From contig NC_011901.1 of assembly GCF_000021985.1 (NCBI RefSeq), positions 1,984,001-2,048,000 of the forward strand: a DNA stretch of 64,000 nt, written 5' to 3'. Position 1 is the first letter of the stretch. Every line of letters starts with the position of its first letter. The DNA is from Thioalkalivibrio sulfidiphilus HL-EbGr7. GTDB taxonomy: Bacteria; Pseudomonadota; Gammaproteobacteria; Ectothiorhodospirales; Ectothiorhodospiraceae. The position numbers and the translations under genes were made by a program. This document shows, in pieces, positions 1 through 64,000 of the stretch. The notes under the pieces are model-generated. The model ran no database searches. It was not told the origin of the DNA and saw only the letters and a program-made list of their open reading frames with translations.

Positions 1-2
1 AT

Positions 3-641
3 GGCGTGGCGATCACACGCGCACCCCGGGTGGTGCTGGCCAACGGCGCGGGCCTGCCGGGGCTGCATCCGGGCATCGAACCCAGGCCCCTGCGCGGTCA
101 GCTGAGTGTGATTGAAACAAGCCGCAACACGCGGGGGCTGAAGAGGGTGCTGTGCTACGAGGGCTACCTGACACCGGCAACCCGAAGCGGCCATGTCTGC
201 GGCGCGAGTTTCGTGCGTGGTGACCGGAACACCCGGCTGCGTCCCGAGGAACATGCCAGCAACCTGGCGGGACTGCGCCGGGTCTGGCCGGACGCGCTGG
301 GGGATGAGGACCCGCCCCTGTCCGGACGGGCGGCGCTGCGCTTCAACGCCCCGGGCCGCCTACCGCTCGCGGGGCCGCTGCCGGACATGGTGGCCTTCGA
401 ACGCTGCTACGGGGAACTGCATCACGGCCGTCGCCCCGACAGTTATCCCGGGGCGCCCCTGCTGCCCGGCGTCTACACCAGCCTGGCCCATGGCTCGCGG
501 GGCCTGACCACCGCCCCCCTGAGCGCCGAACTGCTGGCCTCGCTGATGCACGGCGATCCCCTGCCCCTGCCCCGTGACCTGGTGGAGGCCCTGCATCCGG
601 CGCGGGATCGGGTCAGGGAACTCAGGAAAGCGCATTCCTGA
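3..641 (+). CDS. mnmC: MnmC C-terminal (FAD oxidoreductase) region, 5'-truncated by window
   Basis: This is the C-terminal part of the bifunctional tRNA modification enzyme that finishes 5-methylaminomethyl-2-thiouridine at the wobble position. The visible part belongs to the FAD-dependent oxidoreductase half, which removes the carboxymethyl group. The family-typical C-terminal stretch SLAHGSRGLTTAPLSAELLA is present, followed by a PLPRDLVEALHPARDRVRELR tail close to the family ending. The frame is open to the window edge, so the true start lies upstream and GTG at 6 is only an internal codon. It ends just before an inverted repeat at 642-716. The identification rests on the recognised C-terminal motif. 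Confidence 0.8.
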   Translation, partial: GVAITRAPRVVLANGAGLPGLHPGIEPRPLRGQLSVIETSRNTRGLKRVLCYEGYLTPATRSGHVCGASFVRGDRNTRLRPEEHASNLAGLRRVWPDALGDEDPPLSGRAALRFNAPGRLPLAGPLPDMVAFERCYGELHHGRRPDSYPGAPLLPGVYTSLAHGSRGLTTAPLSAELLASLMHGDPLPLPRDLVEALHPARDRVRELRKAHS

Positions 642-716
642 GATTCAGATTCAAGATTCAAAATTCAAAGGGCAGATGCCTATCCCTTTGAATTTTGAAT
701 TTTGAATCTTGAATTC
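642..716. repeat. Inverted repeat of TTCAAAA-type words
   Basis: Two arms built of short words, GATTCAAGATTCAAAATTC on the left and its complement on the right, flank an 11-base spacer around 673-683. The right arm has one extra ATTCAAA unit. It lies between mnmC and a convergent small gene and can fold into a long, AT-rich hairpin. It may act as a bidirectional terminator, but the tandem words inside each arm are unusual for one. Confidence 0.75.
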
Positions 717-725
717 GCCCTCGCC

Positions 726-986
726 CTATTCGAGCCAGGGTTCCTTGTCTTCCTCGTAGGTGCCCCGGGCCTCGGCGCGCTTGTAGGCCTCGATGGTGCG
801 CACCAGTTCCGCGTGGTTGTGCTCGGCAAGGCCCGAATGCAGGTAACGCTCCGAGGCGCTGAGCACCCGTTCCAGGTGCTTCATCCGGTAGTTGAGGTTG
901 AGCAGACACTTGGCGAGAAAGTGGGGATCCTCGCCATGCTCGCGCATGCGCGCGGCCTTGAGTTCTTCGTCGGTGGGCTTGCCCAT
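726..986 (-). CDS. Conserved small hypothetical protein (86 aa)
   Basis: The start is placed at the ATG giving MGKPTDEELKAARMREHGED. The frame is open further upstream, but that extension looks non-coding. The protein is charged and helical, with no signal peptide or membrane segment, and carries a central NLNYRMKHLERVLSASERYLH helix and an acidic C-terminus (EEDKEPWLE). No family with a known function is recognised. It converges on mnmC across the 642-716 inverted repeat. Coding is supported by balanced codon use and protein-like composition. Confidence 0.6.
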   Translation of the reverse strand: MGKPTDEELKAARMREHGEDPHFLAKCLLNLNYRMKHLERVLSASERYLHSGLAEHNHAELVRTIEAYKRAEARGTYEEDKEPWLE

Positions 987-1175
987 GATGCTGCGGTTCC
1001 TGTGTGACGGTGGCGGTTGACGTTGTAGACTAATAACACAAGTTTTTAGCGCTGCCTGCCATCCGGTGCCCAAGCGGCCTGTTTACCTGACGACGGTCAA
1101 ACCAGGTCACCGGGCATCGTCCATACTGCGCAGAAGGCTTGACCAGAGACATTGCACAAGGAACCGGAGAATCCG

Positions 1176-1412
1176 ATGAGCAACAGCCATACCCCGCCCC
1201 ACGTGGGCGCGCAGGATCCCGAACTGCGCAACTCCCCCATCGCCATGGAGATGGACGAGGAGTCCGATGTGCTCAAGCAGGAGGTGCCGGGAGAACCCGC
1301 GTGCTACTTCAATGACATCGCCTACCAGCACGGCGATTACGTCAACAGCGGCGGCATGCTGCTGCGCTGCGACCGCGGCGTGTGGGTACAGTCCGTGGAG
1401 GGCGTGGAGTAG
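1176..1412 (+). CDS. Small DUF1496-like protein
   Basis: This 78-aa soluble protein starts at the ATG giving MSNSHTPPHVG, preceded by a purine-rich GGAACCGGAGAA ribosome site. An in-frame TTG lies 24 bases upstream and is less likely. The C-terminal half, CYFNDIAYQHGDYVNSGG then LLRCDRGVWV, resembles the DUF1496 pattern of two cysteines around a YxxGxxV turn. The function of that family is unknown. It stands alone, followed by about 210 bases without a gene. Confidence 0.6.
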   Translation: MSNSHTPPHVGAQDPELRNSPIAMEMDEESDVLKQEVPGEPACYFNDIAYQHGDYVNSGGMLLRCDRGVWVQSVEGVE

Positions 1413-1447
1413 CCCGCATATCACACCAAGGCGTGCGGTGCGCTTGC

Positions 1448-1536
1448 GCATAGGGCGTGCCGTACGCGCCGTCAGACCCAGGTTCGACGTCAGCCGCAGG
1501 TTCAAGGACAGCAGGCGGGCACGGCCCGCCCTATGG
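1448..1536. repeat. Degenerate inverted repeat (TAGGGCGTGCCGT type)
   Basis: GCATAGGGCGTGCCGTACGC near 1448 is imperfectly complementary to GCGGGCACGGCCCGCCCTAT near 1514. It lies in the gap between the DUF1496-like gene and the convergent diguanylate cyclase gene. This looks like one copy of a dispersed intergenic repeat family; no other copy was found in the window. Confidence 0.45.
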
Positions 1537-1625
1537 CTACGCTTCTCCTTCCAGAGACAGCGCGAGTCAGGCCCGGAGACCACCATCAATTGCGATCCTT
1601 GGCTCTTTGATTTGGGCCTGGGACC

Positions 1626-4148
1626 TCAGTACCCGGCGACCTGGTAGCGGTTCTTGCCTGCCGACTTGGCCTGGTAAAGCGCCTGGTCGGCGGCCCGCAT
1701 CAGGCCGTCGTGGTCCTCGCCATGGCGGGGATGCAGGGCGATGCCGACGCTGGCCCCCAGCAGGCATGTCTGGCCGTTGAGTTGTATCGGCCTGGACAGT
1801 GAATCGATGATCTTTTCGGCCACCTGGATGGCCATGTCCTCCTGCTCCAGGGCCTGGAGCAGAATCACGAACTCATCCCCGCCCATGCGCGCCACGGTGT
1901 CCACCCGGCGCACCGCAGCCCGCAGACGCTGAGCCACTTCCTTGAGCACCCGGTCCCCCGCCTCGTGGCCGTGGGTATCATTGACCGGCTTGAAATCGTC
2001 CAGATCGATGAACAGCAGCGCCAGGCTGTTCCTGTCACGTCGCGCCTGTTCGATGGCCTGTGTCAGGCGATCCCGCAACAGGGTGCGGTTGGCCAGCCCG
2101 GTGAGGTTGTCGTGCAGTGCCATGTGCCGGATCTGGGCCTCGGCCTCCTTGCGCCGGGTGATGTCGGAGAAGATGGCGATGTGGTGGCTGATGCGTCCCT
2201 CACCATCGCGCACCACGCTGATGGACAGGTTCTGGGGATACACACGACCGTCCTTGCGCCGGTTCCAGATCTCCCCTTCCCAGCGCCCGTGCAGCAGCAC
2301 CTGTTCCCACAGGGACTGATAAAAGGCCTCGTCGTGCATGCCGGAGCTGAGCAGTCCCGGATTGCGACCGATCACCTCGGCGGCTTCATAGCCGGTGATG
2401 CGCGTGAAGGCCGTGTTGGCGGAGATGATGCGGTTGCCCGCATCGGTGATGAAGATGCCCTCGTTGCTGTCCTCGAACACCCGGGCATTGAGGCGCATGG
2501 ATTCCTCCAGACGCTTGCGCGCGGTGACATTCATGGCCAGCCAGATAACCGCGGGGCGGTCGAAGACCCTGGCCCCCATGGCCATGACACGCCCTTCGAA
2601 CCACAGGGTTCCATCGGGACCTCCCTTGGGCGGGATACTGATCTGCTCGGCGCTCAGGGCATATTCCAGGGTCTGAAGGCTCGAGGTCTCCAGGGCCTTG
2701 TGCACCACCGACAGGAAGCGGTCCGCCAGCTCCAGCGGCAGTACCTCGTGCAGGCGCTTGCCGATCAGCGCCTGCCCCCGGTGGTACAGCTGGCTGTCCA
2801 GGCCGCCGAAGACATCCCGGTACTGCCCCTGGTCGTCGATGATGAAACCGATGTCCGGCAGTGCCCGGATGATGGCGTTGAGCCGCTCATGGCTGTCGAG
2901 CAGCTGGTTGGCCAGCCGCTTGCGGTCATCGATGTCGGAAACCGTCGCCAGTATCGCCGGCCCGTCCTCCCACGCCATGGCGCTCAGGTTGATGCGCACG
3001 TAGCTGTGCCCCGCATCACCGGTGCGGATGCGAAGCTCCGTCTCCAGCGGTCCGGGGCGGGCAGGATCGGCGATCACCCTGGACATGAGTCTGGCGAGCT
3101 GATCGCGGTCCTCGGCGACCAGGAAGTCACTCAGCTGATGAGACAGCAGTAATTCTTCGTCATGGCCGAAGATGTCCCTGAAGCGGGGATTCACATAACG
3201 CAGCCAGCCGTCCTGGACGATGCACGCGCCGTCGCTCAGGTTCTCCATCAGCGCCCGGTACTTGACCTCCGACTGGCGCAGGCGCTGTCCCTGGAGGCTC
3301 AGATACCAGGCCAGCGCGCCCGTGAGCAGCGTGATCAGCCAGATCAGACCCCAGAGACCGCCGACGGGCGTCACCGCCGGCCAGCCGCCACTGGGTTCGG
3401 CGGCCAGTTCCCACTCGCCCCCCAGCATGGTCACCGTCTGGCGCAGGCTGTCACGGCGAAACAGCGCCGGATCGCCGTAGAAGGTCTCACCCCGAGCGCC
3501 CAGGCCGTCCCGCCCGCGGATGGCGATGTCCATGCTGCGCTCGAAGTAACCCAGCCCGGCCGCCTCGTACAGGCGCTGCATGTCCACGGGAATGGAGACC
3601 AGTCCCCAGTAGCGGTCGTCCTCGGTCCCGGCCACGTGGGCAGGCACGAAGATGGGCGTGCGGATGATCAGGCGCAGGCCACCCTGCACCAGCTCCCAGG
3701 GACCGGCGAGCACCGTCGAGCGGCGCTCCATCATGTCCAGCACCGAACCGGACTGCTCCGGGTGGCTCATGAGGTCCAGGCCCAGGGCCGCACGATTGCC
3801 TTCCAGGGGATGGAGATAGCGGATGACGTTGTCGGGCGCAGCGGTGAAGTGGCTGATCAGCCCCGGCCTGCGTTCCATGAGCATGGCGGCGATGGCGTCG
3901 AACTCGGTCTCGCCCAGGTCCGGGTTGAACATGATGTAGGTGACCAGACCGTCGGTGACGTGGATCACCGCATTGAGCTCGGATTCCAGCCGGGCCCGGA
4001 GATTGCCCAGTTGCCCCACCAGCTCGGCGCGGGTCTCGTCCTGAACCCGCTGCTTCCAGACCTGCAGCAGGCTGAAAAGCACGAGCAGCATCAGGCCGCC
4101 CGCAAGGCAACCCGCCAGCAGGGGCCAGCGCGAGATCTTCAACGGCAT
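1626..4148 (-). CDS. Membrane sensor diguanylate cyclase (CHASE-PAS-GGDEF)
   Basis: The protein is predicted to make cyclic di-GMP from two GTP in response to a periplasmic signal. With the start at MPLKISRWPL it is 840 aa; an upstream in-frame ATG at 4274 adds a non-membrane, low-quality stretch. A first membrane helix (about 10-30) is followed by a CHASE-type periplasmic domain (about 50-230), a second helix (about 265-285), PAS/PAC repeats (about 300-670) and a GGDEF domain to the end. The active motif GGDEF is intact near residue 756, and RRVD upstream fits the RxxD inhibitory site, so product feedback is likely. There is no EAL domain. The gene is monocistronic and ends about 200 bases from the split tRNA-Leu. 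Confidence 0.88.
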   Translation of the reverse strand: MPLKISRWPLLAGCLAGGLMLLVLFSLLQVWKQRVQDETRAELVGQLGNLRARLESELNAVIHVTDGLVTYIMFNPDLGETEFDAIAAMLMERRPGLISHFTAAPDNVIRYLHPLEGNRAALGLDLMSHPEQSGSVLDMMERRSTVLAGPWELVQGGLRLIIRTPIFVPAHVAGTEDDRYWGLVSIPVDMQRLYEAAGLGYFERSMDIAIRGRDGLGARGETFYGDPALFRRDSLRQTVTMLGGEWELAAEPSGGWPAVTPVGGLWGLIWLITLLTGALAWYLSLQGQRLRQSEVKYRALMENLSDGACIVQDGWLRYVNPRFRDIFGHDEELLLSHQLSDFLVAEDRDQLARLMSRVIADPARPGPLETELRIRTGDAGHSYVRINLSAMAWEDGPAILATVSDIDDRKRLANQLLDSHERLNAIIRALPDIGFIIDDQGQYRDVFGGLDSQLYHRGQALIGKRLHEVLPLELADRFLSVVHKALETSSLQTLEYALSAEQISIPPKGGPDGTLWFEGRVMAMGARVFDRPAVIWLAMNVTARKRLEESMRLNARVFEDSNEGIFITDAGNRIISANTAFTRITGYEAAEVIGRNPGLLSSGMHDEAFYQSLWEQVLLHGRWEGEIWNRRKDGRVYPQNLSISVVRDGEGRISHHIAIFSDITRRKEAEAQIRHMALHDNLTGLANRTLLRDRLTQAIEQARRDRNSLALLFIDLDDFKPVNDTHGHEAGDRVLKEVAQRLRAAVRRVDTVARMGGDEFVILLQALEQEDMAIQVAEKIIDSLSRPIQLNGQTCLLGASVGIALHPRHGEDHDGLMRAADQALYQAKSAGKNRYQVAGY

Positions 4149-4353
4149 GGCTCGGAGTGACACAGGGACATGGGGCCGGGTCGGCGCCTTGGCGAGGGTT
4201 CTGAGCGGTGCTCGGGAGATGCCACGCTGTGTCGATTCCTTGGGCCGGGAGATGTACAGGCGGTTGCAGGACATTGTGCCGTGAACCGCCCATAAACGAC
4301 TATATCACGCCACCGGGGGCCGAAATGACGGCGCAGGTCAGGGCGTCTTGGAG

Positions 4354-4406
4354 TGGTGCCCGGAGCCGGAATCGAACCGGCACGGCAAAAGCCGGGGGAT
4401 TTTAAG
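4354..4406 (-). pseudogene. leuZ: 3' half of host tRNA-Leu(UAA), leuZ, cut by the ICE
   Basis: Read on the minus strand this is the anticodon loop through the CCA end of a tRNA-Leu: CTTAAAATCCCC, a variable arm, a T arm (GCCGGTTCGATTCCGGC) and acceptor TCCGGGCACCA. The D arm and the 5' acceptor strand are missing; ICE sequence starts at 4407 instead. The missing 5' half is at 47623-47663, whose GCCCGGA pairs exactly with this TCCGGGC. Joining the two across the 9-bp core gives an 85-nt tRNA-Leu(UAA) with a GGGGA/TCCCC anticodon stem. Confidence 0.92.
4398..4406. repeat. attL core (GATTTTAAG)
   Basis: This is the left copy of the 9-bp direct repeat bounding the ICE. It is identical to 47623-47631 and matches positions 32-40 of the host tRNA-Leu, so the crossover falls in the anticodon loop and the first base of the stem. 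Outside the 9 bp the two junctions diverge at once. Confidence 0.85.
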
Positions 4407-4537
4407 CCAGAGCATGGCTTCCGCACCGGGGCACCGCTGGGGTTGGATGGGGCTTGCTGTAGCAGGTTTTCCAGCTAACCAATGCCTTCCATCATATCCC
4501 GGTGCGCGATGCAAACCGCCCCGGTTCCCTTTCGCTT

Positions 4538-4556
4538 GGCTCCTAGCCGGCCCCTG
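4538..4556. repeat. Left-end copy of 19-bp end repeat (putative integrase arm site)
   Basis: GGCTCCTAGCCGGCCCCTG matches GGCGCCTAGCTGGCCCCTG at 47502-47520 in 17 of 19 positions, in direct orientation. The left copy is about 130 bases inside the core and the right copy about 100. It overlaps a GGCCCC/GGGGCC hairpin (4549-4567) just upstream of int. Position near both ends suggests an integrase or excisionase binding site. Confidence 0.5.
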
Positions 4557-4583
4557 GAATCGGGGCCTTTCAGGAGCACCCTC

Positions 4584-5789
4584 ATGGCGAAAATCAAACT
4601 CACCAAGTCCGTCGTTGACACGGCACAGGCGCGAACCTGCGACGTGGAACTCCGGGATACGCTCGTTCCAGGCTTCTTGTGCAAGGTTACACCAACCGGG
4701 CGCAAGGTATTCATGCTTCAGTACCGCACGAACTCCGGTGTTCGGCGCAAGCCGTCACTCGGCCAGTTCGGCGAGCTGACGGTCGAACAGGCCCGGTCGC
4801 TGGCGCAAGACTGGCTGGCCGAAGTCCGGCGCGGCGGCGACCCCGGACTGGACAAGGCGGATGCCCGCAAGGCCCCAACGGTCAAGGAGCTGTGCGGCCG
4901 GTTCATGGATGACCACTCCAAGCCGCACAACAAGCCGAGCACCCAGGCCGGCTACCAGTACCAGATCGACACCTTCGTCATTCCGGCCTTCGGCACCAAG
5001 AAGGTTCACGAAGTCACGCGCAACGACATTACCGCGCTGATGAAGCGCATGGAGAAGTCGCCCACCCAGGCCAATCGGGTGTTGTCGCTCGTGCGCAAGA
5101 TGTTCAATCTGGCCGAACTGTGGGGCTATCGGCCGGACGGCTCCAACCCGTGCCGCCATGTGCCCAAGTACCCGGAGAAAGGCTCGACCCGGCTCATTAC
5201 CGATGACCAGATGGTCAAGCTGTTCGCCTATCTGGACAAGGCCGAGGCCGAGAACTTGGAGCATCCCATCCTCTTGCTGGCCGTCCGGCTGCAATTCGAG
5301 TTCGCGGCGCGCATGTCGGAAATCCTGCTGTTGCAGTGGGATTGGCTCGACCTGCCCAATGGCCGGGTGGTCTGGCCGGACAGCAAGACCGGCGATATGT
5401 CCAAGCCCTTGAGCGAGGAAGCCAAGCGGCGGCTGACGAGCGCCCCCCGCTATGGCGATTCGCCCTATGTCTGCCCGGCGATCATCGACCACCGCCAGCC
5501 CCTCAGTCCCCACACCTACTATCAGGGGTGGCGGCGCATCCTCAGCAATGCCGGCGTGCCGAAGGTCGGCACCCACGGCATTCGCCATCGCTCCGCGACC
5601 GACATTGCCAATTCGGGCGTCCCGGTCAAGGTCGGTATGGCGCTGACGGCGCACAAGACCGTGGCGATGTTCATGCGCTACGTCCACACCGAGGACGATC
5701 CTGTGCGCCAAGCCGCCGAACTGGTGGCGACCCGTCGGCAGACCATCACCGGAAAGCGGCAACCGCAGCCGCAGGAGGCCACGGCATGA
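4584..5789 (+). CDS. int: Tyrosine recombinase integrase of the ICE
   Basis: This 401-aa protein catalyses insertion and excision of the element at the tRNA-Leu core. The start is the ATG giving MAKIKLTKSVVD, preceded by CAGGAGCACC; an upstream in-frame ATG lacks support. It has an N-terminal DUF4102-like arm-binding domain (about 1-85), a SAM-like core-binding domain (about 95-185) and a catalytic domain. The full catalytic set is visible: R243 (AARMSE), H331/R334 (HGIRHR), H357 (TAHK) and Tyr366 (MRYVH). Its stop overlaps the next gene by ATGA, so both are co-translated. It sits 180 bases from attL, as expected. Confidence 0.93.
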   Translation: MAKIKLTKSVVDTAQARTCDVELRDTLVPGFLCKVTPTGRKVFMLQYRTNSGVRRKPSLGQFGELTVEQARSLAQDWLAEVRRGGDPGLDKADARKAPTVKELCGRFMDDHSKPHNKPSTQAGYQYQIDTFVIPAFGTKKVHEVTRNDITALMKRMEKSPTQANRVLSLVRKMFNLAELWGYRPDGSNPCRHVPKYPEKGSTRLITDDQMVKLFAYLDKAEAENLEHPILLLAVRLQFEFAARMSEILLLQWDWLDLPNGRVVWPDSKTGDMSKPLSEEAKRRLTSAPRYGDSPYVCPAIIDHRQPLSPHTYYQGWRRILSNAGVPKVGTHGIRHRSATDIANSGVPVKVGMALTAHKTVAMFMRYVHTEDDPVRQAAELVATRRQTITGKRQPQPQEATA

Positions 5790-6949
5790 GCGCCCGGACG
5801 CCCAAAGCCGCCAAAGACGCCGCCCTGCCTGCCGGCTACGCCGGCATCCACGGCGGCATCGTGGAACTGCTGGACGCCGCGCGCCAGGCGGCGGCGCGCA
5901 GCGTCAATGCGCTGATGACGGCCAGCTATTGGGAAATCGGCCGCCGCATCGTGGAGGCCGAGCAACAGGGCAAGCGGCGCGCGGGCTATGGCGAGCAGTT
6001 GATTGCCCGGCTGTCCGCCGACCTGACCGCGCGCTTCGGGCGCGGTTTCAGCCCGGACAATCTGGAGAACATGCGGCGGTTCTTCGCCGCCTACCCCCGG
6101 CCCATGATTTCCGAGGCACTGTCTCGGAAATCAGGCGACGAACCGCCTGCCGAGATTTCCGAGACAGTGTCTCGGAAATTCGCCCTGGCCGAGCTGGCGC
6201 AGGTGTTCCCGCTGCCGTGGTCGGCCTACGTGCGGCTGCTGGCGGTCAAGGACGACCACGCCCGCCGGTTCTACGAGGCCGAGGCGTTGCGCGGCGGCTG
6301 GAGCGTGCGCCAGCTTGACCGGCAGATCGGCAGCCAGTTCTACGAGCGCACGGCCTTGTCCAAGGACAAGGCGGCGATGCTGGTCAAGGGCGCAGCGCCG
6401 AGGCCCGAGGATGCCGTCAGGCCCGACGACGCCATCAAAGACCCCTACGTGCTGGAGTTCCTGAACCTCAAGGACGAGTATTCCGAATCCGATCTGGAGG
6501 CCGCGCTGATCCAGCGGCTGGAGGATTTTCTGCTGGAGCTGGGCGAAGGGTTCACCTTCGTCGGGCGGCAGCGGCGCTTGCGCATCGACCAGACCTGGTA
6601 TCGGGTGGATCTTCTGTTTTTCCACCGGCGGCTGCGCTGCCTGGTCATCATCGACTTGAAGCTGGGCAGCCTGTCCCATGCCGACGTGGGCCAGATGCTC
6701 ATGTATTGCAACTACGCCAAGGAGCATTGGGCCTATCCCGATGAAAACCCGCCCGTGGGGTTGATCCTGTGCGCCGACAAGGGCCATGCCCTGGCGCGGT
6801 ATGCCTTGGAAGGTTTGCCGTCAAAGGTGATGGCGGCGAACTACCGTACCGTGCTGCCGGATGCCGAGCTGTTGCAGAAGGAATTGGAGACTACGCGGCG
6901 CTTGCTGGAATCGCGCACGTCGAAGCAGCCCAAGAAACTCCCGCAGTAA
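5786..6949 (+). CDS. DUF1016 (YhcG-type) PDDEXK nuclease-family protein
   Basis: The protein has 387 aa, and its ATG overlaps the integrase stop. An N-terminal helical DUF1016 domain (about 15-190, with MTASYWEIGRRIVE) is followed by a PDDEXK nuclease-like domain. In that domain WYRVDLLFFHRRLRCLVIID gives the first acid and IDLKLG the D-x-K part. The DNA-binding substrate and role of this family on mobile elements are not settled; a link to recombination or defence is an inference. Its linker carries two 25-bp palindromes (6107-6179). Coupling to int suggests a role in integration or stabilisation. Confidence 0.85.
   Translation: MSARTPKAAKDAALPAGYAGIHGGIVELLDAARQAAARSVNALMTASYWEIGRRIVEAEQQGKRRAGYGEQLIARLSADLTARFGRGFSPDNLENMRRFFAAYPRPMISEALSRKSGDEPPAEISETVSRKFALAELAQVFPLPWSAYVRLLAVKDDHARRFYEAEALRGGWSVRQLDRQIGSQFYERTALSKDKAAMLVKGAAPRPEDAVRPDDAIKDPYVLEFLNLKDEYSESDLEAALIQRLEDFLLELGEGFTFVGRQRRLRIDQTWYRVDLLFFHRRLRCLVIIDLKLGSLSHADVGQMLMYCNYAKEHWAYPDENPPVGLILCADKGHALARYALEGLPSKVMAANYRTVLPDAELLQKELETTRRLLESRTSKQPKKLPQ
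6107..6179. repeat. Two in-frame 25-bp palindromes inside the DUF1016 gene
   Basis: The first copy (6107-6131) and the second (6155-6179) share the frame ATTTCCGAG...CTCGGAAAT. The second is a perfect palindrome around a central base; the first differs by a few central bases. They encode ISEALSRK and ISETVSRK, so the protein contains a duplicated octapeptide in the linker between its two domains. Confidence 0.85.
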
Positions 6950-6981
6950 CCGGGCGTCCCGGCGTTCCGCCGTCGGGTTCG

Positions 6982-7074
6982 CGGGCTGCGCCCCACGCCT
7001 CGTTCCGAGTCGCGGCCATTCGGCCTTGACCCCTGACGCCTTCGGCCCTCGCGGGCCTGCGCGCTCCGCTTGCC
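6982..7074 (+). repeat. Dispersed ICE intergenic repeat, copy A
   Basis: This stretch starts CGGGCTGCGCCCC, continues through GCGGCCATTCGGC and ACGCCTTCG, and ends CTGCGCGCTCCGCTTGCC. It is closely similar over about 92 bases to 14579-14670 and in its second half to 10311-10359. It lies in the 325-base gap between the DUF1016 and RadC genes, which otherwise shows no convincing coding region. Confidence 0.7.
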
Positions 7075-7274
7075 CAAAAGCCGAGGGTGTGCAGTGGGCG
7101 GTGTGTAGGCGGTCTTGCTGCTCCCTTCACCGTATCACGGCGTCCTCGCCGTCAAGGGCGGCGCGCGCCATGCGCGCTTGCGTCCTGGTGGCCGTCTGCG
7201 ACCCCTGACTGCTTGCGCTGCGCCGTGCTGAACACGGTTCCGGGCAATTCCGCCCGAGCAACCGGAGCACGATC

Positions 7275-7781
7275 ATGTCGCAATTCTCCCTCTCTCACGA
7301 TACCCCGCTGATGGTGCGCGATGGCCGTGGCCGCTATCGGCCGGCGGACGCCGACCAGATTCTGGAAGCTGCGCGCCAGGTCATCGAACAGAAGATGCAG
7401 CGCGGTGCATCGTTCAGTTCGCCGGAGGCGGTCAAGGACTACCTGCGCGCCAAGCTGGCCGGCTTCGAGCACGAAGTCTTTGCCGTCCTGTTTCTCGATA
7501 CGCGCCATCGGTTGATCGACTACGTGGAGATGTTCCACGGCACGATCGACGCCGCCGAGGTGCATCCGCGCGAAGTGGTGAAGCAGGCGCTGCGGCTCAA
7601 TGCGGCGGCGGTCATCGTTTCGCACAACCATCCGAGTGGGAACCCCGAGCCGAGCGCGGCCGACAGATCGATGACCGCGCAGCTTCGGCAGGCGCTGGCG
7701 CTGGTGGACGTTCGCACGCTGGATCACGTCATCGTTGCGGGGACTCGCACCACGTCATTCGCCGAGCGCGGCCTGATTTGA
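7275..7781 (+). CDS. radC: RadC-like JAB/MPN domain protein
   Basis: This 168-aa protein is a standard part of Tn4371-type elements. It has the JAB1/MPN metal-binding signature HNHPSGNPEPSAAD (HxHx7D with an upstream glutamate in VEMFHG), typical of RadC-family proteins but without the helix-hairpin-helix N-terminus of chromosomal RadC. Cellular RadC's role in repair is disputed, so function is not assigned here. The start ATG follows an AACCGGAGCACG ribosome site. An intrinsic terminator follows the stop by 5 bases. Confidence 0.88.
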   Translation: MSQFSLSHDTPLMVRDGRGRYRPADADQILEAARQVIEQKMQRGASFSSPEAVKDYLRAKLAGFEHEVFAVLFLDTRHRLIDYVEMFHGTIDAAEVHPREVVKQALRLNAAAVIVSHNHPSGNPEPSAADRSMTAQLRQALALVDVRTLDHVIVAGTRTTSFAERGLI

Positions 7782-7785
7782 CGAG

Positions 7786-7806
7786 GGGGGCTTCGGCCCC
7801 CTTTTT
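7786..7806 (+). terminator. Intrinsic terminator after radC
   Basis: A GGGGGC stem with a TTCG tetraloop and GCCCCC is followed by five T residues. It ends the integrase-side leftward module before the oppositely oriented RloC-like gene. Confidence 0.88.
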
Positions 7807-7849
7807 GCTGCGCCTGGTGGCGCAACTCCGGCCCTCGCGGGCCTGGCGC

Positions 7850-10186
7850 TCAGGCAGTCGCAACCTGAATCATCTCGTCGTAATGTTTCTTGTCCACTTC
7901 CTCCAGCCACTGAAAGATGTGCCCGATGACGCTGTGACTTTCGCCTGCCAAGTTTTCTGCCGATTCCTCGGTTATTTCAATTACATCGCTATGCGAATAC
8001 TTGTTGATAAAGCGGTATATCTTCTCTTTGAGTTCCGGTGTCGTGATGGTGCAGTCTTTCAGGCCAACATCCATTAATTGACTAATGTCGCTTCTCCGCC
8101 TTGGATACTTGAAGGTAAAGAACGATTCAACTAGCTTGCGTGCGAGGTTCGCCGTCAAGAATGCTTCGTCTCGGTTAAGAGTCGTATGCGCCCTATATTC
8201 ATAGAGCTTCTTGAAAATATAGTGGTACTCCGAACCGTAATTCTTCAGAGAGTCGTCGGCGTCAACAAGCAGCGAGTGGCGGGGTGAACCAGGAGGCGCA
8301 TCCAGTCGATAGAAGAAGCAATTCTCAGCTTTTCCTTTGGCGATCCTGTTCCTGTTCGTTCCAGTGAACCAGTCTCTCACCAGCTTGAAGTAAGTGAAGT
8401 TGTGGGTGAGTACAAAAAGTTGCTTGGCTTCAGTGCATTGAGTTCTCAGGAAAGAATAGGCATGAAACAGGTGATTTGAATCAAAGCTTGAGACCGGATC
8501 ATCAACGACGACAATTGTGTCCTTGATGTTGTTTCCATTTTCTTTGAGCTTCGTGATGAAGTAGACAAATGCAATCGCAGTCTTCTCACCTTCGCTCAAA
8601 TTCCCATCATGCTCACCCACACCGTTTCTGATGATCTCATAGCCTTTTTTATTTTGATTAAAGCTCAAGCAAAGCTCAGAACGACCGATGAAACGATGCA
8701 GGATGTCATTGAACTCTTTCGCCCCCACCGTCTCATTTGAGAGCAGCGCCTCTATTGCTCCGACCTCTTGACCAAGTTTTTCAATTTCCTTGTAGTCATT
8801 CTTTGCTTCAGCCTCAAGGTCATTGCATTTCTTCTCACTTCCAGCATAGTCAAATTCTTGCACCTCAGCCGCAGCAAAGTGAAGTTCCAGTGCCACCTTG
8901 CTTTTTGATGTCTCAGATTTGAAGTTTGAAGTCTTATTGTTATGCTTTCCGACGAGCGCAACGATCGACTTTAGGATCTCATTGAAATTCGTGACATCCT
9001 CTTCAACCACATCCGAAATCTGAATGTCTGTCTTTGCAGGATCTGTAATTTTGGCTTTCAGAGCTTGCCGCCATCCGTCTATTTGCTGGTTGATCTTCTC
9101 AGCAGCAGATGTGTATTCCTTCTGGAATTTATCTGCGTCAGCCGATAGCTCTTTATAAAACTCCGTCGCTGCGGGCAACTGATTGGCTGGAGCACCTTGA
9201 GATTCAATCCAAGTCGCGGCGCTCTGAAGCCGGTTTTGAAAATCCGTGAACTCTTTGCTGAAGTGAGCGGCAAGTGCCTCAGCACGAAGCTGGGTGAATG
9301 GGGAGCCGCAGAACTCGCAGGATTGCGAATCATGGTTTTTATGAATTTCCAAGCCGGCTTGAACCCATTCACGAATGTCCGGGTTATCAGTCAGCCGCCG
9401 GATAGCTTGATTGACTGCTGTAGTTCCAATCAAGTCTCTGATGCGACCTGCCGCCTTCTTAAAGTAGTCCGGCTCAATGGCCGTTGAGGCGAAGGTAATA
9501 CTTGGAAGTTGATCTGGTTTGGCGGCATTCGTGAGGTCGATGACCTTCTCATCTGGAAGAACCGAGCCAGGATTAACAATGGCCTTGCCATTATTCTGAA
9601 TGAAATTGGAGAGCTTTCGGCGGTCGTAGTTCAAGTAGTAGCTATCGCTCGTATCAATCGCCTGAAGTCCTAGCTTCATTTTCTTGGCAGCATTGGTCAG
9701 AAATTTATCCAATGCTTCACGCTGCTTCTTGATGTCGCTTTGCTTTTCGTCGTGAGCTTTCTTCTTCGATTGAAGATCGCCTTTTAGCTTCTCCAGTTTT
9801 TGCAAGTCATCAATCTTCTCTTTCGCAATGAGAAGGATGCTTTTTACGGATTTGTCCCAATCAATATTCTCATGCACAAAGCGTTGATTGAAGACATGGA
9901 TATTTAATTGGGATGAAGGGAGTGTGGCTTCCGTGATCGTTGAGCCGTCTTCCAAAATAACTGAAAACTGACCCGCGCTGAAGCGAGGAACCATCGAGCG
10001 AAGCTCAAAGCAAGAGAATAGATTCGATAGGGTTGACTTGCCTGTTCCGTTCCAGCCATAGACAAGGTTGTACCGGCCGAACTTCTGGATCTTCGTTCCA
10101 TTGAAGTCGCTGAAGATGCCGAACTGCTTGAGACGGTTAATGCAGACGATCACTTTTAGCCCCCCGTGTTCTTGCTTTAGCAACAT
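7850..10186 (-). CDS. RloC/PrrC-like AAA_13 ATPase, putative anticodon nuclease
   Basis: With the start at MLLKQEHGGLKVIVC the protein is 778 aa. It has an ABC-type split ATPase: Walker A GWNGTGKST (44-52), a long coiled-coil middle, signature LSEGEK (530-535) and Walker B VVVDDP (about 559-564). A CEFCG motif (Cys290, Cys293) within the coiled coil resembles the zinc hook of RloC. The C-terminus has R683-x3-E687 and H732 (NKYSHSD), an arrangement like the Arg-Glu-His triad of the PrrC/RloC anticodon nucleases. The gene is clearly AT-rich against its neighbours and on the opposite strand, so it is probably a recent defence insertion. Plain AAA_13 proteins of unknown function share much of this, so nuclease activity is inferred. 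Confidence 0.65.
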   Translation of the reverse strand: MLLKQEHGGLKVIVCINRLKQFGIFSDFNGTKIQKFGRYNLVYGWNGTGKSTLSNLFSCFELRSMVPRFSAGQFSVILEDGSTITEATLPSSQLNIHVFNQRFVHENIDWDKSVKSILLIAKEKIDDLQKLEKLKGDLQSKKKAHDEKQSDIKKQREALDKFLTNAAKKMKLGLQAIDTSDSYYLNYDRRKLSNFIQNNGKAIVNPGSVLPDEKVIDLTNAAKPDQLPSITFASTAIEPDYFKKAAGRIRDLIGTTAVNQAIRRLTDNPDIREWVQAGLEIHKNHDSQSCEFCGSPFTQLRAEALAAHFSKEFTDFQNRLQSAATWIESQGAPANQLPAATEFYKELSADADKFQKEYTSAAEKINQQIDGWRQALKAKITDPAKTDIQISDVVEEDVTNFNEILKSIVALVGKHNNKTSNFKSETSKSKVALELHFAAAEVQEFDYAGSEKKCNDLEAEAKNDYKEIEKLGQEVGAIEALLSNETVGAKEFNDILHRFIGRSELCLSFNQNKKGYEIIRNGVGEHDGNLSEGEKTAIAFVYFITKLKENGNNIKDTIVVVDDPVSSFDSNHLFHAYSFLRTQCTEAKQLFVLTHNFTYFKLVRDWFTGTNRNRIAKGKAENCFFYRLDAPPGSPRHSLLVDADDSLKNYGSEYHYIFKKLYEYRAHTTLNRDEAFLTANLARKLVESFFTFKYPRRRSDISQLMDVGLKDCTITTPELKEKIYRFINKYSHSDVIEITEESAENLAGESHSVIGHIFQWLEEVDKKHYDEMIQVATA

Positions 10187-10700
10187 TTGCTTGCAGAACA
10201 AATGGTAAACGAAGAGTTCTTTTGCGTCTCCGCTTCGCGGATCGCGCTGCTCCAGGTTCGCTAGTCGCTCATCCCTGGCGGGACTGGCTTTGCCAGCCTT
10301 TCGCATCGCTGACGCCTCCGGCCCGGCTTCCAGCTTCGGGCCTGCGCGCTTCGCTTGCCGTGCGGTCTGCACACAGGGAAGGCCGTTGCCATGTCCAGCC
10401 GTCTTCCCTGACTTCATCACCTTGTCCGCGACTGTAGCCCGCTCCCGTGGGCCATCAAGGCGCGCAGAGCCGTGTCCTCGGCTGCGCCTGCGGGCCGCAC
10501 CGACCCTGCGCTTTCCTCCTTGACGGCCCCCGTCCGCGCGCTCCTGACCGTCGCGGGCGATGAACTCAGGAAAGACGGTGGCAACAGGGCCAACCGGGTT
10601 CCTCGTGCCGACCGCACCAAACAGCCGAAAGGCTGGGCTCCGAATCTAGGAATCCGGTGTGCGGTGAACAGCAAACCTCTTTTTTGTCAGGAGAAAGATC
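10187..10700. other. 514-base gap between the RloC-like and DUF932 genes
   Basis: No convincing gene is seen. The gap holds copy C of the dispersed ICE repeat and then GC-rich sequence leading to the DUF932 ribosome site (AGGAGAAAGATC at about 10690). Promoters for both divergent genes should lie here, but no strong -35/-10 pair was identified. Confidence 0.6.
10311..10359 (+). repeat. Dispersed ICE intergenic repeat, copy C (partial)
   Basis: GACGCCTCCGGCCCGG, then a short insertion, then CTTCGGGCCTGCGCGCTTCG and CTTGCC match the second half of copies A and B. It lies upstream of the RloC-like gene, so copies A and C flank the radC plus RloC-like segment. Confidence 0.55.
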
Positions 10701-11525
10701 ATGCAACTCGCATCCCGTTTCGCTTCCCGTTCCCCGGCACTGCGCAGCGATTACCCGCTGTCCGATGACCAAATCCGCAGGGTGGCCCCGTCCATCTTCG
10801 CGGACGCCCCGCACGAAAGCCGCTCCGAGCGGTACGCCTACATCCCCACCGCGACCGTGTTGCAGGAACTGCGCGGGGAAGGTTTCGAGCCTTTCATGGT
10901 GTGCCAGACCCGCGTGCGCCACGACGACCGCCGCGACTACACCAAGCACATGATCCGCCTGCGCCACGCCAGCCAGATCAACGGGCGCGAGGCCAACGAA
11001 ATCATCCTGCTGAACTCCCATGACGGCACCAGCAGTTACCAGATGCTGGCCGGAATGTTCCGCTTCGTGTGCAGCAATGGGCTGGTGTGCGGCGACACCG
11101 TGGCCGACGTGCGCGTGCCCCACAAAGGCGACGTGGCCGGGCACGTCATCGAAGGCGCTTACGAAGTCCTGCACGGATTCGACCGGGCGCAGGAATCCCG
11201 CGATGCCATGCGCGCCATCACCCTCGACGCAGGGGAATCGGAAGTGTTCGCCCGCGCTGCGCTGGCCTTGAAGTACGACGAGGACAAGCCCGCACCCGTC
11301 ACGGAATCGCAAATCCTGATGCCGCGCCGTGGCGACGACGACCGCCGCGACCTGTGGAGCGTGTTCAACCGCACGCAGGAAAACCTCATCAAAGGCGGCC
11401 TGTCCGCCCGCGCTGCCAATGGCCGCCGCCAGACCACCCGGCCCGTGCAGGGCATTGACCAGAGCGTGCGCCTGAATCGCTCCCTGTGGCTGCTGGCCGA
11501 TGGCCTGCGCCAGTTGAAAGCCTGA
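10701..11525 (+). CDS. DUF932 protein
   Basis: This 274-aa soluble protein is of the DUF932 (phage/plasmid-like TIGR03299-type) family, usually found in plasmids and ICEs. Recognisable blocks are VCQTRVRHDDRRDYTKHMIR, a central MLAGMFRFVCSNGLVCGD motif and a C-terminal QSVRLNRSLWLLADGLRQL. The biochemical role is unknown. A good ribosome site, AGGAGAAAGATC, precedes the ATG. It is 80 bases upstream of the ParB-like gene and probably in the same transcript. Confidence 0.85.
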   Translation: MQLASRFASRSPALRSDYPLSDDQIRRVAPSIFADAPHESRSERYAYIPTATVLQELRGEGFEPFMVCQTRVRHDDRRDYTKHMIRLRHASQINGREANEIILLNSHDGTSSYQMLAGMFRFVCSNGLVCGDTVADVRVPHKGDVAGHVIEGAYEVLHGFDRAQESRDAMRAITLDAGESEVFARAALALKYDEDKPAPVTESQILMPRRGDDDRRDLWSVFNRTQENLIKGGLSARAANGRRQTTRPVQGIDQSVRLNRSLWLLADGLRQLKA

Positions 11526-11605
11526 ATCCCCACGCGGCAGGGGCAGGCAGCAGCCCTTGCCGCATCCCTCGCTGCTGCATCCCTGAATCGTTAGGAGTTA
11601 TCACC

Positions 11606-13660
11606 ATGAACGCCGTAACCCAAACCGAAGCCCGCGCCATCGAAACCGCCGCGCCGCTGGAAATGGCCGACCCGTCCAAGAACCTGATCTTGGTTGCCCT
11701 CTCGCAGTTGCTGCCGCGCCGCTCCAAGCGCAACGCCCGCAAGATGCCGCGCCTGTCCATCCCCGAACTGGCCGCGAGCATCGCCCGCATCGGCCTGCTG
11801 CAAAACCTGATCGTGATCGCATCCGCCGATGGCGAGCATTACGAGGTGGTGGCCGGTGATCGCCGCTTGACCGCTTTGAAGCTGCTGGCGAAGAAACACC
11901 GCATCTCCGCCGACTACGAGGTGCCGTGCCTGCTGGTGGCCGATGGCAGCGCCCGCACCCTCAGCCTCGCGGAAAACCTGATGCGCGAGCAGATGCACCC
12001 CGCCGACCAGTTCGAGGCGTTCGCCGCGCTGGTGAAGGAAGGCCGGCCCATCGAGGACATTGCCGCCGACTTCGGCGTGTCCCCGCTGGTGGTGCAGCGC
12101 CGCTTGAAGCTGGCCCACATCGCGCCGCGCCTGATGGCCGACTACCGCGCCGGAACCGTCACGCTGGAGCAGTTGATGGCCCTGACCATCACCGACGACC
12201 ACGCCGCGCAGGAAGCCGCGTTCTATGCTGCGCCGGAATGGCAGCGCGGCCCGTCCGCGCTGCGCGCACGCCTCACCGAGCGCGAAATCGACGCCACGCA
12301 CGCGCTGGTGCGCTTCGTCGGGCTGGACACCTACCGGCAGGCAGGCGGAGGCATCCGCCGCGACCTGTTCGCCGAAGGCGATGCCGGCACCTACCTCACC
12401 GACGCCGCAGTGCTGGAAACGCTGGTGCGCGAGAAGCTGGCAACGCTGGCCGAGAACGTGCGCGCCGAGGGCTGGTCATGGGTGGAGGCCGTGCCGCATC
12501 TGGCCTACGAGGAACGGCAGGCGTTCCAGAACGCACCGCGCCACCGCCGCGAGCCGACCACGCGCGAGGCCCGCCGCATCGCCTCGCTGGAAAACCGGCT
12601 TGAAAAGATCGACGCCGAACTGGAGGACGCCAGCGACGCCGAGGACGAGGCCAAGGCCGAGAAGCTGGAACAGCGGCGCGATCAGGTGATCGGGGAACTG
12701 CAAGACGCGGATGACGCCTTACAAGGCTATGCGCCCGAAGTGCGCGAGGTGGCCGGTGCCATCGTCACCATCGACCGCAACGGCGAGGCCGTCATTCATC
12801 GCGGCCTGCTGCGCGAGGCCGAGGCAAAGGCGCTGCGCACGCTGGAAAAGCTGCGGCGCGGTTTCGGCAGCGCGGAAGGCGAAGCCGACAACGACGAAGG
12901 CCACGACGCCGACGACGCGCCCAAGGCTGCGAGCCTGTCCGACCGGCTGGCGCAGCGGTTGAGCGCACACCGCACGGCGGCGCTGCAAATCGAAGTGGCA
13001 CGGCATCCGCAAGTGGCGCTGGCCGCGCTGGTGCATGGCATGGTGCAGGAGGTTTTGCAGCCTGACGCCTACGGCGACGGCCTGCCGCTCGGCGTGCGCC
13101 TCAACGTGCAAGACCGGCTGGAAGGCATGGCCCCGGACTGGCCGGAATCGCCCGCCGCCGTGGCGCTGCGCGAACTGCAACAGGTGGCAGGTGAAACCTT
13201 GCCGCAGGACAGCGCCGAACTGTTCGCCGTGCTGCTGGCAAAGCCGCAAGACGAACTGGTCAAGTTGCTGGCCGTCTGCGTGGCTTCCACGGTGGACGTG
13301 GTGACGCCTCGCGCCCCGCCGCACCAACCCGGCGAGGAACTGGCGCAGGCCGTGGGCCTCGACATGGCCGCATGGTGGAAGCCGACCGCAGAAGGCTACT
13401 TCAAGCACGTTCCCAAGGCGGCAGTTCTGCAAGCCGTGGGCGACTACGCGCCCGAGCAGGTTTCCCGGCTGGCGAAGTTGAAGAAGGCCGACATTGCCAG
13501 CGAGGCCGAGCGGCTGGCGAACGGCAGCGGATGGATGCCCGCCATCTTCAAGGCAGAAGGTGCGCAGGAAACCACGCAGGCAGAACCGCAGGCGCAGGAC
13601 GATGCCCCGGAGGATGCCGAGGCACTGGCGGATGAACCCGCCGTGGCGCTGGCCGCTTGA
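11606..13660 (+). CDS. Large ParB/RepB/Spo0J-type nuclease-domain protein
   Basis: The protein has 684 aa, starting at the ATG giving MNAVTQTEARAIET after TTAGGAGTTATCACC. An N-terminal ParB domain (about 35-140) has the IARIGLLQNLIVI and VVAGDRRLTALK motifs, followed by a KorB-like helix-turn-helix region (IAADFGVSPLVVQRRLKLAHI). The long C-terminal half has a charged, coiled-coil-like section (ENRLEKIDAELEDASDAEDE) and no catalytic motif that I recognise. It is far larger than a partition ParB and sits far from parA. Such proteins are common in this ICE family; a role in DNA binding or maintenance is inferred. Confidence 0.85.
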   Translation: MNAVTQTEARAIETAAPLEMADPSKNLILVALSQLLPRRSKRNARKMPRLSIPELAASIARIGLLQNLIVIASADGEHYEVVAGDRRLTALKLLAKKHRISADYEVPCLLVADGSARTLSLAENLMREQMHPADQFEAFAALVKEGRPIEDIAADFGVSPLVVQRRLKLAHIAPRLMADYRAGTVTLEQLMALTITDDHAAQEAAFYAAPEWQRGPSALRARLTEREIDATHALVRFVGLDTYRQAGGGIRRDLFAEGDAGTYLTDAAVLETLVREKLATLAENVRAEGWSWVEAVPHLAYEERQAFQNAPRHRREPTTREARRIASLENRLEKIDAELEDASDAEDEAKAEKLEQRRDQVIGELQDADDALQGYAPEVREVAGAIVTIDRNGEAVIHRGLLREAEAKALRTLEKLRRGFGSAEGEADNDEGHDADDAPKAASLSDRLAQRLSAHRTAALQIEVARHPQVALAALVHGMVQEVLQPDAYGDGLPLGVRLNVQDRLEGMAPDWPESPAAVALRELQQVAGETLPQDSAELFAVLLAKPQDELVKLLAVCVASTVDVVTPRAPPHQPGEELAQAVGLDMAAWWKPTAEGYFKHVPKAAVLQAVGDYAPEQVSRLAKLKKADIASEAERLANGSGWMPAIFKAEGAQETTQAEPQAQDDAPEDAEALADEPAVALAA

Positions 13661-13674
13661 CCCGCGCCGATGGC

Positions 13675-13702
13675 AAGCGCCCCGGCCCCGACCGGGGCGC
13701 TT
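13675..13702 (+). terminator. GC-rich hairpin after the ParB-like gene
   Basis: AAGCGCCCCGG and its perfect complement CCGGGGCGCTT form an 11-bp stem around a 6-base loop. There is no T run, so it could be a weak terminator or an mRNA 3' stabiliser between two genes of one transcript. Confidence 0.45.
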
Positions 13703-13722
13703 CGCTGGAAGGAGAACGCCCC

Positions 13723-13932
13723 ATGACCCGCACCACCACCCGCCGCCCACGCATGGCGGCGATCTACGCCCCCGGCGCGGTACGCGCCCGCCGCTGGCAC
13801 GGCGACGGCGACGTGCGCGGCTACCGCCCGCCCTCGGGCTGGTCAGCCCGCGCCGACCTCACCGACATTCACCCCATCACGGGCCGCGCCTTGCCGCGTG
13901 CCGTGTGGTGGCTCATCGAGACGAAGGAATAA
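13723..13932 (+). CDS. Small basic hypothetical protein (69 aa)
   Basis: The ATG follows a strong GGAAGGAGAACGCC ribosome site. The product is arginine-rich at the N-terminus (MTRTTTRRPRMAAIYAPGAV) and ends PRAVWWLIETKE. No domain is recognised. It follows the ParB-like gene by 62 bases, past a hairpin, in the same direction, and appears to be a small ICE accessory gene. Confidence 0.6.
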   Translation: MTRTTTRRPRMAAIYAPGAVRARRWHGDGDVRGYRPPSGWSARADLTDIHPITGRALPRAVWWLIETKE

Positions 13933-14064
13933 CCCGAACAGCACCGCGCCCAGGCCGTTCCGCCCTGGGCGCGGTGAAATGCAAATCCGGGCGCGGCGGT
14001 GGCCGCGCCCGGTGTTCAAGGCCAACAGCCGAATCAGAGCGCCGCCGTCTTCGCGGCAGTGGCG

Positions 14065-14499
14065 TCAGACGATACCGTGCTGCCTCAACAGCGCCTGTTC
14101 GTCGCCTGACACCCAGCCGAATACCTTGGGATCGCCATCGAGCTGCTGCACGAAGTAGTGGACGTCGAAGTCGATAGACACGTCCGGGGCCGCGCCCCGG
14201 TCATAGGTTGCCGTCCAAGCGACGTGTGCAAGGCAATGATGCGCGTCGATAGGGGCGATGCGAATGCCTCGCAGAGTCATGTCCTTCGTGCCGAGTTGGC
14301 GGTAACGCTCGAAGCCTTGGCGCATGACTTGTTTCAGTTGCTCGTCGTTCTGGCCTGCCATGACCCTAGCCGGCGAGGCGGCGATGAAGGCGGTGGCATA
14401 GGACGAGGCCACTTGCTCCATGTTCGCTTCGTTTTTCAATCCTTGGCGAAAGATGTCTTGGTATCGCTTGAAGAACTCATGGATGCGCTTTTCTTCCAT
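14065..14499 (-). CDS. NTF2/SnoaL-like small protein
   Basis: This 144-aa protein starts at MEEKRIHEFFKRYQ, chosen because AAGGAAGCACCG precedes that ATG; an ATG 18 bases upstream has no good ribosome site. The N-terminal helices, the mid-protein VASSYATAFIAASPARVMAG and the strand-rich C-terminus (SIDFDVHYFVQQLDGDPKVFGW) resemble the NTF2-like cone fold. No catalytic residues can be named. It is a monocistronic, reverse-strand accessory gene in the ICE. Confidence 0.6.
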   Translation of the reverse strand: MEEKRIHEFFKRYQDIFRQGLKNEANMEQVASSYATAFIAASPARVMAGQNDEQLKQVMRQGFERYRQLGTKDMTLRGIRIAPIDAHHCLAHVAWTATYDRGAAPDVSIDFDVHYFVQQLDGDPKVFGWVSGDEQALLRQHGIV

Positions 14500-14517
14500 C
14501 GGTGCTTCCTTGGGCAT

Positions 14518-15323
14518 GGGCTTCGCTGTTCGTACTCGTCATGGTAGGCCGTGTCGGCGCGATGCGCCGCCGGGCTTTCGGGCTGCGCCCCGTGCCGTCT
14601 TTGCCGTCACGGCCATTCGGCTTCAATCCCTCACGCCTTCGCGCCTGCGGCGCTGCGCGCTCCGCTTGCCTCTAGGGGAAAGCCCTGCGGGCTATCCCCG
14701 CCGCGCGATGCTTGGCACCCCTTGATGCCGCCGAACCGGCCTACGCCGGATCGGCCCGGCCAGCGCCCCGCCGCGATGGACGGCGCGCTGGCGAACACGC
14801 TGGCGCTTGCTGCGGCAGGTTGTGCAAATGCGGGCCGTCCTCAACGCTGGCGGCTCCAGCCTGTTACATCACGAAGGACGGTTCACGGACAACCCGCCCG
14901 GCATCGCTATGGAGCTTCCACGCCACGCCTCAAGACCGGCATCGCAAGGTGCGGCAGGGGCGTTCTCGCTTGTCGTCGGGTGGTTGACCTGGCCCGCGTC
15001 AGCGGGCGAGTCGGAGCAGCCTTCATGCGGGGATGCCGAGCCGGCCCCATCTCCTTTCGGAGCGGTTCGGCCCAAGGCGTCCTTGTCTCGTTGTGAATCC
15101 TGGCGGGGGCGCGGCTGCGCCTCGGGCTTCATGGCTGCAACCGTCCGGCGAAAACAATTTCCCCTGCGCTGAAGCGCATTCCTCGCGGGACAAATTCTTT
15201 TCGCCTTCCGGTTCTCCACTGCGTTTCGACCGCAAGCGGTGCAGCCAGCCCGTCCCCCGCCGGCCGGATCACAACAAGGACGCGATGGGCGCGAACCTTG
15301 TTCAACCGAAAGGAGAAAACATC
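14518..15323. other. 800-base gap without a convincing gene
   Basis: Open frames exist here on both strands, but they are arginine- and cysteine-rich, lack ribosome sites and overlap each other. The segment holds copy B of the dispersed repeat (14579-14670) and ends with the ribosome site of the DUF736 gene (AAAGGAGAAAAC). It may carry an untranslated RNA or the transfer origin; neither can be shown. Confidence 0.5.
14579..14670 (+). repeat. Dispersed ICE intergenic repeat, copy B
   Basis: It starts CGGGCTGCGCCCCGTGCCG, continues through CACGGCCATTCGGCTTCAAT and TCACGCCTTCG, and ends CTGCGCGCTCCGCTTGCC. It aligns along its length with 6982-7074. Both copies lie just after a gene end and in the same orientation. 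Confidence 0.7.
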
Positions 15324-15638
15324 ATGGCCAACATCGGCACCTTCACCGCAGACAAAGACGGCTTCACCGGCACGCTTCGCACCCTGACGCTCAACGTCAA
15401 GGTCAAGCTGGTTCCCAACGACAAGGGGGACAGCGAGAAAGCCCCGGACTTCCGCGTCCAGGCGGCCGGTCACGACATCGGCGCGGCGTGGAAGAAGACC
15501 AGCGAAGCCGGGCGGGATTACCTGTCCGTGACCCTCGACGATCCTTCGTTCCCGGCTCCGGTCTACGCCCGCATGATCGAAGGCGAGGACGGCACGCACG
15601 ACCTGATCTGGTCGCGCAGCAAGCCCCAGGCGGCGTGA
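15324..15638 (+). CDS. DUF736 protein
   Basis: This 104-aa protein of the DUF736 family is common on plasmids and ICEs of proteobacteria. [20 protein letters not shown] and [18 protein letters not shown] are the family hallmarks. It is predicted to be a small all-beta protein of unknown function. The start is secure because of the AAAGGAGAAAACATC ribosome site. It is convergent with the XRE regulator gene downstream. Confidence 0.9.
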
Positions 15639-15701
15639 CCGCCGCAGCGCCCCGTCCATCGCGGCGGGGCGCTGTGCTGCTGGTCGCAGCACATCACCGC
15701 A

Positions 15702-16007
15702 TCACGCGCGCGGCTTCGCCGCGTCGCGCTCTTTCAACACCGACTCCAGCTCCCGGCGCACCTGCGCCAGCAGCTCGTCGGCCTTGTGCGGGCTATCGCC
15801 CGCGTAGGCCAGCGTTAGCAGCGTGAGCGGGTGGATCTCCATCACCTCGCACAGCTCGGCCAGCTTATGCAGGGTCGGACTTTTCAGGTCGCGTTCGAGG
15901 GTACTCATATAGGTGCGGCTGGACACGTCAGAGAAGGCTTCCTGGCTCAAGCCACGCGCCTTTCTGACCGTCTTCAATGCCTTTGCCAATGAATACCCAG
16001 CCGCCAC
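15702..16007 (-). CDS. XRE-family transcription regulator
   Basis: This 101-aa repressor-like protein has an HTH_3 domain in residues about 8-65 (LKTVRKARGLSQEAFSDVSS, then YMSTLERDLKSPTLHKLAEL) and a short charged C-terminal helix. It is transcribed divergently from the DUF2958 gene and its downstream regulatory/replication block. The intergenic region holds a plus-strand promoter overlapped by CTATAG palindromes, so control of that block, and self-control, is likely. Confidence 0.85.
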   Translation of the reverse strand: MAAGYSLAKALKTVRKARGLSQEAFSDVSSRTYMSTLERDLKSPTLHKLAELCEVMEIHPLTLLTLAYAGDSPHKADELLAQVRRELESVLKERDAAKPRA

Positions 16008-16043
16008 CTATGGTTTCCCTCAAAAAACCAAGATGACAGCCCA

Positions 16044-16072
16044 TTGCGCCCTATAGGACTACAATCTATAGT
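16044..16072 (+). promoter_or_regulatory. Putative promoter with CTATAG operators
   Basis: TTGCGC at 16044 is separated by 17 bases from TATAGT at 16067, a good sigma-70 layout. CCTATAGG at about 16050 and CTATAG at about 16066 are palindromic words overlapping the spacer and the -10 box, suited to a repressor. The divergent XRE gene is the obvious candidate binder. Confidence 0.45.
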
Positions 16073-16180
16073 GTTCATTTGGTGTTGCTATCCGTTTTTG
16101 TGGCTTTACGGAAATCCGCATCGGCGCGTTCCAGCAAAGCCGCGTAAGCGCATCCGTGCTTGCGCACGAAGGCGCAAATC

Positions 16181-16214
16181 CGGTTTCGCGGTTCTGCGCT
16201 TTGGCGCGAAACCG
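16181..16214 (+). repeat. Leader hairpin upstream of DUF2958
   Basis: CGGTTTCGCG and CGCGAAACCG form a perfect 10-bp stem with a 14-base loop in the untranslated leader, 37 bases before the start codon. The word CGCATCCGTGC occurs twice around it (about 16149 and 16213). Confidence 0.5.
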
Positions 16215-16250
16215 CATCCGTGCATCATTGGATTTGTGGGATTACCGACC

Positions 16251-16601
16251 ATGCCCCAGCCACTTGCCACCGACCCGGAGCGCACGCAACTGCTCGCCAA
16301 CGGCGAGGCCCGTGCCGCTGGCCGGGCCATCGACCCGATGCCCGTGGTGCGGCTGTTCACGCCCGACGCGCATGTGACTTGGCTGCTGGCTGCGCTCGAT
16401 CCCGCCGATGGCGACACCGCTTGGGGCCTCATCGACCTGGGGATCGGGATGCCCGCGCAGGGAACCGTCAAGCTGTCCGAGCTGGCCGGCATCGTCGGGC
16501 CGCGCCAGCAGCCCGTGCTACGCGACCTCTATTTCCGTCCCACGCGCACACTGTCGGAATACACCCGGCTGGCCGAGCGCGACGGAGCGATCCCGGACTG
16601 A
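16251..16601 (+). CDS. DUF2958 protein
   Basis: This 116-aa protein of the DUF2958 family is recurrent in ICEs and plasmids next to DUF2285 and repA genes. Residues WGLIDLGIGMPAQGTVKLSEL and VLRDLYFRPTRTLSEYTRLA are family-typical. No function is established. The ATG is preceded by a long leader with a hairpin and lacks an obvious Shine-Dalgarno match (TTACCGACC), so translation may be weak or controlled. About 308 bases without a visible gene follow. Confidence 0.85.
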   Translation: MPQPLATDPERTQLLANGEARAAGRAIDPMPVVRLFTPDAHVTWLLAALDPADGDTAWGLIDLGIGMPAQGTVKLSELAGIVGPRQQPVLRDLYFRPTRTLSEYTRLAERDGAIPD

Positions 16602-16909
16602 ATACGTCCTACTGTGACTTTTTCAGTCTGGTGTCATACCGGATAAGTCTCAATCCACATTCTTGCGGCGTAGCCCCACCAGTCTGATCCAAATAGACAT
16701 GATGCCTGGCGCGGGCTGCGGCAGGCTGGCTTGTGCAGTACCCCCTTCTGGGGTGCTGCCGCCGCAGCATCGAGACGAATACCGCAACGCATCGGAGCCA
16801 ATCGGTCTTGACAGCCCCATCCGCCTTTTTAACCCATGACGTTCCGACGAGGGCGATGTAGCGCGTAGTTCTTCCGTGGCGGCGAGTCCTGTTCGCAGGA
16901 GGAGGCGTC

Positions 16910-17671
16910 ATGGTCAATCCTCATCACTTCGCGCATTGGTATCCAACTGCGGCATACCTCTACGTTTTGTGGCTGGATGCGCTCGCGCTCGCTTGGGAAT
17001 ACCTGCGCAGGCATCCCGACTACCGGCTCGACTGGCTGCGCCGTCATCGCCGGCCGGAAGCGGCGCATCGCTGGGGATTGCGCCTGCTGGAAGACCCGGC
17101 CCTGGATGCGCGTGACGCTCATCCCGCTTGGCTGCCTGGTCATGCGGCCGTGGTGCAGCTCTACCCCGACGCCGATCCACCGCAGGACGCTACCGCCTTC
17201 GCGTTCTGGCGCATTCCCGGCCACAAGCACCTGCTCCACAACGGCAAAGGGCTGGCGCTGATCGCACGCAGCCCAGGCCGTTGTCTGCGCTTTGCGCTCG
17301 CGCCCGGCCTGGAAGACGGCATGGCTGTCGCCTATGCCCACCGCGGCGGCGCTGTCGCGCCTGCGGGCAACCAGCCGCCCGGCGAGGGCCTTGCTGTCGC
17401 CAAACCACGGCCAACCCCTGCCGCGCTGCTGGAGCTGCACACCTTGCAGGCGCTCGACGCGACCTTGGCGGGCGCGTCCTTGCGCGATGTGGGCGAAGGG
17501 TTGTTCGGTGCCGAGGCCGTGGCCGATTGGTACAGCGATGGCGGCCTGCGCTCCAAGGTGCGCCGCCTGGTGCGGCGCGGCGATGTGCTGATGCGCGGCG
17601 GCTATCGCCACCTAGCACAGCTTCCGCCGCTTGAGAAGGGTCGTTTTGATGCGGACGCAAACCGGCCCTGA
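16910..17671 (+). CDS. DUF2285 / transcriptional regulator-domain protein
   Basis: The protein has 253 aa. The N-terminal part (HFAHWYPTAAYLYVLWLDAL, then WEYLRRHPDYRLDW) is the short regulator domain often placed before DUF2285. The C-terminal DUF2285 part runs from about residue 160 (LHTLQALDATLAGASLRDVG, then WYSDGGLRSKVRRLVRRGDV) and looks like a helix-turn-helix DNA-binding region. A strong ribosome site (AGGAGGAGGCGTC) precedes the ATG. It is a likely regulator of the replication or transfer block. Confidence 0.82.
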   Translation: MVNPHHFAHWYPTAAYLYVLWLDALALAWEYLRRHPDYRLDWLRRHRRPEAAHRWGLRLLEDPALDARDAHPAWLPGHAAVVQLYPDADPPQDATAFAFWRIPGHKHLLHNGKGLALIARSPGRCLRFALAPGLEDGMAVAYAHRGGAVAPAGNQPPGEGLAVAKPRPTPAALLELHTLQALDATLAGASLRDVGEGLFGAEAVADWYSDGGLRSKVRRLVRRGDVLMRGGYRHLAQLPPLEKGRFDADANRP

Positions 17672-17754
17672 TCGGAAACCCCTCGCTTCTTGAGACTGCC
17701 TCCATCCGGTCGCGCTGTGTGGCCGGGCGTTTTCAACCGATGGAGGTTCACACC

Positions 17755-18036
17755 ATGCGTCCCGCCCCCTTGCGGCCTGCCGCCACTGTCTCGACCGCTG
17801 CCGCGCAGCCCCAACGCTACCTCACCAACGACGAAGCCGCCGAGTACCTGCGCCTATCGCCGCGCACGCTGGAAAAGCAGCGCGTGATCGGCGGCGGCCC
17901 GCGCTTTCGCAAGTTCGGCCGGCGCGTCATGTACGCCGTGGCCGATCTCGACGCCTGGGCGGCCGACCGCAGTTTCGAGACGACTTCCGATCCCGAATAC
18001 GCCGAGCACCACTCGGCCGACAGCCGTGCGCGCTGA
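17755..18036 (+). CDS. MerR/AlpA-like helix-turn-helix protein
   Basis: The 93-aa product starts after TGGAGGTTCACACC. The HTH_17 domain (RYLTNDEAAEYLRLSPRTLE, then FRKFGRRVMYAVADLDAWAA) is that of excisionase-like and AlpA-like regulators. It sits immediately upstream of repA, 26 bases away, and is a standard member of this ICE backbone. A directionality factor for the integrase is possible, but its distance from int makes a regulator of repA equally likely. Confidence 0.85.
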   Translation: MRPAPLRPAATVSTAAAQPQRYLTNDEAAEYLRLSPRTLEKQRVIGGGPRFRKFGRRVMYAVADLDAWAADRSFETTSDPEYAEHHSADSRAR

Positions 18037-18062
18037 TCGGCGGCGCGCGGCAGGCCATCGCC

Positions 18063-18920
18063 ATGTCCAGCACCGCGCTGCCGTCCCGGCAGCGGCCGTT
18101 GCAGGAGCGCGAACAGCTCGACCTGTTCCGCGCCTTGCCCGGCGACATGGCGCCGCGCGACAGCCAGGATTTGATGGCCTACCCGTTCTTCTCGCTCGGC
18201 AAGTCCAAGCGGGTCAAACCCATCGACTTCCGCGCGGGCAACGTGACGATCCGCGTGGAAGGCACACAGGAGCACGGCATCGCCACGATTTGGGATGCGG
18301 ACGTGCTGATCTGGGCGGCCTCGCAGATCGTGGAGGCCAAGGACGCGGGCCTGCGTCCATCACGGCTGATGCGTGCCACACCTTACGAGATCCTGCGCTT
18401 CATCGGGCGCGGCAAGTCGCTGCGCGACTACCAGCGCCTCAAGGCTGCGCTCGACCGGCTGCAATCGACAACCGTGGCCACGTCCATCCGCGAGACGACC
18501 GGCCGGCGCCTGCACCGCTTCTCGTGGATCAACGAATGGAAGGAGCTGGCCGATGCCAGCGGCACGCCGCTAGGCATCGAGCTGATCCTGCCGGACTGGT
18601 TCTATGCCGGCGTGCTCGACGCCGCCCTGGTGCTGACCATCGACCCCGCGTATTTCCGGCTGACCGGCGGCATCGAGCGCTGGCTGTATCGGCTGGTGCG
18701 CAAGCACGGCGGCAAGCAAGAGCACGGCTGGCAGTTCGACTTCCGCTACCTGCACCAGAAGTCGGGCAGCACCGCGAAGCCCTACGACTTCGCCTGCGAC
18801 CTGCGCGCGCTGGTCGCGCGGCAGTCGCTGCCCGGCTACGTCCTGGGCGTCGAACGGATGCCGGACAACGGCATGGAGCTTCTGACATTCCGGCCCGTGC
18901 TGCATACGGCACGGGGATAA
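18063..18920 (+). CDS. repA: Replication initiator protein RepA
   Basis: This 285-aa protein of the plasmid replication initiator (RPA) family has RVKPIDFRAGNVTIRVEGTQ near the N-terminus, FIGRGKSLRDYQRLKAALDR in the middle, and WLYRLVRKHGGKQEHGWQFD plus DFACDLRALVARQSLPGYVL near the C-terminus, fitting winged-helix initiators. Three direct repeats and an AT-rich stretch follow directly downstream, as expected for its origin. It suggests that the excised circle can replicate, which supports stable maintenance with parA. Confidence 0.9.
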   Translation: MSSTALPSRQRPLQEREQLDLFRALPGDMAPRDSQDLMAYPFFSLGKSKRVKPIDFRAGNVTIRVEGTQEHGIATIWDADVLIWAASQIVEAKDAGLRPSRLMRATPYEILRFIGRGKSLRDYQRLKAALDRLQSTTVATSIRETTGRRLHRFSWINEWKELADASGTPLGIELILPDWFYAGVLDAALVLTIDPAYFRLTGGIERWLYRLVRKHGGKQEHGWQFDFRYLHQKSGSTAKPYDFACDLRALVARQSLPGYVLGVERMPDNGMELLTFRPVLHTARG

Positions 18921-19100
18921 CTCTGGGAAAGCCTGTGGATGGTGTCGTGCTATCAGGCGTGCCGGGTATCGTGCTATCAGGCGTGGGACTATCGTGCTAT
19001 CAGGCGTGCCGATCGGCCGCAAACCCGCGCCAGCACTGCGTTTTCTGGCCCTCTAACTTCCCTAACTTAATTTCTCTAACTTTTAGTAGGGAAACGCTGC
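18921..19100. other. Putative origin of replication with three iterons
   Basis: TCGTGCTATCAGGCGT occurs three times without mismatch, at 18945-18960, 18969-18984 and 18992-19007, spaced 24 and 23 bases apart, so roughly two helical turns. A TGTGGATGG word at 18935, close to a DnaA box, precedes them. An AT-rich stretch with three CTAACTT words (about 19054-19083) follows. The layout of DnaA-like site, iterons and AT-rich region beside repA matches an iteron-controlled origin. Confidence 0.75.
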
Positions 19101-19173
19101 TGCGGTGGACAACCACCACGCGGCCACAAACGCAGCAGCAAAAGCCCGGCTTTCCAACATGGAGGGCCAGGCC

Positions 19174-19812
19174 ATGATCGTCGCTCTGCTCAACCAGAAA
19201 GGCGGCGTGGGCAAGACCACGCTCGCCACGCACATCGCCGGCGAGCTGGCGATGCGCGGCCAGCACGTCGTTCTGCTGGACGCCGACCCGCAAGGTTCAT
19301 CGTTGGACTGGACGCAGCGCAGAAGCCAGCAAGGCTTGCCACGGCTGTTCAGTGCCGTGGGCCTCGCACGCGAAACGCTGCATCAGGAAGCGCCAGAACT
19401 CGCCAGGCGGGCCGATCACGTCGTCATCGACGGCCCGCCGCGTATCGCCGCCTTGGCGCGCTCCGCGCTGCTGGCGGCCGAGCGCGTGCTGATCCCGGTA
19501 CAGCCCAGTCCCTACGACTTGTGGGCCAGCGCCGAAATGGTCGCGTTGATCCGTGAAGCGCAGGTGTTTCGGCCTGCGCTTCGAGCGGCCTTCGTCATCA
19601 ACCGGCGCGTCAGTACCACCGTGATCGGGCGCGAAGCGCGCCAGGCGCTCGCCGAACAGCCGCTTCCTGCGCTGCGCGCGGAAGTGCATCAGCGCATCGT
19701 GTTCGCCGACAGCGTGGCCGCTGGCCGGCTTGCACGCGAGACGGCGCCGGACAGCGCCGCCGCACGGGAAATTACTGCGCTGGTGGACGAACTGCTGCGG
19801 TGGACGACATGA
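19174..19812 (+). CDS. parA: ParA-type partition ATPase
   Basis: This 212-aa Walker-type ATPase segregates plasmid-like DNA. The deviant Walker A motif is NQKGGVGKTTLATH (about 7-20), the Walker A' motif is VVLLDADPQGSS, and Walker B is VVIDGPPRIA. It lacks an N-terminal DNA-binding domain, so it is a small type Ib-like ParA. The start is the ATG after GGAGGGCCAGGCC; upstream in-frame codons give an unlikely extension. Its stop overlaps the next gene by ATGA. Confidence 0.93.
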   Translation: MIVALLNQKGGVGKTTLATHIAGELAMRGQHVVLLDADPQGSSLDWTQRRSQQGLPRLFSAVGLARETLHQEAPELARRADHVVIDGPPRIAALARSALLAAERVLIPVQPSPYDLWASAEMVALIREAQVFRPALRAAFVINRRVSTTVIGREARQALAEQPLPALRAEVHQRIVFADSVAAGRLARETAPDSAAAREITALVDELLRWTT

Positions 19813-20081
19813 CAGCGAAGCCGCCACCTCGCGCAAAGCGCGTTGGCATCGGCGCGCGTCCGCCTGCGAATCCGCACGCTGAAGCGTGGATTCGGCAAGG
19901 CGACGCCGATGCACTGGGCAAGGGCGACCTCTACACCGCCCGCCTCACCCTCGACATCACGCCCGCCATGCGGGCGCGCATCAAGGTATCGGCCTTCACG
20001 CAAGGCGTGACCGTGGCCGACCTGCTGCGCGGCCTGCTGGAGCGGGAGTTTCCCGAGAACCACGGGGAGAACACACCATGA
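19809..20081 (+). CDS. Small partner protein of ParA (ribbon-helix-helix-like)
   Basis: The 90-aa product has a basic, flexible N-terminus (MTAKPPPRAKRVGIGARPP) and a C-terminal part YTARLTLDITPAMRARIKVS followed by GVTVADLLRGLLE. That pattern of one strand and two helices is that of ribbon-helix-helix centromere-binding proteins such as ParG. Overlap with parA by ATGA supports a role as its DNA-binding partner. No family match is certain. Confidence 0.75.
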   Translation: MTAKPPPRAKRVGIGARPPANPHAEAWIRQGDADALGKGDLYTARLTLDITPAMRARIKVSAFTQGVTVADLLRGLLEREFPENHGENTP

Positions 20082-20611
20082 CCGCATCCGCTTCGCCTGC
20101 CGCCGTCGCGGCCAAGGCTGCGCTGGCTGCGCCTGTCGGCCAGCCCGCCAGCGCGCCGCTGACGCGCGTGGCGCTGGCCTACATCGAGGCCCGTTTCAAG
20201 CTCTACCTGCGCTTCGGTGAACCCGCGCGCACGCACCAGCTCGACCGCTGGCGGCGCAGCGCGGTATTCCTGCCGGGCGCGGTGTTCTGCCGTGTGCGCT
20301 GGCAGGCCAACGATTACGGCACCGTGCGCTGGCAGCTCATGGTGATGCAAGCCTGTACACCGCTGGACGACGCGCAGCGCATCCCCGGCGTACAGCCGGG
20401 CGCGCGCCTGCTGCTGCACGCCGAGGGCGACAGGCAAGTGCGCGCCGTGCTGGAACGCATCGACGCCATCGAGGCGCTGGGCATCTCGCCTGTCGCTGCC
20501 TCGCCCGCGTACTGGCGCACGCTCGCCAACCGGCTCGCAGCGCGCCTGCCGCTGCCCGAATACACCGCCGAGCGGCACGCCGCCTGGCTGGCCGGGAGGG
20601 CGCTGCCATGA
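20078..20611 (+). CDS. DUF2840 protein
   Basis: This 177-aa protein of the DUF2840 family is found between parA and traF in Tn4371-type elements. RVALAYIEARFKLYLRFGEP and QLDRWRRSAVFLPGAVFCRV are the recognisable blocks. No signal peptide or membrane helix is apparent. The start overlaps the previous stop by 4 bases, and its own stop overlaps traF, so the run parA to relaxase appears to be one translationally coupled unit. Function unknown. Confidence 0.83.
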   Translation: MTASASPAAVAAKAALAAPVGQPASAPLTRVALAYIEARFKLYLRFGEPARTHQLDRWRRSAVFLPGAVFCRVRWQANDYGTVRWQLMVMQACTPLDDAQRIPGVQPGARLLLHAEGDRQVRAVLERIDAIEALGISPVAASPAYWRTLANRLAARLPLPEYTAERHAAWLAGRALP

Positions 20612-21207
20612 CTGCCGTTTCCACTGGTGCCAACACCGCCGGAAAGGCGCCGCGTCCTCGTTCCCGCCTGCGCGCTCGCATCGTGCTTGCGGGCCTGTCC
20701 GCCTGCGGCCTCGCTGCGCTGGCCTGGGCGTCCTTCGTGCATCCGTTGCCGCGTCTGATCTACAACCCGTCCGACAGTGTGGCGGTCGGCTGGTATCGCG
20801 TCGATCCGCTGGGCCAAGGTGCCGGCTCGCTGCCACGTCCGTTATCCGTTGGCAACATCATCCTGACCACGTTGCCGCCAGATGCCGCCGCGCTGGCCGC
20901 GCAGCGCGGCTACCTGCCGGCGCGCGTGCCGTTGCTCAAGCGCGTGGGCGCCATCGCACCGCAGGAGGTGTGCATCACTGGCCGCATTGTCCGCATCGAC
21001 GGCGTGCCTTCGGCCGCCGCGCTGCCTGCTGATCGCTGGAGCCGGCCGCTGCCATCTTGGCAGCAATGCCGTCGCCTCGAACCCGGCGAACTATTCCTGC
21101 TCAGTACGACCAACCCGGCGTCGTTCGACAGCAGGTACTTCGGGCCGGTCAGCGCATCCGCCGTGATCGGCGTCGCGCATCCGGTCTGGCTGGAGTCTCG
21201 CCCATGA
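20608..21207 (+). CDS. traF: TraF-type signal peptidase (S26 family) for conjugation
   Basis: This 199-aa inner-membrane serine protease of the S26 family resembles RP4 TraF, which processes and cyclises the conjugative pilin TrbC. One N-terminal membrane helix (about 24-46) precedes the nucleophile region YNPSDSVAVGWY (Ser) and the lysine of LLKRVGA. The C-terminal TTNPASFDSRYFGPV is the conserved family box. Its likely substrate is TrbC at 38343. Overlapping starts and stops couple it with both neighbours. Confidence 0.9.
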   Translation: MTAVSTGANTAGKAPRPRSRLRARIVLAGLSACGLAALAWASFVHPLPRLIYNPSDSVAVGWYRVDPLGQGAGSLPRPLSVGNIILTTLPPDAAALAAQRGYLPARVPLLKRVGAIAPQEVCITGRIVRIDGVPSAAALPADRWSRPLPSWQQCRRLEPGELFLLSTTNPASFDSRYFGPVSASAVIGVAHPVWLESRP

Positions 21208-21647
21208 TGGCCGCCGATTCGCTGCACGTTGCCGTGCATCCCATCGTGCCATCGGACGTGCCGATCCGGTGGCTTTCCGCATGTCGTCGCGCGTGCAGTG
21301 CGAGCGCATCCGCGCCGCACTTCGCACTGCCTTCCCGTGTGCAGGCGTCTTGCCTCGAACGCGCCCGGCCTATGGCCGTCGCCGCGTTCGCCGGCGCGCT
21401 GGCTGCTCGCGCAGCAGCGCCGCCGGGCCGCCGCTGCCCAGAGCGCCAGCGAGGGGCAAAGGCGGAAGGCAAGACAAAAGGACGCGGCACCGGGCCGCGT
21501 CGAAAGCCAGTCTGCACGTGGGAGTGGCGCGGCACGCAGCGGCTTCGCCGCCGTGCCGCTTGTGGCGCGAAGCCCGCGCCAAGACAGGGCGGCCCGCGTG
21601 CTTCGCACGCCGGGGCACGCCCCAGCTTTCAGGGAGCGCAGCCATGA
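21204..21647 (+). CDS. Arginine/alanine-rich protein between traF and the relaxase
   Basis: The 147-aa reading frame starts at an ATG overlapping the traF stop and ends overlapping the relaxase start (ATGA at both ends). This gapless coupling is the main argument that it is translated. The sequence is low in complexity (RRACSASASAPHFALPS, AVAAFAGALAARAAAPPGRR) and very basic at the C-terminus. No domain is recognised. It could be an accessory DNA-binding protein for the relaxosome, or a coupling leader. Confidence 0.5.
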   Translation: MMAADSLHVAVHPIVPSDVPIRWLSACRRACSASASAPHFALPSRVQASCLERARPMAVAAFAGALAARAAAPPGRRCPERQRGAKAEGKTKGRGTGPRRKPVCTWEWRGTQRLRRRAACGAKPAPRQGGPRASHAGARPSFQGAQP

Positions 21648-23629
21648 GCGACCGCCGCGACGACGATTTCCGCGTGCGCCCCAGCTCCCCGAAGAACCGG
21701 GGCAAGAGCCAGGGGCAGAGCTTCGTTTCCAAGGTGCTCAAGCAGGCGGGCAAGGCCAGCAGCGGCAAGTCCACAGTGCGCCGTCCTGGCGCGGCGGGCG
21801 GCACCGGCCAACGGCCCGGCTCGCGCCTCGGGCGCGGCCATACGGCGGCGCGCTTCGCGGGCGCGAAGCTGACGCCCATGTCCCGGCGCGTGACCATCAA
21901 AACGCTGCTGGTGAATCACCAGCGGGCCAGCCCGCAGTCGCTCGCCAAGCACCTGCGCTACATCGAACGTGATGGCGTGGGCCGCGACGGCGAGCCGGGC
22001 CAAGCCTACGGGCCGCAGACCGACGCCGCCGACCTCGACGCCTTCAAGGAACGCTGCGCCGGCGACCGGCACCATTTTCGCTTCATCCTCTCGCCTGAGG
22101 ATGGCGCGGATCTGGAAGACCTGCGCACCTACACGCGGCACCTCATGGGGCGCATGGAGGCCGACCTGGGCACGGGCCTCGATTGGGTGGCCGTGAACCA
22201 CTGGAACACCGACAACCCGCACACGCACATCATCGTGCGCGGGCGCGATGACACCGGCAAAGACCTCATCATCGCGGGCGACTACATCGCCGATGGCTTC
22301 CGCCACCGCGCCGCCGAACTGGCGACCGAATGGCTGGGGCCGCGCACCGAGATGGAGATCCAGCAGACCTTGCAGCGCGAGGTGGAGCAAGAGCGGTGGA
22401 CGAGTCTGGATCGCACCTTGAAGCGCGAGGTCGGCGACGAGGGCCTGGTGCATGTCGAACGGCTCAACGAACCCCGGCTGCAACGCCAGCGCCTGCTGCT
22501 GATCGGCCGCCTGCAACGCTTGCAGCGCCTGGGCCTGGCCGACGAGACGCAGCCGGGCACCTGGGCCGTCCATGCTGATGCGGAAAAGACCTTGCGCGCC
22601 TTGGGCGAGCGCGGCGACATCATCCGAACCATGCTGCGGGCCATGCGCGGCGAGCCGCGCGAACTGGCGGTGTTCGAGCCGGGCGACGACGGCTGTACCC
22701 TCGTCGGCCGGGTGGCCGCCAAGGGGCTGGCCGACGAGTTGTACGACCGCGGCTATCTGGTCATCGACGGCGTGGACGGCAAGGCCCACTACGTCGGGCT
22801 CAACGCCGGTGACGAGCTGGCGAACTATCCCACCGGAGCCGTGGTGGAGGTACGCGGTTCCGCTGAGGTGCGGGCGGCCGACAGGAACATTGCCGCGCTG
22901 GCGAGCGATGGCCTGTACCACACCAACCATCACCTGGCGATCGAGCATGGCCGGGCCAAGCCCGGCCGCGACCCGCAGGAAGTCGTCGCGGCCCACGTCC
23001 GCCGGCTGGAGGCCCTACGCCGGGTTGGCATCGTTGAGCGCGTGGCCGAAGGGCTATGGAAGGTACCGGGCGACCTGCCCGAGCAGGGCCGGCGCTACGA
23101 CGCGCAGCGCCTGGGCGGCGTGGCCGTGGAGCTGAAATCGCACCTGCCCATCGAGCGACAGGCCCGCGTGATCGGGGCCACCTGGCTTGACCAGCAGTTG
23201 ATCGGCGGCGGCTCCGGCCTGGGCGACCTGGGCTTTGGTGGCGAGGCCAAGCAGGCGATGCAGCAGCGCGCCGACTTCCTGGCCGAACAGGGGCTGGCCG
23301 AGCGGCGCGGGCAGCGCGTGATCCTGGCGCGCAACCTGCTGGGCACGCTGCGCAATCGGGAACTGGCGCAGACCGCCAAGGACATTGCCGCCGAAACCGG
23401 CCTGGAGCATTGGCCGGTGGCCGACGGCCGGCGCGTGGCAGGCATCTACCGGCGCTCCGTCATGCTCGCCAGCGGGCGCTATGCGATGCTCGATGACGGC
23501 ATAGGCTTCTCGCTGGTGCCGTGGCGGCCGGTAATCGAGCCGCGGCTGGGGCAGCGGATCGCCGCGACGGTGCGCGGTGGCGGGGTCTCTTGGGAAGTTG
23601 GTCGGCAACGCGGACCGGCAATCGGCTGA
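21644..23629 (+). CDS. traI: DUF3363 relaxase (VirD2/TraI type)
   Basis: This 661-aa conjugative relaxase nicks the transfer origin and pilots the strand. After a basic, low-complexity leader (1-85) comes the relaxase domain: the putative tyrosine in KHLRYIERDG and the metal-binding HWNTDNPHTHIIVRG (HxH plus upstream His). The DUF3363 region fills the C-terminal two thirds. The start is the ATG after AGGGAGCGCAGCC; longer in-frame upstream options overlap the previous gene. The transfer origin was not located. It converges on kdpE with 25 bases between the stops. Confidence 0.9.
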   Translation: MSDRRDDDFRVRPSSPKNRGKSQGQSFVSKVLKQAGKASSGKSTVRRPGAAGGTGQRPGSRLGRGHTAARFAGAKLTPMSRRVTIKTLLVNHQRASPQSLAKHLRYIERDGVGRDGEPGQAYGPQTDAADLDAFKERCAGDRHHFRFILSPEDGADLEDLRTYTRHLMGRMEADLGTGLDWVAVNHWNTDNPHTHIIVRGRDDTGKDLIIAGDYIADGFRHRAAELATEWLGPRTEMEIQQTLQREVEQERWTSLDRTLKREVGDEGLVHVERLNEPRLQRQRLLLIGRLQRLQRLGLADETQPGTWAVHADAEKTLRALGERGDIIRTMLRAMRGEPRELAVFEPGDDGCTLVGRVAAKGLADELYDRGYLVIDGVDGKAHYVGLNAGDELANYPTGAVVEVRGSAEVRAADRNIAALASDGLYHTNHHLAIEHGRAKPGRDPQEVVAAHVRRLEALRRVGIVERVAEGLWKVPGDLPEQGRRYDAQRLGGVAVELKSHLPIERQARVIGATWLDQQLIGGGSGLGDLGFGGEAKQAMQQRADFLAEQGLAERRGQRVILARNLLGTLRNRELAQTAKDIAAETGLEHWPVADGRRVAGIYRRSVMLASGRYAMLDDGIGFSLVPWRPVIEPRLGQRIAATVRGGGVSWEVGRQRGPAIG

Positions 23630-23654
23630 CCATCTGCCTTGTATCCTGCTCCGT

Positions 23655-24389
23655 TCAAGCCGTTTGCCGTTCTTTCGCGATGAATCTCAGTCCGACCCCT
23701 GGTTCGGTCACGATGTAGCGGGGAGCTGAGGCATCGTCCCCAAGCTTGTTGCGCAACTTGCCCACAAGAATGCGCAAGTAGTGGGCATCCTCCTCGTGCG
23801 TCGGTCCCCATACCTCCCGCAAGATTTGCGTTTGGGTAATCAGCCGTCCAGGTTGACGGGCCAACAGGGACAGCAGAGAAAACTCTTTACGGCTCAGTGT
23901 GACGACTTGGCCGTGGACGGTCACTTCCCGTTGTGCCAGATCAATTCTGACAACCCCGTCGTCATAAACTGGATCTTCCTCCGCGCCCGATCCTAACGTT
24001 CGCAGGAATGCGCGGATACGCGCCATCAGTTCCTCGACACCAAACGGTTTGGTCACGTAGTCGTTGGCACCCGCATCCAGCAAGGCGACCTTCTCCTCTT
24101 CCCCGGAGCGCACTGTAAGCACAATGACTGGCACGCGCGACCATCGCCGAAGCTCCTTGAGCACTTCCTTCCCGTCCTTGTCGGGCAATCCCAGATCGAG
24201 AACGACGAGATCGGCCCCCTTGCTAGCCAGCAGCGTCAGTCCTTCCCGGCCCGTTCCCGCCAGCAGAGTCGCGTATCCCTGCGAGCGCAGGCTGATGTCG
24301 ATGAACTTGCGGATCTGCGGTTCGTCATCGACGACGAGAATTCTGGCGGCCGGAGCGCCCGAATTCGACTCACTAGGACGTCCCATCAT
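23655..24389 (-). CDS. kdpE: KdpE response regulator
   Basis: This 244-aa OmpR/PhoB-type regulator activates kdp transcription when phosphorylated by KdpD. The receiver domain (about 15-130) has the acidic pair VVDDEPQIRK, the phosphoacceptor in VVLDLGLPD, and K in YVTKPF. The winged-helix output domain (about 145-240) has SRKEFSLLSLLARQPGRLIT and HYLRILVGKLRNKLGD. The ATG lies inside the kdpD end (17-base overlap), so translation is coupled. Probable targets are the 11-bp tandem repeats at 32906-33072. Confidence 0.95.
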   Translation of the reverse strand: MMGRPSESNSGAPAARILVVDDEPQIRKFIDISLRSQGYATLLAGTGREGLTLLASKGADLVVLDLGLPDKDGKEVLKELRRWSRVPVIVLTVRSGEEEKVALLDAGANDYVTKPFGVEELMARIRAFLRTLGSGAEEDPVYDDGVVRIDLAQREVTVHGQVVTLSRKEFSLLSLLARQPGRLITQTQILREVWGPTHEEDAHYLRILVGKLRNKLGDDASAPRYIVTEPGVGLRFIAKERQTA

Positions 24390-27114
24390 GTTCTTTCGCC
24401 TCCTGATTGGCGTACCCGCCCCAAGGCAAGGTCAAACGGATGGTAGTTCCCTTGCCTTCTGGTCCCGGCAGCGCTTGGACACTGCCCATATGGGCACCCA
24501 CGATACCTTGGACGATCGTCAGTCCCAGGCCGGTTCCCTGCTTGCCCCGGTCGCCACGCTCCACGCTGTAGAACATATCGAAGATGCGGCGTCGTTCGTC
24601 TTCTGGAATGCCTGGCCCACGGTCCGAAATGTCGATTCGTAATTGATCGTCCTCGGTCCGTCGAATCTGCACCCGGATGGGCACACCCGGAGGGGAGAAC
24701 TTCGCCGCGTTCTCCATCACATTAAACAGAGCCTGCTCGATGAGCGCGGGGTGGACATGGATCGGAGGCAGGTCGGGGGGAATATCGTGTTCGATGCGTA
24801 CATCGGGCTCGTACCGTTGCAAACGCCTGGACGCTGAACCCACCAACTCGTCGATGCCGATCCAGTCGCGTGTCAGCGTCAGTCCCTGCTGCCCGAGCCG
24901 GGTCATGTCGAGCAGGTTCTGGATGTACCGATCCAGGCGCTCGCCTTCCACATGGATGGTCTCCAGCAGGCTTTTCTGATCCTCCGGCCCCATATCCTTG
25001 GCGTAGCGAGCCAAGCTGTCCGCTGCTCCGATCATCGACGACAGGGGCGAACGCAGGTCGTGCGACACCGACGACAGCAGCGCGGACCGCAGGCGCTCCG
25101 TTTCTCCGGTGACGCGCGCTTCCTCCAGTTCCGACACCAGCCGCGTGCGCTGGGCGGCCTGGCCGATGTCCTCCACCATGCTTTCCGCCAGGCGGCGCTG
25201 CTCGAACGAAAGACGCCCCATGCCCGACGGGAACCTCAAGCCGGCCACGCCGAGCGTATTCTTGTCCGAGTGCACCGGCAGAAACAACCAAGACGAATGG
25301 GTCAGGGTGTCCGTGTAGTGCCCGCTCGCCTGCCCGTGCTGCTGCGTCCAGTCGGCCGCCATCAGATCCTTCTCGGTCAGATGATTCGCGGCAGTGGTAG
25401 GACCGGCCTCGCCATTGATGCGTATCCATGCCTCGGCGTGCAGGGTCGATTGCAGAACCGATGAGCCTGATGCGATGACCTGCCCGAGATCGGCTGCCTT
25501 GGCAAGATGGCGTCCCAGGTTCTGCATGGCCGTCGCGTGTGTGTTCGCCGCTCGCAACGCCACGACTTGCATGCGCAGTTGTGAAGCTAGTCGTCCGGCA
25601 ATCAGAGCCGCCGCCAAGAACAGCAACACAGTGGCCACACCACGGTGAGCACTGATAAGGAAGGTGTAGCGCGGTTCGATGAAGAAGAAGTTGTATGCCA
25701 CGAAACACAGCCCGGCGGTAATGACGGCCGAGAGCATGCGGGTTCGTGAGGCGACGAGCATGACCGCCACGAGAAAGATCAGGGACAGATCCTGCAAGCC
25801 CAGCGTGCGCTCGGCCAAGGCCGCCGCGCCGACGGCGCCGACGCTGGCCAGCAGGATCAGCACGACCTCCCGTCCCGTGAGGCGACCGCTGGCAAGACCC
25901 TGCAATTCCATCGCCCGCTGCCGGGCCTGCGGCGTGCTGACGATCGTCAGCTCGTATCGTGCGCCGCGCTGCAACAGTTGCTGCGTCAGCGTGCGATTGA
26001 AGATGCGGACGATGGGGCGCTCGCGCGTGCGGCCGATCACGATGGATCGTGCGCCGCGCGCCTCGGCGGCGTCGAGCAGTGCCTGGGTGACGTCGGTGTT
26101 GTGCAGCACTTCCGTCTCGCCACCCAGATTGCGCGCCAGCGCGAATGCCTTGTCGATCTCGATCAAGCGCTGCTGCTCCGCACGCGCAACCATGTTGCGC
26201 GTGGGGGCCGTCCGGTAAAGGTCGTCAGTGTGCAAGGCGGCATCGGCCGAGCGCCCGGTCTCCACCGTGACCACCGACCAAGGAGCGCCCCGGCGCTCGG
26301 CGATTCGAGCCCCCGCTCTTACGAGGTATTCCGACTGCCCCCGGCCGTCAATGGCGATCAGCACATGGCGCTGGATGGAAATGCCTTCCAGGCCGCGCGC
26401 CGCGCGCGTCTCGCGCAAGTCGGCATCGACGTGATCGGCCACGGTTTGCATCGCCAGCTCGCGCAGAGCGGTGAGATTCGACGGCGAGAAGAACGCCTGC
26501 AGCGCCTGGGCGGCCTGCTCGGGCAAATACACCTTGCCATCGTTCAGGCGTTCGATCAGTTCTCGCGCAGGCAAATCCACCAGGCGGATGTCACGCAGGC
26601 GCTCGAAAACGGCGTCGGGAACAGTCTCGCTCACCCGGATACCAGTGATCTGGTGCACCACGTCGTTCAGACTTTCCAGATGCTGGATATTGACCGTGGT
26701 GTAAACGTCGATACCAGCGTTGAGCAATTCCTCCACATCCTGCCAGCGCCGCTCATGACGGCTTCCGGGAGCGTTGCGATGGGCCAGCTCGTCGACCAGG
26801 GCGATGGCCGGCTTGCGCCCCAGCAAACCATCCAGGTCCATCTCCTCCAGTTGCCGTCCCTGGTATTCGACCTTCTTGCGAGGCAACAGCGGCAGACCCT
26901 CGACCATGGTCTGGGTCTCGCTGCGGCCATGTGTCTCGACGATGCCAATGACGACATCCACCCCTTGGCGGTGGAGTTCGCGCGCGCGCGCCAGCATCGC
27001 GTAGGTCTTGCCGACACCGGGGGCGGCGCCCAGGAACACCGTCAGACGTCCTGCGGTCTGGCGCTTGATTTCCCCCAGCAAGGCGTCGGCTTGTCCCGTA
27101 TGTTCGGTTCCCAT
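24373..27114 (-). CDS. kdpD: KdpD potassium/turgor sensor histidine kinase
   Basis: This 913-aa inner-membrane sensor has the full family architecture: an N-terminal KdpD domain with a Walker-like GAAPGVGKTYAM (about 29-40), a universal stress protein-like domain, four membrane helices (about 400-500), a GAF-like region, and HisKA plus HATPase domains. The phosphoacceptor box is SSVSHDLRSPLSSM; GPGIPEDERRRIFDMF and GTGLGLTIVQGIVGAHMG are the nucleotide-binding boxes. It pairs with kdpE by overlap. A PtsN-like protein is encoded directly upstream, fitting the known control of KdpD by dephosphorylated EIIA(Ntr). Confidence 0.95.
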   Translation of the reverse strand: MGTEHTGQADALLGEIKRQTAGRLTVFLGAAPGVGKTYAMLARARELHRQGVDVVIGIVETHGRSETQTMVEGLPLLPRKKVEYQGRQLEEMDLDGLLGRKPAIALVDELAHRNAPGSRHERRWQDVEELLNAGIDVYTTVNIQHLESLNDVVHQITGIRVSETVPDAVFERLRDIRLVDLPARELIERLNDGKVYLPEQAAQALQAFFSPSNLTALRELAMQTVADHVDADLRETRAARGLEGISIQRHVLIAIDGRGQSEYLVRAGARIAERRGAPWSVVTVETGRSADAALHTDDLYRTAPTRNMVARAEQQRLIEIDKAFALARNLGGETEVLHNTDVTQALLDAAEARGARSIVIGRTRERPIVRIFNRTLTQQLLQRGARYELTIVSTPQARQRAMELQGLASGRLTGREVVLILLASVGAVGAAALAERTLGLQDLSLIFLVAVMLVASRTRMLSAVITAGLCFVAYNFFFIEPRYTFLISAHRGVATVLLFLAAALIAGRLASQLRMQVVALRAANTHATAMQNLGRHLAKAADLGQVIASGSSVLQSTLHAEAWIRINGEAGPTTAANHLTEKDLMAADWTQQHGQASGHYTDTLTHSSWLFLPVHSDKNTLGVAGLRFPSGMGRLSFEQRRLAESMVEDIGQAAQRTRLVSELEEARVTGETERLRSALLSSVSHDLRSPLSSMIGAADSLARYAKDMGPEDQKSLLETIHVEGERLDRYIQNLLDMTRLGQQGLTLTRDWIGIDELVGSASRRLQRYEPDVRIEHDIPPDLPPIHVHPALIEQALFNVMENAAKFSPPGVPIRVQIRRTEDDQLRIDISDRGPGIPEDERRRIFDMFYSVERGDRGKQGTGLGLTIVQGIVGAHMGSVQALPGPEGKGTTIRLTLPWGGYANQEAKEHDGTS

Positions 27115-27206
27115 GGCAGACCTATCCTCAAAGTATTTTCGTTGTCTGCATATCGTCTTCGGCCACCCTTGGTTCTCGCCAAGCTATGGATGAGGCGTGG
27201 CGCCGT

Positions 27207-27662
27207 CTAAGAAGTCCATTCATCAAATAACGCCTTAATTTCAACCGGGTTATGACGGGCTTGCAAGGCCGCTCGAAATCCACTATCGGAGAACAATGCA
27301 GCCGCATGGGCCAAAAGCTCAAGATGCGCCTCGGTTGCTGGGCTGGGAACCAGCAGCACCAGGGCATCGGATACTTGCCCGATGTCAGGAGCATCGAACT
27401 CCAGCCCTGGCACGAGACGCACGTACAGAGCGCGAATGCGTTTCAGAATGTTCACCCTGGCGTGGGGAATGGCGACGCCGAGGCCCAATGCAGTCGATCC
27501 CGCCAGTTCCCGCCGCATCAGGGCGGAAGCGACAGCATCCGCTGGCAAACCGCCGATGCGCTCGGTGTGAAGGCCGATGGCCTGGAACAACTGTCGCTTG
27601 TTCGAAACGTTCAGACCGAGGAGAACGTCCTCGGCCTGAAGGTAGATGCCCAGCACAGTCAT
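27207..27662 (-). CDS. PtsN-like (EIIA-Ntr) PTS regulator inside the kdp operon
   Basis: This 151-aa PTS_EIIA type-2 domain protein has the phosphoacceptor histidine in LGVAIPHARVN and the arginine-rich NVSNKRQLFQAIG helix near the start. In Escherichia coli the dephosphorylated PtsN protein binds KdpD and raises its kinase activity; that is known for the family. Here the gene lies between kdpC (4-base overlap) and kdpD, so a dedicated, mobile copy that tunes the ICE sensor is a reasonable inference. Host ptsN would normally sit beside rpoN, which is not in this window. Confidence 0.85.
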   Translation of the reverse strand: MTVLGIYLQAEDVLLGLNVSNKRQLFQAIGLHTERIGGLPADAVASALMRRELAGSTALGLGVAIPHARVNILKRIRALYVRLVPGLEFDAPDIGQVSDALVLLVPSPATEAHLELLAHAAALFSDSGFRAALQARHNPVEIKALFDEWTS

Positions 27663-28315
27663 TGCGCAGTCGCTGGCGCCTTCGGGGCGGGCGAAGCGAC
27701 AGCATCCAGCGCCAGATTCAGCTCAAGCACATTCACGCGAGGCTGGCCCAGTAAACCGAGTTGCTTGCCCTCCGTATGCTGGGCAACTAAGCCTTCGATG
27801 ACATCGCGTGAGATACCGCGCGCATGTGCTACGCGGTCAATCTGAATGGCGGCAGCTTGCGAACTGATGTGCGGGTCGATGCCGCCGCCGGATTGCGTGA
27901 CCAGATCGCTGGGTATGGCGGAAGGATCGACACCATACCTTTGCGCCAGGGCGGCTCGCGTTTCATCGACACGTTTGCGCAAGTCTGGATTGGTACGGGC
28001 CTGGTTGCTCCCTGCCACCGCCATCACATCGTAGTTGGCCGCAGAGGGGCGTGACTGGAAGTAGCGATCGTCCGAGAACGGCTGCGCCACCAGTGAGGAG
28101 CCGAGGACCTTGCCATCGCGCTCGATTAGGCTGCCATTGGCAGTGCTCGGGAACAGCGCCTGGCCGAGCCCGACTCCCGCCAGCGGATACAGCAGACCGA
28201 AACCGACCAGCGAAATGATCGCCAGGCCGATGGAGCCGCGGAGCAGGCCCTTGTCGGAGATGGCCGGGGACACATTGCCCGGCGTGCGGGGAGTTGTAGT
28301 TGCGTTATGAGACAT
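27659..28315 (-). CDS. kdpC: KdpC subunit of the K+-transporting ATPase
   Basis: This 218-aa single-span membrane subunit helps KdpB bind ATP and stabilises the KdpFABC complex. One N-terminal membrane helix (about 25-48, LLRGSIGLAIISLVGFGLLY) is followed by a periplasmic part with the conserved AQPFSDDRYFQSRPSAANYD and GGGIDPHISSQAAAIQIDRV blocks. The C-terminus is slightly longer than usual (APKAPATAQ). It is 10 bases from kdpB and overlaps the ptsN-like gene. Confidence 0.95.
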   Translation of the reverse strand: MSHNATTTPRTPGNVSPAISDKGLLRGSIGLAIISLVGFGLLYPLAGVGLGQALFPSTANGSLIERDGKVLGSSLVAQPFSDDRYFQSRPSAANYDVMAVAGSNQARTNPDLRKRVDETRAALAQRYGVDPSAIPSDLVTQSGGGIDPHISSQAAAIQIDRVAHARGISRDVIEGLVAQHTEGKQLGLLGQPRVNVLELNLALDAVASPAPKAPATAQ

Positions 28316-28325
28316 GATCGAATCC

Positions 28326-30365
28326 TCAGAGAGAGAACATGGCGGAGATCGCGACGTCGATCACCTTGATCGCGATGAAGGGCAGCAGGACGCCACCCAC
28401 GCCATAGATCAGCATGTTGTTGCGCAGCAGTTGCGTCGCGCTCGCGGGCTTGAAGCGCACCCCGCGCAAGGCCAGCGGAATCAGCAGCGGAATGATGATG
28501 GCGTTGAAGATCAGCGCCGACAGCACGGCGCTGTTCGGGCTCGACAGGTTCATGACGTTCAGCGCCGCCATCTGCGGGATTGTTGCGGCGAACAGCGCCG
28601 GCAGGATGGCGAAATACTTGGACACGTCGTTGGCCAGCGAGAAGGTGGTCAGCGCGCCGCGCGTGATGAGCTGCTGTTTGCCGATTTCCACCACGGCGAG
28701 CAGCTTGGCCGGATCGGAGTCGAGATCGACCATGTTGCCGGCCTCCTTGGCCGCCTGTGTGCCCGAGTTCATTGCCAGGCCCACGTCGGCCTGGGCCAGC
28801 GCCGGCGCATCGTTGGTGCCATCGCCCACCATCGCTACCAGGCGACCGCCACTCTGTTCGGCACGGATGCGCGCGAGCTTGTCTTCCGGGCGTGCCTCAG
28901 CGATGTAGTCATCGACACCGGCCTCGGCGGCGATGTTCGCCGCCGTGAGCGGGTTGTCGCCCGTAATCATCACGGTCTTGACGCCCATCTCGCGCAGGCG
29001 CGCGAAACGTTCCTTGATGCCGTGCTTGATCACGTCGGACAGTTCGATGACGCCCAGCACGTGCCGGCCATCGCTGACCACGAGCGGCGTGGCACCCTTG
29101 CGGGCCACATCCGACACACGCGCTTCGAGTTCGGCGGGGATGACGCCGCCCAGCATCTGCACATGCCGCGCGATCGCGTCCATCGCGCCCTTGCGGATGA
29201 CGCGCTCGCCAGGCAGGTCCACGCCCGACATGCGTGACTGCGCGGAGAACGGCACGAAATGCGCGCCTTCGGGTTCATCGAGCTTCTCGTTCTTGCCGCG
29301 TGCGAGCTTGACGATGGACTTGCCTTCCGGCGTCGGGTCCGCCAGCGAAGCCAGCAGCGCCGCCTGACGCAGTTGCGCGGCATCCACTGCGGCCAGCGCG
29401 TGGAACGCGGTGGCCTGCCGGTCGCCGTAGGTGATGGTGCCGGTCTTGTCCAGCAGCAGCACGTCCACGTCGCCCGCGACCTCCACGGCCTTGCCCGACT
29501 TGGCCAGCACGTTGGCCTGTAGCGCGCGGTTCATGCCGGCAATGCCGATGGCCGGCAGCAGCCCGCCGATGGTGGTTGGGATCAGGCACACCAGCAGGGC
29601 GACCAGCAGCACGACGTTGACGTTCACGCCGACGAAGCCACCGATGAAGGGCAGCGTCACGACGACGATCAGGAAGGTCAGCGTCATCACACCGAGCAGG
29701 ATGCCCAGGGCGATTTCGTTGGGCGTCTTCTGCCGGTTGGAGCCTTCCACCAGCGCGATCATGCGGTCGAGGAAGCTGTTGCCCGGCTCGGCGGTGACGC
29801 GCACCACGATGCGGTCGGACAGCACCTTGGTGCCGCCGATCACGCCGGAGCGGTCGGTGCCGGCCTCGCGCAGCACAGGCGCGGACTCGCCGGTCACGGC
29901 GGCCTCGTTGATCGTCGCCAGACCTTCGACAATCTCGCCGTCGGCAGGCACCAACTGGCCTTCTTCGATCATAACATGATCGCCGGGGCGCAGCTCGGCG
30001 GCCGGCACCGTCTTCTCGCCGCCGGCGGTGTCCAGCCGCCGGGCCATCAAATCCTTGCGGGCTCGGCGCAGCGACGCCGCCTGTCCGCGTCCGCGGGATT
30101 CGGCCACGGCTTCGGCGAAGTTGCCGAACAGCACGGTAATCAGCAGGATCACGGTTACGGCCCAGCCGAAACCGGGTTGCGCCCAACCCGCGAGGGTAGC
30201 AACCGCCGTTACCAGCGTACCGAGCCAGACCACGGCCATCACCGGGTTCTTGATGATGTGCTGCGGCGCCAGCTTGATGAAGGAGTTGACCAGCGCAGGC
30301 GCGAAGCCGCGCTCATCCAGGCGCGAGCGGCGGCCCGCGTGTTCTTTCGAGGTTGTATGGTTCAT
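28326..30365 (-). CDS. kdpB: KdpB catalytic P-type ATPase subunit
   Basis: This 679-aa P1-type ATPase energises potassium uptake. The actuator TGES motif lies in [10 protein letters not shown], the phosphorylated aspartate in [13 protein letters not shown], and the hinge region in [20 protein letters not shown]. The seven-helix core is complete, with [15 protein letters not shown] as a potassium-pathway segment. It follows kdpA after 10 bases. All catalytic motifs are intact, so the transporter should be active. Confidence 0.96.
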
Positions 30366-30375
30366 GATGTTTTCC

Positions 30376-32085
30376 TCAACGCGCGACCAGGCTCAGATGA
30401 TCGGCAACGGGGCCTAGCACCAGCACGGGCATGAACTGAAGCAGTGTCAGGATGACGATCACCGCGATCAGCGTGAGCGCAAAAGTGGGGGTTTCGATGT
30501 GCAGGCTTCCCGTGCTTTCCGGGGCTTGGCGTTTGCGCGCGAGCATGGCTGCGATCACCAGCGGAATGATGAGGGCCGGATAGCGACCCGCGGCGAGCAC
30601 GAAGCTGGCGGTGACGTTCCACCAGACGGTGGCATCGCCCAACCCCTCGAAGCCCGAGCCGTTGTTGGCGAAGGACGACGTGTATTCGTAGAAGACCTGG
30701 CTGATGGCATGGAAGCCGGGGTTCGAGCTCCCCGTCAGGCTCGGCACGGCCAGCGTGATGGCGGTCAGGCCCAGCAGGATCAGCGGTTGCAGCAGCACGA
30801 GCACTGCGAGCAGGCGGACCTCGGGCGCTTCGATCTTGCGTCCGAAAAGTTCCGGCGTGCGCCCCGTCATCAGGCCGGCCAGGAACACGCCCAGCAGGAG
30901 ATAGGTCAGGAACTGCTGCAAGCCGCTGCCGATGCCGCCCCAGATGGCGTTGATCAGCATGTCGCTGATCGTGACCAGGCCGGTCAGAGGCGCCAGCGAG
31001 TCGTGCATGGCGTTGACCGAGCCGTTGGATGTCTGTGTCGTCAATGCGGCCCACAACGCGGAAGGCTCGGCGCCGAAGCGGACTTCCTTGCCTTCCATCA
31101 GCGCGATGTCCTGCGAGGTCGAGGAGAACCCTTCCGACCAGATGGCGAATCCCGCCGACACGACGGACATGGTCAACATCGTGCCGCACACCAATCCGGC
31201 AAACTTTCGTCGTCCGGTCAGTCCACCGATCATGAACACCACCGCGACTGGGACCAAAATAAGTGCCAAGGTTTCAAGCAGATTCGACAGCGGCGTGGGG
31301 TTCTCCAGCGGCACCGAGCTGTTGGGGCCGTACCAGCCACCGCCATTGGTGCCGAGTTGCTTGATGGCGACCATAGGAGACACCGGACCCAGCGGGATCT
31401 TCTGTTCCTTCATTTCTACCGTCGTATCCACGGGAGCGACCACGGGGCCGCCATCCAGCGTGGCCGGCACGCCCTGGCTGGTCAGCAGCACCGACCACAG
31501 CAGGCACAGCGGTAGCATGAAGCGCAGCGTGGGGCGGATCACATCGGCCCAGTAGTTGCCGACATCCACCGGGGCCTGCTCCTGCCCATCGGCCTTGCGC
31601 TCCTGCGCATTGCGTCCGCCGAAGAACCCGCGCAGCGTCGCTACGACCAGCGCCAGACCCATCATGGGCGTGATGACCTGCAAGGTCACGATGCCCGTCA
31701 TGTGGGCCAGGTACGAGAGCTGTGCCTGCCCGGAGTAGTGCTGCTGGTTGGTGTTGGTCAGGAAGGACACCATCGTGTGCAGCGCCAGGTCCCAGCTCAT
31801 GTTGGGCGCGCCGTTGGGGTTGAGCGGTAGCCACGCCTGGGTCATCAGGATCAGCCACACGATGACCGCCAGCACTAGGTTGCTCAGCAGGAACGCGCCG
31901 GCGTACCCGCGCCAGCTCATGCCGCGCTCGGGGTTGGTACCGATCAGCGCATACAGGGGCCGCTCCAGCCACAGAAACAGCCTGTCGCCGCGCATCGGCG
32001 CGCCGCGCATGACCGCGGCCAGATAGCGACCGAGCGGCCATCCGAGACCGATCGCCAGGGCAAATACGAGAAGAAACTCAGTCAT
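30376..32085 (-). CDS. kdpA: KdpA potassium-channel-like subunit
   Basis: This 569-aa, roughly ten-helix inner-membrane subunit selects and binds K+. Repeated filter-like loops are visible: [32 protein letters not shown] and [13 protein letters not shown]. The length matches the family. No kdpF reading frame is found in the 54 bases between this gene and torF, so the small stabilising peptide is missing, very divergent or elsewhere. Confidence 0.96.
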
Positions 32086-32139
32086 GATCGGACTCCATCA
32101 ACGTGTTGCTTGGAGGGCTTGTGGTCATCACGCCCCCGG

Positions 32140-32847
32140 TCAGAAAGAAGCCTGGATGGCGAACTCGGCGCGCGAGCCGGCCATGCCGGGAAACAGTCGC
32201 TTGGCCGCCGAATCGGCGCTATGCAGGGTCAGGCGGGCCTCGAACGGCGCCTTGAACGTCCAGACGACGCCGAGCGCGCCGTGCGTGTAGCTGTCGGCAT
32301 AGGCGCTATCGAGAACGTAGCGGGCTACGCTGCCTTCGACGCGCCATTGGTCGCTGATCGGATAACGGGCGCCGAGCAGCGCATACGTGCCGGTCGTGTC
32401 CGTCGCCATCGCATTGTTCGAGTGACCCACCGCCAGCCAGTAGTTGTCGCGCCAGATGATGCTCGCGTTGATCTCGTTCCAATTCAGGTTGGTGTTCGCC
32501 GAGGGGTACTGGTAGCGCAGGAGATAGACGTCCAGCGCCCAATCCGTGGCGATCTTTCCGCTCCATCCCACGGCAAGGTCGAACTCGCTGCGTGCGCCGT
32601 TGTCCGGCTCGAACTTGACGTTCGACCCCCAGATGGAGGCATACAGTCCGGACTCGTGGGCGTACTTGCCACCCGCCTGGATGGCAGGGTTTTCGCGCGT
32701 CTGAGACGAACCGCGCCAAACGTAGTCCGACGTCAGCGCGGCGCTGCCGGAAACCTGCGCGTGAACGCTGGTCGTCGTTCCCAGCAACAACCCACTGACG
32801 GCGACGGCGACAGCCATTCTGGCCGGCTGAATATTATTGAGAAGCAT
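32140..32847 (-). CDS. TorF-family outer-membrane porin-like protein
   Basis: The protein has 235 aa with a signal peptide (about 1-30, ending TTTSVHAQ). The mature part is beta-strand rich and matches the Gcw_chp/TorF putative porin family (ALTSDYVWRGSSQTRENPAI, then GLYASIWGSNVKFEPDNG), ending in an aromatic residue (FAIQASF), as porins do. It is the first gene of the operon torF-kdpABC-ptsN-kdpDE, 54 bases before kdpA. A role in letting ions across the outer membrane is inferred from its place. Confidence 0.82.
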   Translation of the reverse strand: MLLNNIQPARMAVAVAVSGLLLGTTTSVHAQVSGSAALTSDYVWRGSSQTRENPAIQAGGKYAHESGLYASIWGSNVKFEPDNGARSEFDLAVGWSGKIATDWALDVYLLRYQYPSANTNLNWNEINASIIWRDNYWLAVGHSNNAMATDTTGTYALLGARYPISDQWRVEGSVARYVLDSAYADSYTHGALGVVWTFKAPFEARLTLHSADSAAKRLFPGMAGSRAEFAIQASF

Positions 32848-32905
32848 GTTTTCACTTCGCGGATGAATGGCGAACTAGCCATGCGTTCAAGTATTCAGTG
32901 AAGGC

Positions 32906-32959
32906 CCGTAAATTCTCTATTCCAGAAGAATCCCCGCGCATAAATTCTGCGTAAATTCT
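32906..32959 (-). promoter_or_regulatory. GTAAATTCT direct repeats upstream of torF-kdp
   Basis: On the plus strand, GCATAAATTCT (32938-32948) and GCGTAAATTCT (32949-32959) are exact 11-bp tandem neighbours. A third copy, CCGTAAATTCT, is at 32906-32916. The 11-bp tandem spacing is that of OmpR/PhoB-type regulator sites. They lie 60-110 bases before the torF start, so they are likely KdpE operators. Confidence 0.6.
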
Positions 32960-33050
32960 CGGCGGGATTTGTCTGGCGCATGCGAAAAAGAGGTCGATCC
33001 GCGGCGCGCGAGTACGAGGAGCTGGCGTACTGGTGGCCGCGCCAAGCAAT

Positions 33051-33072
33051 GAATTTACGGCGAATTTACGGC
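33051..33072 (+). promoter_or_regulatory. Opposed GAATTTACGGC tandem repeat
   Basis: GAATTTACGGC occurs twice back to back with an 11-bp period. It is the reverse complement of the motif found before torF, so the two clusters face away from each other about 90 bases apart. A TATGGT -10-like box follows 19 bases later. This suggests that KdpE also drives a rightward transcript. Confidence 0.5.
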
Positions 33073-33092
33073 GAACGCTCCCCGCCTGGGAT

Positions 33093-33284
33093 ATGGTCTT
33101 GGGGTCATATGTGCGGCGATTCTTAGTGCCTCAGATGTTGCAAGACATCATCTTCGTTGGTGTTGTCGTGCTCGCCTTCATTGCATTCTTTCGAGCATCA
33201 GAAAGAATCGTGACATGGCTTGAAAGACGACATAGAAAATCATCACCGGGCAGTAATCGCCAGCGTGACGCAGACAAGGAATAG
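33093..33284 (+). CDS. Possible small membrane protein (63 aa)
   Basis: The reading frame MVLGSYVRRFLVPQMLQDII is followed by a hydrophobic segment (FVGVVVLAFIAFF) and a very basic tail (ERRHRKSSPGSNRQRDADKE), a layout typical of small one-span membrane proteins. It lies immediately after the opposed KdpE-like repeats. Neither start candidate has a good ribosome site, and the -10-like box overlaps the first ATG, so an internal start is possible. Speculatively it could replace the missing KdpF, but it does not look like KdpF. Confidence 0.35.
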   Translation: MVLGSYVRRFLVPQMLQDIIFVGVVVLAFIAFFRASERIVTWLERRHRKSSPGSNRQRDADKE

Positions 33285-33349
33285 TTTTTCTGCGGAATAC
33301 TGGAAAGTATTGGCTTGACTGGTAGCGCAGTGCAATCGAGATCAAGGGA

Positions 33350-34294
33350 ATGGAGCTACGCCATCTTCGATACTTTCTCGCAGTTGCAGAGGAACTTCAC
33401 TTCGCCCGTGCTGCCGAGCGGCTGCACATAGAACAATCCCCACTATCACGGGCCATCAAGGAGTTGGAGGAAGAACTGGGCGTGGTGCTGTTTGCCCGCA
33501 CCACACGCAGCACGCGGCTCACCCGCACCGGCAAGCTGTTCTTGGAGCACGTGCGTCGCGTGCTTGCTGCCTTGGAACAAGCACGTGACAGCGTGAAGGC
33601 AGCGGCGAACGGTTTTCACGGGCAGTTGCGCGTAGCTCTATCGGACGGCGTCACACCGTCGCGCTTGCCGAGCTTGCTGGCGTTGTGCCGCCAGGAAGAG
33701 CCGGAAGTTGACCTCCGATTCTTCGAGGTGCCGCTTTCACAGCAGATCAAAGGCTTGCATGACGACCTATACGATGTGGGGTTCGCACAATCCGATGACG
33801 TAGGCGATGGCATCACCGCCATACCTGTATGGAGCGATGCGCTGATGGTGGCGGTGCCGGCGCGGCATCCGCTGCTGGCCCACAAGCGCATCCCGCTGGA
33901 CGAGTTGCTGCGCTACCCGCTGGTTCTGTGCAATCCGCAAGTCTGCGAAGGTCATGCCAAGCATGTCGAACGGGTGCTGCGTCGTGCCGACATGGAGCCA
34001 CTTGTTGCGGAACGTGTGGCTTCCTGCGATTTGATGATGGCACTGGTTTCGGCGGGCTTCGCGATCGGGCTGACAGGTGAAGCGCATATTGCCACCAGCC
34101 GTGAGCCGGGTGTGGTGGCCCGGCCACTGGCGTCGCGTGTACCGCCGCTGACGACTTACCTGCTGCACCTCGACGATGAGCCATCCGATGTGCTTGCGCG
34201 GTTCATTGAGCGCGTGCAGGCCATTGAATCGCCGGAGTCCGCGAAACCTGTTCCGCGTCGCAGTCCTGACCCCCCGGAGGAATTCACGACATGA
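33350..34294 (+). CDS. LysR-family transcription regulator of the transfer region
   Basis: This 314-aa protein has an N-terminal winged helix (MELRHLRYFLAVAEELHFAR, then LHIEQSPLSRAIKELEEELG) and a LysR substrate-binding domain from about residue 90. A LysR gene in this spot, just before the exclusion lipoprotein and traG, is normal for Tn4371-type ICEs, so it probably controls the mating operon. The ligand is unknown. Its stop overlaps the start of the next gene. Confidence 0.9.
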   Translation: MELRHLRYFLAVAEELHFARAAERLHIEQSPLSRAIKELEEELGVVLFARTTRSTRLTRTGKLFLEHVRRVLAALEQARDSVKAAANGFHGQLRVALSDGVTPSRLPSLLALCRQEEPEVDLRFFEVPLSQQIKGLHDDLYDVGFAQSDDVGDGITAIPVWSDALMVAVPARHPLLAHKRIPLDELLRYPLVLCNPQVCEGHAKHVERVLRRADMEPLVAERVASCDLMMALVSAGFAIGLTGEAHIATSREPGVVARPLASRVPPLTTYLLHLDDEPSDVLARFIERVQAIESPESAKPVPRRSPDPPEEFTT

Positions 34295-34569
34295 ACAAGA
34301 TCATCCCGTTCTTGCTGGTGGTCGCCATGACTGGCTGCGGCCAGTCCGAGACTCCTCAGAAGGCCAAAGGCTCGGATGCGGGTGTCCCGACGGTGGAAGA
34401 ACTGGCAGCCAACCCCGAACGACTCAAAGAGCTGCGCCAGCAATGTAAGACCGACCGCCCCAAGCTGGGCGACGTGCTGTGCAACCGCGTGGCGGAAGCT
34501 ACGCGCAAGCGGTTCTATGGCGACGGCGAAACCCCGTACACGCCGCCGAAAGAGTCGCCCAAGTTCTGA
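34291..34569 (+). CDS. EexN-family exclusion lipoprotein
   Basis: The 92-aa lipoprotein has a signal peptide and the lipobox VAMTGC (Cys at about 16). The mature part (TVEELAANPERLKELRQQC, then CNRVAEATRKRFYG) is the EexN/TrbK pattern with two more cysteines. This family blocks entry of a second copy of the element into a cell that already has it. A second, related lipoprotein (TrbK, 42204-42524) is encoded inside the trb cluster. Confidence 0.83.
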   Translation: MNKIIPFLLVVAMTGCGQSETPQKAKGSDAGVPTVEELAANPERLKELRQQCKTDRPKLGDVLCNRVAEATRKRFYGDGETPYTPPKESPKF

Positions 34570-34805
34570 TTGTTGGCGGATCGCCGCATTACCTTCATAT
34601 TTTTGCCCGACACGCCGCAACGCGCCCGCGCTTGCGGCGTTTTTCTTTGGTTCGCCACCACGCTAGTTCTTTCTTTTTCCTCGACCTTTATGCCCTAAAC
34701 GGTCTTTGACCGGCACCGACCCGGCACCGATCCTGACGCCAGCGGCACGTTCTTGTGCCGCGCTTTCCATGAGGAATCAGCGCAGGAGAAATCGGAGGCA
34801 AGGTC

Positions 34806-36818
34806 ATGCAAGGGACAAACGTGCTGTTCGGTCAGATCGCCGTGGTGTTCGGCATCGTGATCGCCGGCGTGTGGGGCGCCACACAGTGGACAGCAGCAGC
34901 CCTTGGTTATCAAGTACGCCTTGGCTCGCCCTGGTTCGATATTCTTGGCACGCCGATCTATTACCCGTGGAAGCTGTTTGAGTGGTGGTTCTCTTACGGC
35001 GCCTATACCCCGGAAATCTTCGACACGGGCGGTGCCATCGCCGGCAGCAGTGGCATGGTCGCAGTGACCGTCGCCATTGCTATGTCGGTCTGGCGCTCGC
35101 GGCAGGCACGCCTTGTCACGACCTACGGATCGGCCCGCTGGGCAAACGCGCAGGACATTCGCAAGGCGGGTCTCACGCAGCCGGCGGGCGTGTTCCTCGG
35201 CCAGCACGACCGCCAGTACCTGCGCCATGAAGGGCCAGAGCATGTCCTGACGTTCGCACCCACGCGCAGCGGCAAGGGCGTCGGCCTCGTGGTGCCGACG
35301 CTGCTTTCCTGGCCCGCGTCCGCCGTCATCCACGACATCAAGGGCGAGAACTGGCAGATCACCGCAGGCTGGCGCTCGCGTTTCTCGCACTGCCTGCTGT
35401 TCAACCCCACGGATGCGAAGTCGGCGGCCTACAACCCGCTGCTGGAGGTACGGCGCGGCGCGCATGAAGTGCGCGACGTGCAGAACATCGCGGACATCCT
35501 GGTCGATCCCGAAGGCGCGCTGGAGAAACGCAACCATTGGGAAAAAACTTCGCACGCGCTGCTGGTCGGCGCCATCTTGCACGTCCTTTACGCCGGGCAG
35601 GACAAGACGCTGCGCGGCGTCGCCAACTTCCTCTCCGACCCGGCCAGCCCATTCGAGCTGACCTTGCACCGGATGATGACCACGCCGCACCTCGTGAACG
35701 AGGAAGGTGGTGGCCCGCATCCCGTTGTGGCGTCCGCTGCGCGCGAAGTGCTCAACAAGTCGGACAACGAGCGTTCTGGCGTGTTGAGCACCGCCATGTC
35801 GTTCCTCGGCCTTTATCGCGATCCCACTGTGGCCGAAGTCACCTCGCGCTGCGACTGGCGCATTGCCGACCTGATCGCCGCCGAGCATCCGGTATCGCTG
35901 TACCTGGTGGTGCCGCCTTCGGACATTAGCCGCACGAAGCCGCTGATCCGCCTGATCCTCAACCAGATCGGACGGCGGCTCACCGAATCGCTGGACGGCT
36001 CCGACGGCATCAAGCGCCGCCACAAGCTGCTGCTGATGCTCGATGAGTTTCCGGCACTCGGGCGCTTGGATTTTTTCGAGACCGCGTTGGCCTTCATGGC
36101 GGGCTACGGCATCCGCAGCTTCCTCATCGCGCAGTCGCTCAACCAGATCGACAAAGCCTACGGCCAAAACCATTCGATTCTGGACAACTGCCATGTGCGT
36201 GTGACGTTCGCCACCAACGATGAACGCACCGCCAAGCGCATTTCCGAGACGTTGGGCACCGCGACCGAGTTGCGCGCACAGCGCAACTACGCGGGCCACC
36301 GGCTCGCGCCGTGGCTGGGCCACCTCATGGTGTCGCGCCAGGAGACGGCCCGCCCGCTGCTGACGCCCGGCGAAGTCATGCAGCTTCCGCCCGACGAGGC
36401 CGTGGTGATGGTCTCCAGCGTGGCGCCGATCCGGGCAAAGAAGCTGCGCTACTACGCGGACGCCAATTTCAAGCGGCGCGTGCTGTCGCCGCCCGTGTTG
36501 GCGGACAGCCAATACGCCGACGCGCCGCCGCTGCGCCCCGACGACTGGAGCGGGCTGGCAATCCCACCAACGCCCACCGCACCGGCCACGGCACCCGCCG
36601 ATGGCCTCGGTTCCGCCGACGACGGCGGCCCGCGCCGTCAGCCCGAGCTTTCCGAAGTCGTCGCCTACGACCCCGAGTTGGCCGCGCCCGCAGCTGACCT
36701 CGGGCTGCTCGATGACGACGACGACCTGCCGCTTCCCCTTCCTCGCCAGCTCGATCCGGCCATGCAGCGCGCGGCCCGGCTGGCATCGCTGAACCCCAAC
36801 GACGGAATCGAGCTATGA
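34806..36818 (+). CDS. traG: TraG/VirD4-type coupling protein
   Basis: This 670-aa inner-membrane ATPase hands the relaxase-DNA complex to the mating channel. Two N-terminal membrane helices (about 8-28 and 70-95) are followed by Walker A (FAPTRSGKGVGLVVPTLLSW) and Walker B (LLLMLDEFPALGRL), then a variable C-terminus with an acidic patch (LGLLDDDDDLPLPL). The ATG follows CGGAGGCAAGGTC. Its stop overlaps copG. About 236 bases upstream hold no gene. Confidence 0.95.
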   Translation: MQGTNVLFGQIAVVFGIVIAGVWGATQWTAAALGYQVRLGSPWFDILGTPIYYPWKLFEWWFSYGAYTPEIFDTGGAIAGSSGMVAVTVAIAMSVWRSRQARLVTTYGSARWANAQDIRKAGLTQPAGVFLGQHDRQYLRHEGPEHVLTFAPTRSGKGVGLVVPTLLSWPASAVIHDIKGENWQITAGWRSRFSHCLLFNPTDAKSAAYNPLLEVRRGAHEVRDVQNIADILVDPEGALEKRNHWEKTSHALLVGAILHVLYAGQDKTLRGVANFLSDPASPFELTLHRMMTTPHLVNEEGGGPHPVVASAAREVLNKSDNERSGVLSTAMSFLGLYRDPTVAEVTSRCDWRIADLIAAEHPVSLYLVVPPSDISRTKPLIRLILNQIGRRLTESLDGSDGIKRRHKLLLMLDEFPALGRLDFFETALAFMAGYGIRSFLIAQSLNQIDKAYGQNHSILDNCHVRVTFATNDERTAKRISETLGTATELRAQRNYAGHRLAPWLGHLMVSRQETARPLLTPGEVMQLPPDEAVVMVSSVAPIRAKKLRYYADANFKRRVLSPPVLADSQYADAPPLRPDDWSGLAIPPTPTAPATAPADGLGSADDGGPRRQPELSEVVAYDPELAAPAADLGLLDDDDDLPLPLPRQLDPAMQRAARLASLNPNDGIEL

Positions 36819-37279
36819 GCCAATACCGCCTCAATCTGTTCATTCAGCCCGAGCACGCCCAGCGGCTCGACGAGCTGGCCGCCAAGAAAGGCGTGTCCAA
36901 GTCGTCGATCGTTGCGGCGGCGCTCGCATCGTGGCTGTCGCCCGATGCCGCTGACCAGCGCGAGGCGGCCATCGCCAAGCGCCTTGATCGCCTGTCGCGC
37001 CAGGCCAAGCGCATGGAGCGTGACCAGAGCATCGCCATCGAGACGCTGGCGCTGTTCATCCGCTACTACCTGACGGTCAGCACGCCGGTTCCCGAGGCAC
37101 ACCAAGACGCGGCGCGCGCCCAGGGCAAGGCGCGCTTCGAGCAGTTCACCGAGCAGCTTGGCCGCCACCTGATGCGCGGACGCAGCCTGGTGCGCGATGT
37201 GGTGGAGGAACTGCACCCTGACCCGGTGCGGATGGAAGACGCGGCAGCCGCCGCCCAGGCTCGGGAGCGTGCCTCATGA
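36815..37279 (+). CDS. CopG-like ribbon-helix-helix protein
   Basis: This 154-aa protein has an N-terminal ribbon-helix-helix ([20 protein letters not shown], then [20 protein letters not shown]) and a long helical C-terminus. CopG-type proteins between traG and trbB are standard in Tn4371-type ICEs, and the role is most likely self-regulation of the mating operon or an accessory relaxosome function. Start and stop both overlap neighbours by 4 bases. Confidence 0.88.
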
Positions 37280-38346
37280 GTGCCGTTCCGCAACTCCCGC
37301 ATGAGCCGCGTTCGTCTGCTGCCGCCTCCCTTGAGCGACGCATCCAGATGCTGCGCACGGCAATGGGGCCGCTGATCGCCACCGCGCTCGAAGACCCCGA
37401 CGTGGTGGAAATCATGCTCAACCCCGATCGCACCCTTTGGGTGGATCGGCTTTCGAGTGGGCGCGCGCCGATGGGCGTGGAGATGCCCGAGGCCGATGGC
37501 GAGCGGATCATCCGCCTGGTCGCTGCCCACGTCGGCGCGGAAGTCCATCGCGGCCAGCCGCTGCTGTCGGCTGAACTGCCGGAGACGGGCGAGCGATTCG
37601 AGGGCATCTTGCCGCCCGCCGCGCCGGGGCCGGCCTTCGCGCTGCGCAAGCGCGCCATCGGCGTGATCCCGCTGGAGCGGTACGTCGTGGACGGAATGAT
37701 GACCGCCGCCCAGGCGGGCTTTCTGGTGCAGGCCGTGCGCGAGCGCCAGAACATCGTGATCGCCGGGGCCACCAGCAGCGGCAAGACCACGCTGGCCAAT
37801 GCGCTGCTGGCAGAGATTGCCGCCACCGGCGACCGCGTGTTGGTACTCGAAGACACGGTGGAGCTGCAATGCGCGGCGCGTGACCACGTTCCGCTGCGCA
37901 CGCGCGCGGGGGTGGTGTCCATGACCGAGTTGGTGCGCTCCTCCATGCGCCTGCGACCCGATCGCGTGGTGGTCGGCGAGGTGCGCGGCGCCGAGGCGCT
38001 GGATCTCATCAAGGTGTGGGGCACCGGCCACCCCGGCGGCATCGCCACGATCCATGCGGGTTCCGCGCTGGGCGCGTTGCTGCGCATGGAGCAACTGATT
38101 CTCGAAGTGGCGGTGAACCCGCCGCGTGCGCTGATCGCCGAGGCGGTCAACGTGGTGATCCACATCGCCGGTCGCGGGCGCAAGCGCCGCATCGAGAGCA
38201 TCGCCCGCGTCGTCGGCTTCGACGGTGTGGGCTACCGATTGGCGGATGCGCTGGAGACACCGTTTCCCGAGCTGCCGCTATTTCCCGAGGCCGCACCCGC
38301 TGCGGCGACTTCCCCGTCCCCTGACCAACCTGGAGAACTGCCATGA
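37276..38346 (+). CDS. trbB: TrbB, VirB11-type secretion ATPase
   Basis: This 356-aa hexameric, cytoplasmic traffic ATPase powers pilus assembly and DNA transfer. The N-terminal domain includes [20 protein letters not shown]; Walker A is [10 protein letters not shown]; the Asp box is [11 protein letters not shown]; Walker B is [20 protein letters not shown], with [12 protein letters not shown] as the His box. All motifs are intact. It overlaps trbC by 4 bases. Confidence 0.95.
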
Positions 38347-38735
38347 CGCAGATGATCGTTCCTGCTTTCCGTTTTTCTGCAAATCCGGCTTTGCGCCTTC
38401 CCGCGCGGTCGCGGCTGCACAGCCTGGCCCGCCCTGCGGCGCAAGGCTTACTGCTGGCCGCACTGCTGCTGTTGCTGGCTGGAACCGCGCAGGCCGCCGG
38501 TTCCTCGATGCCGTGGGAAGGCCCGCTGCAATCCATCCTCGAATCCATCCAGGGGCCGGTGGCGCGCATCGTCGCCGTCATCATCATCATCGCCACGGGC
38601 CTCGCGCTGGCCTTCGGCGACACGTCAGGCGGCTTCCGCAAGCTGATCCAGATCGTGTTCGGCTTGAGCATCGCCTTCGCCGCGTCCTCGTTCTTCCTGT
38701 CGTTCTTTTCGTTCTCTGGCGGGGCTGTCGTATGA
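38343..38735 (+). CDS. trbC: TrbC, conjugative pilin precursor
   Basis: The 130-aa precursor has an unusually long signal region (about 1-50, cut near TAQAAG) followed by the pilin core with two hydrophobic helices (VARIVAVIIIIATGLALAFG and KLIQIVFGLSIAFAASSFFL). VirB2/TrbC pilins are trimmed and, in RP4, cyclised by TraF, which is encoded at 20608. It overlaps trbB and trbD by 4 bases. Confidence 0.92.
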   Translation: MTQMIVPAFRFSANPALRLPARSRLHSLARPAAQGLLLAALLLLLAGTAQAAGSSMPWEGPLQSILESIQGPVARIVAVIIIIATGLALAFGDTSGGFRKLIQIVFGLSIAFAASSFFLSFFSFSGGAVV

Positions 38736-39004
38736 GCGGCCCGGACACCTTCGCGGCCGGGTTCGAGGTGCCGCTGCATCGCTCGCTCACCGAGCCGATC
38801 TTGCTGGGCGGCGCACCGCGCACCGTGGCGATCGCCAACGGCACGCTGGCCGCCGCCGTCGGGCTGGGCCTGCAACTGTGGATTCCGGGCGTGGTGCTCT
38901 GGATCGTCGGCCATTCGCTGGCGGTGTGGGGTGCGCGCGTCGATCCTCAGTTCATGGCCGTGTTCGCCCGGCACATCAAGCATCGCCCGCTGCTGGACGT
39001 GTGA
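38732..39004 (+). CDS. trbD: TrbD, VirB3-like membrane protein
   Basis: This 90-aa inner-membrane protein has the VirB3 pattern: a short polar N-terminus (FEVPLHRSLTEPILLGGAPR), one hydrophobic hairpin (about 32-66), and a conserved end (DPQFMAVFARHIKHR). It helps place the mating pore at the membrane, usually together with TrbE. Its start overlaps trbC; trbE follows after 12 bases. Confidence 0.93.
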   Translation: MSGPDTFAAGFEVPLHRSLTEPILLGGAPRTVAIANGTLAAAVGLGLQLWIPGVVLWIVGHSLAVWGARVDPQFMAVFARHIKHRPLLDV

Positions 39005-39016
39005 GGGGATGCAGGC

Positions 39017-41470
39017 ATGCTGAACCTTGCCGAATACCGCCAACGGCCCGCGCTGCTCGCCGACTGGCTGCCCTGGGCCGGACTGGTCGCGCCGGGTGTC
39101 GTCTTGAACAAGGACGGCAGTTTCCAGCGCACCGCCCGGTTTCGCGGGCCTGACCTCGATAGCGCCACGCAAGGCGAGCTGATCGCCACGTCGGCACGCC
39201 TGAACAACGCGCTGCGCCGGCTGGGTTCTGGCTGGGCGCTGTTCATCGAGGCCGAGCGCCGCACCGCTGCCGACTACCCGCACTCGGAGTTTCCCGAGCC
39301 ACTTTCGTGGCTGGTGGACGAAGAACGCCGCTCGGCCTTCGAGGATACCGGCCATCACTTCGAGAGCGGCTATCACCTGACGCTGGTGTACCTGCCGCCC
39401 GAGGAATCGCGCGCCCGTGCCGCCAAGATGCTCTACGAGAACACGCCGACGAATGGCGTGGACTGGCGCGAGCGGCTGCAAGCCTTCGTCGCGGAAACGG
39501 ATCGGGTCTTTGACCTGCTCGATGGCGTCATGCCGGAAATCGCCTGGCTCGATGACAGCCAGACGCTGACCTATCTGCACTCGACCATCTCGACGCGGCG
39601 CTATCGCATGGGCGTTCCCGAGGTGCCGTTCCACATCGACGCGCTGCTGACCGACTCGCCGCTGGTCGGTGGCCTGGCCCCCATGCTGGGCGACAGGCAC
39701 CTGCGCGTGGTGTCGGTGCGCGGATTCCCGACCTCGACCTGGCCGGGGATTCTGGACGACCTCAACCGCCTGGGATTTGGGTATCGCTGGAGTACGCGCT
39801 TTCTGTGCCTCGACAAATCCGAGGCGGAACGGGAATTGGGGCGTCTGCGCCGCCAGTGGTTCGCCAAGCGCAAGAACGTCATCGCGCTGCTGCGCGAAAC
39901 GATCTTCCAGCAGGAAAGCCCGCTGGTCGATACCGACGCGAACAACAAGGCGGCGGACGCGGATGCGGCCTTGCAGGAGCTGGGCAGCGATCAGGTCGCC
40001 TTCGGCTACCTGACGGCGACCGTCACCGTCATGGACGAGGACGCCGGCGCAGCCGACGAGAAGCTGCGCATGGTGGAGCGCGTCATTCAGGGGCGCGGCT
40101 TCGTCACCATCCCCGAAACGCTCAATGCCGTGGATGCGTGGCTGTCCTCGCTTCCCGGCAACGCCTACGCCAACGTGCGTCAGCCCATCGTCTCGACGCT
40201 GAACCTGGCGCACATGATGCCGGTGTCGGCGGTGTGGGCCGGGCCGGAGAAGAACGACCACCTGGACGGCCCGCCGCTGATCGTCACCCGCACCGATGGC
40301 GCGACGCCGTTCCGGCTGGTGACGCACATCGGCGACGTGGGCCACACGCTGGTCGCCGGCCCGACCGGCATGGGCAAGTCGGTCTTGCTCGCCACGCTGG
40401 CGTTGCAGTTTCGCCGCTATCGCGGCTCGCGCATCTTCGCCTTCGACATGGGGCGTTCCATGCGCGCCACGATCCTCGGGCTGGGCGGCGAGCACTACGA
40501 CCTGGGCACGGATGGAGAAATCGCCTTCCAGCCGCTCGCGCGCATCGACCGCGAGGGCTACCGCACCTGGGCAGCGGAATGGATCGAAGGCCGCTTGCTG
40601 CACGAAGGCGTGGCAGTCGGCCCGGACGAGAAGGCGGCCATCTGGTCGGCACTCGGCAGCCTTGCCGGTGCGCCGGTGGAGCAGCGCACGATGACCGGGC
40701 TGTCCGTCCTCTTGCAGTCCAACGCGCTGCGCCAGGCGCTCGCGCCGTATGTGCTGGGCGGCGCGCACGGCAAGCTGCTGGACGCCGACCACGACCGGCT
40801 GGGCATGGCCGACGTGCAGTGCTTCGAGATGGAAGAGCTGATGCACAGCAAGGCCGCCGTCATGGCCGTGCTGCATTACCTCTTTGCGCGCTTCGACGAA
40901 CGCTTTGACGGTGCGCCCACGCTGCTGATCCTCGATGAAGCGTGGCTGTTCCTCGATGACCCGGTGTTTGCCGCGCGCATCCGCCAGTGGCTCAAGACGC
41001 TGCGCAAGAAGAACGTCAGCGTCATCTTCGCAACGCAGTCGCTGGCCGACATCAAGGATTCGAGCATCGCGCCCGCGATCATCGAGAGCTGCGCGAGCCG
41101 CATTTTCCTCGCCAACCCGCAGGCGACCGAGCCGCAGATTCGCACGATATACGAGGGCTTCGGCCTCAACAGGCGTCAGATCGAAATCGTCGCCACCGCG
41201 CAGCCCAAGCGCGATTACTACTACCAATCCCGCCTCGGCAACCGCCTGTTCGACCTCGACCTGGGGCCGGCGGCGTTGGCGTTTGCGGGCGCTTCCACGC
41301 CGCAAGACCAGCGCGACATAGACCGCGTGCTGCTGGACGCCGGCACGCCCGGCTTCGCGGGCGCCTGGCTGCGCCATCGCGGCCTCGATTGGGCGGCTGA
41401 CCTGCTGCCCTCGTTCCCCGGCCTCGCGCCGGGTTCCCTCGCTGACCACCCACAGGAGAACCTGCCATGA
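39017..41470 (+). CDS. trbE: TrbE, VirB4-type ATPase
   Basis: This 817-aa, largest ATPase of the mating channel has Walker A in GPTGMGKSVLLATLA (about residues 450-465), Walker B in LLILDEAWLFLDD and the following RQWLKTLRKKNVSVIFATQS. The N-terminal CagE/TrbE domain is complete. The length fits the family and no frameshift is seen. It overlaps trbJ by 4 bases. Confidence 0.95.
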   Translation: MLNLAEYRQRPALLADWLPWAGLVAPGVVLNKDGSFQRTARFRGPDLDSATQGELIATSARLNNALRRLGSGWALFIEAERRTAADYPHSEFPEPLSWLVDEERRSAFEDTGHHFESGYHLTLVYLPPEESRARAAKMLYENTPTNGVDWRERLQAFVAETDRVFDLLDGVMPEIAWLDDSQTLTYLHSTISTRRYRMGVPEVPFHIDALLTDSPLVGGLAPMLGDRHLRVVSVRGFPTSTWPGILDDLNRLGFGYRWSTRFLCLDKSEAERELGRLRRQWFAKRKNVIALLRETIFQQESPLVDTDANNKAADADAALQELGSDQVAFGYLTATVTVMDEDAGAADEKLRMVERVIQGRGFVTIPETLNAVDAWLSSLPGNAYANVRQPIVSTLNLAHMMPVSAVWAGPEKNDHLDGPPLIVTRTDGATPFRLVTHIGDVGHTLVAGPTGMGKSVLLATLALQFRRYRGSRIFAFDMGRSMRATILGLGGEHYDLGTDGEIAFQPLARIDREGYRTWAAEWIEGRLLHEGVAVGPDEKAAIWSALGSLAGAPVEQRTMTGLSVLLQSNALRQALAPYVLGGAHGKLLDADHDRLGMADVQCFEMEELMHSKAAVMAVLHYLFARFDERFDGAPTLLILDEAWLFLDDPVFAARIRQWLKTLRKKNVSVIFATQSLADIKDSSIAPAIIESCASRIFLANPQATEPQIRTIYEGFGLNRRQIEIVATAQPKRDYYYQSRLGNRLFDLDLGPAALAFAGASTPQDQRDIDRVLLDAGTPGFAGAWLRHRGLDWAADLLPSFPGLAPGSLADHPQENLP

Positions 41471-42192
41471 AGAAGCGCCTTGTCGCCGCGGCCATCGCGG
41501 CCATGCTTTGCACGGCCACTGCCCATGCGCAATGGGTCGTGATCGACCCCACCAACCTCGTGCAGAACACGCTGACTGCGATCCGCACGCTGGAGCAAAT
41601 CAACAACCAGATCCAACAGCTTCAGAACGAAGCGCAGATGCTGATGAACCAGGCGCGCAACCTCGCCAGCCTGCCGTCCAGCGTGGTCGGCCAGTTGCGC
41701 GCCAACCTGGCAACGACCGAGCGGTTGATCGCCCAGGCCCGAGGCTTGGCCTACGACGTGACGAATCTGGATCGGGAGTTTGCCCGCCTGTACCCGGAGC
41801 AGTACGCCGCCACCGTCAGCGGCGACCAGATGTACCGCGACGCCCAGGAGCGATGGAAGAACACGCTCAACGGCTTGCAGACCACCATGCAGATGCAGGC
41901 GCAGGTGTCGCAGAACCTGGGCGAAGACGAAAGCGTGCTGGCCGATCTGGTCGGCAAGAGCCAGTCGGCGCAAGGCGCGTTGCAGGCGATGCAGGCCATG
42001 AACCAGTTGCTCGCCTTGCAGGCCAAGCAGTCGATCCAGTCGCAGCGGCTCCAGATCACGCAAGACCGGGCCGCCTCGTTGGAACTGGCGCGGCAGGCGG
42101 CGGCCACCGAGCGCGCCCGCGAAGTGCGGCGGCGCTTCCTCGGGGAAGGCACGCCGTACACGCCGCAGTCCGTCAACTTCTACCGCGACTGA
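41467..42192 (+). CDS. trbJ: TrbJ, VirB5-like pilus-tip protein
   Basis: This 241-aa exported protein has a signal peptide (about 1-22, cut after ATAHA) and a long helical body (QINNQIQQLQNEAQMLMNQA, then LQAMQAMNQLLALQAKQSIQ), as in VirB5/TrbJ proteins, which cap the pilus and assist contact with recipients. It lies in the usual position between trbE and trbK. Confidence 0.93.
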   Translation: MKKRLVAAAIAAMLCTATAHAQWVVIDPTNLVQNTLTAIRTLEQINNQIQQLQNEAQMLMNQARNLASLPSSVVGQLRANLATTERLIAQARGLAYDVTNLDREFARLYPEQYAATVSGDQMYRDAQERWKNTLNGLQTTMQMQAQVSQNLGEDESVLADLVGKSQSAQGALQAMQAMNQLLALQAKQSIQSQRLQITQDRAASLELARQAAATERAREVRRRFLGEGTPYTPQSVNFYRD

Positions 42193-42203
42193 CGGGGGCC
42201 GAC

Positions 42204-42524
42204 ATGCGATGCGTCCTCGTCCTTGGTGCCGTGCTGCTGGCCGCCTGCGGCGAGCAGCCGGCCGACAACCTCGCCGATGCCCTGGCCGCTGATCCCGTGC
42301 GGCTCAAGGCATTGCGCGCGCAATGCGCGGCCGACCGGCAGGCCACGGGCGAGGACGCTTGCCGCGCCGCCGCCGAAGCCTTCCGGCGGCGCTTCTTTTC
42401 CGGCGAAGCCGGGCCGGATGAATACCGAACGCTGGCCGGCCTGCCGCCGATCCCGCCCAGCTTCGAGGAGCCGGCCGATGGCATGGCGCCGACCGTTCCC
42501 GCCGAACCGGAGGACACGCCATGA
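42204..42524 (+). CDS. trbK: TrbK, entry-exclusion lipoprotein
   Basis: This 106-aa lipoprotein has a short signal peptide and the lipobox VLLAAC (Cys at about 14). The body (LAADPVRLKALRAQCAADRQ, then CRAAAEAFRRRFFSG) is the same pattern as the EexN-like protein at 34291-34569, so the element carries two related exclusion lipoproteins. The C-terminal proline-rich tail (APTVPAEPEDTP) is extra. It overlaps trbL by 4 bases. Confidence 0.87.
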   Translation: MRCVLVLGAVLLAACGEQPADNLADALAADPVRLKALRAQCAADRQATGEDACRAAAEAFRRRFFSGEAGPDEYRTLAGLPPIPPSFEEPADGMAPTVPAEPEDTP

Positions 42525-43903
42525 ATGACGTGACCATCATCGACCAATTCCTCAACACATTCGCCGCCTACATCGACTCGGGTTTCGGGCTGCTGCGGGG
42601 CGAAGTAGCGTTCCTCACGGCCACGCTGATCGTCATCGACATGACGATCGCCGGCCTGTATTGGGCCATGAGCCATGCCACCGGCCAGGGCGAGGACGTG
42701 ATCGCCAAGCTGCTGCGCAAGGTGCTCTACGTCGGTGCCTTCGCCTACATCATCGGCAACTTCAACTGGCTGGCCAGCATCGTGTTCCGCTCGTTTGCGG
42801 GATTGGGTATCACCGCCACCGGCTCGGCAATCACGATGGAGAACTTCTTGCAGCCGGGCCGACTGGCGAAAACCGGCCTTGACGCGGGCGGGCCTATCTT
42901 CCTTCAGCTTGACGACATGATGGGATTTCCCGAGGTGTTCTTGAACCTCGATGCCATCTTGGTGCTGTTCCTCGCCTGGCTGGTCGTGGTGCTCTGCTTC
43001 TTCGTGCTGGCGATCCAGCTTTTCATCACGCTGATCGAATTCAAGCTGACCACGCTCGCAGGCTTTGTGCTGGTGCCGTTCGCGCTGTGGAACAAGACGA
43101 GCTTTCTGGCGGAAAAAGTGCTGGGCAACGTCGTGGCCTCCGGCGTCAAGGTGCTGGTGTTGGCCGTGATTGTCGGTATCGGCTCGGGTCTGTTCACCCA
43201 GTTCCAAGTCCATCCCGATGAGCCGTCCCTCGACCATGCGCTGGTCATCATGCTGGCCTCGCTCACTTTGCTGGCGCTGGGGATCTTCGGCCCCGGCATC
43301 GCCACGGGCCTTGTGTCCGGTGCGCCGCAGCTCGGCGCGGGCGCGATGGCGGGCGCGGCCATCGGCGCAGCCGGAACGGCGGTGGCCGTCGGTGCCGCCG
43401 CGACGGGCGTGGGCAGTGCGGTAGCTGCTGGCGCGCGCATGGCCCCGGCCGCCGCCAAGCTGGCCGGCAGCGGCGCGCGTGCCGCCACGTCGGCGGCGGG
43501 CAGCGCGAAGTCGGCGTTCCAGGCCGGTTCCGCCGCAGCAGGCGGCGGTGCCAAAGGCGCGATGGCGGGCTTGGGCAACGTCGCCAAGACCGGCGCGCAG
43601 GCAGCCGGACGAGGCGCTGCATCCCGTGCCTCCGCTGTCGGGCAGCGCATGGCCGCTCCGTTCCGTGCTGGCTGGAATGGCGCTGCGGCCGACAGTGGCG
43701 CAGGGGCGGCATCCGGTCAGGGAGTTGGCGAGGCCACGCCCAGCGCCAGCAACGCGCAGACGCAGGAACAACCTGCCTGGGCGAAACGACTGCATCGCCG
43801 CCAACAGCTCACCCATGCCGCGACCACCACCGCCCATGCGCTGCGCGGTGGCGACGGCGGCGGCTCCGGCCAAGGGCCGAGCCTGCGCGATTCCGATTCA
43901 TAA
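42521..43903 (+). CDS. trbL: TrbL, VirB6-like channel protein
   Basis: This 460-aa polytopic inner-membrane protein has five to six helices in the first 260 residues (for example FLTATLIVIDMTIAGLYWAM and AILVLFLAWLVVVLCFFVLA). The C-terminal third is alanine/glycine-rich and disordered (AAGGGAKGAMAGLGNVAKTG), as is common in TrbL. It forms the inner-membrane part of the mating pore. A 12-base gap separates it from trbF. Confidence 0.93.
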   Translation: MNDVTIIDQFLNTFAAYIDSGFGLLRGEVAFLTATLIVIDMTIAGLYWAMSHATGQGEDVIAKLLRKVLYVGAFAYIIGNFNWLASIVFRSFAGLGITATGSAITMENFLQPGRLAKTGLDAGGPIFLQLDDMMGFPEVFLNLDAILVLFLAWLVVVLCFFVLAIQLFITLIEFKLTTLAGFVLVPFALWNKTSFLAEKVLGNVVASGVKVLVLAVIVGIGSGLFTQFQVHPDEPSLDHALVIMLASLTLLALGIFGPGIATGLVSGAPQLGAGAMAGAAIGAAGTAVAVGAAATGVGSAVAAGARMAPAAAKLAGSGARAATSAAGSAKSAFQAGSAAAGGGAKGAMAGLGNVAKTGAQAAGRGAASRASAVGQRMAAPFRAGWNGAAADSGAGAASGQGVGEATPSASNAQTQEQPAWAKRLHRRQQLTHAATTTAHALRGGDGGGSGQGPSLRDSDS

Positions 43904-43915
43904 GGAGAACTGACC

Positions 43916-44620
43916 ATGCGATTCAAGAAACCGCAGGTGCGTTACGCCGACACGCCGCAGCCTGCCACGCCGTACCAAGCTGCCGGCCAGGTATGGGACG
44001 ACCGTATCGGCTCGCCGCGCGTGCAGGCGAAGAACTGGCGCCTGATGGCCTTCGGCTGCCTCACCCTCGCGTTGCTGATGGCCGGCGGCCTGGTGTGGCG
44101 CTCCGCGCAGTCCTTTGTGACGCCCTACGTCGTGGAGGTGGACAACGCGGGCCAGGTGCGCGCAGTGGGCGAAGCCGCCACGCCATACAAGCCCAGCGAC
44201 GCACAGACCGCGTACCACCTAGGCCGCTTCATCGGCCTGGTTCGCTCGCTGTCCATCGACCCCATCGTCGTGCGCCAGAACTGGCTCGACGCCTACGACT
44301 ACACGACCGACAAGGGCGCGGCCGTGCTCAACGACTACGCGCGGGTCAACGACCCGTTCGCGCGCATCGGCAAGGAGTCGGTGACGGTGCAGATCACCAG
44401 CGTCGTGCGCGCCAGCGACACGTCTTTCAACGTGCGCTGGACAGAACGCCGCTACGTCAACGGCGCCGCGGCGGGACTGGATCGGTGGACGGCCGTGGTG
44501 TCCATCGTGCTCCAGCCGCCGCGCACCGAAGAACGCCTGCGCAAGAACCCCCTGGGCATCTACGTCAACGGCCTGTCGTGGAGCCGCGAACTGGATTCTT
44601 CCGAAGGAGCCAAGCCATGA
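43916..44620 (+). CDS. trbF: TrbF, VirB8-like protein
   Basis: This 234-aa bitopic inner-membrane protein has a cytoplasmic N-terminus, one helix (about 43-62, LMAFGCLTLALLMAGGLVWR) and a periplasmic NTF2-like VirB8 domain (SFNVRWTERRYVNGAAAG, then NPLGIYVNGLSWSREL). It acts as the assembly hub of the channel. It overlaps trbG by 4 bases. Confidence 0.94.
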   Translation: MRFKKPQVRYADTPQPATPYQAAGQVWDDRIGSPRVQAKNWRLMAFGCLTLALLMAGGLVWRSAQSFVTPYVVEVDNAGQVRAVGEAATPYKPSDAQTAYHLGRFIGLVRSLSIDPIVVRQNWLDAYDYTTDKGAAVLNDYARVNDPFARIGKESVTVQITSVVRASDTSFNVRWTERRYVNGAAAGLDRWTAVVSIVLQPPRTEERLRKNPLGIYVNGLSWSRELDSSEGAKP

Positions 44621-45609
44621 ATGATCTTTTCCGTAAATCCGCTTTGCCGGTGATCCTGCTTGCCTTGGCGGGCTGCGCCACGCAGGGCAAACCGCCGCCG
44701 ACCATCTCACTCGATGAGCCGGTACAGGCCCAGCCGCTGCCAGAGCCGCCCGCGCCGGTAGAGGTGGTGGCCGTGCCCGAGGTACTGCCGATGCCCGCGC
44801 AGTTGAAGCCGGCTCCCGAAGCCGAGGACGCCAAGCCTGTGCCGGAGCCGGCAGACGAGAAGGTGCGCGTTTCGCGTGCCAATGCCGAGGCGCGCGTCGC
44901 GCCCACGCGCGAGGGCTACGTCAACGCTATTCAGGTGTGGCCGTATAGCGATGGTGCGCTCTATCAGGTCTATGCGGCCGTGGGCCGCGTGACCGTGGTG
45001 TCGCTCCAGCCTGGCGAGGAACTAGTGACGGTGGCCGCCGGCGATACCGTGCGCTGGATCGTGGGCGACACGTCCAGCGGCAGCGGCGCCGACCTGCGCG
45101 TGAACGTGCTGGTGAAGCCCATCCGCTCGGGCCTCAAGACCAATCTCGTCATCACCACCAACCGCAGAACGTACCTGCTGGAGTTGGCTTCGACAGAAAA
45201 GACGTGGATGGCATCGGTGTCGTGGGAGTACCCGCGCGACCGGATGCTGGCCTTGCAGCGCCAGGCGCAAGCGGCCAGCACCGCAGCGCCGGTCGATAGC
45301 GGCCTGTCGCTGGAGAACCTGCGCTTCCGCTACGCGATCAGCGGCAGCAATCCGCCGTGGAAGCCGCTGCGCGCCTTCGACGACGGGCAGAAAGTCTATA
45401 TCCAGCTTCCCGCCGGCATCGCGCAGGGCGATCTTCCGCCGCTGTTCGTGATCGGGCCGGAAGGCGACGGGCAATTGGTCAATTACCGCTTCCGCTCGCC
45501 GTACTACATCGTGGATCGGCTGTTCGGAGCCGCCGAACTGCGCTTAGGTGGCGACAAGGGCGATGTGGTGCGAATCGAGCGCACGGATGGCGTGGCACGG
45601 AGGAACTGA
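44617..45609 (+). CDS. trbG: TrbG, VirB9-like outer-membrane-complex protein
   Basis: This 330-aa exported protein has a signal peptide ending in a lipobox-like ALAGC (Cys at about 18), a proline-rich linker (QPLPEPPAPVEVVAVPEVLP), and the VirB9 domain with KPIRSGLKTNLVITTNRRTY and WKPLRAFDDGQKVYIQLPAG. It belongs to the outer-membrane core ring with TrbI. The possible lipid anchor would replace a separate VirB7. Confidence 0.94.
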   Translation: MNDLFRKSALPVILLALAGCATQGKPPPTISLDEPVQAQPLPEPPAPVEVVAVPEVLPMPAQLKPAPEAEDAKPVPEPADEKVRVSRANAEARVAPTREGYVNAIQVWPYSDGALYQVYAAVGRVTVVSLQPGEELVTVAAGDTVRWIVGDTSSGSGADLRVNVLVKPIRSGLKTNLVITTNRRTYLLELASTEKTWMASVSWEYPRDRMLALQRQAQAASTAAPVDSGLSLENLRFRYAISGSNPPWKPLRAFDDGQKVYIQLPAGIAQGDLPPLFVIGPEGDGQLVNYRFRSPYYIVDRLFGAAELRLGGDKGDVVRIERTDGVARRN

Positions 45610-45611
45610 CC

Positions 45612-46886
45612 ATGAGCCAGGACGACACCCCCGACCTCGCCACGCCGCAGGCGGGCAAGGTCGCGCCCGAGGCGGTGGCGCTGCGCGCCCAGCCGCGCCC
45701 GGTCACGCGCCTGAACCGGCGCACGCTGGCCGTCCTTGTCGGCGGCCTGTCGGTCGCCGTGCTCGGGGCCACGATCTGGTCGCTGCAACCGCAACGGCGC
45801 GGCGCCAATGAGCAGACCGAGCTTTACAACGTCGATCGCGTGTCGAAGTCCGAAGGGCTGGATGGCCTGCCTTCGGACTACTCGAAGCTGCCGCCGAAGG
45901 TGTCCGAGCTGGGGCCGCCGCTGCCGGGTGATCTCGGCCCGGCCATCGTGAACTCGCAGCAGCCGGTGACGCCGACGTATGTACCGCCGGGCCATGATCC
46001 CGAGGATGCCTTGCGCAAGGAGGCCGACGCGGCAGCGGCCTCGTCGGTGTTCTTCCGCTCGGGCGGCCAAAGCCAGGCCGCCGCCACGGTGACGCAGGCG
46101 GTGCCGGGTGCGTCTGGTGGCGCAAGCACGCTGGCGGCCTTTGACCCGCTCGCCGCTGGGCCGGCCTCGACGGCGGCCCAGCCTGCCGACCCGACCGCCG
46201 TGCAGAACCGGCAAGACCAGAAGGAGGCGTTCCTGAAAGCAGGCTCTACGGAAACCCGCAATTCCGGCAATCTGGCGCTGCCGGTGTCGCCCTATCAGGT
46301 GATGGCCGGAACGGTGATCGCGGGCGCGCTGGTGACGGGCATCAAGTCCGACCTTCCGGGCGACGTGATCGCCACGGTGACGGAGCCGGTCTATGACACG
46401 GCCACGGGCAAGTTCCTGCTGATCCCGCAGGGATCGCGCATCCTCGGGCGCTACAACAGCCAGGTCAGCTACGGGCAGAGCCGTGTGCAGGTGGTGTGGA
46501 ACCGGGTCATCCTGCCCGATACGTCCTCGCTGACGCTCGACAGCCTTGTCGGCACCGACCCGGCCGGCTACGCCGGCCTGGAAGACGACGTGGACTGGCA
46601 TTGGAATCGCATCGTCGCGGGCGCGGTGCTGACGACGCTGCTGGGCGTGGGCGCCGAGCTGGCTGCGCCGGAGAACCGTCAGGACGGCAACCGGATCGTC
46701 ATCGCCGGGCGCGATAGCGCACAGGACAGCATCAATCAGGTCGGGCAGGAGATCACCCGGCGCAACATGAACATCCAGCCGACGCTGACCACGCGGCCGG
46801 GCCTGCCGGTGCGGATCATCGTCAATCGGGATCTGGTGCTTCGGCCCTACCAGCCACTGTTCTTCAATCGGGGAGCTTCGCAATGA
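45612..46886 (+). CDS. trbI: TrbI, VirB10-like core protein
   Basis: This 424-aa energy-sensing channel protein spans both membranes. It has a cytoplasmic tail, one helix (about 40-60), a proline/alanine-rich periplasmic linker and the C-terminal VirB10 beta-barrel domain (SPYQVMAGTVIAGALVTGIK, then LIPQGSRILGRYNSQVSYGQ and RIVAGAVLTTLLGVGAELAA). The last four bases overlap the DUF2274 gene. Confidence 0.95.
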   Translation: MSQDDTPDLATPQAGKVAPEAVALRAQPRPVTRLNRRTLAVLVGGLSVAVLGATIWSLQPQRRGANEQTELYNVDRVSKSEGLDGLPSDYSKLPPKVSELGPPLPGDLGPAIVNSQQPVTPTYVPPGHDPEDALRKEADAAAASSVFFRSGGQSQAAATVTQAVPGASGGASTLAAFDPLAAGPASTAAQPADPTAVQNRQDQKEAFLKAGSTETRNSGNLALPVSPYQVMAGTVIAGALVTGIKSDLPGDVIATVTEPVYDTATGKFLLIPQGSRILGRYNSQVSYGQSRVQVVWNRVILPDTSSLTLDSLVGTDPAGYAGLEDDVDWHWNRIVAGAVLTTLLGVGAELAAPENRQDGNRIVIAGRDSAQDSINQVGQEITRRNMNIQPTLTTRPGLPVRIIVNRDLVLRPYQPLFFNRGASQ

Positions 46887-47125
46887 GCGCGACCAAGAAG
46901 CTGCGGCTCGGGCCGCTGCCCAAGACCGAGAACGTCAAGTTGACCTTTGCCTGCCCGGCCAGTCTGAAAGCCGACCTCGACCGCTACGCCGCGATGCACG
47001 CGCAGGCGTATGGCGAGGTGGTCGATGCAGAGAAGTTGATCCCGCACATGCTGGAGGCGTTCATGGCGGGGGATCGGGGCTTCAAGCGCACACAGTCCAA
47101 AAACGGGAAAGCCGCCCCTGCGTGA
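46883..47125 (+). CDS. DUF2274 protein
   Basis: This 80-aa protein always seems to follow trbI in this family of elements. KLRLGPLPKTENVKLTFACP and LKADLDRYAAMHAQAYGEVV show a ribbon-helix-helix-like pattern, so a small DNA-binding regulator is possible. It is the last gene of the mating operon. Its stop lies inside a GC-rich hairpin, which also serves as the terminator for the tRNA-Leu gene on the other strand. Confidence 0.85.
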   Translation: MSATKKLRLGPLPKTENVKLTFACPASLKADLDRYAAMHAQAYGEVVDAEKLIPHMLEAFMAGDRGFKRTQSKNGKAAPA

Positions 47126-47136
47126 ACAGGGGCGGC
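47096..47136 (-). terminator. Terminator behind the ICE tRNA-Leu, shared with the trb operon
   Basis: GCCGCCCCTG (47111-47120) and CAGGGGCGGC (47127-47136) form a perfect 10-bp stem. In the minus direction it is followed by TTTCCCGTTTTTGG, a T-rich tail, so it should end the tRNA-Leu transcript just after the CCA. In the plus direction it overlaps the DUF2274 stop and has no T run. Confidence 0.75.
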
Positions 47137-47143
47137 TCTGGAT

Positions 47144-47461
47144 TGGTGCCCGAGGCCGGAATCGAACCGGCACGCCTTTCGGCGAGGGATTTTCTTACCA
47201 CTTCGACTTTCGCCGCCGCCTTGCTCAACGCAGGGCGTTCGTGGTCTGGAGCACGCCTTCACCATAGCCTTGCGGCCGTAGGTGCCCGCCGTCTGCTCTC
47301 TACACCTTCCCAAGCTGTGGCTTGGGCTTGGCTCGGCGTTGGCTCGGGTGCAAAAGCATCCAGGGCGTTCGCCGACTTTGACGGGCTTCACTTCGGGCGT
47401 TTCCCCCCGAAGGCTCAAATTGTTCAAGTCCCTTGTGTCTACCGATTTCACCACTCGGGCG
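47144..47461 (-). tRNA. tRNA-Leu(UAA) with a group I intron, carried by the ICE
   Basis: The 5' exon is 47461-47427 (35 nt, GCCCGAGTGGTGAAATCGGT then AGACACAAGGGACTT) and the 3' exon 47193-47144 (50 nt, AAAATCCCTCGCCG to CTCGGGCACCA). Joined, they give an 85-nt tRNA with a 7-bp acceptor stem (GCCCGAG/CTCGGGC), an anticodon stem AGGGA/TCCCT, loop CTTAAAA (anticodon UAA), a long variable arm and a normal T arm (GCCGGTTCGATTCCGGC); the CCA is encoded. A 233-nt intron sits between U34 and A35. It differs from the host leuZ in many positions, so it is not a duplicate. It lies on the same strand as leuZ, 161 bases beyond the broken end, so it may be transcribed by the host tRNA promoter. Confidence 0.88.
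47194..47426 (-). ncRNA. Group I self-splicing intron in tRNA-Leu(UAA)
   Basis: The 233-nt intron follows U34 and ends in G (TGGTAAG), as group I introns do. P1 is clear: exon CUU plus intron GAA pairs with UUUGAG, giving a U-G wobble at the 5' splice site and a CAA loop. P2 is CTTCGGG with CCCGAAG. Further in, GCCAACGCCGAGCCAAGCC resembles the P4/P6 (Q) region and AAGGTGTAGAGAGCAGACGG the P7 (R) region of plastid/cyanobacterial trnL introns, which have CAATCCTGAGCCAAATC and AGGTGCAGAGACTCAATGG. No protein is encoded. The insertion point is identical to that of those trnL introns. Splicing itself is not shown. Confidence 0.85.
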
Positions 47462-47501
47462 TAGTGCTCAACGCACCGAAAACACCTACCTCCATCTACT
47501 G

Positions 47502-47520
47502 GCGCCTAGCTGGCCCCTGA
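47502..47520. repeat. Right-end copy of 19-bp end repeat
   Basis: GGCGCCTAGCTGGCCCCTG matches 4538-4556 in 17 of 19 bases, in the same orientation. It lies between the ICE tRNA-Leu and attR, about 100 bases inside the core. Confidence 0.5.
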
Positions 47521-47622
47521 TCGTCAAGCCAAGCAGCAAAGCTACAGCATGGACGCTCGCAAACCGTTGTCGCTATTGACCTTCTGGCTCGGTAGTTCTA
47601 GCAGAAAGGACTTGACAAAACA

Positions 47623-47631
47623 GATTTTAAG
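47623..47631. repeat. attR core (GATTTTAAG)
   Basis: This is the right copy of the 9-bp core, at the break in the host tRNA-Leu. Below it, ICE sequence continues as ACAAAACA instead of the expected CCGGGG of the tRNA 3' half. Confidence 0.85.
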
Positions 47632-47663
47632 TCCCCTGCGTCTACCAGTTCCGCCATCCGGGC
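47623..47663 (-). pseudogene. leuZ: 5' half of host tRNA-Leu(UAA), leuZ
   Basis: On the minus strand this reads GCCCGGATGGCGGAACTGGT then AGACGCAGGGGACTTAAAATC: acceptor 5' strand, D arm, anticodon stem and loop with anticodon UAA. It then breaks off. The rest is at 4354-4406, 43 kb away. It keeps its place after tRNA-Gly and tRNA-Cys, as glyW-cysT-leuZ of Escherichia coli. As it stands it cannot form a tRNA, so the cell needs another source of tRNA-Leu(UAA). Confidence 0.92.
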
Positions 47664-47734
47664 TGAATCGAAAAGGCAGGCAGACGGCATTGTAGCCGCT
47701 TGCAGCAGACCGCGCGAAAGACATCAGGGAAAAG

Positions 47735-47808
47735 TGGAGGCTGGGGTCGGAATCGAACCGGCGTACACGGCTTTGCAGGCCGCTGCATAACCACTCTGCC
47801 ACCCAGCC
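47735..47808 (-). tRNA. cysT: tRNA-Cys(GCA)
   Basis: The 74-nt gene runs GGCTGGGTGGCAGAGTGGTT to CCCAGCCTCCA, with loop CTGCAAA (anticodon GCA), a short variable loop and T arm GCCGGTTCGATTCCGAC. CCA is encoded. It is the middle member of the Gly-Cys-Leu cluster behind pgsA. Confidence 0.95.
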
Positions 47809-47850
47809 GGGTGCGGGAAGAGGCGCAAATCATAGCACCCCTGTCCCGAA

Positions 47851-47879
47851 AACAAAAAACCTCGGCAGAACCGAGGTTT
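47851..47879 (-). terminator. Hairpin with T tail between tRNA-Gly and tRNA-Cys
   Basis: In the minus direction AACCTCGG and CCGAGGTT pair around a 5-base loop, followed by TTTTGTTTT. It looks like a full intrinsic terminator within the tRNA cluster, so tRNA-Cys and leuZ may depend on read-through, on processing, or on their own promoter. Confidence 0.75.
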
Positions 47880-47886
47880 GAGAATC

Positions 47887-47962
<76 letters not shown>

Positions 47963-48037
47963 TTGGGAGCGCGTATTCTATGGATCCTTGCAGTTTTGTG
48001 TCAAGGGGGGATTCTTGCAAGGATGAAGCTGCCTGCG

Positions 48038-48595
48038 TCAGGCCGCGTTCACCCTGCGCAGGGCGGCGCGCAGGTACTGGATCATGGACCACAGGGTCAG
48101 TGCAGCAGCCGCGTAGAGCAGCACCAGGCCCAGGGTGTGTAGGTCATACCCCAGCACCGGCTGCTGATAGAGCAGCAGGAAGATGGCGACCATCTGCGCG
48201 GTGGTCTTCACCTTGCCCAGACTCGAGACCGCCACCTTGCCCCGCTGACCGATTTCCGCCATCCATTCCCGCAGGGCGGAGATGGCGATCTCCCGGCCGA
48301 TGATGACGATGGCCGCGGCGGCCAGCAGCACACCGCCCATCTTGTCCACCAGCAGCACCAGGGCCGCGGCCACCATCAGCTTGTCGGCCACGGGATCGAG
48401 AAAGGCGCCGAAGCGGGAGGTCTGGCCCAGCTTGCGCGCCAGGTACCCGTCCAGCCAGTCGGTCAGGCCCGCCAGGGCGAAGATGGCGGCGCTGGCCGGC
48501 CCGGACCAGGACACGGGCAGGTAGAACACCACCACGATCAGGGGTATGAGGGCGATGCGCAGCCAGGTGAGCAGGTTGGGTATGTTCAATGTCAT
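48038..48595 (-). CDS. pgsA: PgsA, CDP-diacylglycerol-glycerol-3-phosphate phosphatidyltransferase
   Basis: This 185-aa inner-membrane enzyme makes phosphatidylglycerol phosphate, the first step to phosphatidylglycerol and cardiolipin. The catalytic CDP-alcohol phosphotransferase signature is complete: DWLDGYLARKLGQTSRFGAF followed by LDPVADK. Several membrane helices follow. It is 6 bases after uvrC and followed by the tRNA cluster, the conserved gammaproteobacterial order. Confidence 0.95.
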   Translation of the reverse strand: MTLNIPNLLTWLRIALIPLIVVVFYLPVSWSGPASAAIFALAGLTDWLDGYLARKLGQTSRFGAFLDPVADKLMVAAALVLLVDKMGGVLLAAAAIVIIGREIAISALREWMAEIGQRGKVAVSSLGKVKTTAQMVAIFLLLYQQPVLGYDLHTLGLVLLYAAAALTLWSMIQYLRAALRRVNAA

Positions 48596-48601
48596 CGAGA
48601 T

Positions 48602-50431
48602 TCAGCCTTCATGAAAGCTGTCGTAGATCTGCTGTGCCAGCTTCCGGCTGATGCCCGGGACCTTGGACAGCTCGGCCACGCCGGCCCGGCTCACGCCGCG
48701 CAGCCCGCCGAAATGCTTGAGTAACTGCTGGCGACGCTTCGGGCCCATGCCGGGGATCTGCTCCAGGGGAGAAGCGGTGCGCGCCTTGGCACGTCGCTGG
48801 CGGTGGCCAGTGATGGCGAATCGGTGCGCCTCGTCGCGGATCTGTTGGATGAGATGCAGGGCACTGGAGCCCGGCGGCAGTATAGTCGGGCGCTCGGAGT
48901 CGCTCAACACGAGGGTCTCGAGCCCCGGCTTGCGGTCCGCCCCCTTCGCCACGCCCACCACGCTCACCCCCTGGACCTGCAGTTCCTCCAGCACCTCCAG
49001 GGCCTGGCGCACCTGGCCCTTGCCGCCGTCGATGAACAGCACGTCCGGCAGACGCCCCTCGCCCTCCTTGAGGCGCGTGTAGCGCCGCTGCAGGGCCTGG
49101 CGCATGGCGGCGTAGTCATCCCCAGGGGTGATGCCCTCGATGTTGAAGCGCCGGTAGTCGGACTTCACCGGCCCCTCGGCATCGAACACCACGCAGGAGG
49201 CCACGGTGAGCTCTCCCTGGGTATGGCTGATGTCGAAACACTCCATCCGCGAAGGCAACTCGTCCAGGTCCAGGGCCTCGGCCAGGGCCTCCAGGCGCTC
49301 GCGCATGCCGGCGCGGCTGGCGAGCCGGGTGCGCAGGGCCAGTTCCGCGTTGCGCTCGGCCATCTCCAGCCAGCGGGCCCGCTCGCCGCGCACGTTCCAG
49401 CTCAGGCTCACCGCCCTGCCCCGGCGCTCACCGAGCACCTCCGTGAGCACCTCCGCGTCCTCCGGGACATGGCTCAGGATGATCTCCGCGGGCACCTCGC
49501 GGCTCAGGTAATACTGGGCCAGGAAGGCGCTGATCAGTTCCTCGGCACTGGTGTCCTCGGGCACGCTGGGGAACAGGGCCTTGTTGCCCAGGTGGTGTCC
49601 GCCGCGCACGAAGAACACCTGCACGCAGGCCTGACCGGAGGCCTGGTGACAGGCGATGATGTCCACGTCGCCACCCGCGCCGCTGATGTACTGCTGCTCG
49701 GAGATCTGTCGCAGCCGGGTGATCTGGTCCCGGTAACGGGCCGCCTCCTCGAAGGCGAGTCGCTCGGAGGCCTGCTCCATGCGCACCACCAGGTCGCGGA
49801 TCACCGCCTCGCTCTTGCCCTCCAGGAACTGCACCGCGTGTTCCACGTCCTGCCGGTAGGTGGCCTCGTTGACGAGCCCTACGCAGGGCGCGGTGCAGCG
49901 CCGGATCTGGTACTGCAGGCAGGGCCGGGAGCGGTTCTGGAAGAAGCTGTCCTCGCACTGGCGCACCAGGAACAGCTTCTGCAGCAGGTTCAGGGTCTCG
50001 CGCACCGCCCCCGCCGAGGGATAGGGGCCGAAGTAGCGGCCGCCGGGCTTGCGCGCGCCCCGGTGGAAGGTCAGGCGCGGGAAGGCGTGGTCGGTGACCA
50101 GGATGTAGGGGTAACTCTTGTCGTCCCGCAGCAGCACGTTGTAGCGGGGCCGGTGCTCCTTGATGAGGTTGCTCTCCAGCAGCAGGGCCTCGGCCTCGGT
50201 GCGGGTGACGGTGACCTCGATGTTGTGGATCTGGCTCACCATGGAGCGGATCCGCGCGCTGCTCACGTTGCTGCGGAAATAGCTGGCGACCCGTTTCTTC
50301 AGGTCCTTGGCCTTGCCCACGTAGAGCACCTCCCCCGCCCCGCCCAGCATCCGGTACACCCCCGGACGATGGGTCAGGGTGCGCAGGAAGCTGGCGGGAT
50401 CGAAGGGTGCGGCCTCGTACTGCTCGCTCAT
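48602..50431 (-). CDS. uvrC: UvrC excinuclease subunit
   Basis: This 609-aa protein makes both incisions around bulky DNA lesions in the UvrABC system. The GIY-YIG nuclease is at the N-terminus (GVYRMLGGAGEVLYVGKAKD), a UVR motif lies near residue 200, the RNase H-like 5' nuclease domain is in the middle (FIDGGKGQVRQALEVLEELQ), and tandem helix-hairpin-helix motifs are at the end (IPGMGPKRRQQLLKHFGG). Length and motifs are normal. The start MSEQYEAAPFDP overlaps nothing; udg lies 20 bases upstream. Confidence 0.96.
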   Translation of the reverse strand: MSEQYEAAPFDPASFLRTLTHRPGVYRMLGGAGEVLYVGKAKDLKKRVASYFRSNVSSARIRSMVSQIHNIEVTVTRTEAEALLLESNLIKEHRPRYNVLLRDDKSYPYILVTDHAFPRLTFHRGARKPGGRYFGPYPSAGAVRETLNLLQKLFLVRQCEDSFFQNRSRPCLQYQIRRCTAPCVGLVNEATYRQDVEHAVQFLEGKSEAVIRDLVVRMEQASERLAFEEAARYRDQITRLRQISEQQYISGAGGDVDIIACHQASGQACVQVFFVRGGHHLGNKALFPSVPEDTSAEELISAFLAQYYLSREVPAEIILSHVPEDAEVLTEVLGERRGRAVSLSWNVRGERARWLEMAERNAELALRTRLASRAGMRERLEALAEALDLDELPSRMECFDISHTQGELTVASCVVFDAEGPVKSDYRRFNIEGITPGDDYAAMRQALQRRYTRLKEGEGRLPDVLFIDGGKGQVRQALEVLEELQVQGVSVVGVAKGADRKPGLETLVLSDSERPTILPPGSSALHLIQQIRDEAHRFAITGHRQRRAKARTASPLEQIPGMGPKRRQQLLKHFGGLRGVSRAGVAELSKVPGISRKLAQQIYDSFHEG

Positions 50432-50450
50432 GGACGCCGGGGGTCGGTTG

Positions 50451-51107
50451 TCAGGCGCGCCGCTGCCGGGCCAGCGCTTCGGGCAGCCGCTCGCGGATGC
50501 GGGCGAACACCGCCTGGAACATCTCGGGGGTCAGGCGCCGGGTCTGGGTGTTGTAGCGGCTGCAGTGGTAGGAATCGATCAGGGTCAGGCCGTCGAGTTC
50601 ATGTTCGGCGCCATGGCCGAAGCGGTGCGCGCTGGCCTTGATCCCCAGGGCGCGCAGGACGGCATTGTGGGCGATGGTGCCCAGGGCCAGGACCACCGCG
50701 TCCCGGGGCAGGCCCCTGAGTTCCACGGCCAGGTAATCGTTGCAGCACACCACCTCGCCGGTCTCCGGCTTGTTGGCCGGCGGCAGGCACTTCACCGCGT
50801 TGGTGATGCGGCAATCACTGAGCACCAGCCCGTCGTCGGCGGACACCGATTCCGGGCGACTGGCAAAGCCGAAGCGGTGCAGGGTCTCGTAGAGCAGGAT
50901 GCCGGCGTAGTCGCCGGTGAAGGGCCGTCCCGAGGCGTTGGCGCCGTGCATGCCCGGGGCCAGGCCAACGATCAGCAGCCGGGCTTCGGGATCACCGAAA
51001 GGCGCCACGGGGGCATTGTGATACCCGGGGTGTTTCTGGCGCAGGTCGGCCAGAAACCCGCTCAGGCGCGGGCAGCGGGTGCAGTGGGGATCGAAGTGGG
51101 TTTCCAT
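50451..51107 (-). CDS. Family 5 uracil-DNA glycosylase (UDGb type)
   Basis: The 218-aa protein carries the two family 5 active-site motifs: GLAPGMHGANASGRPFTGDY and SYHCSRYNTQTRRLTPEMF. Cysteines for a 4Fe-4S cluster are visible in DPHCTRCPRL and in VKCLPP and CCNDYL. Members remove uracil and other deaminated bases from DNA. It stands directly upstream of uvrC, which gives a small DNA repair group with uvrY as regulator. Confidence 0.9.
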   Translation of the reverse strand: METHFDPHCTRCPRLSGFLADLRQKHPGYHNAPVAPFGDPEARLLIVGLAPGMHGANASGRPFTGDYAGILLYETLHRFGFASRPESVSADDGLVLSDCRITNAVKCLPPANKPETGEVVCCNDYLAVELRGLPRDAVVLALGTIAHNAVLRALGIKASAHRFGHGAEHELDGLTLIDSYHCSRYNTQTRRLTPEMFQAVFARIRERLPEALARQRRA

Positions 51108-51169
51108 GGCGTCATGCTACCACGGCAGTGGGCCCTGCCGGCCGGGACAGAAGGCCTGGGGCTAGCCTG

Positions 51170-51832
51170 CTAGTTGTCGCCCACTTCCCGGGAAGCGATC
51201 AGACCATGCTGCGCGGCCAGGGTCACCAGTTGCATGTCGTTGCTGATACCCAGCTTGCCCATGACCCGGCACTTGTAGGTGCTCACCGTCTTGGGACTGA
51301 TGTTCAGGGCGGTGGCGATGGCCTGGGGTGTCTGGCCCTGGAGGATCATCAGCAGGATCTGGCGTTCCCGCCCGGAGAGTTCATCAAAAGGGTTGGCCTG
51401 GCCCTTGGCGAGCCCGCCCAGGGCCAGGCGCTGGGCCACCGCCGGGCTGATATGGCGCTCGCCCTGCATGGCGCCCTGGATGGCGGCGATCATCTCCTCG
51501 ATGCGGCAACCCTTGGTGAGATAGCCGCTGGCGCCGGCCTCCAGCACCCAGCGGGGCACGGGACCCTCATCCATGGCGGTGAGCACCAGCACCTTTACCG
51601 ACGGCTGGGCCTCCACGATGCGCCGGGTGGCCACGAGCCCGCCTATGCCCGGCATGTTGATGTCCATGAGCACCACGTCCGGCTTGAGGCGCTTGGCCTC
51701 CACCAGGGCCTCTTCGCCGGAGTGGGCCTCGCCCACCACCTGGATACCGGTCACGGCGGCGCGCTCATCCAGCAGGCCACGGATGCCCATGCGAACCAGT
51801 TCGTGATCGTCCACCAGCAGGACGTCGATCAT
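51170..51832 (-). CDS. uvrY: UvrY/GacA-type response regulator
   Basis: This 220-aa NarL/FixJ-type regulator is the partner of the BarA/GacS sensor and controls the Csr/Rsm small RNAs in gammaproteobacteria. The receiver domain has DDHELVRMGIRGLL and the phosphoacceptor in VVLMDINMPG; the LuxR-type helix-turn-helix is LSGRERQILLMILQGQTPQA followed by NISPKTVSTYKCRVMGKLGI. Its place near uvrC agrees with the usual uvrY-uvrC pair, here separated by udg. Confidence 0.92.
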   Translation of the reverse strand: MIDVLLVDDHELVRMGIRGLLDERAAVTGIQVVGEAHSGEEALVEAKRLKPDVVLMDINMPGIGGLVATRRIVEAQPSVKVLVLTAMDEGPVPRWVLEAGASGYLTKGCRIEEMIAAIQGAMQGERHISPAVAQRLALGGLAKGQANPFDELSGRERQILLMILQGQTPQAIATALNISPKTVSTYKCRVMGKLGISNDMQLVTLAAQHGLIASREVGDN

Positions 51833-51913
51833 GCCCCGGCCCCCGGCGCACCCGAGGTGCGGCGAGTGGAGGTTTGATGACGGTTTGCCCGGAGATGTTT
51901 CACGGTCGGCGGT

Positions 51914-52381
51914 TCACCATTCACAGAAAGGATGTTTGACCAGGCTGGTATTGTAATAGCGCGGATCATGGGAGACCTCCTGGCCGACCCAGTCCGGTCG
52001 ATCGAAGACCTCGTCGGTTGCGGAGAGTTCGATCTCGGCCACGATCAGCCCCTCGTTGCGGCCCTCGAACACGTCCACCTCCCAGACATGCCCCTGATGT
52101 TCGACGAAGTACCGGGTCTTTTCGATCAACGGGCCCTCGCACAGGGCTTCCAGCATGCGCCGTGCCTCCTCGGGCGGGATCGAATACTCGAACTCCTCAC
52201 GCTCGACGCCCAGGGTGGCGCTCTTGATGTTGAGCCGGGCGTCCTCGTCGGTCACCCGCACACGGATGGAGGCGTGGCGATTGCCGCACAGGTAACCCTG
52301 ACGAAAGTGGATGCGCCGAGAGACGCTTTTCTTCCAGCTCTCGCCCACCACCAGAAACTTGCGTTCGATTTCCAGGCCCAT
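51914..52381 (-). CDS. CYTH-domain protein (triphosphate tunnel family)
   Basis: The 155-aa protein is a single CYTH domain. The signature EIERKFLV (ExExK) begins the chain, basic residues for phosphate binding follow (HASIRVRVTDEDARLNIKSA), and the acidic WEVDVFEG and GLIVAEIEL strands line the tunnel. Bacterial members hydrolyse inorganic triphosphate or, less often, make cyclic AMP. The short form without CHAD domain fits an inorganic triphosphatase. It lies between uvrY and fabH as a single gene. Confidence 0.9.
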   Translation of the reverse strand: MGLEIERKFLVVGESWKKSVSRRIHFRQGYLCGNRHASIRVRVTDEDARLNIKSATLGVEREEFEYSIPPEEARRMLEALCEGPLIEKTRYFVEHQGHVWEVDVFEGRNEGLIVAEIELSATDEVFDRPDWVGQEVSHDPRYYNTSLVKHPFCEW

Positions 52382-52473
52382 GGATCGTCTCGTGTTGGCC
52401 GGGCCGTCGCGGCCCGGTCGGGACGGTGGGTATTCTACCTGATCCGGTCAGCGGGAAACCGCTGGACGGCTGA

Positions 52474-53442
52474 TCAGAACCGCAGCAGGGCCGAGCCCCA
52501 GGTGAAGCCGCCGCCGAAGGCCTCCATCATCAGCAGGTCCCCGGGGCGCACACGCCCGTCACGCACGGCCACGTCCAGGGCCAGGGGGATGGAGGCGGCG
52601 GAGGTATTGCCGTGTTCGTCCACGGTGACCACCACCCGGTCCATGGGCATCTTCAGCTTGCGCGCGGTGGCCTGGATGATGCGGATGTTGGCCTGATGCG
52701 GGATCAGCCAGTCGATCTCCGCCTGGTCGATATCGTTGTATTCCAGGGTCTCGTCCACGATGCGGCCCAGGGTGTTGACCGCCACCTTGAAGACCTCGTT
52801 GCCCTTCATCTCGATGTAGGCCTCGCCCGCCAGCACCTCGCTGTAGGCGGTGGAGATGCCCTTGGGCACATGCAGCAGGTTATCGAAGCGGCCATCGGCG
52901 TGCAGGTGGGTGGAGAGGATGCCCTGCTCCTCGCTGGCCTCCAGCACCACGGCACCGGCGCCGTCGCCGAACAGGACGCAGGTGGTGCGGTCGGTCCAGT
53001 CCACGATGCGCGACAGGGTCTCGGCACCCACCACCAGGGCACACTTCGCGCCGCCGGTGCGGATGAAGCGATCGGCCACGCCCAGGGCGTAGACGAAGCC
53101 GGTGCACACCGCCTGCACGTCGAAGGCGGCGCAGCCGTGGATCTCCAGGCGTTTCTGCAGAAGGCAGGCGGTGCTGGGGAACACGCGATCCGGGGTGGTG
53201 GTGGCGACGATGATCAGGTCGATGTCGGCACTGCTGCGCCCGGCCATCTCCATGGCGCGGCGCGCGGCCCGCTCGGCCAGGTCGCAGGTGGTCTCCTCGG
53301 GGCCCGCGACGTGGCGCTTCTTGATGCCGGTGCGCTCCTGGATCCACTCATCCGTGGTCTCCACCATCTTTTCCAGATCGTGGTTGGTGAGGATTTTCTC
53401 CGGGAGACAGCCCCCGGTGCCGGTGATCCGGGCGTAGGTCAC
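52474..53442 (-). CDS. fabH: FabH, beta-ketoacyl-ACP synthase III
   Basis: This 322-aa condensing enzyme starts fatty acid synthesis by joining acetyl-CoA to malonyl-ACP. The active-site Cys is in [17 protein letters not shown] (about residue 113), the His in [10 protein letters not shown] and the Asn in [16 protein letters not shown]. The C-terminal [13 protein letters not shown] is the family end. Its start overlaps the plsX stop by 4 bases. No fabD follows; the CYTH gene is next. Confidence 0.96.
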
Positions 53443-54467
53443 GATGCTTCCCTTTCCGTCAGCAGCTGTTCCAGCTGCTTGTCGATGCGTTGCGCGATGT
53501 TCTTCTCCACCTCGAGGCGGGCGATGCGGATGGCGTTTTCAAAGGAAAACGCGTCGGCACCGCCATGGCTCTTGATGACGATACCCTGCAGGCCCAGGAG
53601 GCTGGCGCCGTTGTACAGGCGCGGATCGATGCGCTTCTTGAAGTTGCCGAGTACAGGCATGGCGAACAGCGCGGCAAAGCGGCTGAACAGATTGCGCTTG
53701 AACTCGGCGCGGATGAAGTGGGACACCATGCGCGCCACGCCCTCGCTGGTCTTGAGCGAGACGTTGCCCACGAAGCCGTCGCAGACCACCACGTCCACGT
53801 CGCCGCAGAAGATGTCGTCGCCTTCCACGAAGCCGATGTAGTTGAGGTTGCTGGCCTCCAGCAGGCGCGCCGCTTCCTTGATCTGGTCGCTGCCCTTGAT
53901 CTCTTCCTGGCCGATGTTGAGCAGTCCCACCTTGGGGCTGGGATTGTTGTCCACGGCGCTCACCAGTACCGAGCCCATCACCGCGAACTGGAACAGGTGT
54001 TCCGCGGTGCAGTCCACGTTGGCGCCCAGGTCCAGCATGTGGGTGTGGCCGTGGATGGAGGGGATGGCGGTGCTGATGGCCGGGCGGTCGATGCCGGGCA
54101 GGGTCTTGAGCACGTAGCGGGCGGTGGCCATGAGCGCGCCGGTATTGCCGGCGCTCACGCAGGCGTGGGCCTTGCCGTCCTTGACCAGGTTGATGGCCAC
54201 GCGCATGGAGGAGTCTTTCTTGTTGCGCAGGGCCTGTGCGGGGGGCTCGTCCATGCCCACCACCTGGCTGGCGTGGTGTATGCGAAGCCGCTCGGAAGGC
54301 TGTACGGGGTGGCGGGCGATCTCGGCGCTGAGCATGGATTCATCACCCACCAGTACCAGCTCGATATCGGGGTATTTGCCCAGTGCCCCGACCGCGGCCG
54401 GGACCACGACACCCGGGCCGTGATCACCGCCCATGGCGTCCAGTGCGATGGTAAAGAGTCCGCTCAT
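53439..54467 (-). CDS. plsX: PlsX, phosphate acyltransferase
   Basis: The 342-aa enzyme turns acyl-ACP into acyl-phosphate for phospholipid synthesis at the membrane surface. [20 protein letters not shown] at the start and [20 protein letters not shown] and [17 protein letters not shown] further on are family landmarks. The position after rpmF and before fabH is the usual arrangement. Confidence 0.96.
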
Positions 54468-54552
54468 TCAGTCGTCGACGATTTTCGCCTGCCCGTAAAT
54501 GACGACGCGGGATGTGTCCATCCCGCGATGTCTGGTTACATCTTGCGTGAGG

Positions 54553-54585
54553 CGCTGAACGGGCGGCCGTGCCTCCCGTTCAGCG
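54553..54585 (-). terminator. Hairpin between rpmF and plsX
   Basis: CGCTGAACGGG and CCCGTTCAGCG form a perfect 11-bp stem with an 11-base loop. There is no T run, so an attenuator or an RNA-processing site that lets rpmF be expressed above plsX-fabH is more likely than a strict terminator. Confidence 0.45.
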
Positions 54586-54599
54586 AAGCGGCGAGGGGT

Positions 54600-54788
54600 T
54601 TATTCCTCGTCCTGCTCCTTGGCCTTGATCACCTGGCGCCCGCGGTAGAAACCATCGGGGCTGATGTGGTGCCGACGGTGCACTTCACCGGTGGTGGGCT
54701 CGATGGAGAGCGCAGCGTTCTTGAGCGCATCGTGGGAACGACGCATGCCGCGCTTCGAGGGGGTGGTACGGGCCTGTTGAACTGCCAT
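54600..54788 (-). CDS. rpmF: Ribosomal protein bL32
   Basis: The 62-aa ribosomal protein begins [20 protein letters not shown] and contains [20 protein letters not shown]. It lacks the four zinc-binding cysteines, so it is the zinc-independent (C-) form. It lies between yceD and plsX as usual. Confidence 0.97.
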
Positions 54789-54844
54789 GATAAAGATCTC
54801 CGTAGAGCGTTAGCTTGAACCAGTCCCCGGTCACCATGACCGGG

Positions 54845-55381
54845 CTAGGGTTTGTTCTCGTCTGTCTTGAGTCCCTTCAGGACAGCGAATGGGTTGTCGA
54901 CTTCGCGCCGGCTGCGGGAGATATCCCCGTCGGCGAACTCCCGGTGTCCGCCCTCGGCGCAGGGGCTGCCCTCGGGATGCAGGGCCACCACCGGCAGTGC
55001 CAGCAGCAGCTCCTCTTCCAGGAGACCGTGCAGGCTCAGGCCCCGTTCCTCCACCCAGACCGCGTCCTGGTCATCGGGCAGTGTCTCCAGGACCTTCTCA
55101 TCGGCCACCAGGCGGGCCTCGAAGTCATGGTCCACAGGGTGGTCCATGCGCTCCAGGCAGCGCTGGCAGCGCAGGTGCAGGGTGGCCTGGACGTGTCCAC
55201 GTACCCGGTCACCACCGCCGGGCGCCCTGTCGAAGTGAAACCGGGCGCTGGCCTCCCCTTCGGTATCCAGCAGTTCCCCGGAAAGCCGGGGCAAGCGGGA
55301 CAGGGGCAACGTACCCGCCACCTCACCCGCCCTGGCGGACAGCCGGGCCGGGTCGATCCAGTCGGGCAACGCGTCGAACAT
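54845..55381 (-). CDS. yceD: YceD (DUF177) protein
   Basis: This 178-aa DUF177 protein precedes rpmF in most bacteria and is linked to 23S rRNA accumulation. It has the conserved LHLRCQRCLERMDHPVDHDF motif with a paired CxxC. Acidic EDxDxxx-type C-terminal features are present in reduced form (LPVVALHPEGSPCAEGG). The start MFDALPDWIDPARLSA is well placed; the region upstream holds divergent promoters for this gene and pycA. Confidence 0.9.
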   Translation of the reverse strand: MFDALPDWIDPARLSARAGEVAGTLPLSRLPRLSGELLDTEGEASARFHFDRAPGGGDRVRGHVQATLHLRCQRCLERMDHPVDHDFEARLVADEKVLETLPDDQDAVWVEERGLSLHGLLEEELLLALPVVALHPEGSPCAEGGHREFADGDISRSRREVDNPFAVLKGLKTDENKP

Positions 55382-55533
55382 AAGCGGGCAATTTTACGCC
55401 CCGGGACAGTCCGCTGTCAAAGACGATTTTGCCTTGTGAATCCGGGGCTTGGCTTGAAATGCCGACGGTAAATCACGGATACTCCGGGATCACCCGGTTT
55501 TCGGGCCCCGTATTCCCAAGGTGGCGGCACCCC

Positions 55534-56952
55534 GTGATACGCAAGATCCTGATTGCCAACCGCGGCGAGATTGCCGTGCGCATCATCCGTGCCTGCGCCG
55601 AAATGGGGATCACCTCGGTGGCCGTGTACACCGACGCGGACCGCCACAGCCTGCATGTCAAGAAGGCCAACGAGGCCTACTCCATCGGCCCCGATTCCCT
55701 GGCCGGGTATCTCAACGTGCACCGCATGGTCAACGTGGCCCGGGCCGTGGGCTGTGATGCCATCCACCCCGGCTACGGCTTCCTGTCCGAGAACCCCCAG
55801 TTCGCCCGCACCTGCGCCCAGCGCGGGGTGCGCTTCATCGGCCCCTCGGCGGAGGTGATCCACGCCATGGGCGACAAGGTCCAGGCGCGGCGTTCCATGA
55901 TCGCCGCCGGGGTGCCGGTGGTGCCCGGCAGCGAGGGCAACCTGGCCAGCGTGGACGAGGCCCTGGCCCTGGCCGAGCAGATCGGCTTTCCGGTGATGCT
56001 CAAGGCCACCACCGGCGGCGGCGGGCGCGGCATCCGCCGCTGCGACGATCCGGCCCAGCTGCGCAGCAACTACGAGCGGGTGCGCTCCGAGGCCACCAAG
56101 GCCTTCGGCAACACCGAGATCTTCATGGAGAAGGCCATCATCAACCCGCGCCACATCGAGGTGCAGGTGCTGGCCGACAGCCACGGCAACGCCATCCACC
56201 TGTTCGAGCGCGACTGTTCCATCCAGCGCCGCCACCAGAAGCTGGTTGAGATCGCCCCATCCCCCCAGTTGAGCGATGCTCAACGCGCCTACGTGGGCGA
56301 GCTGGCGGTGCGCGCCGCCAGGGCGGTGGGCTACGAGAACGCCGGCACGGTGGAGTTCCTCATGGATCACGAGGACAACTTCTACTTCATGGAGATGAAC
56401 ACCCGCCTGCAGGTGGAACACCCGGTCACCGAGATGATCACCGGCGTGGACATCGTCCAGGAACAGATCCGCATCGCCTCGGGCCTGCCCATGAGCTACG
56501 CCCAGGAGCAGGTGCAGCGCCGCGGCTTTGCCATCGAGTTCCGCATCAACGCCGAAGACCCCAAGAACGACTTCCTGCCAAGCTTCGGGCGTATCACCCG
56601 CTACTTCGCCCCGGGCGGCCCGGGCGTGCGCACCGACGGCGCCATCTACACCGGCTACCACATCCCGCCCCACTACGACTCCATGTGCGCCAAGCTCATC
56701 GTCTGGGCCCTGGACTGGGAAAGCCTGATCCGCCGCGCACGCCGTGCACTTCAGGACATCGGTGTGTTCGGCGTGAAGACCACCATCCCCTATCACCTGG
56801 AGATCCTCGGCAACGCGGAATTCCAGTCAGGGCGCTTCGACACGGGCTTCGTGGAGGCCCACCCGGAACTCACCGACTACTCGGTGCGCCGCCCGGTCCG
56901 TGAACTGGCGGCCGTGATCGCCGCCGCCATCGCCGCCCACAAGGGCCTGTAA
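55534..56952 (+). CDS. pycA: Pyruvate carboxylase subunit A (biotin carboxylase)
   Basis: The 472-aa biotin carboxylase carboxylates biotin at the cost of ATP. The GTG start giving MIRKILIANRGEIAVRII fits the family beginning exactly. ATP-grasp motifs include KATTGGGGRGIRRCDDPAQL and MEMNTRLQVEHPVTEMITGV; the catalytic RRHQKLVEIAPSP is present. The next gene encodes the transcarboxylase with its biotin domain, so this is the two-subunit pyruvate carboxylase and not AccC of acetyl-CoA carboxylase, which it resembles. It would refill oxaloacetate. Confidence 0.9.
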   Translation: MIRKILIANRGEIAVRIIRACAEMGITSVAVYTDADRHSLHVKKANEAYSIGPDSLAGYLNVHRMVNVARAVGCDAIHPGYGFLSENPQFARTCAQRGVRFIGPSAEVIHAMGDKVQARRSMIAAGVPVVPGSEGNLASVDEALALAEQIGFPVMLKATTGGGGRGIRRCDDPAQLRSNYERVRSEATKAFGNTEIFMEKAIINPRHIEVQVLADSHGNAIHLFERDCSIQRRHQKLVEIAPSPQLSDAQRAYVGELAVRAARAVGYENAGTVEFLMDHEDNFYFMEMNTRLQVEHPVTEMITGVDIVQEQIRIASGLPMSYAQEQVQRRGFAIEFRINAEDPKNDFLPSFGRITRYFAPGGPGVRTDGAIYTGYHIPPHYDSMCAKLIVWALDWESLIRRARRALQDIGVFGVKTTIPYHLEILGNAEFQSGRFDTGFVEAHPELTDYSVRRPVRELAAVIAAAIAAHKGL

Positions 56953-56968
56953 GCCATAAGGTAACGCC

Positions 56969-58798
56969 ATGTCCAAGATCATGATCACCGATCTCACCCT
57001 GCGCGACGGCCACCAGAGCCTGATCGCCACGCGCATGCGCACCGAGGACATGCTGCCGATATGCGAGCGCATGGACCGGATCGGCTTCTGGTCCATGGAG
57101 GTCTGGGGCGGCGCCACCTTCGACGCCTGCGTGCGCTTCCTCAAGGAAGACCCCTGGGAGCGCCTGCGCAAGCTGCGCGAGGCCCTGCCCAACACTCGCC
57201 TGCAGATGCTGCTGCGCGGCCAGAACCTGGTGGGCTACCGACACTATGCCGACGACGTGGTGCGCAGCTTCGTGGCCCGCTCCGCCGCCAACGGCATGGA
57301 CGTGTTCCGCATCTTCGACGCCATGAACGACACCCGCAACCTGCGCGTGTCCATCGAGGCGGTGAAGCAGGAAAACAAGCACGCCCAGGGCACCATCAGC
57401 TATACCACCAGCCCGGTGCACAACATCGCCCAGTTCGTGGCCATGGCCCGGGAGATGGTGGACATGGGCTGCGACAGCATCGCCATCAAGGACATGGCCG
57501 GCCTGCTGACCCCGTCCACCACCGCGGAACTGGTGAGCGAGCTGGTGGCGGCGGTCAAGGTACCCGTGCACCTGCACACCCACGCCACCTCGGGGCTCGC
57601 CGAGATGTGCCACCTCAAGGCCATCGAGCACGGCGTGAGCGTGATCGACACCGCCATGTCCGCCTTCGCCGGCGGCACCAGCCACGCGCCCACCGAGAGC
57701 ATGGTGGCGGCCCTCAAGGGCACGGAGTACGACACCGGCCTGGACCTGGAGGCCCTGCAGGAGATCGGCTTCTACTTCCACGAGGTGCGCAAGAAATACC
57801 ACCAGTACGAAAGCGAGTTCACCGGCATCGACACCCGGGTGCAGACCACCCAGGTGCCCGGCGGCATGATCTCCAACCTGGCCAACCAGTTGCGCGAACA
57901 GGGCGCCCTGGACAAGATGAACCTGGTGATGAAGGAGATCCCCCGGGTGCGCGAGGACCTGGGCTACCCGCCCCTGGTCACCCCCACCTCCCAGATCGTC
58001 GGCACTCAGGCTGTCATGAACGTGCTCACCGGCGAGCGCTACAAGACCATCACCAACGAGGTGAAGCTCTACCTCCAGGGCCGCTACGGCCGCACCCTGG
58101 GCACGGTGAACAGCGTGGTACGGCAGAAGGCCATCGGCAACGCCGAGGTGATCGACTGCCGCCCTGCCGACCTGCTGGACGACGAGCTTGAGAACCTGCG
58201 CGAGCAGGCCGGCGAGCTGGCCCAGAGCGAGGAGGACGTGCTGATCTTCGCCATGTTCCCCGAGGTGGGCCGGGAGTTCCTGCAGCAGCGCCGCGACGGC
58301 CACCTGGTGCCCGAACCCCTGCTGCCTGCCAACGGCGGCAAGAAGGAGGACCAGGCCGCGCCAGTGGAATTCCGCGTCACCCTGCATGGCGAGACCTACC
58401 ACATCAAGGTCACCGGCACCGGCCACAAGCGCGAGGACATGCGCCCCTTCTACGTCACCGTGGATGGCATGCCCGAAGAGATCCAGGTGGAGACCCTGGA
58501 TGAACTGCTGGTGTCCGCCGAGGGCGGCGACACCGCCCAGCCCCGCCCCCGCGGCAAGGGCAGCCAGCGCCCCCGGGCCACCAAGCCCGGCCACGTGAGC
58601 ACCTCCATGCCCGGCAGCATCACCGACGTGCTGGTCAAGGAAGGCGACACGGTCAAGGCCGGTGACGCGGTGCTGGTGCTCGAGGCCATGAAGATGGAGA
58701 CCGAGGTACAGGCCCCGGTGGACGGCACCGTCAAGGCGGTGCACGTGGCCAAGGGCGACAGCGTCAACCCGGACGAGACCCTGGTGGAGATCGAGTGA
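56969..58798 (+). CDS. pycB: Pyruvate carboxylase subunit B / OadA-like
   Basis: The 609-aa protein has a carboxyltransferase domain (1-460; DLTLRDGHQSLIATRMRTED and the metal-binding HLHTHATSGLAEM), a linker, and a C-terminal biotinyl domain with biotin lysine in VLEAMKMETEV. It transfers CO2 from biotin to pyruvate. The same chain can serve in sodium-pumping oxaloacetate decarboxylase, but no beta or gamma subunit genes are near, and pycA is 16 bases upstream, so pyruvate carboxylase is favoured. It overlaps maf by 4 bases. Confidence 0.9.
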   Translation: MSKIMITDLTLRDGHQSLIATRMRTEDMLPICERMDRIGFWSMEVWGGATFDACVRFLKEDPWERLRKLREALPNTRLQMLLRGQNLVGYRHYADDVVRSFVARSAANGMDVFRIFDAMNDTRNLRVSIEAVKQENKHAQGTISYTTSPVHNIAQFVAMAREMVDMGCDSIAIKDMAGLLTPSTTAELVSELVAAVKVPVHLHTHATSGLAEMCHLKAIEHGVSVIDTAMSAFAGGTSHAPTESMVAALKGTEYDTGLDLEALQEIGFYFHEVRKKYHQYESEFTGIDTRVQTTQVPGGMISNLANQLREQGALDKMNLVMKEIPRVREDLGYPPLVTPTSQIVGTQAVMNVLTGERYKTITNEVKLYLQGRYGRTLGTVNSVVRQKAIGNAEVIDCRPADLLDDELENLREQAGELAQSEEDVLIFAMFPEVGREFLQQRRDGHLVPEPLLPANGGKKEDQAAPVEFRVTLHGETYHIKVTGTGHKREDMRPFYVTVDGMPEEIQVETLDELLVSAEGGDTAQPRPRGKGSQRPRATKPGHVSTSMPGSITDVLVKEGDTVKAGDAVLVLEAMKMETEVQAPVDGTVKAVHVAKGDSVNPDETLVEIE

Positions 58799-59391
58799 GG
58801 CCCCTGATCCTCGGTTCCTCCTCGCCGTTTCGCCGGGAACTGCTGGAGCGCCTGCAACTGCCGTTTCAGTGCCACTCGCCCGAGGTGGACGAATCCCCCC
58901 TGCCCGACGAATCCCCCACCGACCTGGTGGCCCGGCTTGCCCGGGACAAGGCCCGGACCGTGGCCATGCACCATCCCGAGGCCCTGATCATCGGCTCCGA
59001 CCAGGTGGCGGAGCTGGACGGTCGCATCCTGGGCAAGCCCGGCAGCCACGAGCAGGCCGTGGTGCAACTGCGCGCCGCCTCGGGCCGTTCCGTGGTGTTT
59101 CACACCGGCCTGTGCCTGCTCAATGCCGAGACCGGACGGGCCCAGATCCACACCGTGCCCTTCACCGTGCACTTTCGCACCCTGGACTCGGCCATGATCG
59201 AGCACTACCTGCGCCGGGAGCAGCCCTACGGCTGCGCCGGCAGCTTCAAGTCCGAGGGCCTGGGCATCGCCCTGTTCCAGCGCATGGAGGGGGATGACCC
59301 CACCGCCCTGATCGGCCTGCCCCTGATCACCCTGGTAAGCATGCTGCGGGAGGAAGGCGTGGCGGTGCTGGGCGGGAAGGACTCGGCCTAG
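58795..59391 (+). CDS. Maf-family nucleotide pyrophosphatase (YceF type)
   Basis: The 198-aa protein begins at GTG overlapping the pycB stop. ILGSSSPFRRELLERLQLPF (SSSxxR) and IIGSDQVAELDG are the Maf motifs; the conserved acid in GSDQ is the catalytic base. YceF-like members hydrolyse 7-methyl-GTP and other altered nucleotides. In many gammaproteobacteria maf lies beside yceD-rpmF; here it sits 3.5 kb away after pycAB. Confidence 0.92.
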   Translation: MRPLILGSSSPFRRELLERLQLPFQCHSPEVDESPLPDESPTDLVARLARDKARTVAMHHPEALIIGSDQVAELDGRILGKPGSHEQAVVQLRAASGRSVVFHTGLCLLNAETGRAQIHTVPFTVHFRTLDSAMIEHYLRREQPYGCAGSFKSEGLGIALFQRMEGDDPTALIGLPLITLVSMLREEGVAVLGGKDSA

Positions 59392-59401
59392 CCCCAGTGC
59401 G

Positions 59402-59490
59402 GTAGCTTGGGGTGAGCGCAGCGAACCCCAACGATGGGGAATCGGTCGGGACATCGCCTGTTGGGGTTCGCTGCGCTCACCCCAACCTAC
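59402..59490. repeat. 31-bp inverted repeat (GTTGGGGTTCGCTGCGCTC type)
   Basis: The left arm at 59402-59432 and the right arm at 59460-59490 are complementary in 30 of 31 positions, with a 27-base spacer. Each arm also contains an inner palindrome, GGGGT...ACCCC. It resembles dispersed intergenic repeats seen in many gammaproteobacteria. Confidence 0.85.
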
Positions 59491-59500
59491 GCCCCTCCAA

Positions 59501-59534
59501 CGCAAACGGGCCGCCCAAGGGCGGCCCGTTTGCG
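59501..59534. terminator. Bidirectional terminator-like hairpin between maf and the FHA gene
   Basis: CGCAAACGGGCCGCCC and its exact complement form a 16-bp stem with a 2-base centre, between two convergent genes. The T-rich part is inside the stem end (GTTTGCG); no T run follows. Confidence 0.6.
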
Positions 59535-59553
59535 TGTCCATCCCGTTTGCGCT

Positions 59554-59982
59554 TCAGCGGCCCGGGATGCGGAAATGGATCAGGTGGGGGTCACCGTCCT
59601 CCACCGGACGGCCCAGGCTGATCACGCCCTCGCCCACCAGGGGGAACTCCTCACCGTTGAGCAGGCAGACCTGGTCGTTGCCCTTGAGCTGCACATAGGT
59701 GCCGTTGGTGCTCTGGTCAATGACCACGAACTTGCCCTTGCGGTAGATGAATCGGGCATGGTGCCGGGAAGCCACGGGTACCGCGACCACCAGATCGCAG
59801 TCCAGGTTGCGGCCCACCACGAACACCCGGGAGCTGGCCGTGAACCAGTGCTCGACACCCTCGTAGCTCAGGGAGAGTCGCGCGGTCAGGTCATACATGG
59901 CCCGCACGCGCTCTGCGCTGATCTGCTGGGTCGGTGAAGCCTCGTTGTAACCGTCGTCGGAGGACTGCATGAAGTGTTTCAT
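59554..59982 (-). CDS. FHA-domain protein
   Basis: The 142-aa cytoplasmic protein has a leader helix (about 1-45) and one FHA phosphothreonine-binding domain (about 50-138), with the conserved R in VFVVGRNLDCDLVV, SRHH in VASRHHARF and N in STNGTYVQL. All key residues are kept. It presumably reads a Ser/Thr kinase signal, but no kinase or phosphatase gene is in the window. The N-terminal extension resembles FHA proteins of adenylate-cyclase type, without the enzyme. Confidence 0.88.
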   Translation of the reverse strand: MKHFMQSSDDGYNEASPTQQISAERVRAMYDLTARLSLSYEGVEHWFTASSRVFVVGRNLDCDLVVAVPVASRHHARFIYRKGKFVVIDQSTNGTYVQLKGNDQVCLLNGEEFPLVGEGVISLGRPVEDGDPHLIHFRIPGR

Positions 59983-60156
59983 CGTTTGGCCTACCTCAGT
60001 TGCTCACTGAGATAGAGTATGCGCGCGGACAAAGGCCATTTTCTGTGAACTTAAGCAGAAAAAATCGGCCAAGTGATCAAGAACATGCGTTTGCAACGTT
60101 CTTTCTGATAAACCTCTCGGAATCCTTACACGCAAATCCAAGGGAGGCAATCCCCC

Positions 60157-61098
60157 ATGTCCAAGAACACGGTAGGCATCATCGGCACGGGCAACGTCGG
60201 CATGGCCGCCGCCTATGCCCTGTTCCAGCGCCAGATCGCCAGCAGCCTGGTGCTGGTGGACAAGGACCCCCGCCGGGCCGAGGGCGAGGCCATGGACCTG
60301 ATGCACGGCCAGGCCCTGGTGGGCCGGGTGACGGTGCGCGCCGGCGACTACGCGGACCTGGCCGGCTGCGGGGTGATCGTGATCTGCGCGGGCGTCGGCC
60401 AGAAGCCCGGCGAGACCCGCCTGGACCTGCTCAACCGCAACGCGGCGGTATTCCGGGAGATCGCCGAGCAGCTGGATCGCAACGCCCCGGAGGCGGTGCT
60501 GGTGATCGCCACCAACCCGGTGGATATCCTCACCACCGTGATGCAGCGCCTGAGCAAGCGCCCCCCGGAGGCGGTGATCGGCACCGGCACCATGCTGGAC
60601 ACCTCCCGGTTCCGCGCCCTGCTTGGCGAGCACTACGACGTGAATCCCCGCTCCGTGCATGCCTATATCCTGGGGGAGCACGGCGATTCCGAGGTGGCCA
60701 TCTGGAGCAGCGCCAGCATCGGCGGCCTGCCCATCATGGGCCACGAGATCAGCTGCAAGCCCTTCGACGCCGGGGCCATGGAACGCATCTTCCAGCAGGT
60801 ACGCGGCGCCGCCTACGACATCATCGCCCGCAAGGGCTACACCAACACCGCCATCGGCCTGGTGATCGCCTACCTGGTGCGGGTGATCCTGGAGGACCAG
60901 AAGAGCGTCCTGCCCGTGAGCGTGGACCCGGCCGGGATCTACGGCATCGAGCCGGGACTGTGCCTGAGCATCCCCTGCGTGGTGGGTTCCCGGGGGGTGG
61001 AATGCCGGGTACCGCCGGAGGTCTCCGAACAGGAGCGTGCAGGCCTGCACGCCTCGGCCGCCGTGCTGCGGGGAGGCCTGGAGGGGATGGAAATCTAG
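60157..61098 (+). CDS. ldh: L-lactate dehydrogenase
   Basis: The 313-aa NAD-dependent enzyme interconverts pyruvate and L-lactate. The Rossmann motif is VGIIGTGNVGMAAAYAL; substrate specificity residue Gln lies in GVGQKPGETRLDLL, which favours lactate over malate dehydrogenase (Arg there); the catalytic His is in LGEHGDSEVAIWS. Length is usual. It has a strong AAGGGAGGCAATCCCCC ribosome region. Together with pycAB it gives a pyruvate-handling group. Confidence 0.9.
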   Translation: MSKNTVGIIGTGNVGMAAAYALFQRQIASSLVLVDKDPRRAEGEAMDLMHGQALVGRVTVRAGDYADLAGCGVIVICAGVGQKPGETRLDLLNRNAAVFREIAEQLDRNAPEAVLVIATNPVDILTTVMQRLSKRPPEAVIGTGTMLDTSRFRALLGEHYDVNPRSVHAYILGEHGDSEVAIWSSASIGGLPIMGHEISCKPFDAGAMERIFQQVRGAAYDIIARKGYTNTAIGLVIAYLVRVILEDQKSVLPVSVDPAGIYGIEPGLCLSIPCVVGSRGVECRVPPEVSEQERAGLHASAAVLRGGLEGMEI

Positions 61099-61218
61099 TG
61101 GCTAGTCTCAAGTGGCTAGTGGCAAGGGGCCCCACCCCAGCCCTCCCCCGCGTTGCGGGGGAGGGAGTACACCGTGAGGGTGGTGTTCCTTGCCACTAGC
61201 CACTTGAGACTAGCCACT
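61097..61218. repeat. 31-bp perfect inverted repeat of GTGGCTAGT words with inner hairpin
   Basis: The left arm at 61097-61127 (AGTGGCTAGTCTCAAGTGGC continuing TAGTGGCAAGG) is exactly complementary to the right arm at 61188-61218. Inside is a second hairpin, CCCTCCCCC and GGGGGAGGG, at 61141-61165. The word GTGGCTAGT occurs twice in each arm. It begins within the ldh stop codon. Confidence 0.9.
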
Positions 61219-61275
61219 TCCTTCCCCTATCCTTCCGCCCGCCTTAGTCCGATCCCCTTCTGGAGACACCCAACC

Positions 61276-62148
61276 ATGTTCCACACCCCTGGTGTGAATC
61301 CGGGCCTGCGCGAACGCGCCGGGCGCTGGATCGAATCCGGCCCGGTGCAGCGGGTCATCATCGCCCTGATCCTGATCAACGCCGCCATCCTGGGCCTGGA
61401 GACCGACCCGGACATCATGGCCCGTATCGGCGACTGGCTGATCGGCGCCGACCGGGTGATCCTGGGCGTGTTCGTGGTGGAGATCCTGATCAAGCTCTAC
61501 GCCAAGGGCCTGCGCTTTTTTCGCAATCCCTGGAACGTGTTCGACTTCCTGGTGGTGGGTATCGCCCTGATTCCGGCCTCGGGCCCCTTCGCGGTGCTGC
61601 GAATCCTGCGTCTGCTGCGCCTGGTGTCCATGATTCCGAAGCTGCGTTTCGTGGTGGAGGCCCTGCTGCGGGCGATCCCGGGGATCGCGTCCATCTTCGG
61701 CCTGCTCATCATCCTGTTCTACGTGTTCGCAGTCATTGCCACCGGGCTGTTCGCCAAAGATCACCCGGAATGGTTCGGATCAATCGGCCGTTCCATGTAC
61801 ACCCTGTTCCAGGTCATGACCCTGGAGAGCTGGTCCATGGGCATCGCACGGCCGGTGATGGAGACCCATCCCTACGCCTGGGTGTTCTTCGTGCCCTTCA
61901 TCCTGGTGGCCACCTTCACCATCCTGAACCTGTTCATCGCCATCATCGTCAACACCATGCAGACCCTGGCCGAGGAGCAACAGAAGTTCGAGGAAAAGAC
62001 CATCACCACGGTGGTGCATGCCGAGAGCGCGCAGCTGCACCAGGATCTCACCCGGGTGGAGAGCGAAAACCAGCAGCTGCACCAGGACCTGCGCGCCCTG
62101 CGCGAGGAGATCCGGGCCCTGCGGGAGGAGCTGCGCAGGCCCGGATAG
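61276..62148 (+). CDS. One-domain voltage-gated sodium channel (NaChBac/NavAe type)
   Basis: The 290-aa, six-helix channel forms tetramers. S1-S4 lie at about 20-135; S4 has regularly spaced arginines (AVLRILRLLRLVSMIPKLRF). The selectivity filter TLESWSMG agrees with the sodium-selective TLESWxxG of bacterial Nav channels. S6 (FILVATFTILNLFIAIIVNT) and a C-terminal coiled coil with heptads (LHQDLRALREEIRALREELR) complete the typical form. The ATG at 61276 gives the expected short N-terminus. Such channels are usual in alkaliphiles, which use sodium-driven motility and pH control. Confidence 0.92.
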   Translation: MFHTPGVNPGLRERAGRWIESGPVQRVIIALILINAAILGLETDPDIMARIGDWLIGADRVILGVFVVEILIKLYAKGLRFFRNPWNVFDFLVVGIALIPASGPFAVLRILRLLRLVSMIPKLRFVVEALLRAIPGIASIFGLLIILFYVFAVIATGLFAKDHPEWFGSIGRSMYTLFQVMTLESWSMGIARPVMETHPYAWVFFVPFILVATFTILNLFIAIIVNTMQTLAEEQQKFEEKTITTVVHAESAQLHQDLTRVESENQQLHQDLRALREEIRALREELRRPG

Positions 62149-62244
62149 GCAGGCCAGACCGTGTGCCCGGTCGTAATGCCCCTACGATTCGCAGGCGCAG
62201 CGGGCTACACTCTTTAACGAGAGCGTCATCACAGGAGCGTCGCC

Positions 62245-62748
62245 ATGAGCACACTGGACCAGATCAGGGAAGGCTTCGGCCATGCCCTCGACACCCTGAG
62301 CCGCGGCTGGCAGCAGCTGCGCGAACGCGCCGGCAGCGCACTGACCCGCTTCCACCCCAGCTCCGCCGAAGGCCCGGTGGAGAGTGTTGAGGCCGGCGTG
62401 GCCCGCAACGCCGCCCGCTGGGGCGTGCTGGCCTCGGAGGTCCGCGAGACCGATGACGCACTCATCATCGGCCTGGAGATCCCCGGCATGGAGTCCAAGG
62501 ACTTCGAGATCCAGGTGGTGGATGATCACCTGGTGGTCAGCGGCGAGAAGCACCTTGAACGGGAACAGGCCCGGGGCCGTTTCTACGTGATGGAGCGGGC
62601 CTACGGCCGCTTCGAGCGCATGGTCCCCCTGCCCGTCCCCGTGGACCCCCAGGGCGCCAGGGCCAAGTACCACAACGGCGTGCTGACCGTGACCCTGCCC
62701 AAGAACCTGCGCGCCCTTGGCCGGCGCATCCCCGTCCAGGGAGCCTGA
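62245..62748 (+). CDS. Hsp20/alpha-crystallin small heat-shock protein
   Basis: The 167-aa ATP-independent chaperone has an alpha-crystallin domain at about residues 65-160 (SEVRETDDALIIGLEIPGME, then DHLVVSGEKHLEREQARGRF and KYHNGVLTVTLPKN). The N-terminal helices (GFGHALDTLSRGWQQLRERA) are typical of oligomerising arms. An IxI-like end (RRIPVQG) is weak. The small gene after it is probably in the same transcript. Confidence 0.92.
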   Translation: MSTLDQIREGFGHALDTLSRGWQQLRERAGSALTRFHPSSAEGPVESVEAGVARNAARWGVLASEVRETDDALIIGLEIPGMESKDFEIQVVDDHLVVSGEKHLEREQARGRFYVMERAYGRFERMVPLPVPVDPQGARAKYHNGVLTVTLPKNLRALGRRIPVQGA

Positions 62749-62749
62749 C

Positions 62750-62938
62750 ATGAGCGACGACAGCCCCATCATCAACGGCAACACCTACGCGGGTCCGGAA
62801 CGCCGCTCCGGCAAGGACCGGCGTTCCGGCAAGGACCGGCGCGAGATGGTGCGCTTCGAGCCGGAGAAGGATCCCCGCCGCTCCGGCAAGGACCGGCGGC
62901 AGAAGCAGGATGATCTCTGGGAGCGGAGGGACTTTTAG
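62750..62938 (+). CDS. Small charged protein with RRSGKDRR repeats
   Basis: This 62-aa protein begins right after the hsp20 stop. The sequence has the motif RRSGKDRR three times (AGPERRSGKDRRSGKDRR, later DPRRSGKDRRQKQ) and ends WERRDF. The repeat gives alternating basic clusters, fitting a disordered RNA- or membrane-binding peptide. No family is recognised. Confidence 0.65.
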   Translation: MSDDSPIINGNTYAGPERRSGKDRRSGKDRREMVRFEPEKDPRRSGKDRRQKQDDLWERRDF

Positions 62939-62945
62939 GAAGTGG

Positions 62946-63022
62946 GAAGGGTGAATTGGGAAGTGGGAAGTGGGAAGTGGGAATTCAAATGCCTTTACTT
63001 CCCACTTCCCAATTCACCCTTC
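62946..63022. repeat. 26-bp perfect inverted repeat of GGGAAGT words
   Basis: GAAGGGTGAATTGGGAAGTG then GGAAGT at 62946-62971 is exactly complementary to 62997-63022. Extra GGGAAGT units extend the left side. The arsJ stop codon and its last ten codons lie inside the right arm, so the repeat has formed the protein's C-terminus (STKGELGSGK). Confidence 0.9.
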
Positions 63023-64000
63023 GTACTTTTAGGCAGTTTCAGCGAAAGAACACCCGCCGCCACCACAAACCCCACCGACCACCACAGGCACCCCTCCAGC
63101 CCCTGGGTCTGGTAGACCCAGCCGGAAAGCACCGTGCCCAGCAGGCGGCCGCCGGCGTTGGCCATGTAGTAGAAGCCCACCTTCATGGCCACCTTGTCGT
63201 GATCCGCGTAGGCCAGGATCAGGAAGGAATGCACGGCGGAGTTGATGGCGAACACCACGCCGAACAGCCCCAGGCCGATGATCAGGGTCCAGGCCGGGTC
63301 CAGGCCCTGCATCAGCGCGATGGCAATCCCCGCCGGCACCAGCGCCAGGGCGAAGGCCCAGCGTCTGGCCGTACCGCCGTCGGGGTCCCCGATGGCCTTG
63401 GATGAACGGATCAGCCGGGGCACCGAGGCCTGCACGATGCCGTAGCCGATCACCCACAGGGCCAGGAAGGCGCCCACCTGCATGTGGTTCCAGCCGAGCA
63501 CCGCCGAGAGGAACACCGGCAGGCCCACCACGAACCACACGTCCCGGGCGCCGAACAGGAAGAAGCGCGCCGCCGAGAGCCAGTTGATCTCCCGGGTGTT
63601 GGAGAACATCTGACCGAACTTGGGCTTGCCAGGGGCCCGCCCCAGGCCCGCGGGCAGGCCACGCACCGCGAAGATCGCCACCAGGAACAGCCCGCCCGCC
63701 AGGCACACCAGTGCCCAGCGGAATCCGACCGCGTAGAGCAGCGCCCCGCCCACGAAGAAGCCGGCGCCCTTGAGCGCGTTCTTGGAGCCGGTCAGCACGG
63801 CCACCCACTTGAACAGCCGGCCCTCGCCCCCCTGCCCCAGCACCAGCTTCACGCCAGACTTGGCGCTCATCTTGTTCAGGTCCTTGGCAATGCCCGAGAG
63901 CGCCTGGGCGAACATCACGTAGGCCACCCCCAGCCAGGCATCGGGCACGGTGAGCATGAGCAGGGCGAACACCTGCAAACCCGTGCCGAGGATCATGGTG
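62995..64000 (-). CDS. arsJ: ArsJ-like organoarsenical MFS exporter, 5'-truncated by window
   Basis: At least 334 residues of a major facilitator protein are seen; the start lies beyond the right edge. FAQALSGIAKDLNKMSAKSG and LTGSKNALKGAGFFVGGALL are typical of ArsJ, which exports 1-arseno-3-phosphoglycerate made by a partner glyceraldehyde-3-phosphate dehydrogenase. Multiple helices are clear. The C-terminal residues are coded by an inverted repeat. The dehydrogenase gene expected next would lie outside the window. Confidence 0.82.
   Translation of the reverse strand, partial: TMILGTGLQVFALLMLTVPDAWLGVAYVMFAQALSGIAKDLNKMSAKSGVKLVLGQGGEGRLFKWVAVLTGSKNALKGAGFFVGGALLYAVGFRWALVCLAGGLFLVAIFAVRGLPAGLGRAPGKPKFGQMFSNTREINWLSAARFFLFGARDVWFVVGLPVFLSAVLGWNHMQVGAFLALWVIGYGIVQASVPRLIRSSKAIGDPDGGTARRWAFALALVPAGIAIALMQGLDPAWTLIIGLGLFGVVFAINSAVHSFLILAYADHDKVAMKVGFYYMANAGGRLLGTVLSGWVYQTQGLEGCLWWSVGFVVAAGVLSLKLPKSTKGELGSGK

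What the first reader, a model, noticed from the sequence alone, without database searches (positions are those of the whole stretch)
7850..10186. RloC-like putative anticodon nuclease on a tRNA-targeting ICE
ATPase motifs, a CxxC zinc-hook-like motif in the coiled coil and C-terminal R683-x3-E687...H732 match the layout of RloC, which cuts tRNA anticodon loops during phage infection. The gene is AT-rich and reversed, so it was acquired separately. An element that both replaces an anticodon loop by a foreign tRNA and may encode an anticodon nuclease invites testing whether the foreign tRNA resists cleavage.
Basis: partly seen in the sequence, partly recalled or inferred. Interest (0 to 1): 0.62.

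Follow-up and report, generated by a model that had tools for sequence, protein, structure and literature searches.

The report
RloC-type RNase on a mobile element
A mobile DNA element carries a gene that looks like a known kind of bacterial self-poisoning enzyme, RloC, which cuts transfer RNAs when DNA is broken and may stop phages; it is an unstudied member of that family, and its meeting with the element's own spare transfer RNA looks like chance.

Summary
The gene is real and the RloC reading holds. It matches Pfam AAA_13 end to end, has a Rad50-like ATPase head, a CxxC between helices, and the RloC triad R-x3-E-x44-H. In 81 aligned proteins CxxC is invariant, and R, H and E are the most conserved residues of the C-terminal domain. 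Comparison with PrrC proteins pairs all three. That domain, modelled alone, resembles HEPN RNases. Cleavage is untested: a new member of a known kind.

It is cargo of a Tn4371-family ICE (apparently ICE-Tn4371-6071 of Thioalkalivibrio sulfidiphilus HL-EbGr7). 88 plasmid records hold a 90-95% identical protein, at the same slot in the two opened. The ICE splits the host's tRNA-Leu(UAA) in its anticodon loop and brings an intact intron-containing one. The proposed nuclease/resistant-tRNA pair is not supported: the loop sequences are identical, among the loci examined the combination occurs only here and in a near-identical ICE of Stenotrophomonas acidaminiphila, and the native RloC studied in Acinetobacter cuts tRNA-Glu and tRNA-Gln.

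The parts
7850..10153 (-).
10031..10057 (-). Walker A, GWNGTGKST, residues 33-41
   Evidence: sequence
9308..9319 (-). CxxC (CEFC), residues 279-282, between helices 258-273 and 288-295 of the model
   Evidence: 81/81 conserved; model
8582..8599 (-). ABC signature LSEGEK, residues 519-524
   Evidence: sequence
8480..8512 (-). Walker B / D-loop VVVDDPVSSFD, residues 548-558
   Evidence: D551 and D552 81/81
8402..8404 (-). switch histidine H584
   Evidence: 80/81
7877..8233 (-). HEPN-like nuclease domain, about residues 641-759 as aligned to HEPN structures
8126..8140 (-). R672-x3-E676 of the RloC/PrrC triad
7991..7993 (-). H721 of the triad, preceded by S720
4398..4406 (-). att core CTTAAAATC, integrase-side ICE end
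47623..47631 (-). att core CTTAAAATC, trb-side ICE end
4354..4406 (-). 3' half of the split host tRNA-Leu(UAA)
   Evidence: same arrangement in L076
47623..47663 (-). 5' half of the split host tRNA-Leu(UAA)
   Evidence: same arrangement in L135
47144..47460 (-). ICE-borne tRNA-Leu(UAA): exons 47426-47460 and 47144-47193, 232-nt group I-type intron 47194-47425
   Evidence: ARAGORN with introns allowed; Rfam Intron_gpI 30.9 bits, below gathering score 50, E 8.6e-6
4482..5789 (+). tyrosine integrase
   Evidence: PF00589
5789..6949 (+). YhcG-type PDDEXK nuclease
   Evidence: PF06250, PF17761
7275..7781 (+). RadC/JAB protein, left neighbour
   Evidence: PF04002
10701..11525 (+). DUF932 protein, right neighbour
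   Evidence: PF06067
34806..46886 (+). conjugation block (TraG-type coupling protein, T2SSE-type ATPase, TrbE-type and TrbI-type proteins among others)

Best explanation
The gene encodes an RloC-type protein: a Rad50-like ABC ATPase with a CxxC-tipped coiled coil, joined to a C-terminal HEPN-type RNase domain. Most likely (inferred from studied RloCs, not shown here) the ATPase keeps the RNase off until it meets broken or linear DNA, such as phage-degraded host DNA. It then cuts tRNA anticodon loops at the wobble position and halts translation, stopping a phage or a competing element. It is a stand-alone defence gene carried as cargo in a Tn4371-family ICE. The ICE's own intron-containing tRNA-Leu(UAA) serves integration, replacing the host gene that the ICE splits, and is independent of the nuclease. 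Shown: architecture, motif conservation, fold similarity, ICE context. Inferred: tRNA target, DNA trigger, anti-phage role.
For: AAA_13 match 723 bits over 1-713/713. PADLOC candidate-defence models PDC-S06 at 582 bits and PrrC at 35 bits over residues 529-761 of the 778-aa form. Triad and CxxC conservation in 81 sequences. R-x3-E-x44-H with Ser before His fits the published definition R-x3-E-x36-52-H, size 658-897 aa (PMC2610378, section 5). hhalign of 26 proteins against 5 PrrC proteins: probability 98.5%, E 2.5e-15, with R, E and H paired; C-terminal domain alone 80%, E 1.4e-5. AlphaFold2 head matches Rad50 (5da9, Z 17.8, rmsd 3.5, 251 aligned; a cohesin SMC3 row ties). C-terminal domain alone (pLDDT 84, pTM 0.77): of the nine rows with Z 10.0 to 9.0, seven are titled HEPN (Z 9.6-9.0), 111-117 aligned, rmsd 2.8-3.6. 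GTG start, as in 13 of 70 RloCs (PMC2610378). ICE slot: 20 of the 22 genome-contig relatives at 80% identity or more have RadC and/or DUF932 in the stretch held.
Against: No activity was tested. Foldseek alone gives no significant match for the C-terminal domain (0 with E <= 0.001; first row titled HEPN E 0.39), and Z under 13 for helical bundles can be a common arrangement (tool note). No characterised RloC protein sequence was in hand for direct comparison. Few RloCs have been studied and the family is diverse, so the RNA target may differ. The E-to-H spacing is above 52 in 7 of the 79 rows with both residues (E or D, and H). The classic HEPN R-x4-6-H arginine (here R714) is R in only 53 of 81 rows, K in 17.
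Confidence: 0.77

Rival explanations
1. ABC-HEPN RNase of RloC layout that cuts another RNA (mRNA, rRNA, or tRNA outside the anticodon loop).
For: HEPN domains in general include mRNA-cutting RNases (RnlA, LsoA; PMC3710099 passages). The triad fixes an RNase site, not the substrate. Substrates were shown for few RloCs.
Against: PrrC and the two RloCs in the papers seen, with the same triad, cut anticodon loops (PMC2610378, PMC3874168).
Confidence: 0.15
2. SMC/Rad50-like DNA-handling protein or ATPase sensor of a Lamassu, Septu/retron or PARIS type system that needs a partner effector.
For: PADLOC LmuB hit 1.1e-17 and AriA 8.7e-7; Foldseek rows for Lamassu, PtuAB/retron and AriA.
Against: PDC-S06 scores 582 bits over nearly the whole protein against 62 for LmuB and 27 for AriA, whose best matches stop before the C-terminal domain. 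The five neighbouring genes scanned are integrase, YhcG-type nuclease, RadC, DUF932 and ParB. The protein has its own conserved nuclease-like domain.
Confidence: 0.05
3. First reader's module: the RloC cuts the host-type tRNA-Leu(UAA) and the ICE's intron-bearing tRNA-Leu resists, so the ICE protects itself.
For: Both features lie on one ICE; no other intact tRNA-Leu(UAA) was found in the genome (list incomplete, see Tried and rejected); the intron sits between positions 34 and 35, and AbaRloC incises 3' to the wobble base (PMC3874168 section 14).
Against: Identical loop CTTAAAA in split host and ICE tRNAs; the mature tRNA has lost the intron; no association in the other genomes and loci examined; AbaRloC's targets share U at the middle anticodon position, tRNA-Leu(UAA) has A (PMC3874168 section 17).
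Confidence: 0.03

Closest known systems
RloC of Geobacillus kaustophilus and Acinetobacter baylyi ADP1 (PMC2610378, PMC3874168)
   Same: Size class, ABC motifs, CxxC insert, R-x3-E-x(n)-H triad (Gka R692/E696/H737, C288/C291), GTG start in some, rarely R-M linked.
   Different: This one sits on a Tn4371-family ICE and its activity is unknown. Direct sequence identity was not measured because neither protein sequence was in hand.
PrrC
   Same: ABC ATPase plus the same triad; profile match with the triad in register.
   Different: PrrC is 341-416 aa without the CxxC insert and is linked to a type I R-M system (PMC2610378); the window gene is 767 aa with no Hsd gene among the five neighbours scanned.
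PADLOC PDC-S06
   Same: Best PADLOC match, 583 bits over nearly the whole protein.
   Different: A candidate-defence label; the library gives no function for it.
ICE-Tn4371-6071 (Thioalkalivibrio sp. HL-EbGR7) and ICEKKS102Tn4677
   Same: Same family; 6071 is listed with a potassium transporter (PMC2789088) and the window ICE carries kdp; ICEKKS102Tn4677 repeats GATTTTAAG are the reverse complement of the core found here (PMC11448139).
   Different: PMC2789088 lists 42,540 bp and no direct repeats for 6071; here 9-bp repeats span 43.2 kb. The main text of PMC2789088 does not contain RloC, anticodon, tRNA or intron.

Membership tests
RloC | 658-897 aa with ABC ATPase motifs split by a long insert | tested here: met
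   767 aa; Walker A, signature, Walker B and switch His conserved; head residues fall at both ends of residues 1-643, matching Rad50 and SMC heads
RloC | CX2C zinc-hook motif between coiled-coil helices | tested here: met
   CEFC 279-282, 81/81 conserved, between helices in the model. Zinc binding and hook function not tested
RloC | R-x3-E-x36-52-H, often Ser before His | tested here: met
   R672-x3-E676-x44-H721 with S720; definition in PMC2610378 section 5; conservation
RloC | C-terminal domain related to the PrrC nuclease / HEPN fold | tested here: met
   hhalign 98.5% over the C-terminal half, triad paired. Fold: 13 of the first 22 VIA-align rows are titled HEPN or HpeT, Z 9.6-6.8; first row titled as a clearly different protein Z 6.1. 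Foldseek alone not significant, so the fold part is support, not proof
RloC | tRNA anticodon nuclease activity with wobble-nucleotide excision | not testable with these tools
   needs expression and RNA-end analysis
RloC | activation by linear DNA or double-strand breaks through the ATPase | not testable with these tools
   needs biochemistry
RloC | direct sequence relation to a characterised RloC (Gka or Aba) | not tested
PrrC | 341-416 aa, no CxxC insert | tested here: not met
   767 aa with CxxC; definition from PMC2610378
PrrC | linked type I R-M genes | tested here: not met
   the five neighbours scanned are int, YhcG-type nuclease, RadC, DUF932, ParB
PrrC | catalytic triad R-x3-E...H | tested here: met
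   triad in register
Lamassu / retron-Septu / PARIS | partner effector gene beside the ATPase | tested here: not met
   no such domain among the Pfam hits of the five neighbouring genes scanned; the YhcG-type protein is the only nuclease among them

The most novel reading that the evidence does not exclude
The ICE couples an anticodon nuclease with control of the cell's only tRNA-Leu(UAA): integration splits the host gene, the ICE supplies the sole copy from an intron-split gene whose intron lies at the bond an RloC would cut, and RloC activation toggles decoding of UUA codons during phage infection or ICE transfer.
Probability: 0.03. Interest if true: 0.85.

Novelty: new member of a known kind. 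Interest (0 to 1): 0.36.

Why it matters
The RloC papers seen here deal with RloC as a DNA-break-responsive host gene. Here an RloC-type gene is recurrent cargo of Tn4371-family ICEs and occurs on large plasmids of Enterobacterales and Pseudomonas (88 records at 90-95% identity), annotated in the rows listed as 'AAA family ATPase' or 'hypothetical protein' and in E. coli as 'ATP-binding protein'. If it works as an anticodon nuclease, transfer of these elements moves a translation-shut-off defence between genera, and a defined natural ICE from a sulfur-oxidising environmental bacterium becomes a test system.

Tried and rejected
Association of the nuclease with the ICE tRNA: rejected as a general pattern. 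Caveats: several relatives' contigs end within 0.5 kb of the integrase (for example L079, L094), so their attachment site cannot be read; only the best candidates of each genome were scored and the list of places was capped.

A second intact tRNA-Leu(UAA) in the host: looked for by pattern (26 places, the nearest match being the split gene itself; one other place with a suggestive loop holds no tRNA), by DNA (the ICE copy and the split 3' half only) and by typing all 42 Rfam tRNA matches with ARAGORN: the Leu genes are CAA, UAG, CAG and GAG, no UAA. The list of 42 holds no tRNA-Ile and no Ala(UGC), so it is incomplete, and 'only copy' stays provisional.

PDB search by sequence showed no chain named PrrC or RloC (where 60 of 71 were shown). 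Foldseek with the full-length model mainly tests the ATPase and coiled coil, so the C-terminal domain was modelled alone. NCBIfam gave no family above its cut-off. 4 of 50,697 phage records hold weak relatives. A restriction-gene partner: 18 neighbour proteins around ten non-ICE relatives were scanned; restriction domains were seen beside two (L090 Mrr-type; L109 XhoI with an Eco57I-type methylase), a NERD nuclease-like domain beside L088, no Hsd subunit. The 18 are only part of the ORFs listed, which itself left out ORFs under 120 aa.

Rows dropped: in the 81-row alignment, ORFs under 560 aa and loci without a BLASTP hit were left out (so interrupted copies such as L090 and L099 are not counted); one truncated copy (L092) was kept; 23 of the 80 relatives are 83% or more identical to the window protein, so rows are not independent.

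Papers: PMC2610378 (outline with abstract, section 5, passages), PMC3874168 (abstract, sections 14 and 17), PMC3710099, PMC2789088, PMC11448139, PMC3072093, PMC12322248, PMC11555353, PMC10264068 and PMC9298801 (passages). Others were seen in search listings only. Of 77 papers holding at least two of RloC / Tn4371 / integrative and conjugative / anticodon nuclease, 25 were listed and none of these held both RloC and Tn4371. Searches for the intron-tRNA on ICEs showed no title or abstract start describing it; absence from print is not claimed.

Full report
What is there. Window 7850-10186 on the minus strand is open for 778 codons. Relatives fix the start at residue 12: L007's frame opens at that GTG and L008 has ATG there. 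The likely gene is 7850-10153, 767 aa. Its GC is 46.5% against 65.9% for the rest of the ICE.

What the protein is. It matches Pfam AAA_13 over the whole profile, 723 bits. In PADLOC the candidate-defence models PDC-S06 lead at 582 bits, with PrrC at 35 bits over the C-terminal part. The published RloC definition is R-x3-E-x36-52-H with Ser often before His, a CX2C insert and 658-897 aa (PMC2610378 section 5). The protein has R672-x3-E676-x44-H721 with S720 before the His, and C279-x-x-C282. In a single sequence this could be chance: 1581 of 5000 shuffles of the domain hold the triad pattern, 177 with Ser before His, and 413 of 5000 whole-protein shuffles hold CxxC. Across 81 aligned proteins C279 and C282 are invariant, R672 is 79/81, H721 79/81 and E676 77/81 with three Asp. 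These three are the most conserved residues of the C-terminal domain. Against this: 7 of the 79 rows with E or D and H have a spacing above 52, and R714, which would give the classic HEPN R-x6-H, is Arg in 53 of 81 rows. 23 of the 80 relatives are 83% or more identical to the window protein.

Comparison with PrrC. Five proteins with PADLOC PrrC E-values of 7.2e-99 or better were taken from 17 matching genomes of 185 searched; the HsdS-like look of neighbouring ORFs is my recall from reading, not a test. hhalign of 26 proteins against them gives 98.5%, E 2.5e-15, and pairs R with R, E with E and H with H. With the C-terminal domain alone the score is 80%, E 1.4e-5.

Fold. The full model (pLDDT 84, pTM 0.56) has a Rad50/SMC head: best rows Rad50 5da9 and a cohesin SMC3, both Z 17.8. 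The C-terminal 168 residues modelled alone (48 sequences, pLDDT 84, pTM 0.77) give no significant Foldseek match. In the VIA-align list 13 of the first 22 rows are titled HEPN or HpeT, Z 9.6 to 6.8; the top row (Z 10.0) is titled a probable nucleotidyl transferase, Csm6 and Las1 are also in the 22, and the first title that is clearly another kind of protein has Z 6.1. HEPN is the fold assigned to PrrC and RloC nuclease domains in PMC3710099.

Where it sits. The genome has 3,464,554 bases, the size published for Thioalkalivibrio sulfidiphilus HL-EbGr7 (PMC3072093); the strain name is inferred from this and from the ICE content. The element is a Tn4371-family ICE with integrase, YhcG-type nuclease, RadC, DUF932, ParB, a DUF3363 protein, and TraG-, TrbE- and TrbI-type proteins and a kdp potassium-uptake cluster. 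This fits ICE-Tn4371-6071, listed with a potassium transporter (PMC2789088). The gene lies between radC and DUF932.

Distribution. 170 of 72,556 plasmid records have a match; 88 are 90-95% identical, 1 is 80-90%, 81 are under 60%. In the two close ones I opened, the gene lies in the same order between DUF932 and radC; the other 86 were not opened. A third element, with a 96% identical DUF932, has a metal-sensing repressor and a transporter in that place instead, so the slot is a cargo site. 2 of 5426 E. coli genomes carry it, on plasmids. A genome-contig scan gave 59 loci. Of the 22 at 80% identity or more, 20 have RadC and/or DUF932 in the stretch held, and none of the other 37 does (some stretches are short). 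The plasmid ICE and the window ICE are about 81-85% identical in the longer matching pieces but 72% in the integrase, while the gene is 88% identical at DNA level to the E. coli plasmid copies. The gene has thus travelled with this ICE lineage while integrases changed.

The tRNA side. The 9-bp core CTTAAAATC occurs twice in the window, at 4398-4406 and 47623-47631, spanning 43.2 kb. At the cores lie the two halves of a tRNA-Leu(UAA) cut in its anticodon loop. The ICE carries a complete tRNA-Leu(UAA) with a 232-nt intron between positions 34 and 35 that scores as a group I intron below Rfam's cut-off (30.9 against 50 bits, E 8.6e-6). No other tRNA-Leu(UAA) was found, but the tRNA list lacks Ile and Ala(UGC) and so is incomplete. 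An ICE 99.9% identical over 11.8 kb at one end and 2.3 kb at the other splits the tRNA-Leu(UAA) of Stenotrophomonas acidaminiphila JCM 13310.

Does the tRNA pair with the nuclease? The loop is CTTAAAA in the ICE tRNA and in both host tRNAs read across their halves, so no loop change argues for resistance; phage tRNAs predicted to resist do differ there (PMC10264068). Of 369 genomes in the class, five including this one have a match of 82% or more over most of the intron-tRNA; the other four, and four with weaker long matches, lack the nuclease apart from one 20-bit ATPase hit. The core was found in 1 of 19 nuclease-bearing loci, the Stenotrophomonas copy, though some contigs are too short to tell. 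Native AbaRloC cuts tRNA-Glu and tRNA-Gln, which share a modified U34 and U35 (PMC3874168); tRNA-Leu(UAA) has A35. The pairing is therefore most likely coincidence.

How it likely works. By analogy with the studied RloCs (PMC2610378, PMC3874168): ATPase and CxxC arm hold the RNase off, linear DNA or breaks switch it on, anticodon loops are cut at the wobble position, translation stops. Each of these functional steps is inferred for this protein. Known kind, new member; moderate interest for its spread on mobile elements.

Noticed in passing
window 4354-4406, 47623-47663 and 47144-47460; L076, L135: The ICE integrates in the anticodon loop of the only tRNA-Leu(UAA) detected in the host and supplies its own copy, whose group I-type intron splits the 9-bp att core (CTT / AAAATC). 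The intron may thereby shield the ICE's tRNA gene from its own integrase. Same arrangement in two hosts.
   Followed up: partly
window 4398-4406 and 47623-47631: PMC2789088 lists no direct repeats for the HL-EbGR7 ICE; 9-bp repeats CTTAAAATC are present, the reverse complement of the GATTTTAAG repeats given for ICEKKS102Tn4677 (PMC11448139).
   Followed up: yes
L060-L063, L072-L075 (G538, G154, G696, G003): Close relatives of the intron-bearing tRNA-Leu(UAA) occur in four other genomes of the class; in L072 it lies beside stretches similar to this ICE's integrase-side end and to the region upstream of its DUF932 gene, suggesting other elements that carry it.
   Followed up: partly
L141 (Shewanella putrefaciens pSA70-2), 4995-8088: A 47.5% identical relative is followed by a gene annotated as TIR-domain protein, a possible different defence neighbourhood.
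   Followed up: no
L009, L090, L092, L093, L099 and plasmid record NZ_CP124659.1: Truncated or interrupted copies of the gene exist (in the plasmid record with an ISPa33 transposase annotated under the match), so it seems to be lost at times.
   Followed up: no
window 23655-32085: KdpA- and KdpC-type proteins, an E1-E2 ATPase in the KdpB place, a KdpD-type sensor and a response regulator as ICE cargo, with a PTS EIIA-like protein between the KdpC and KdpD genes.
   Followed up: partly
G000 tRNA list: The 42 tRNA matches found in the host genome include no tRNA-Ile and no tRNA-Ala(UGC), although such tRNAs are expected (recalled) in rRNA operons; probably missed or withheld stretches.
   Followed up: no
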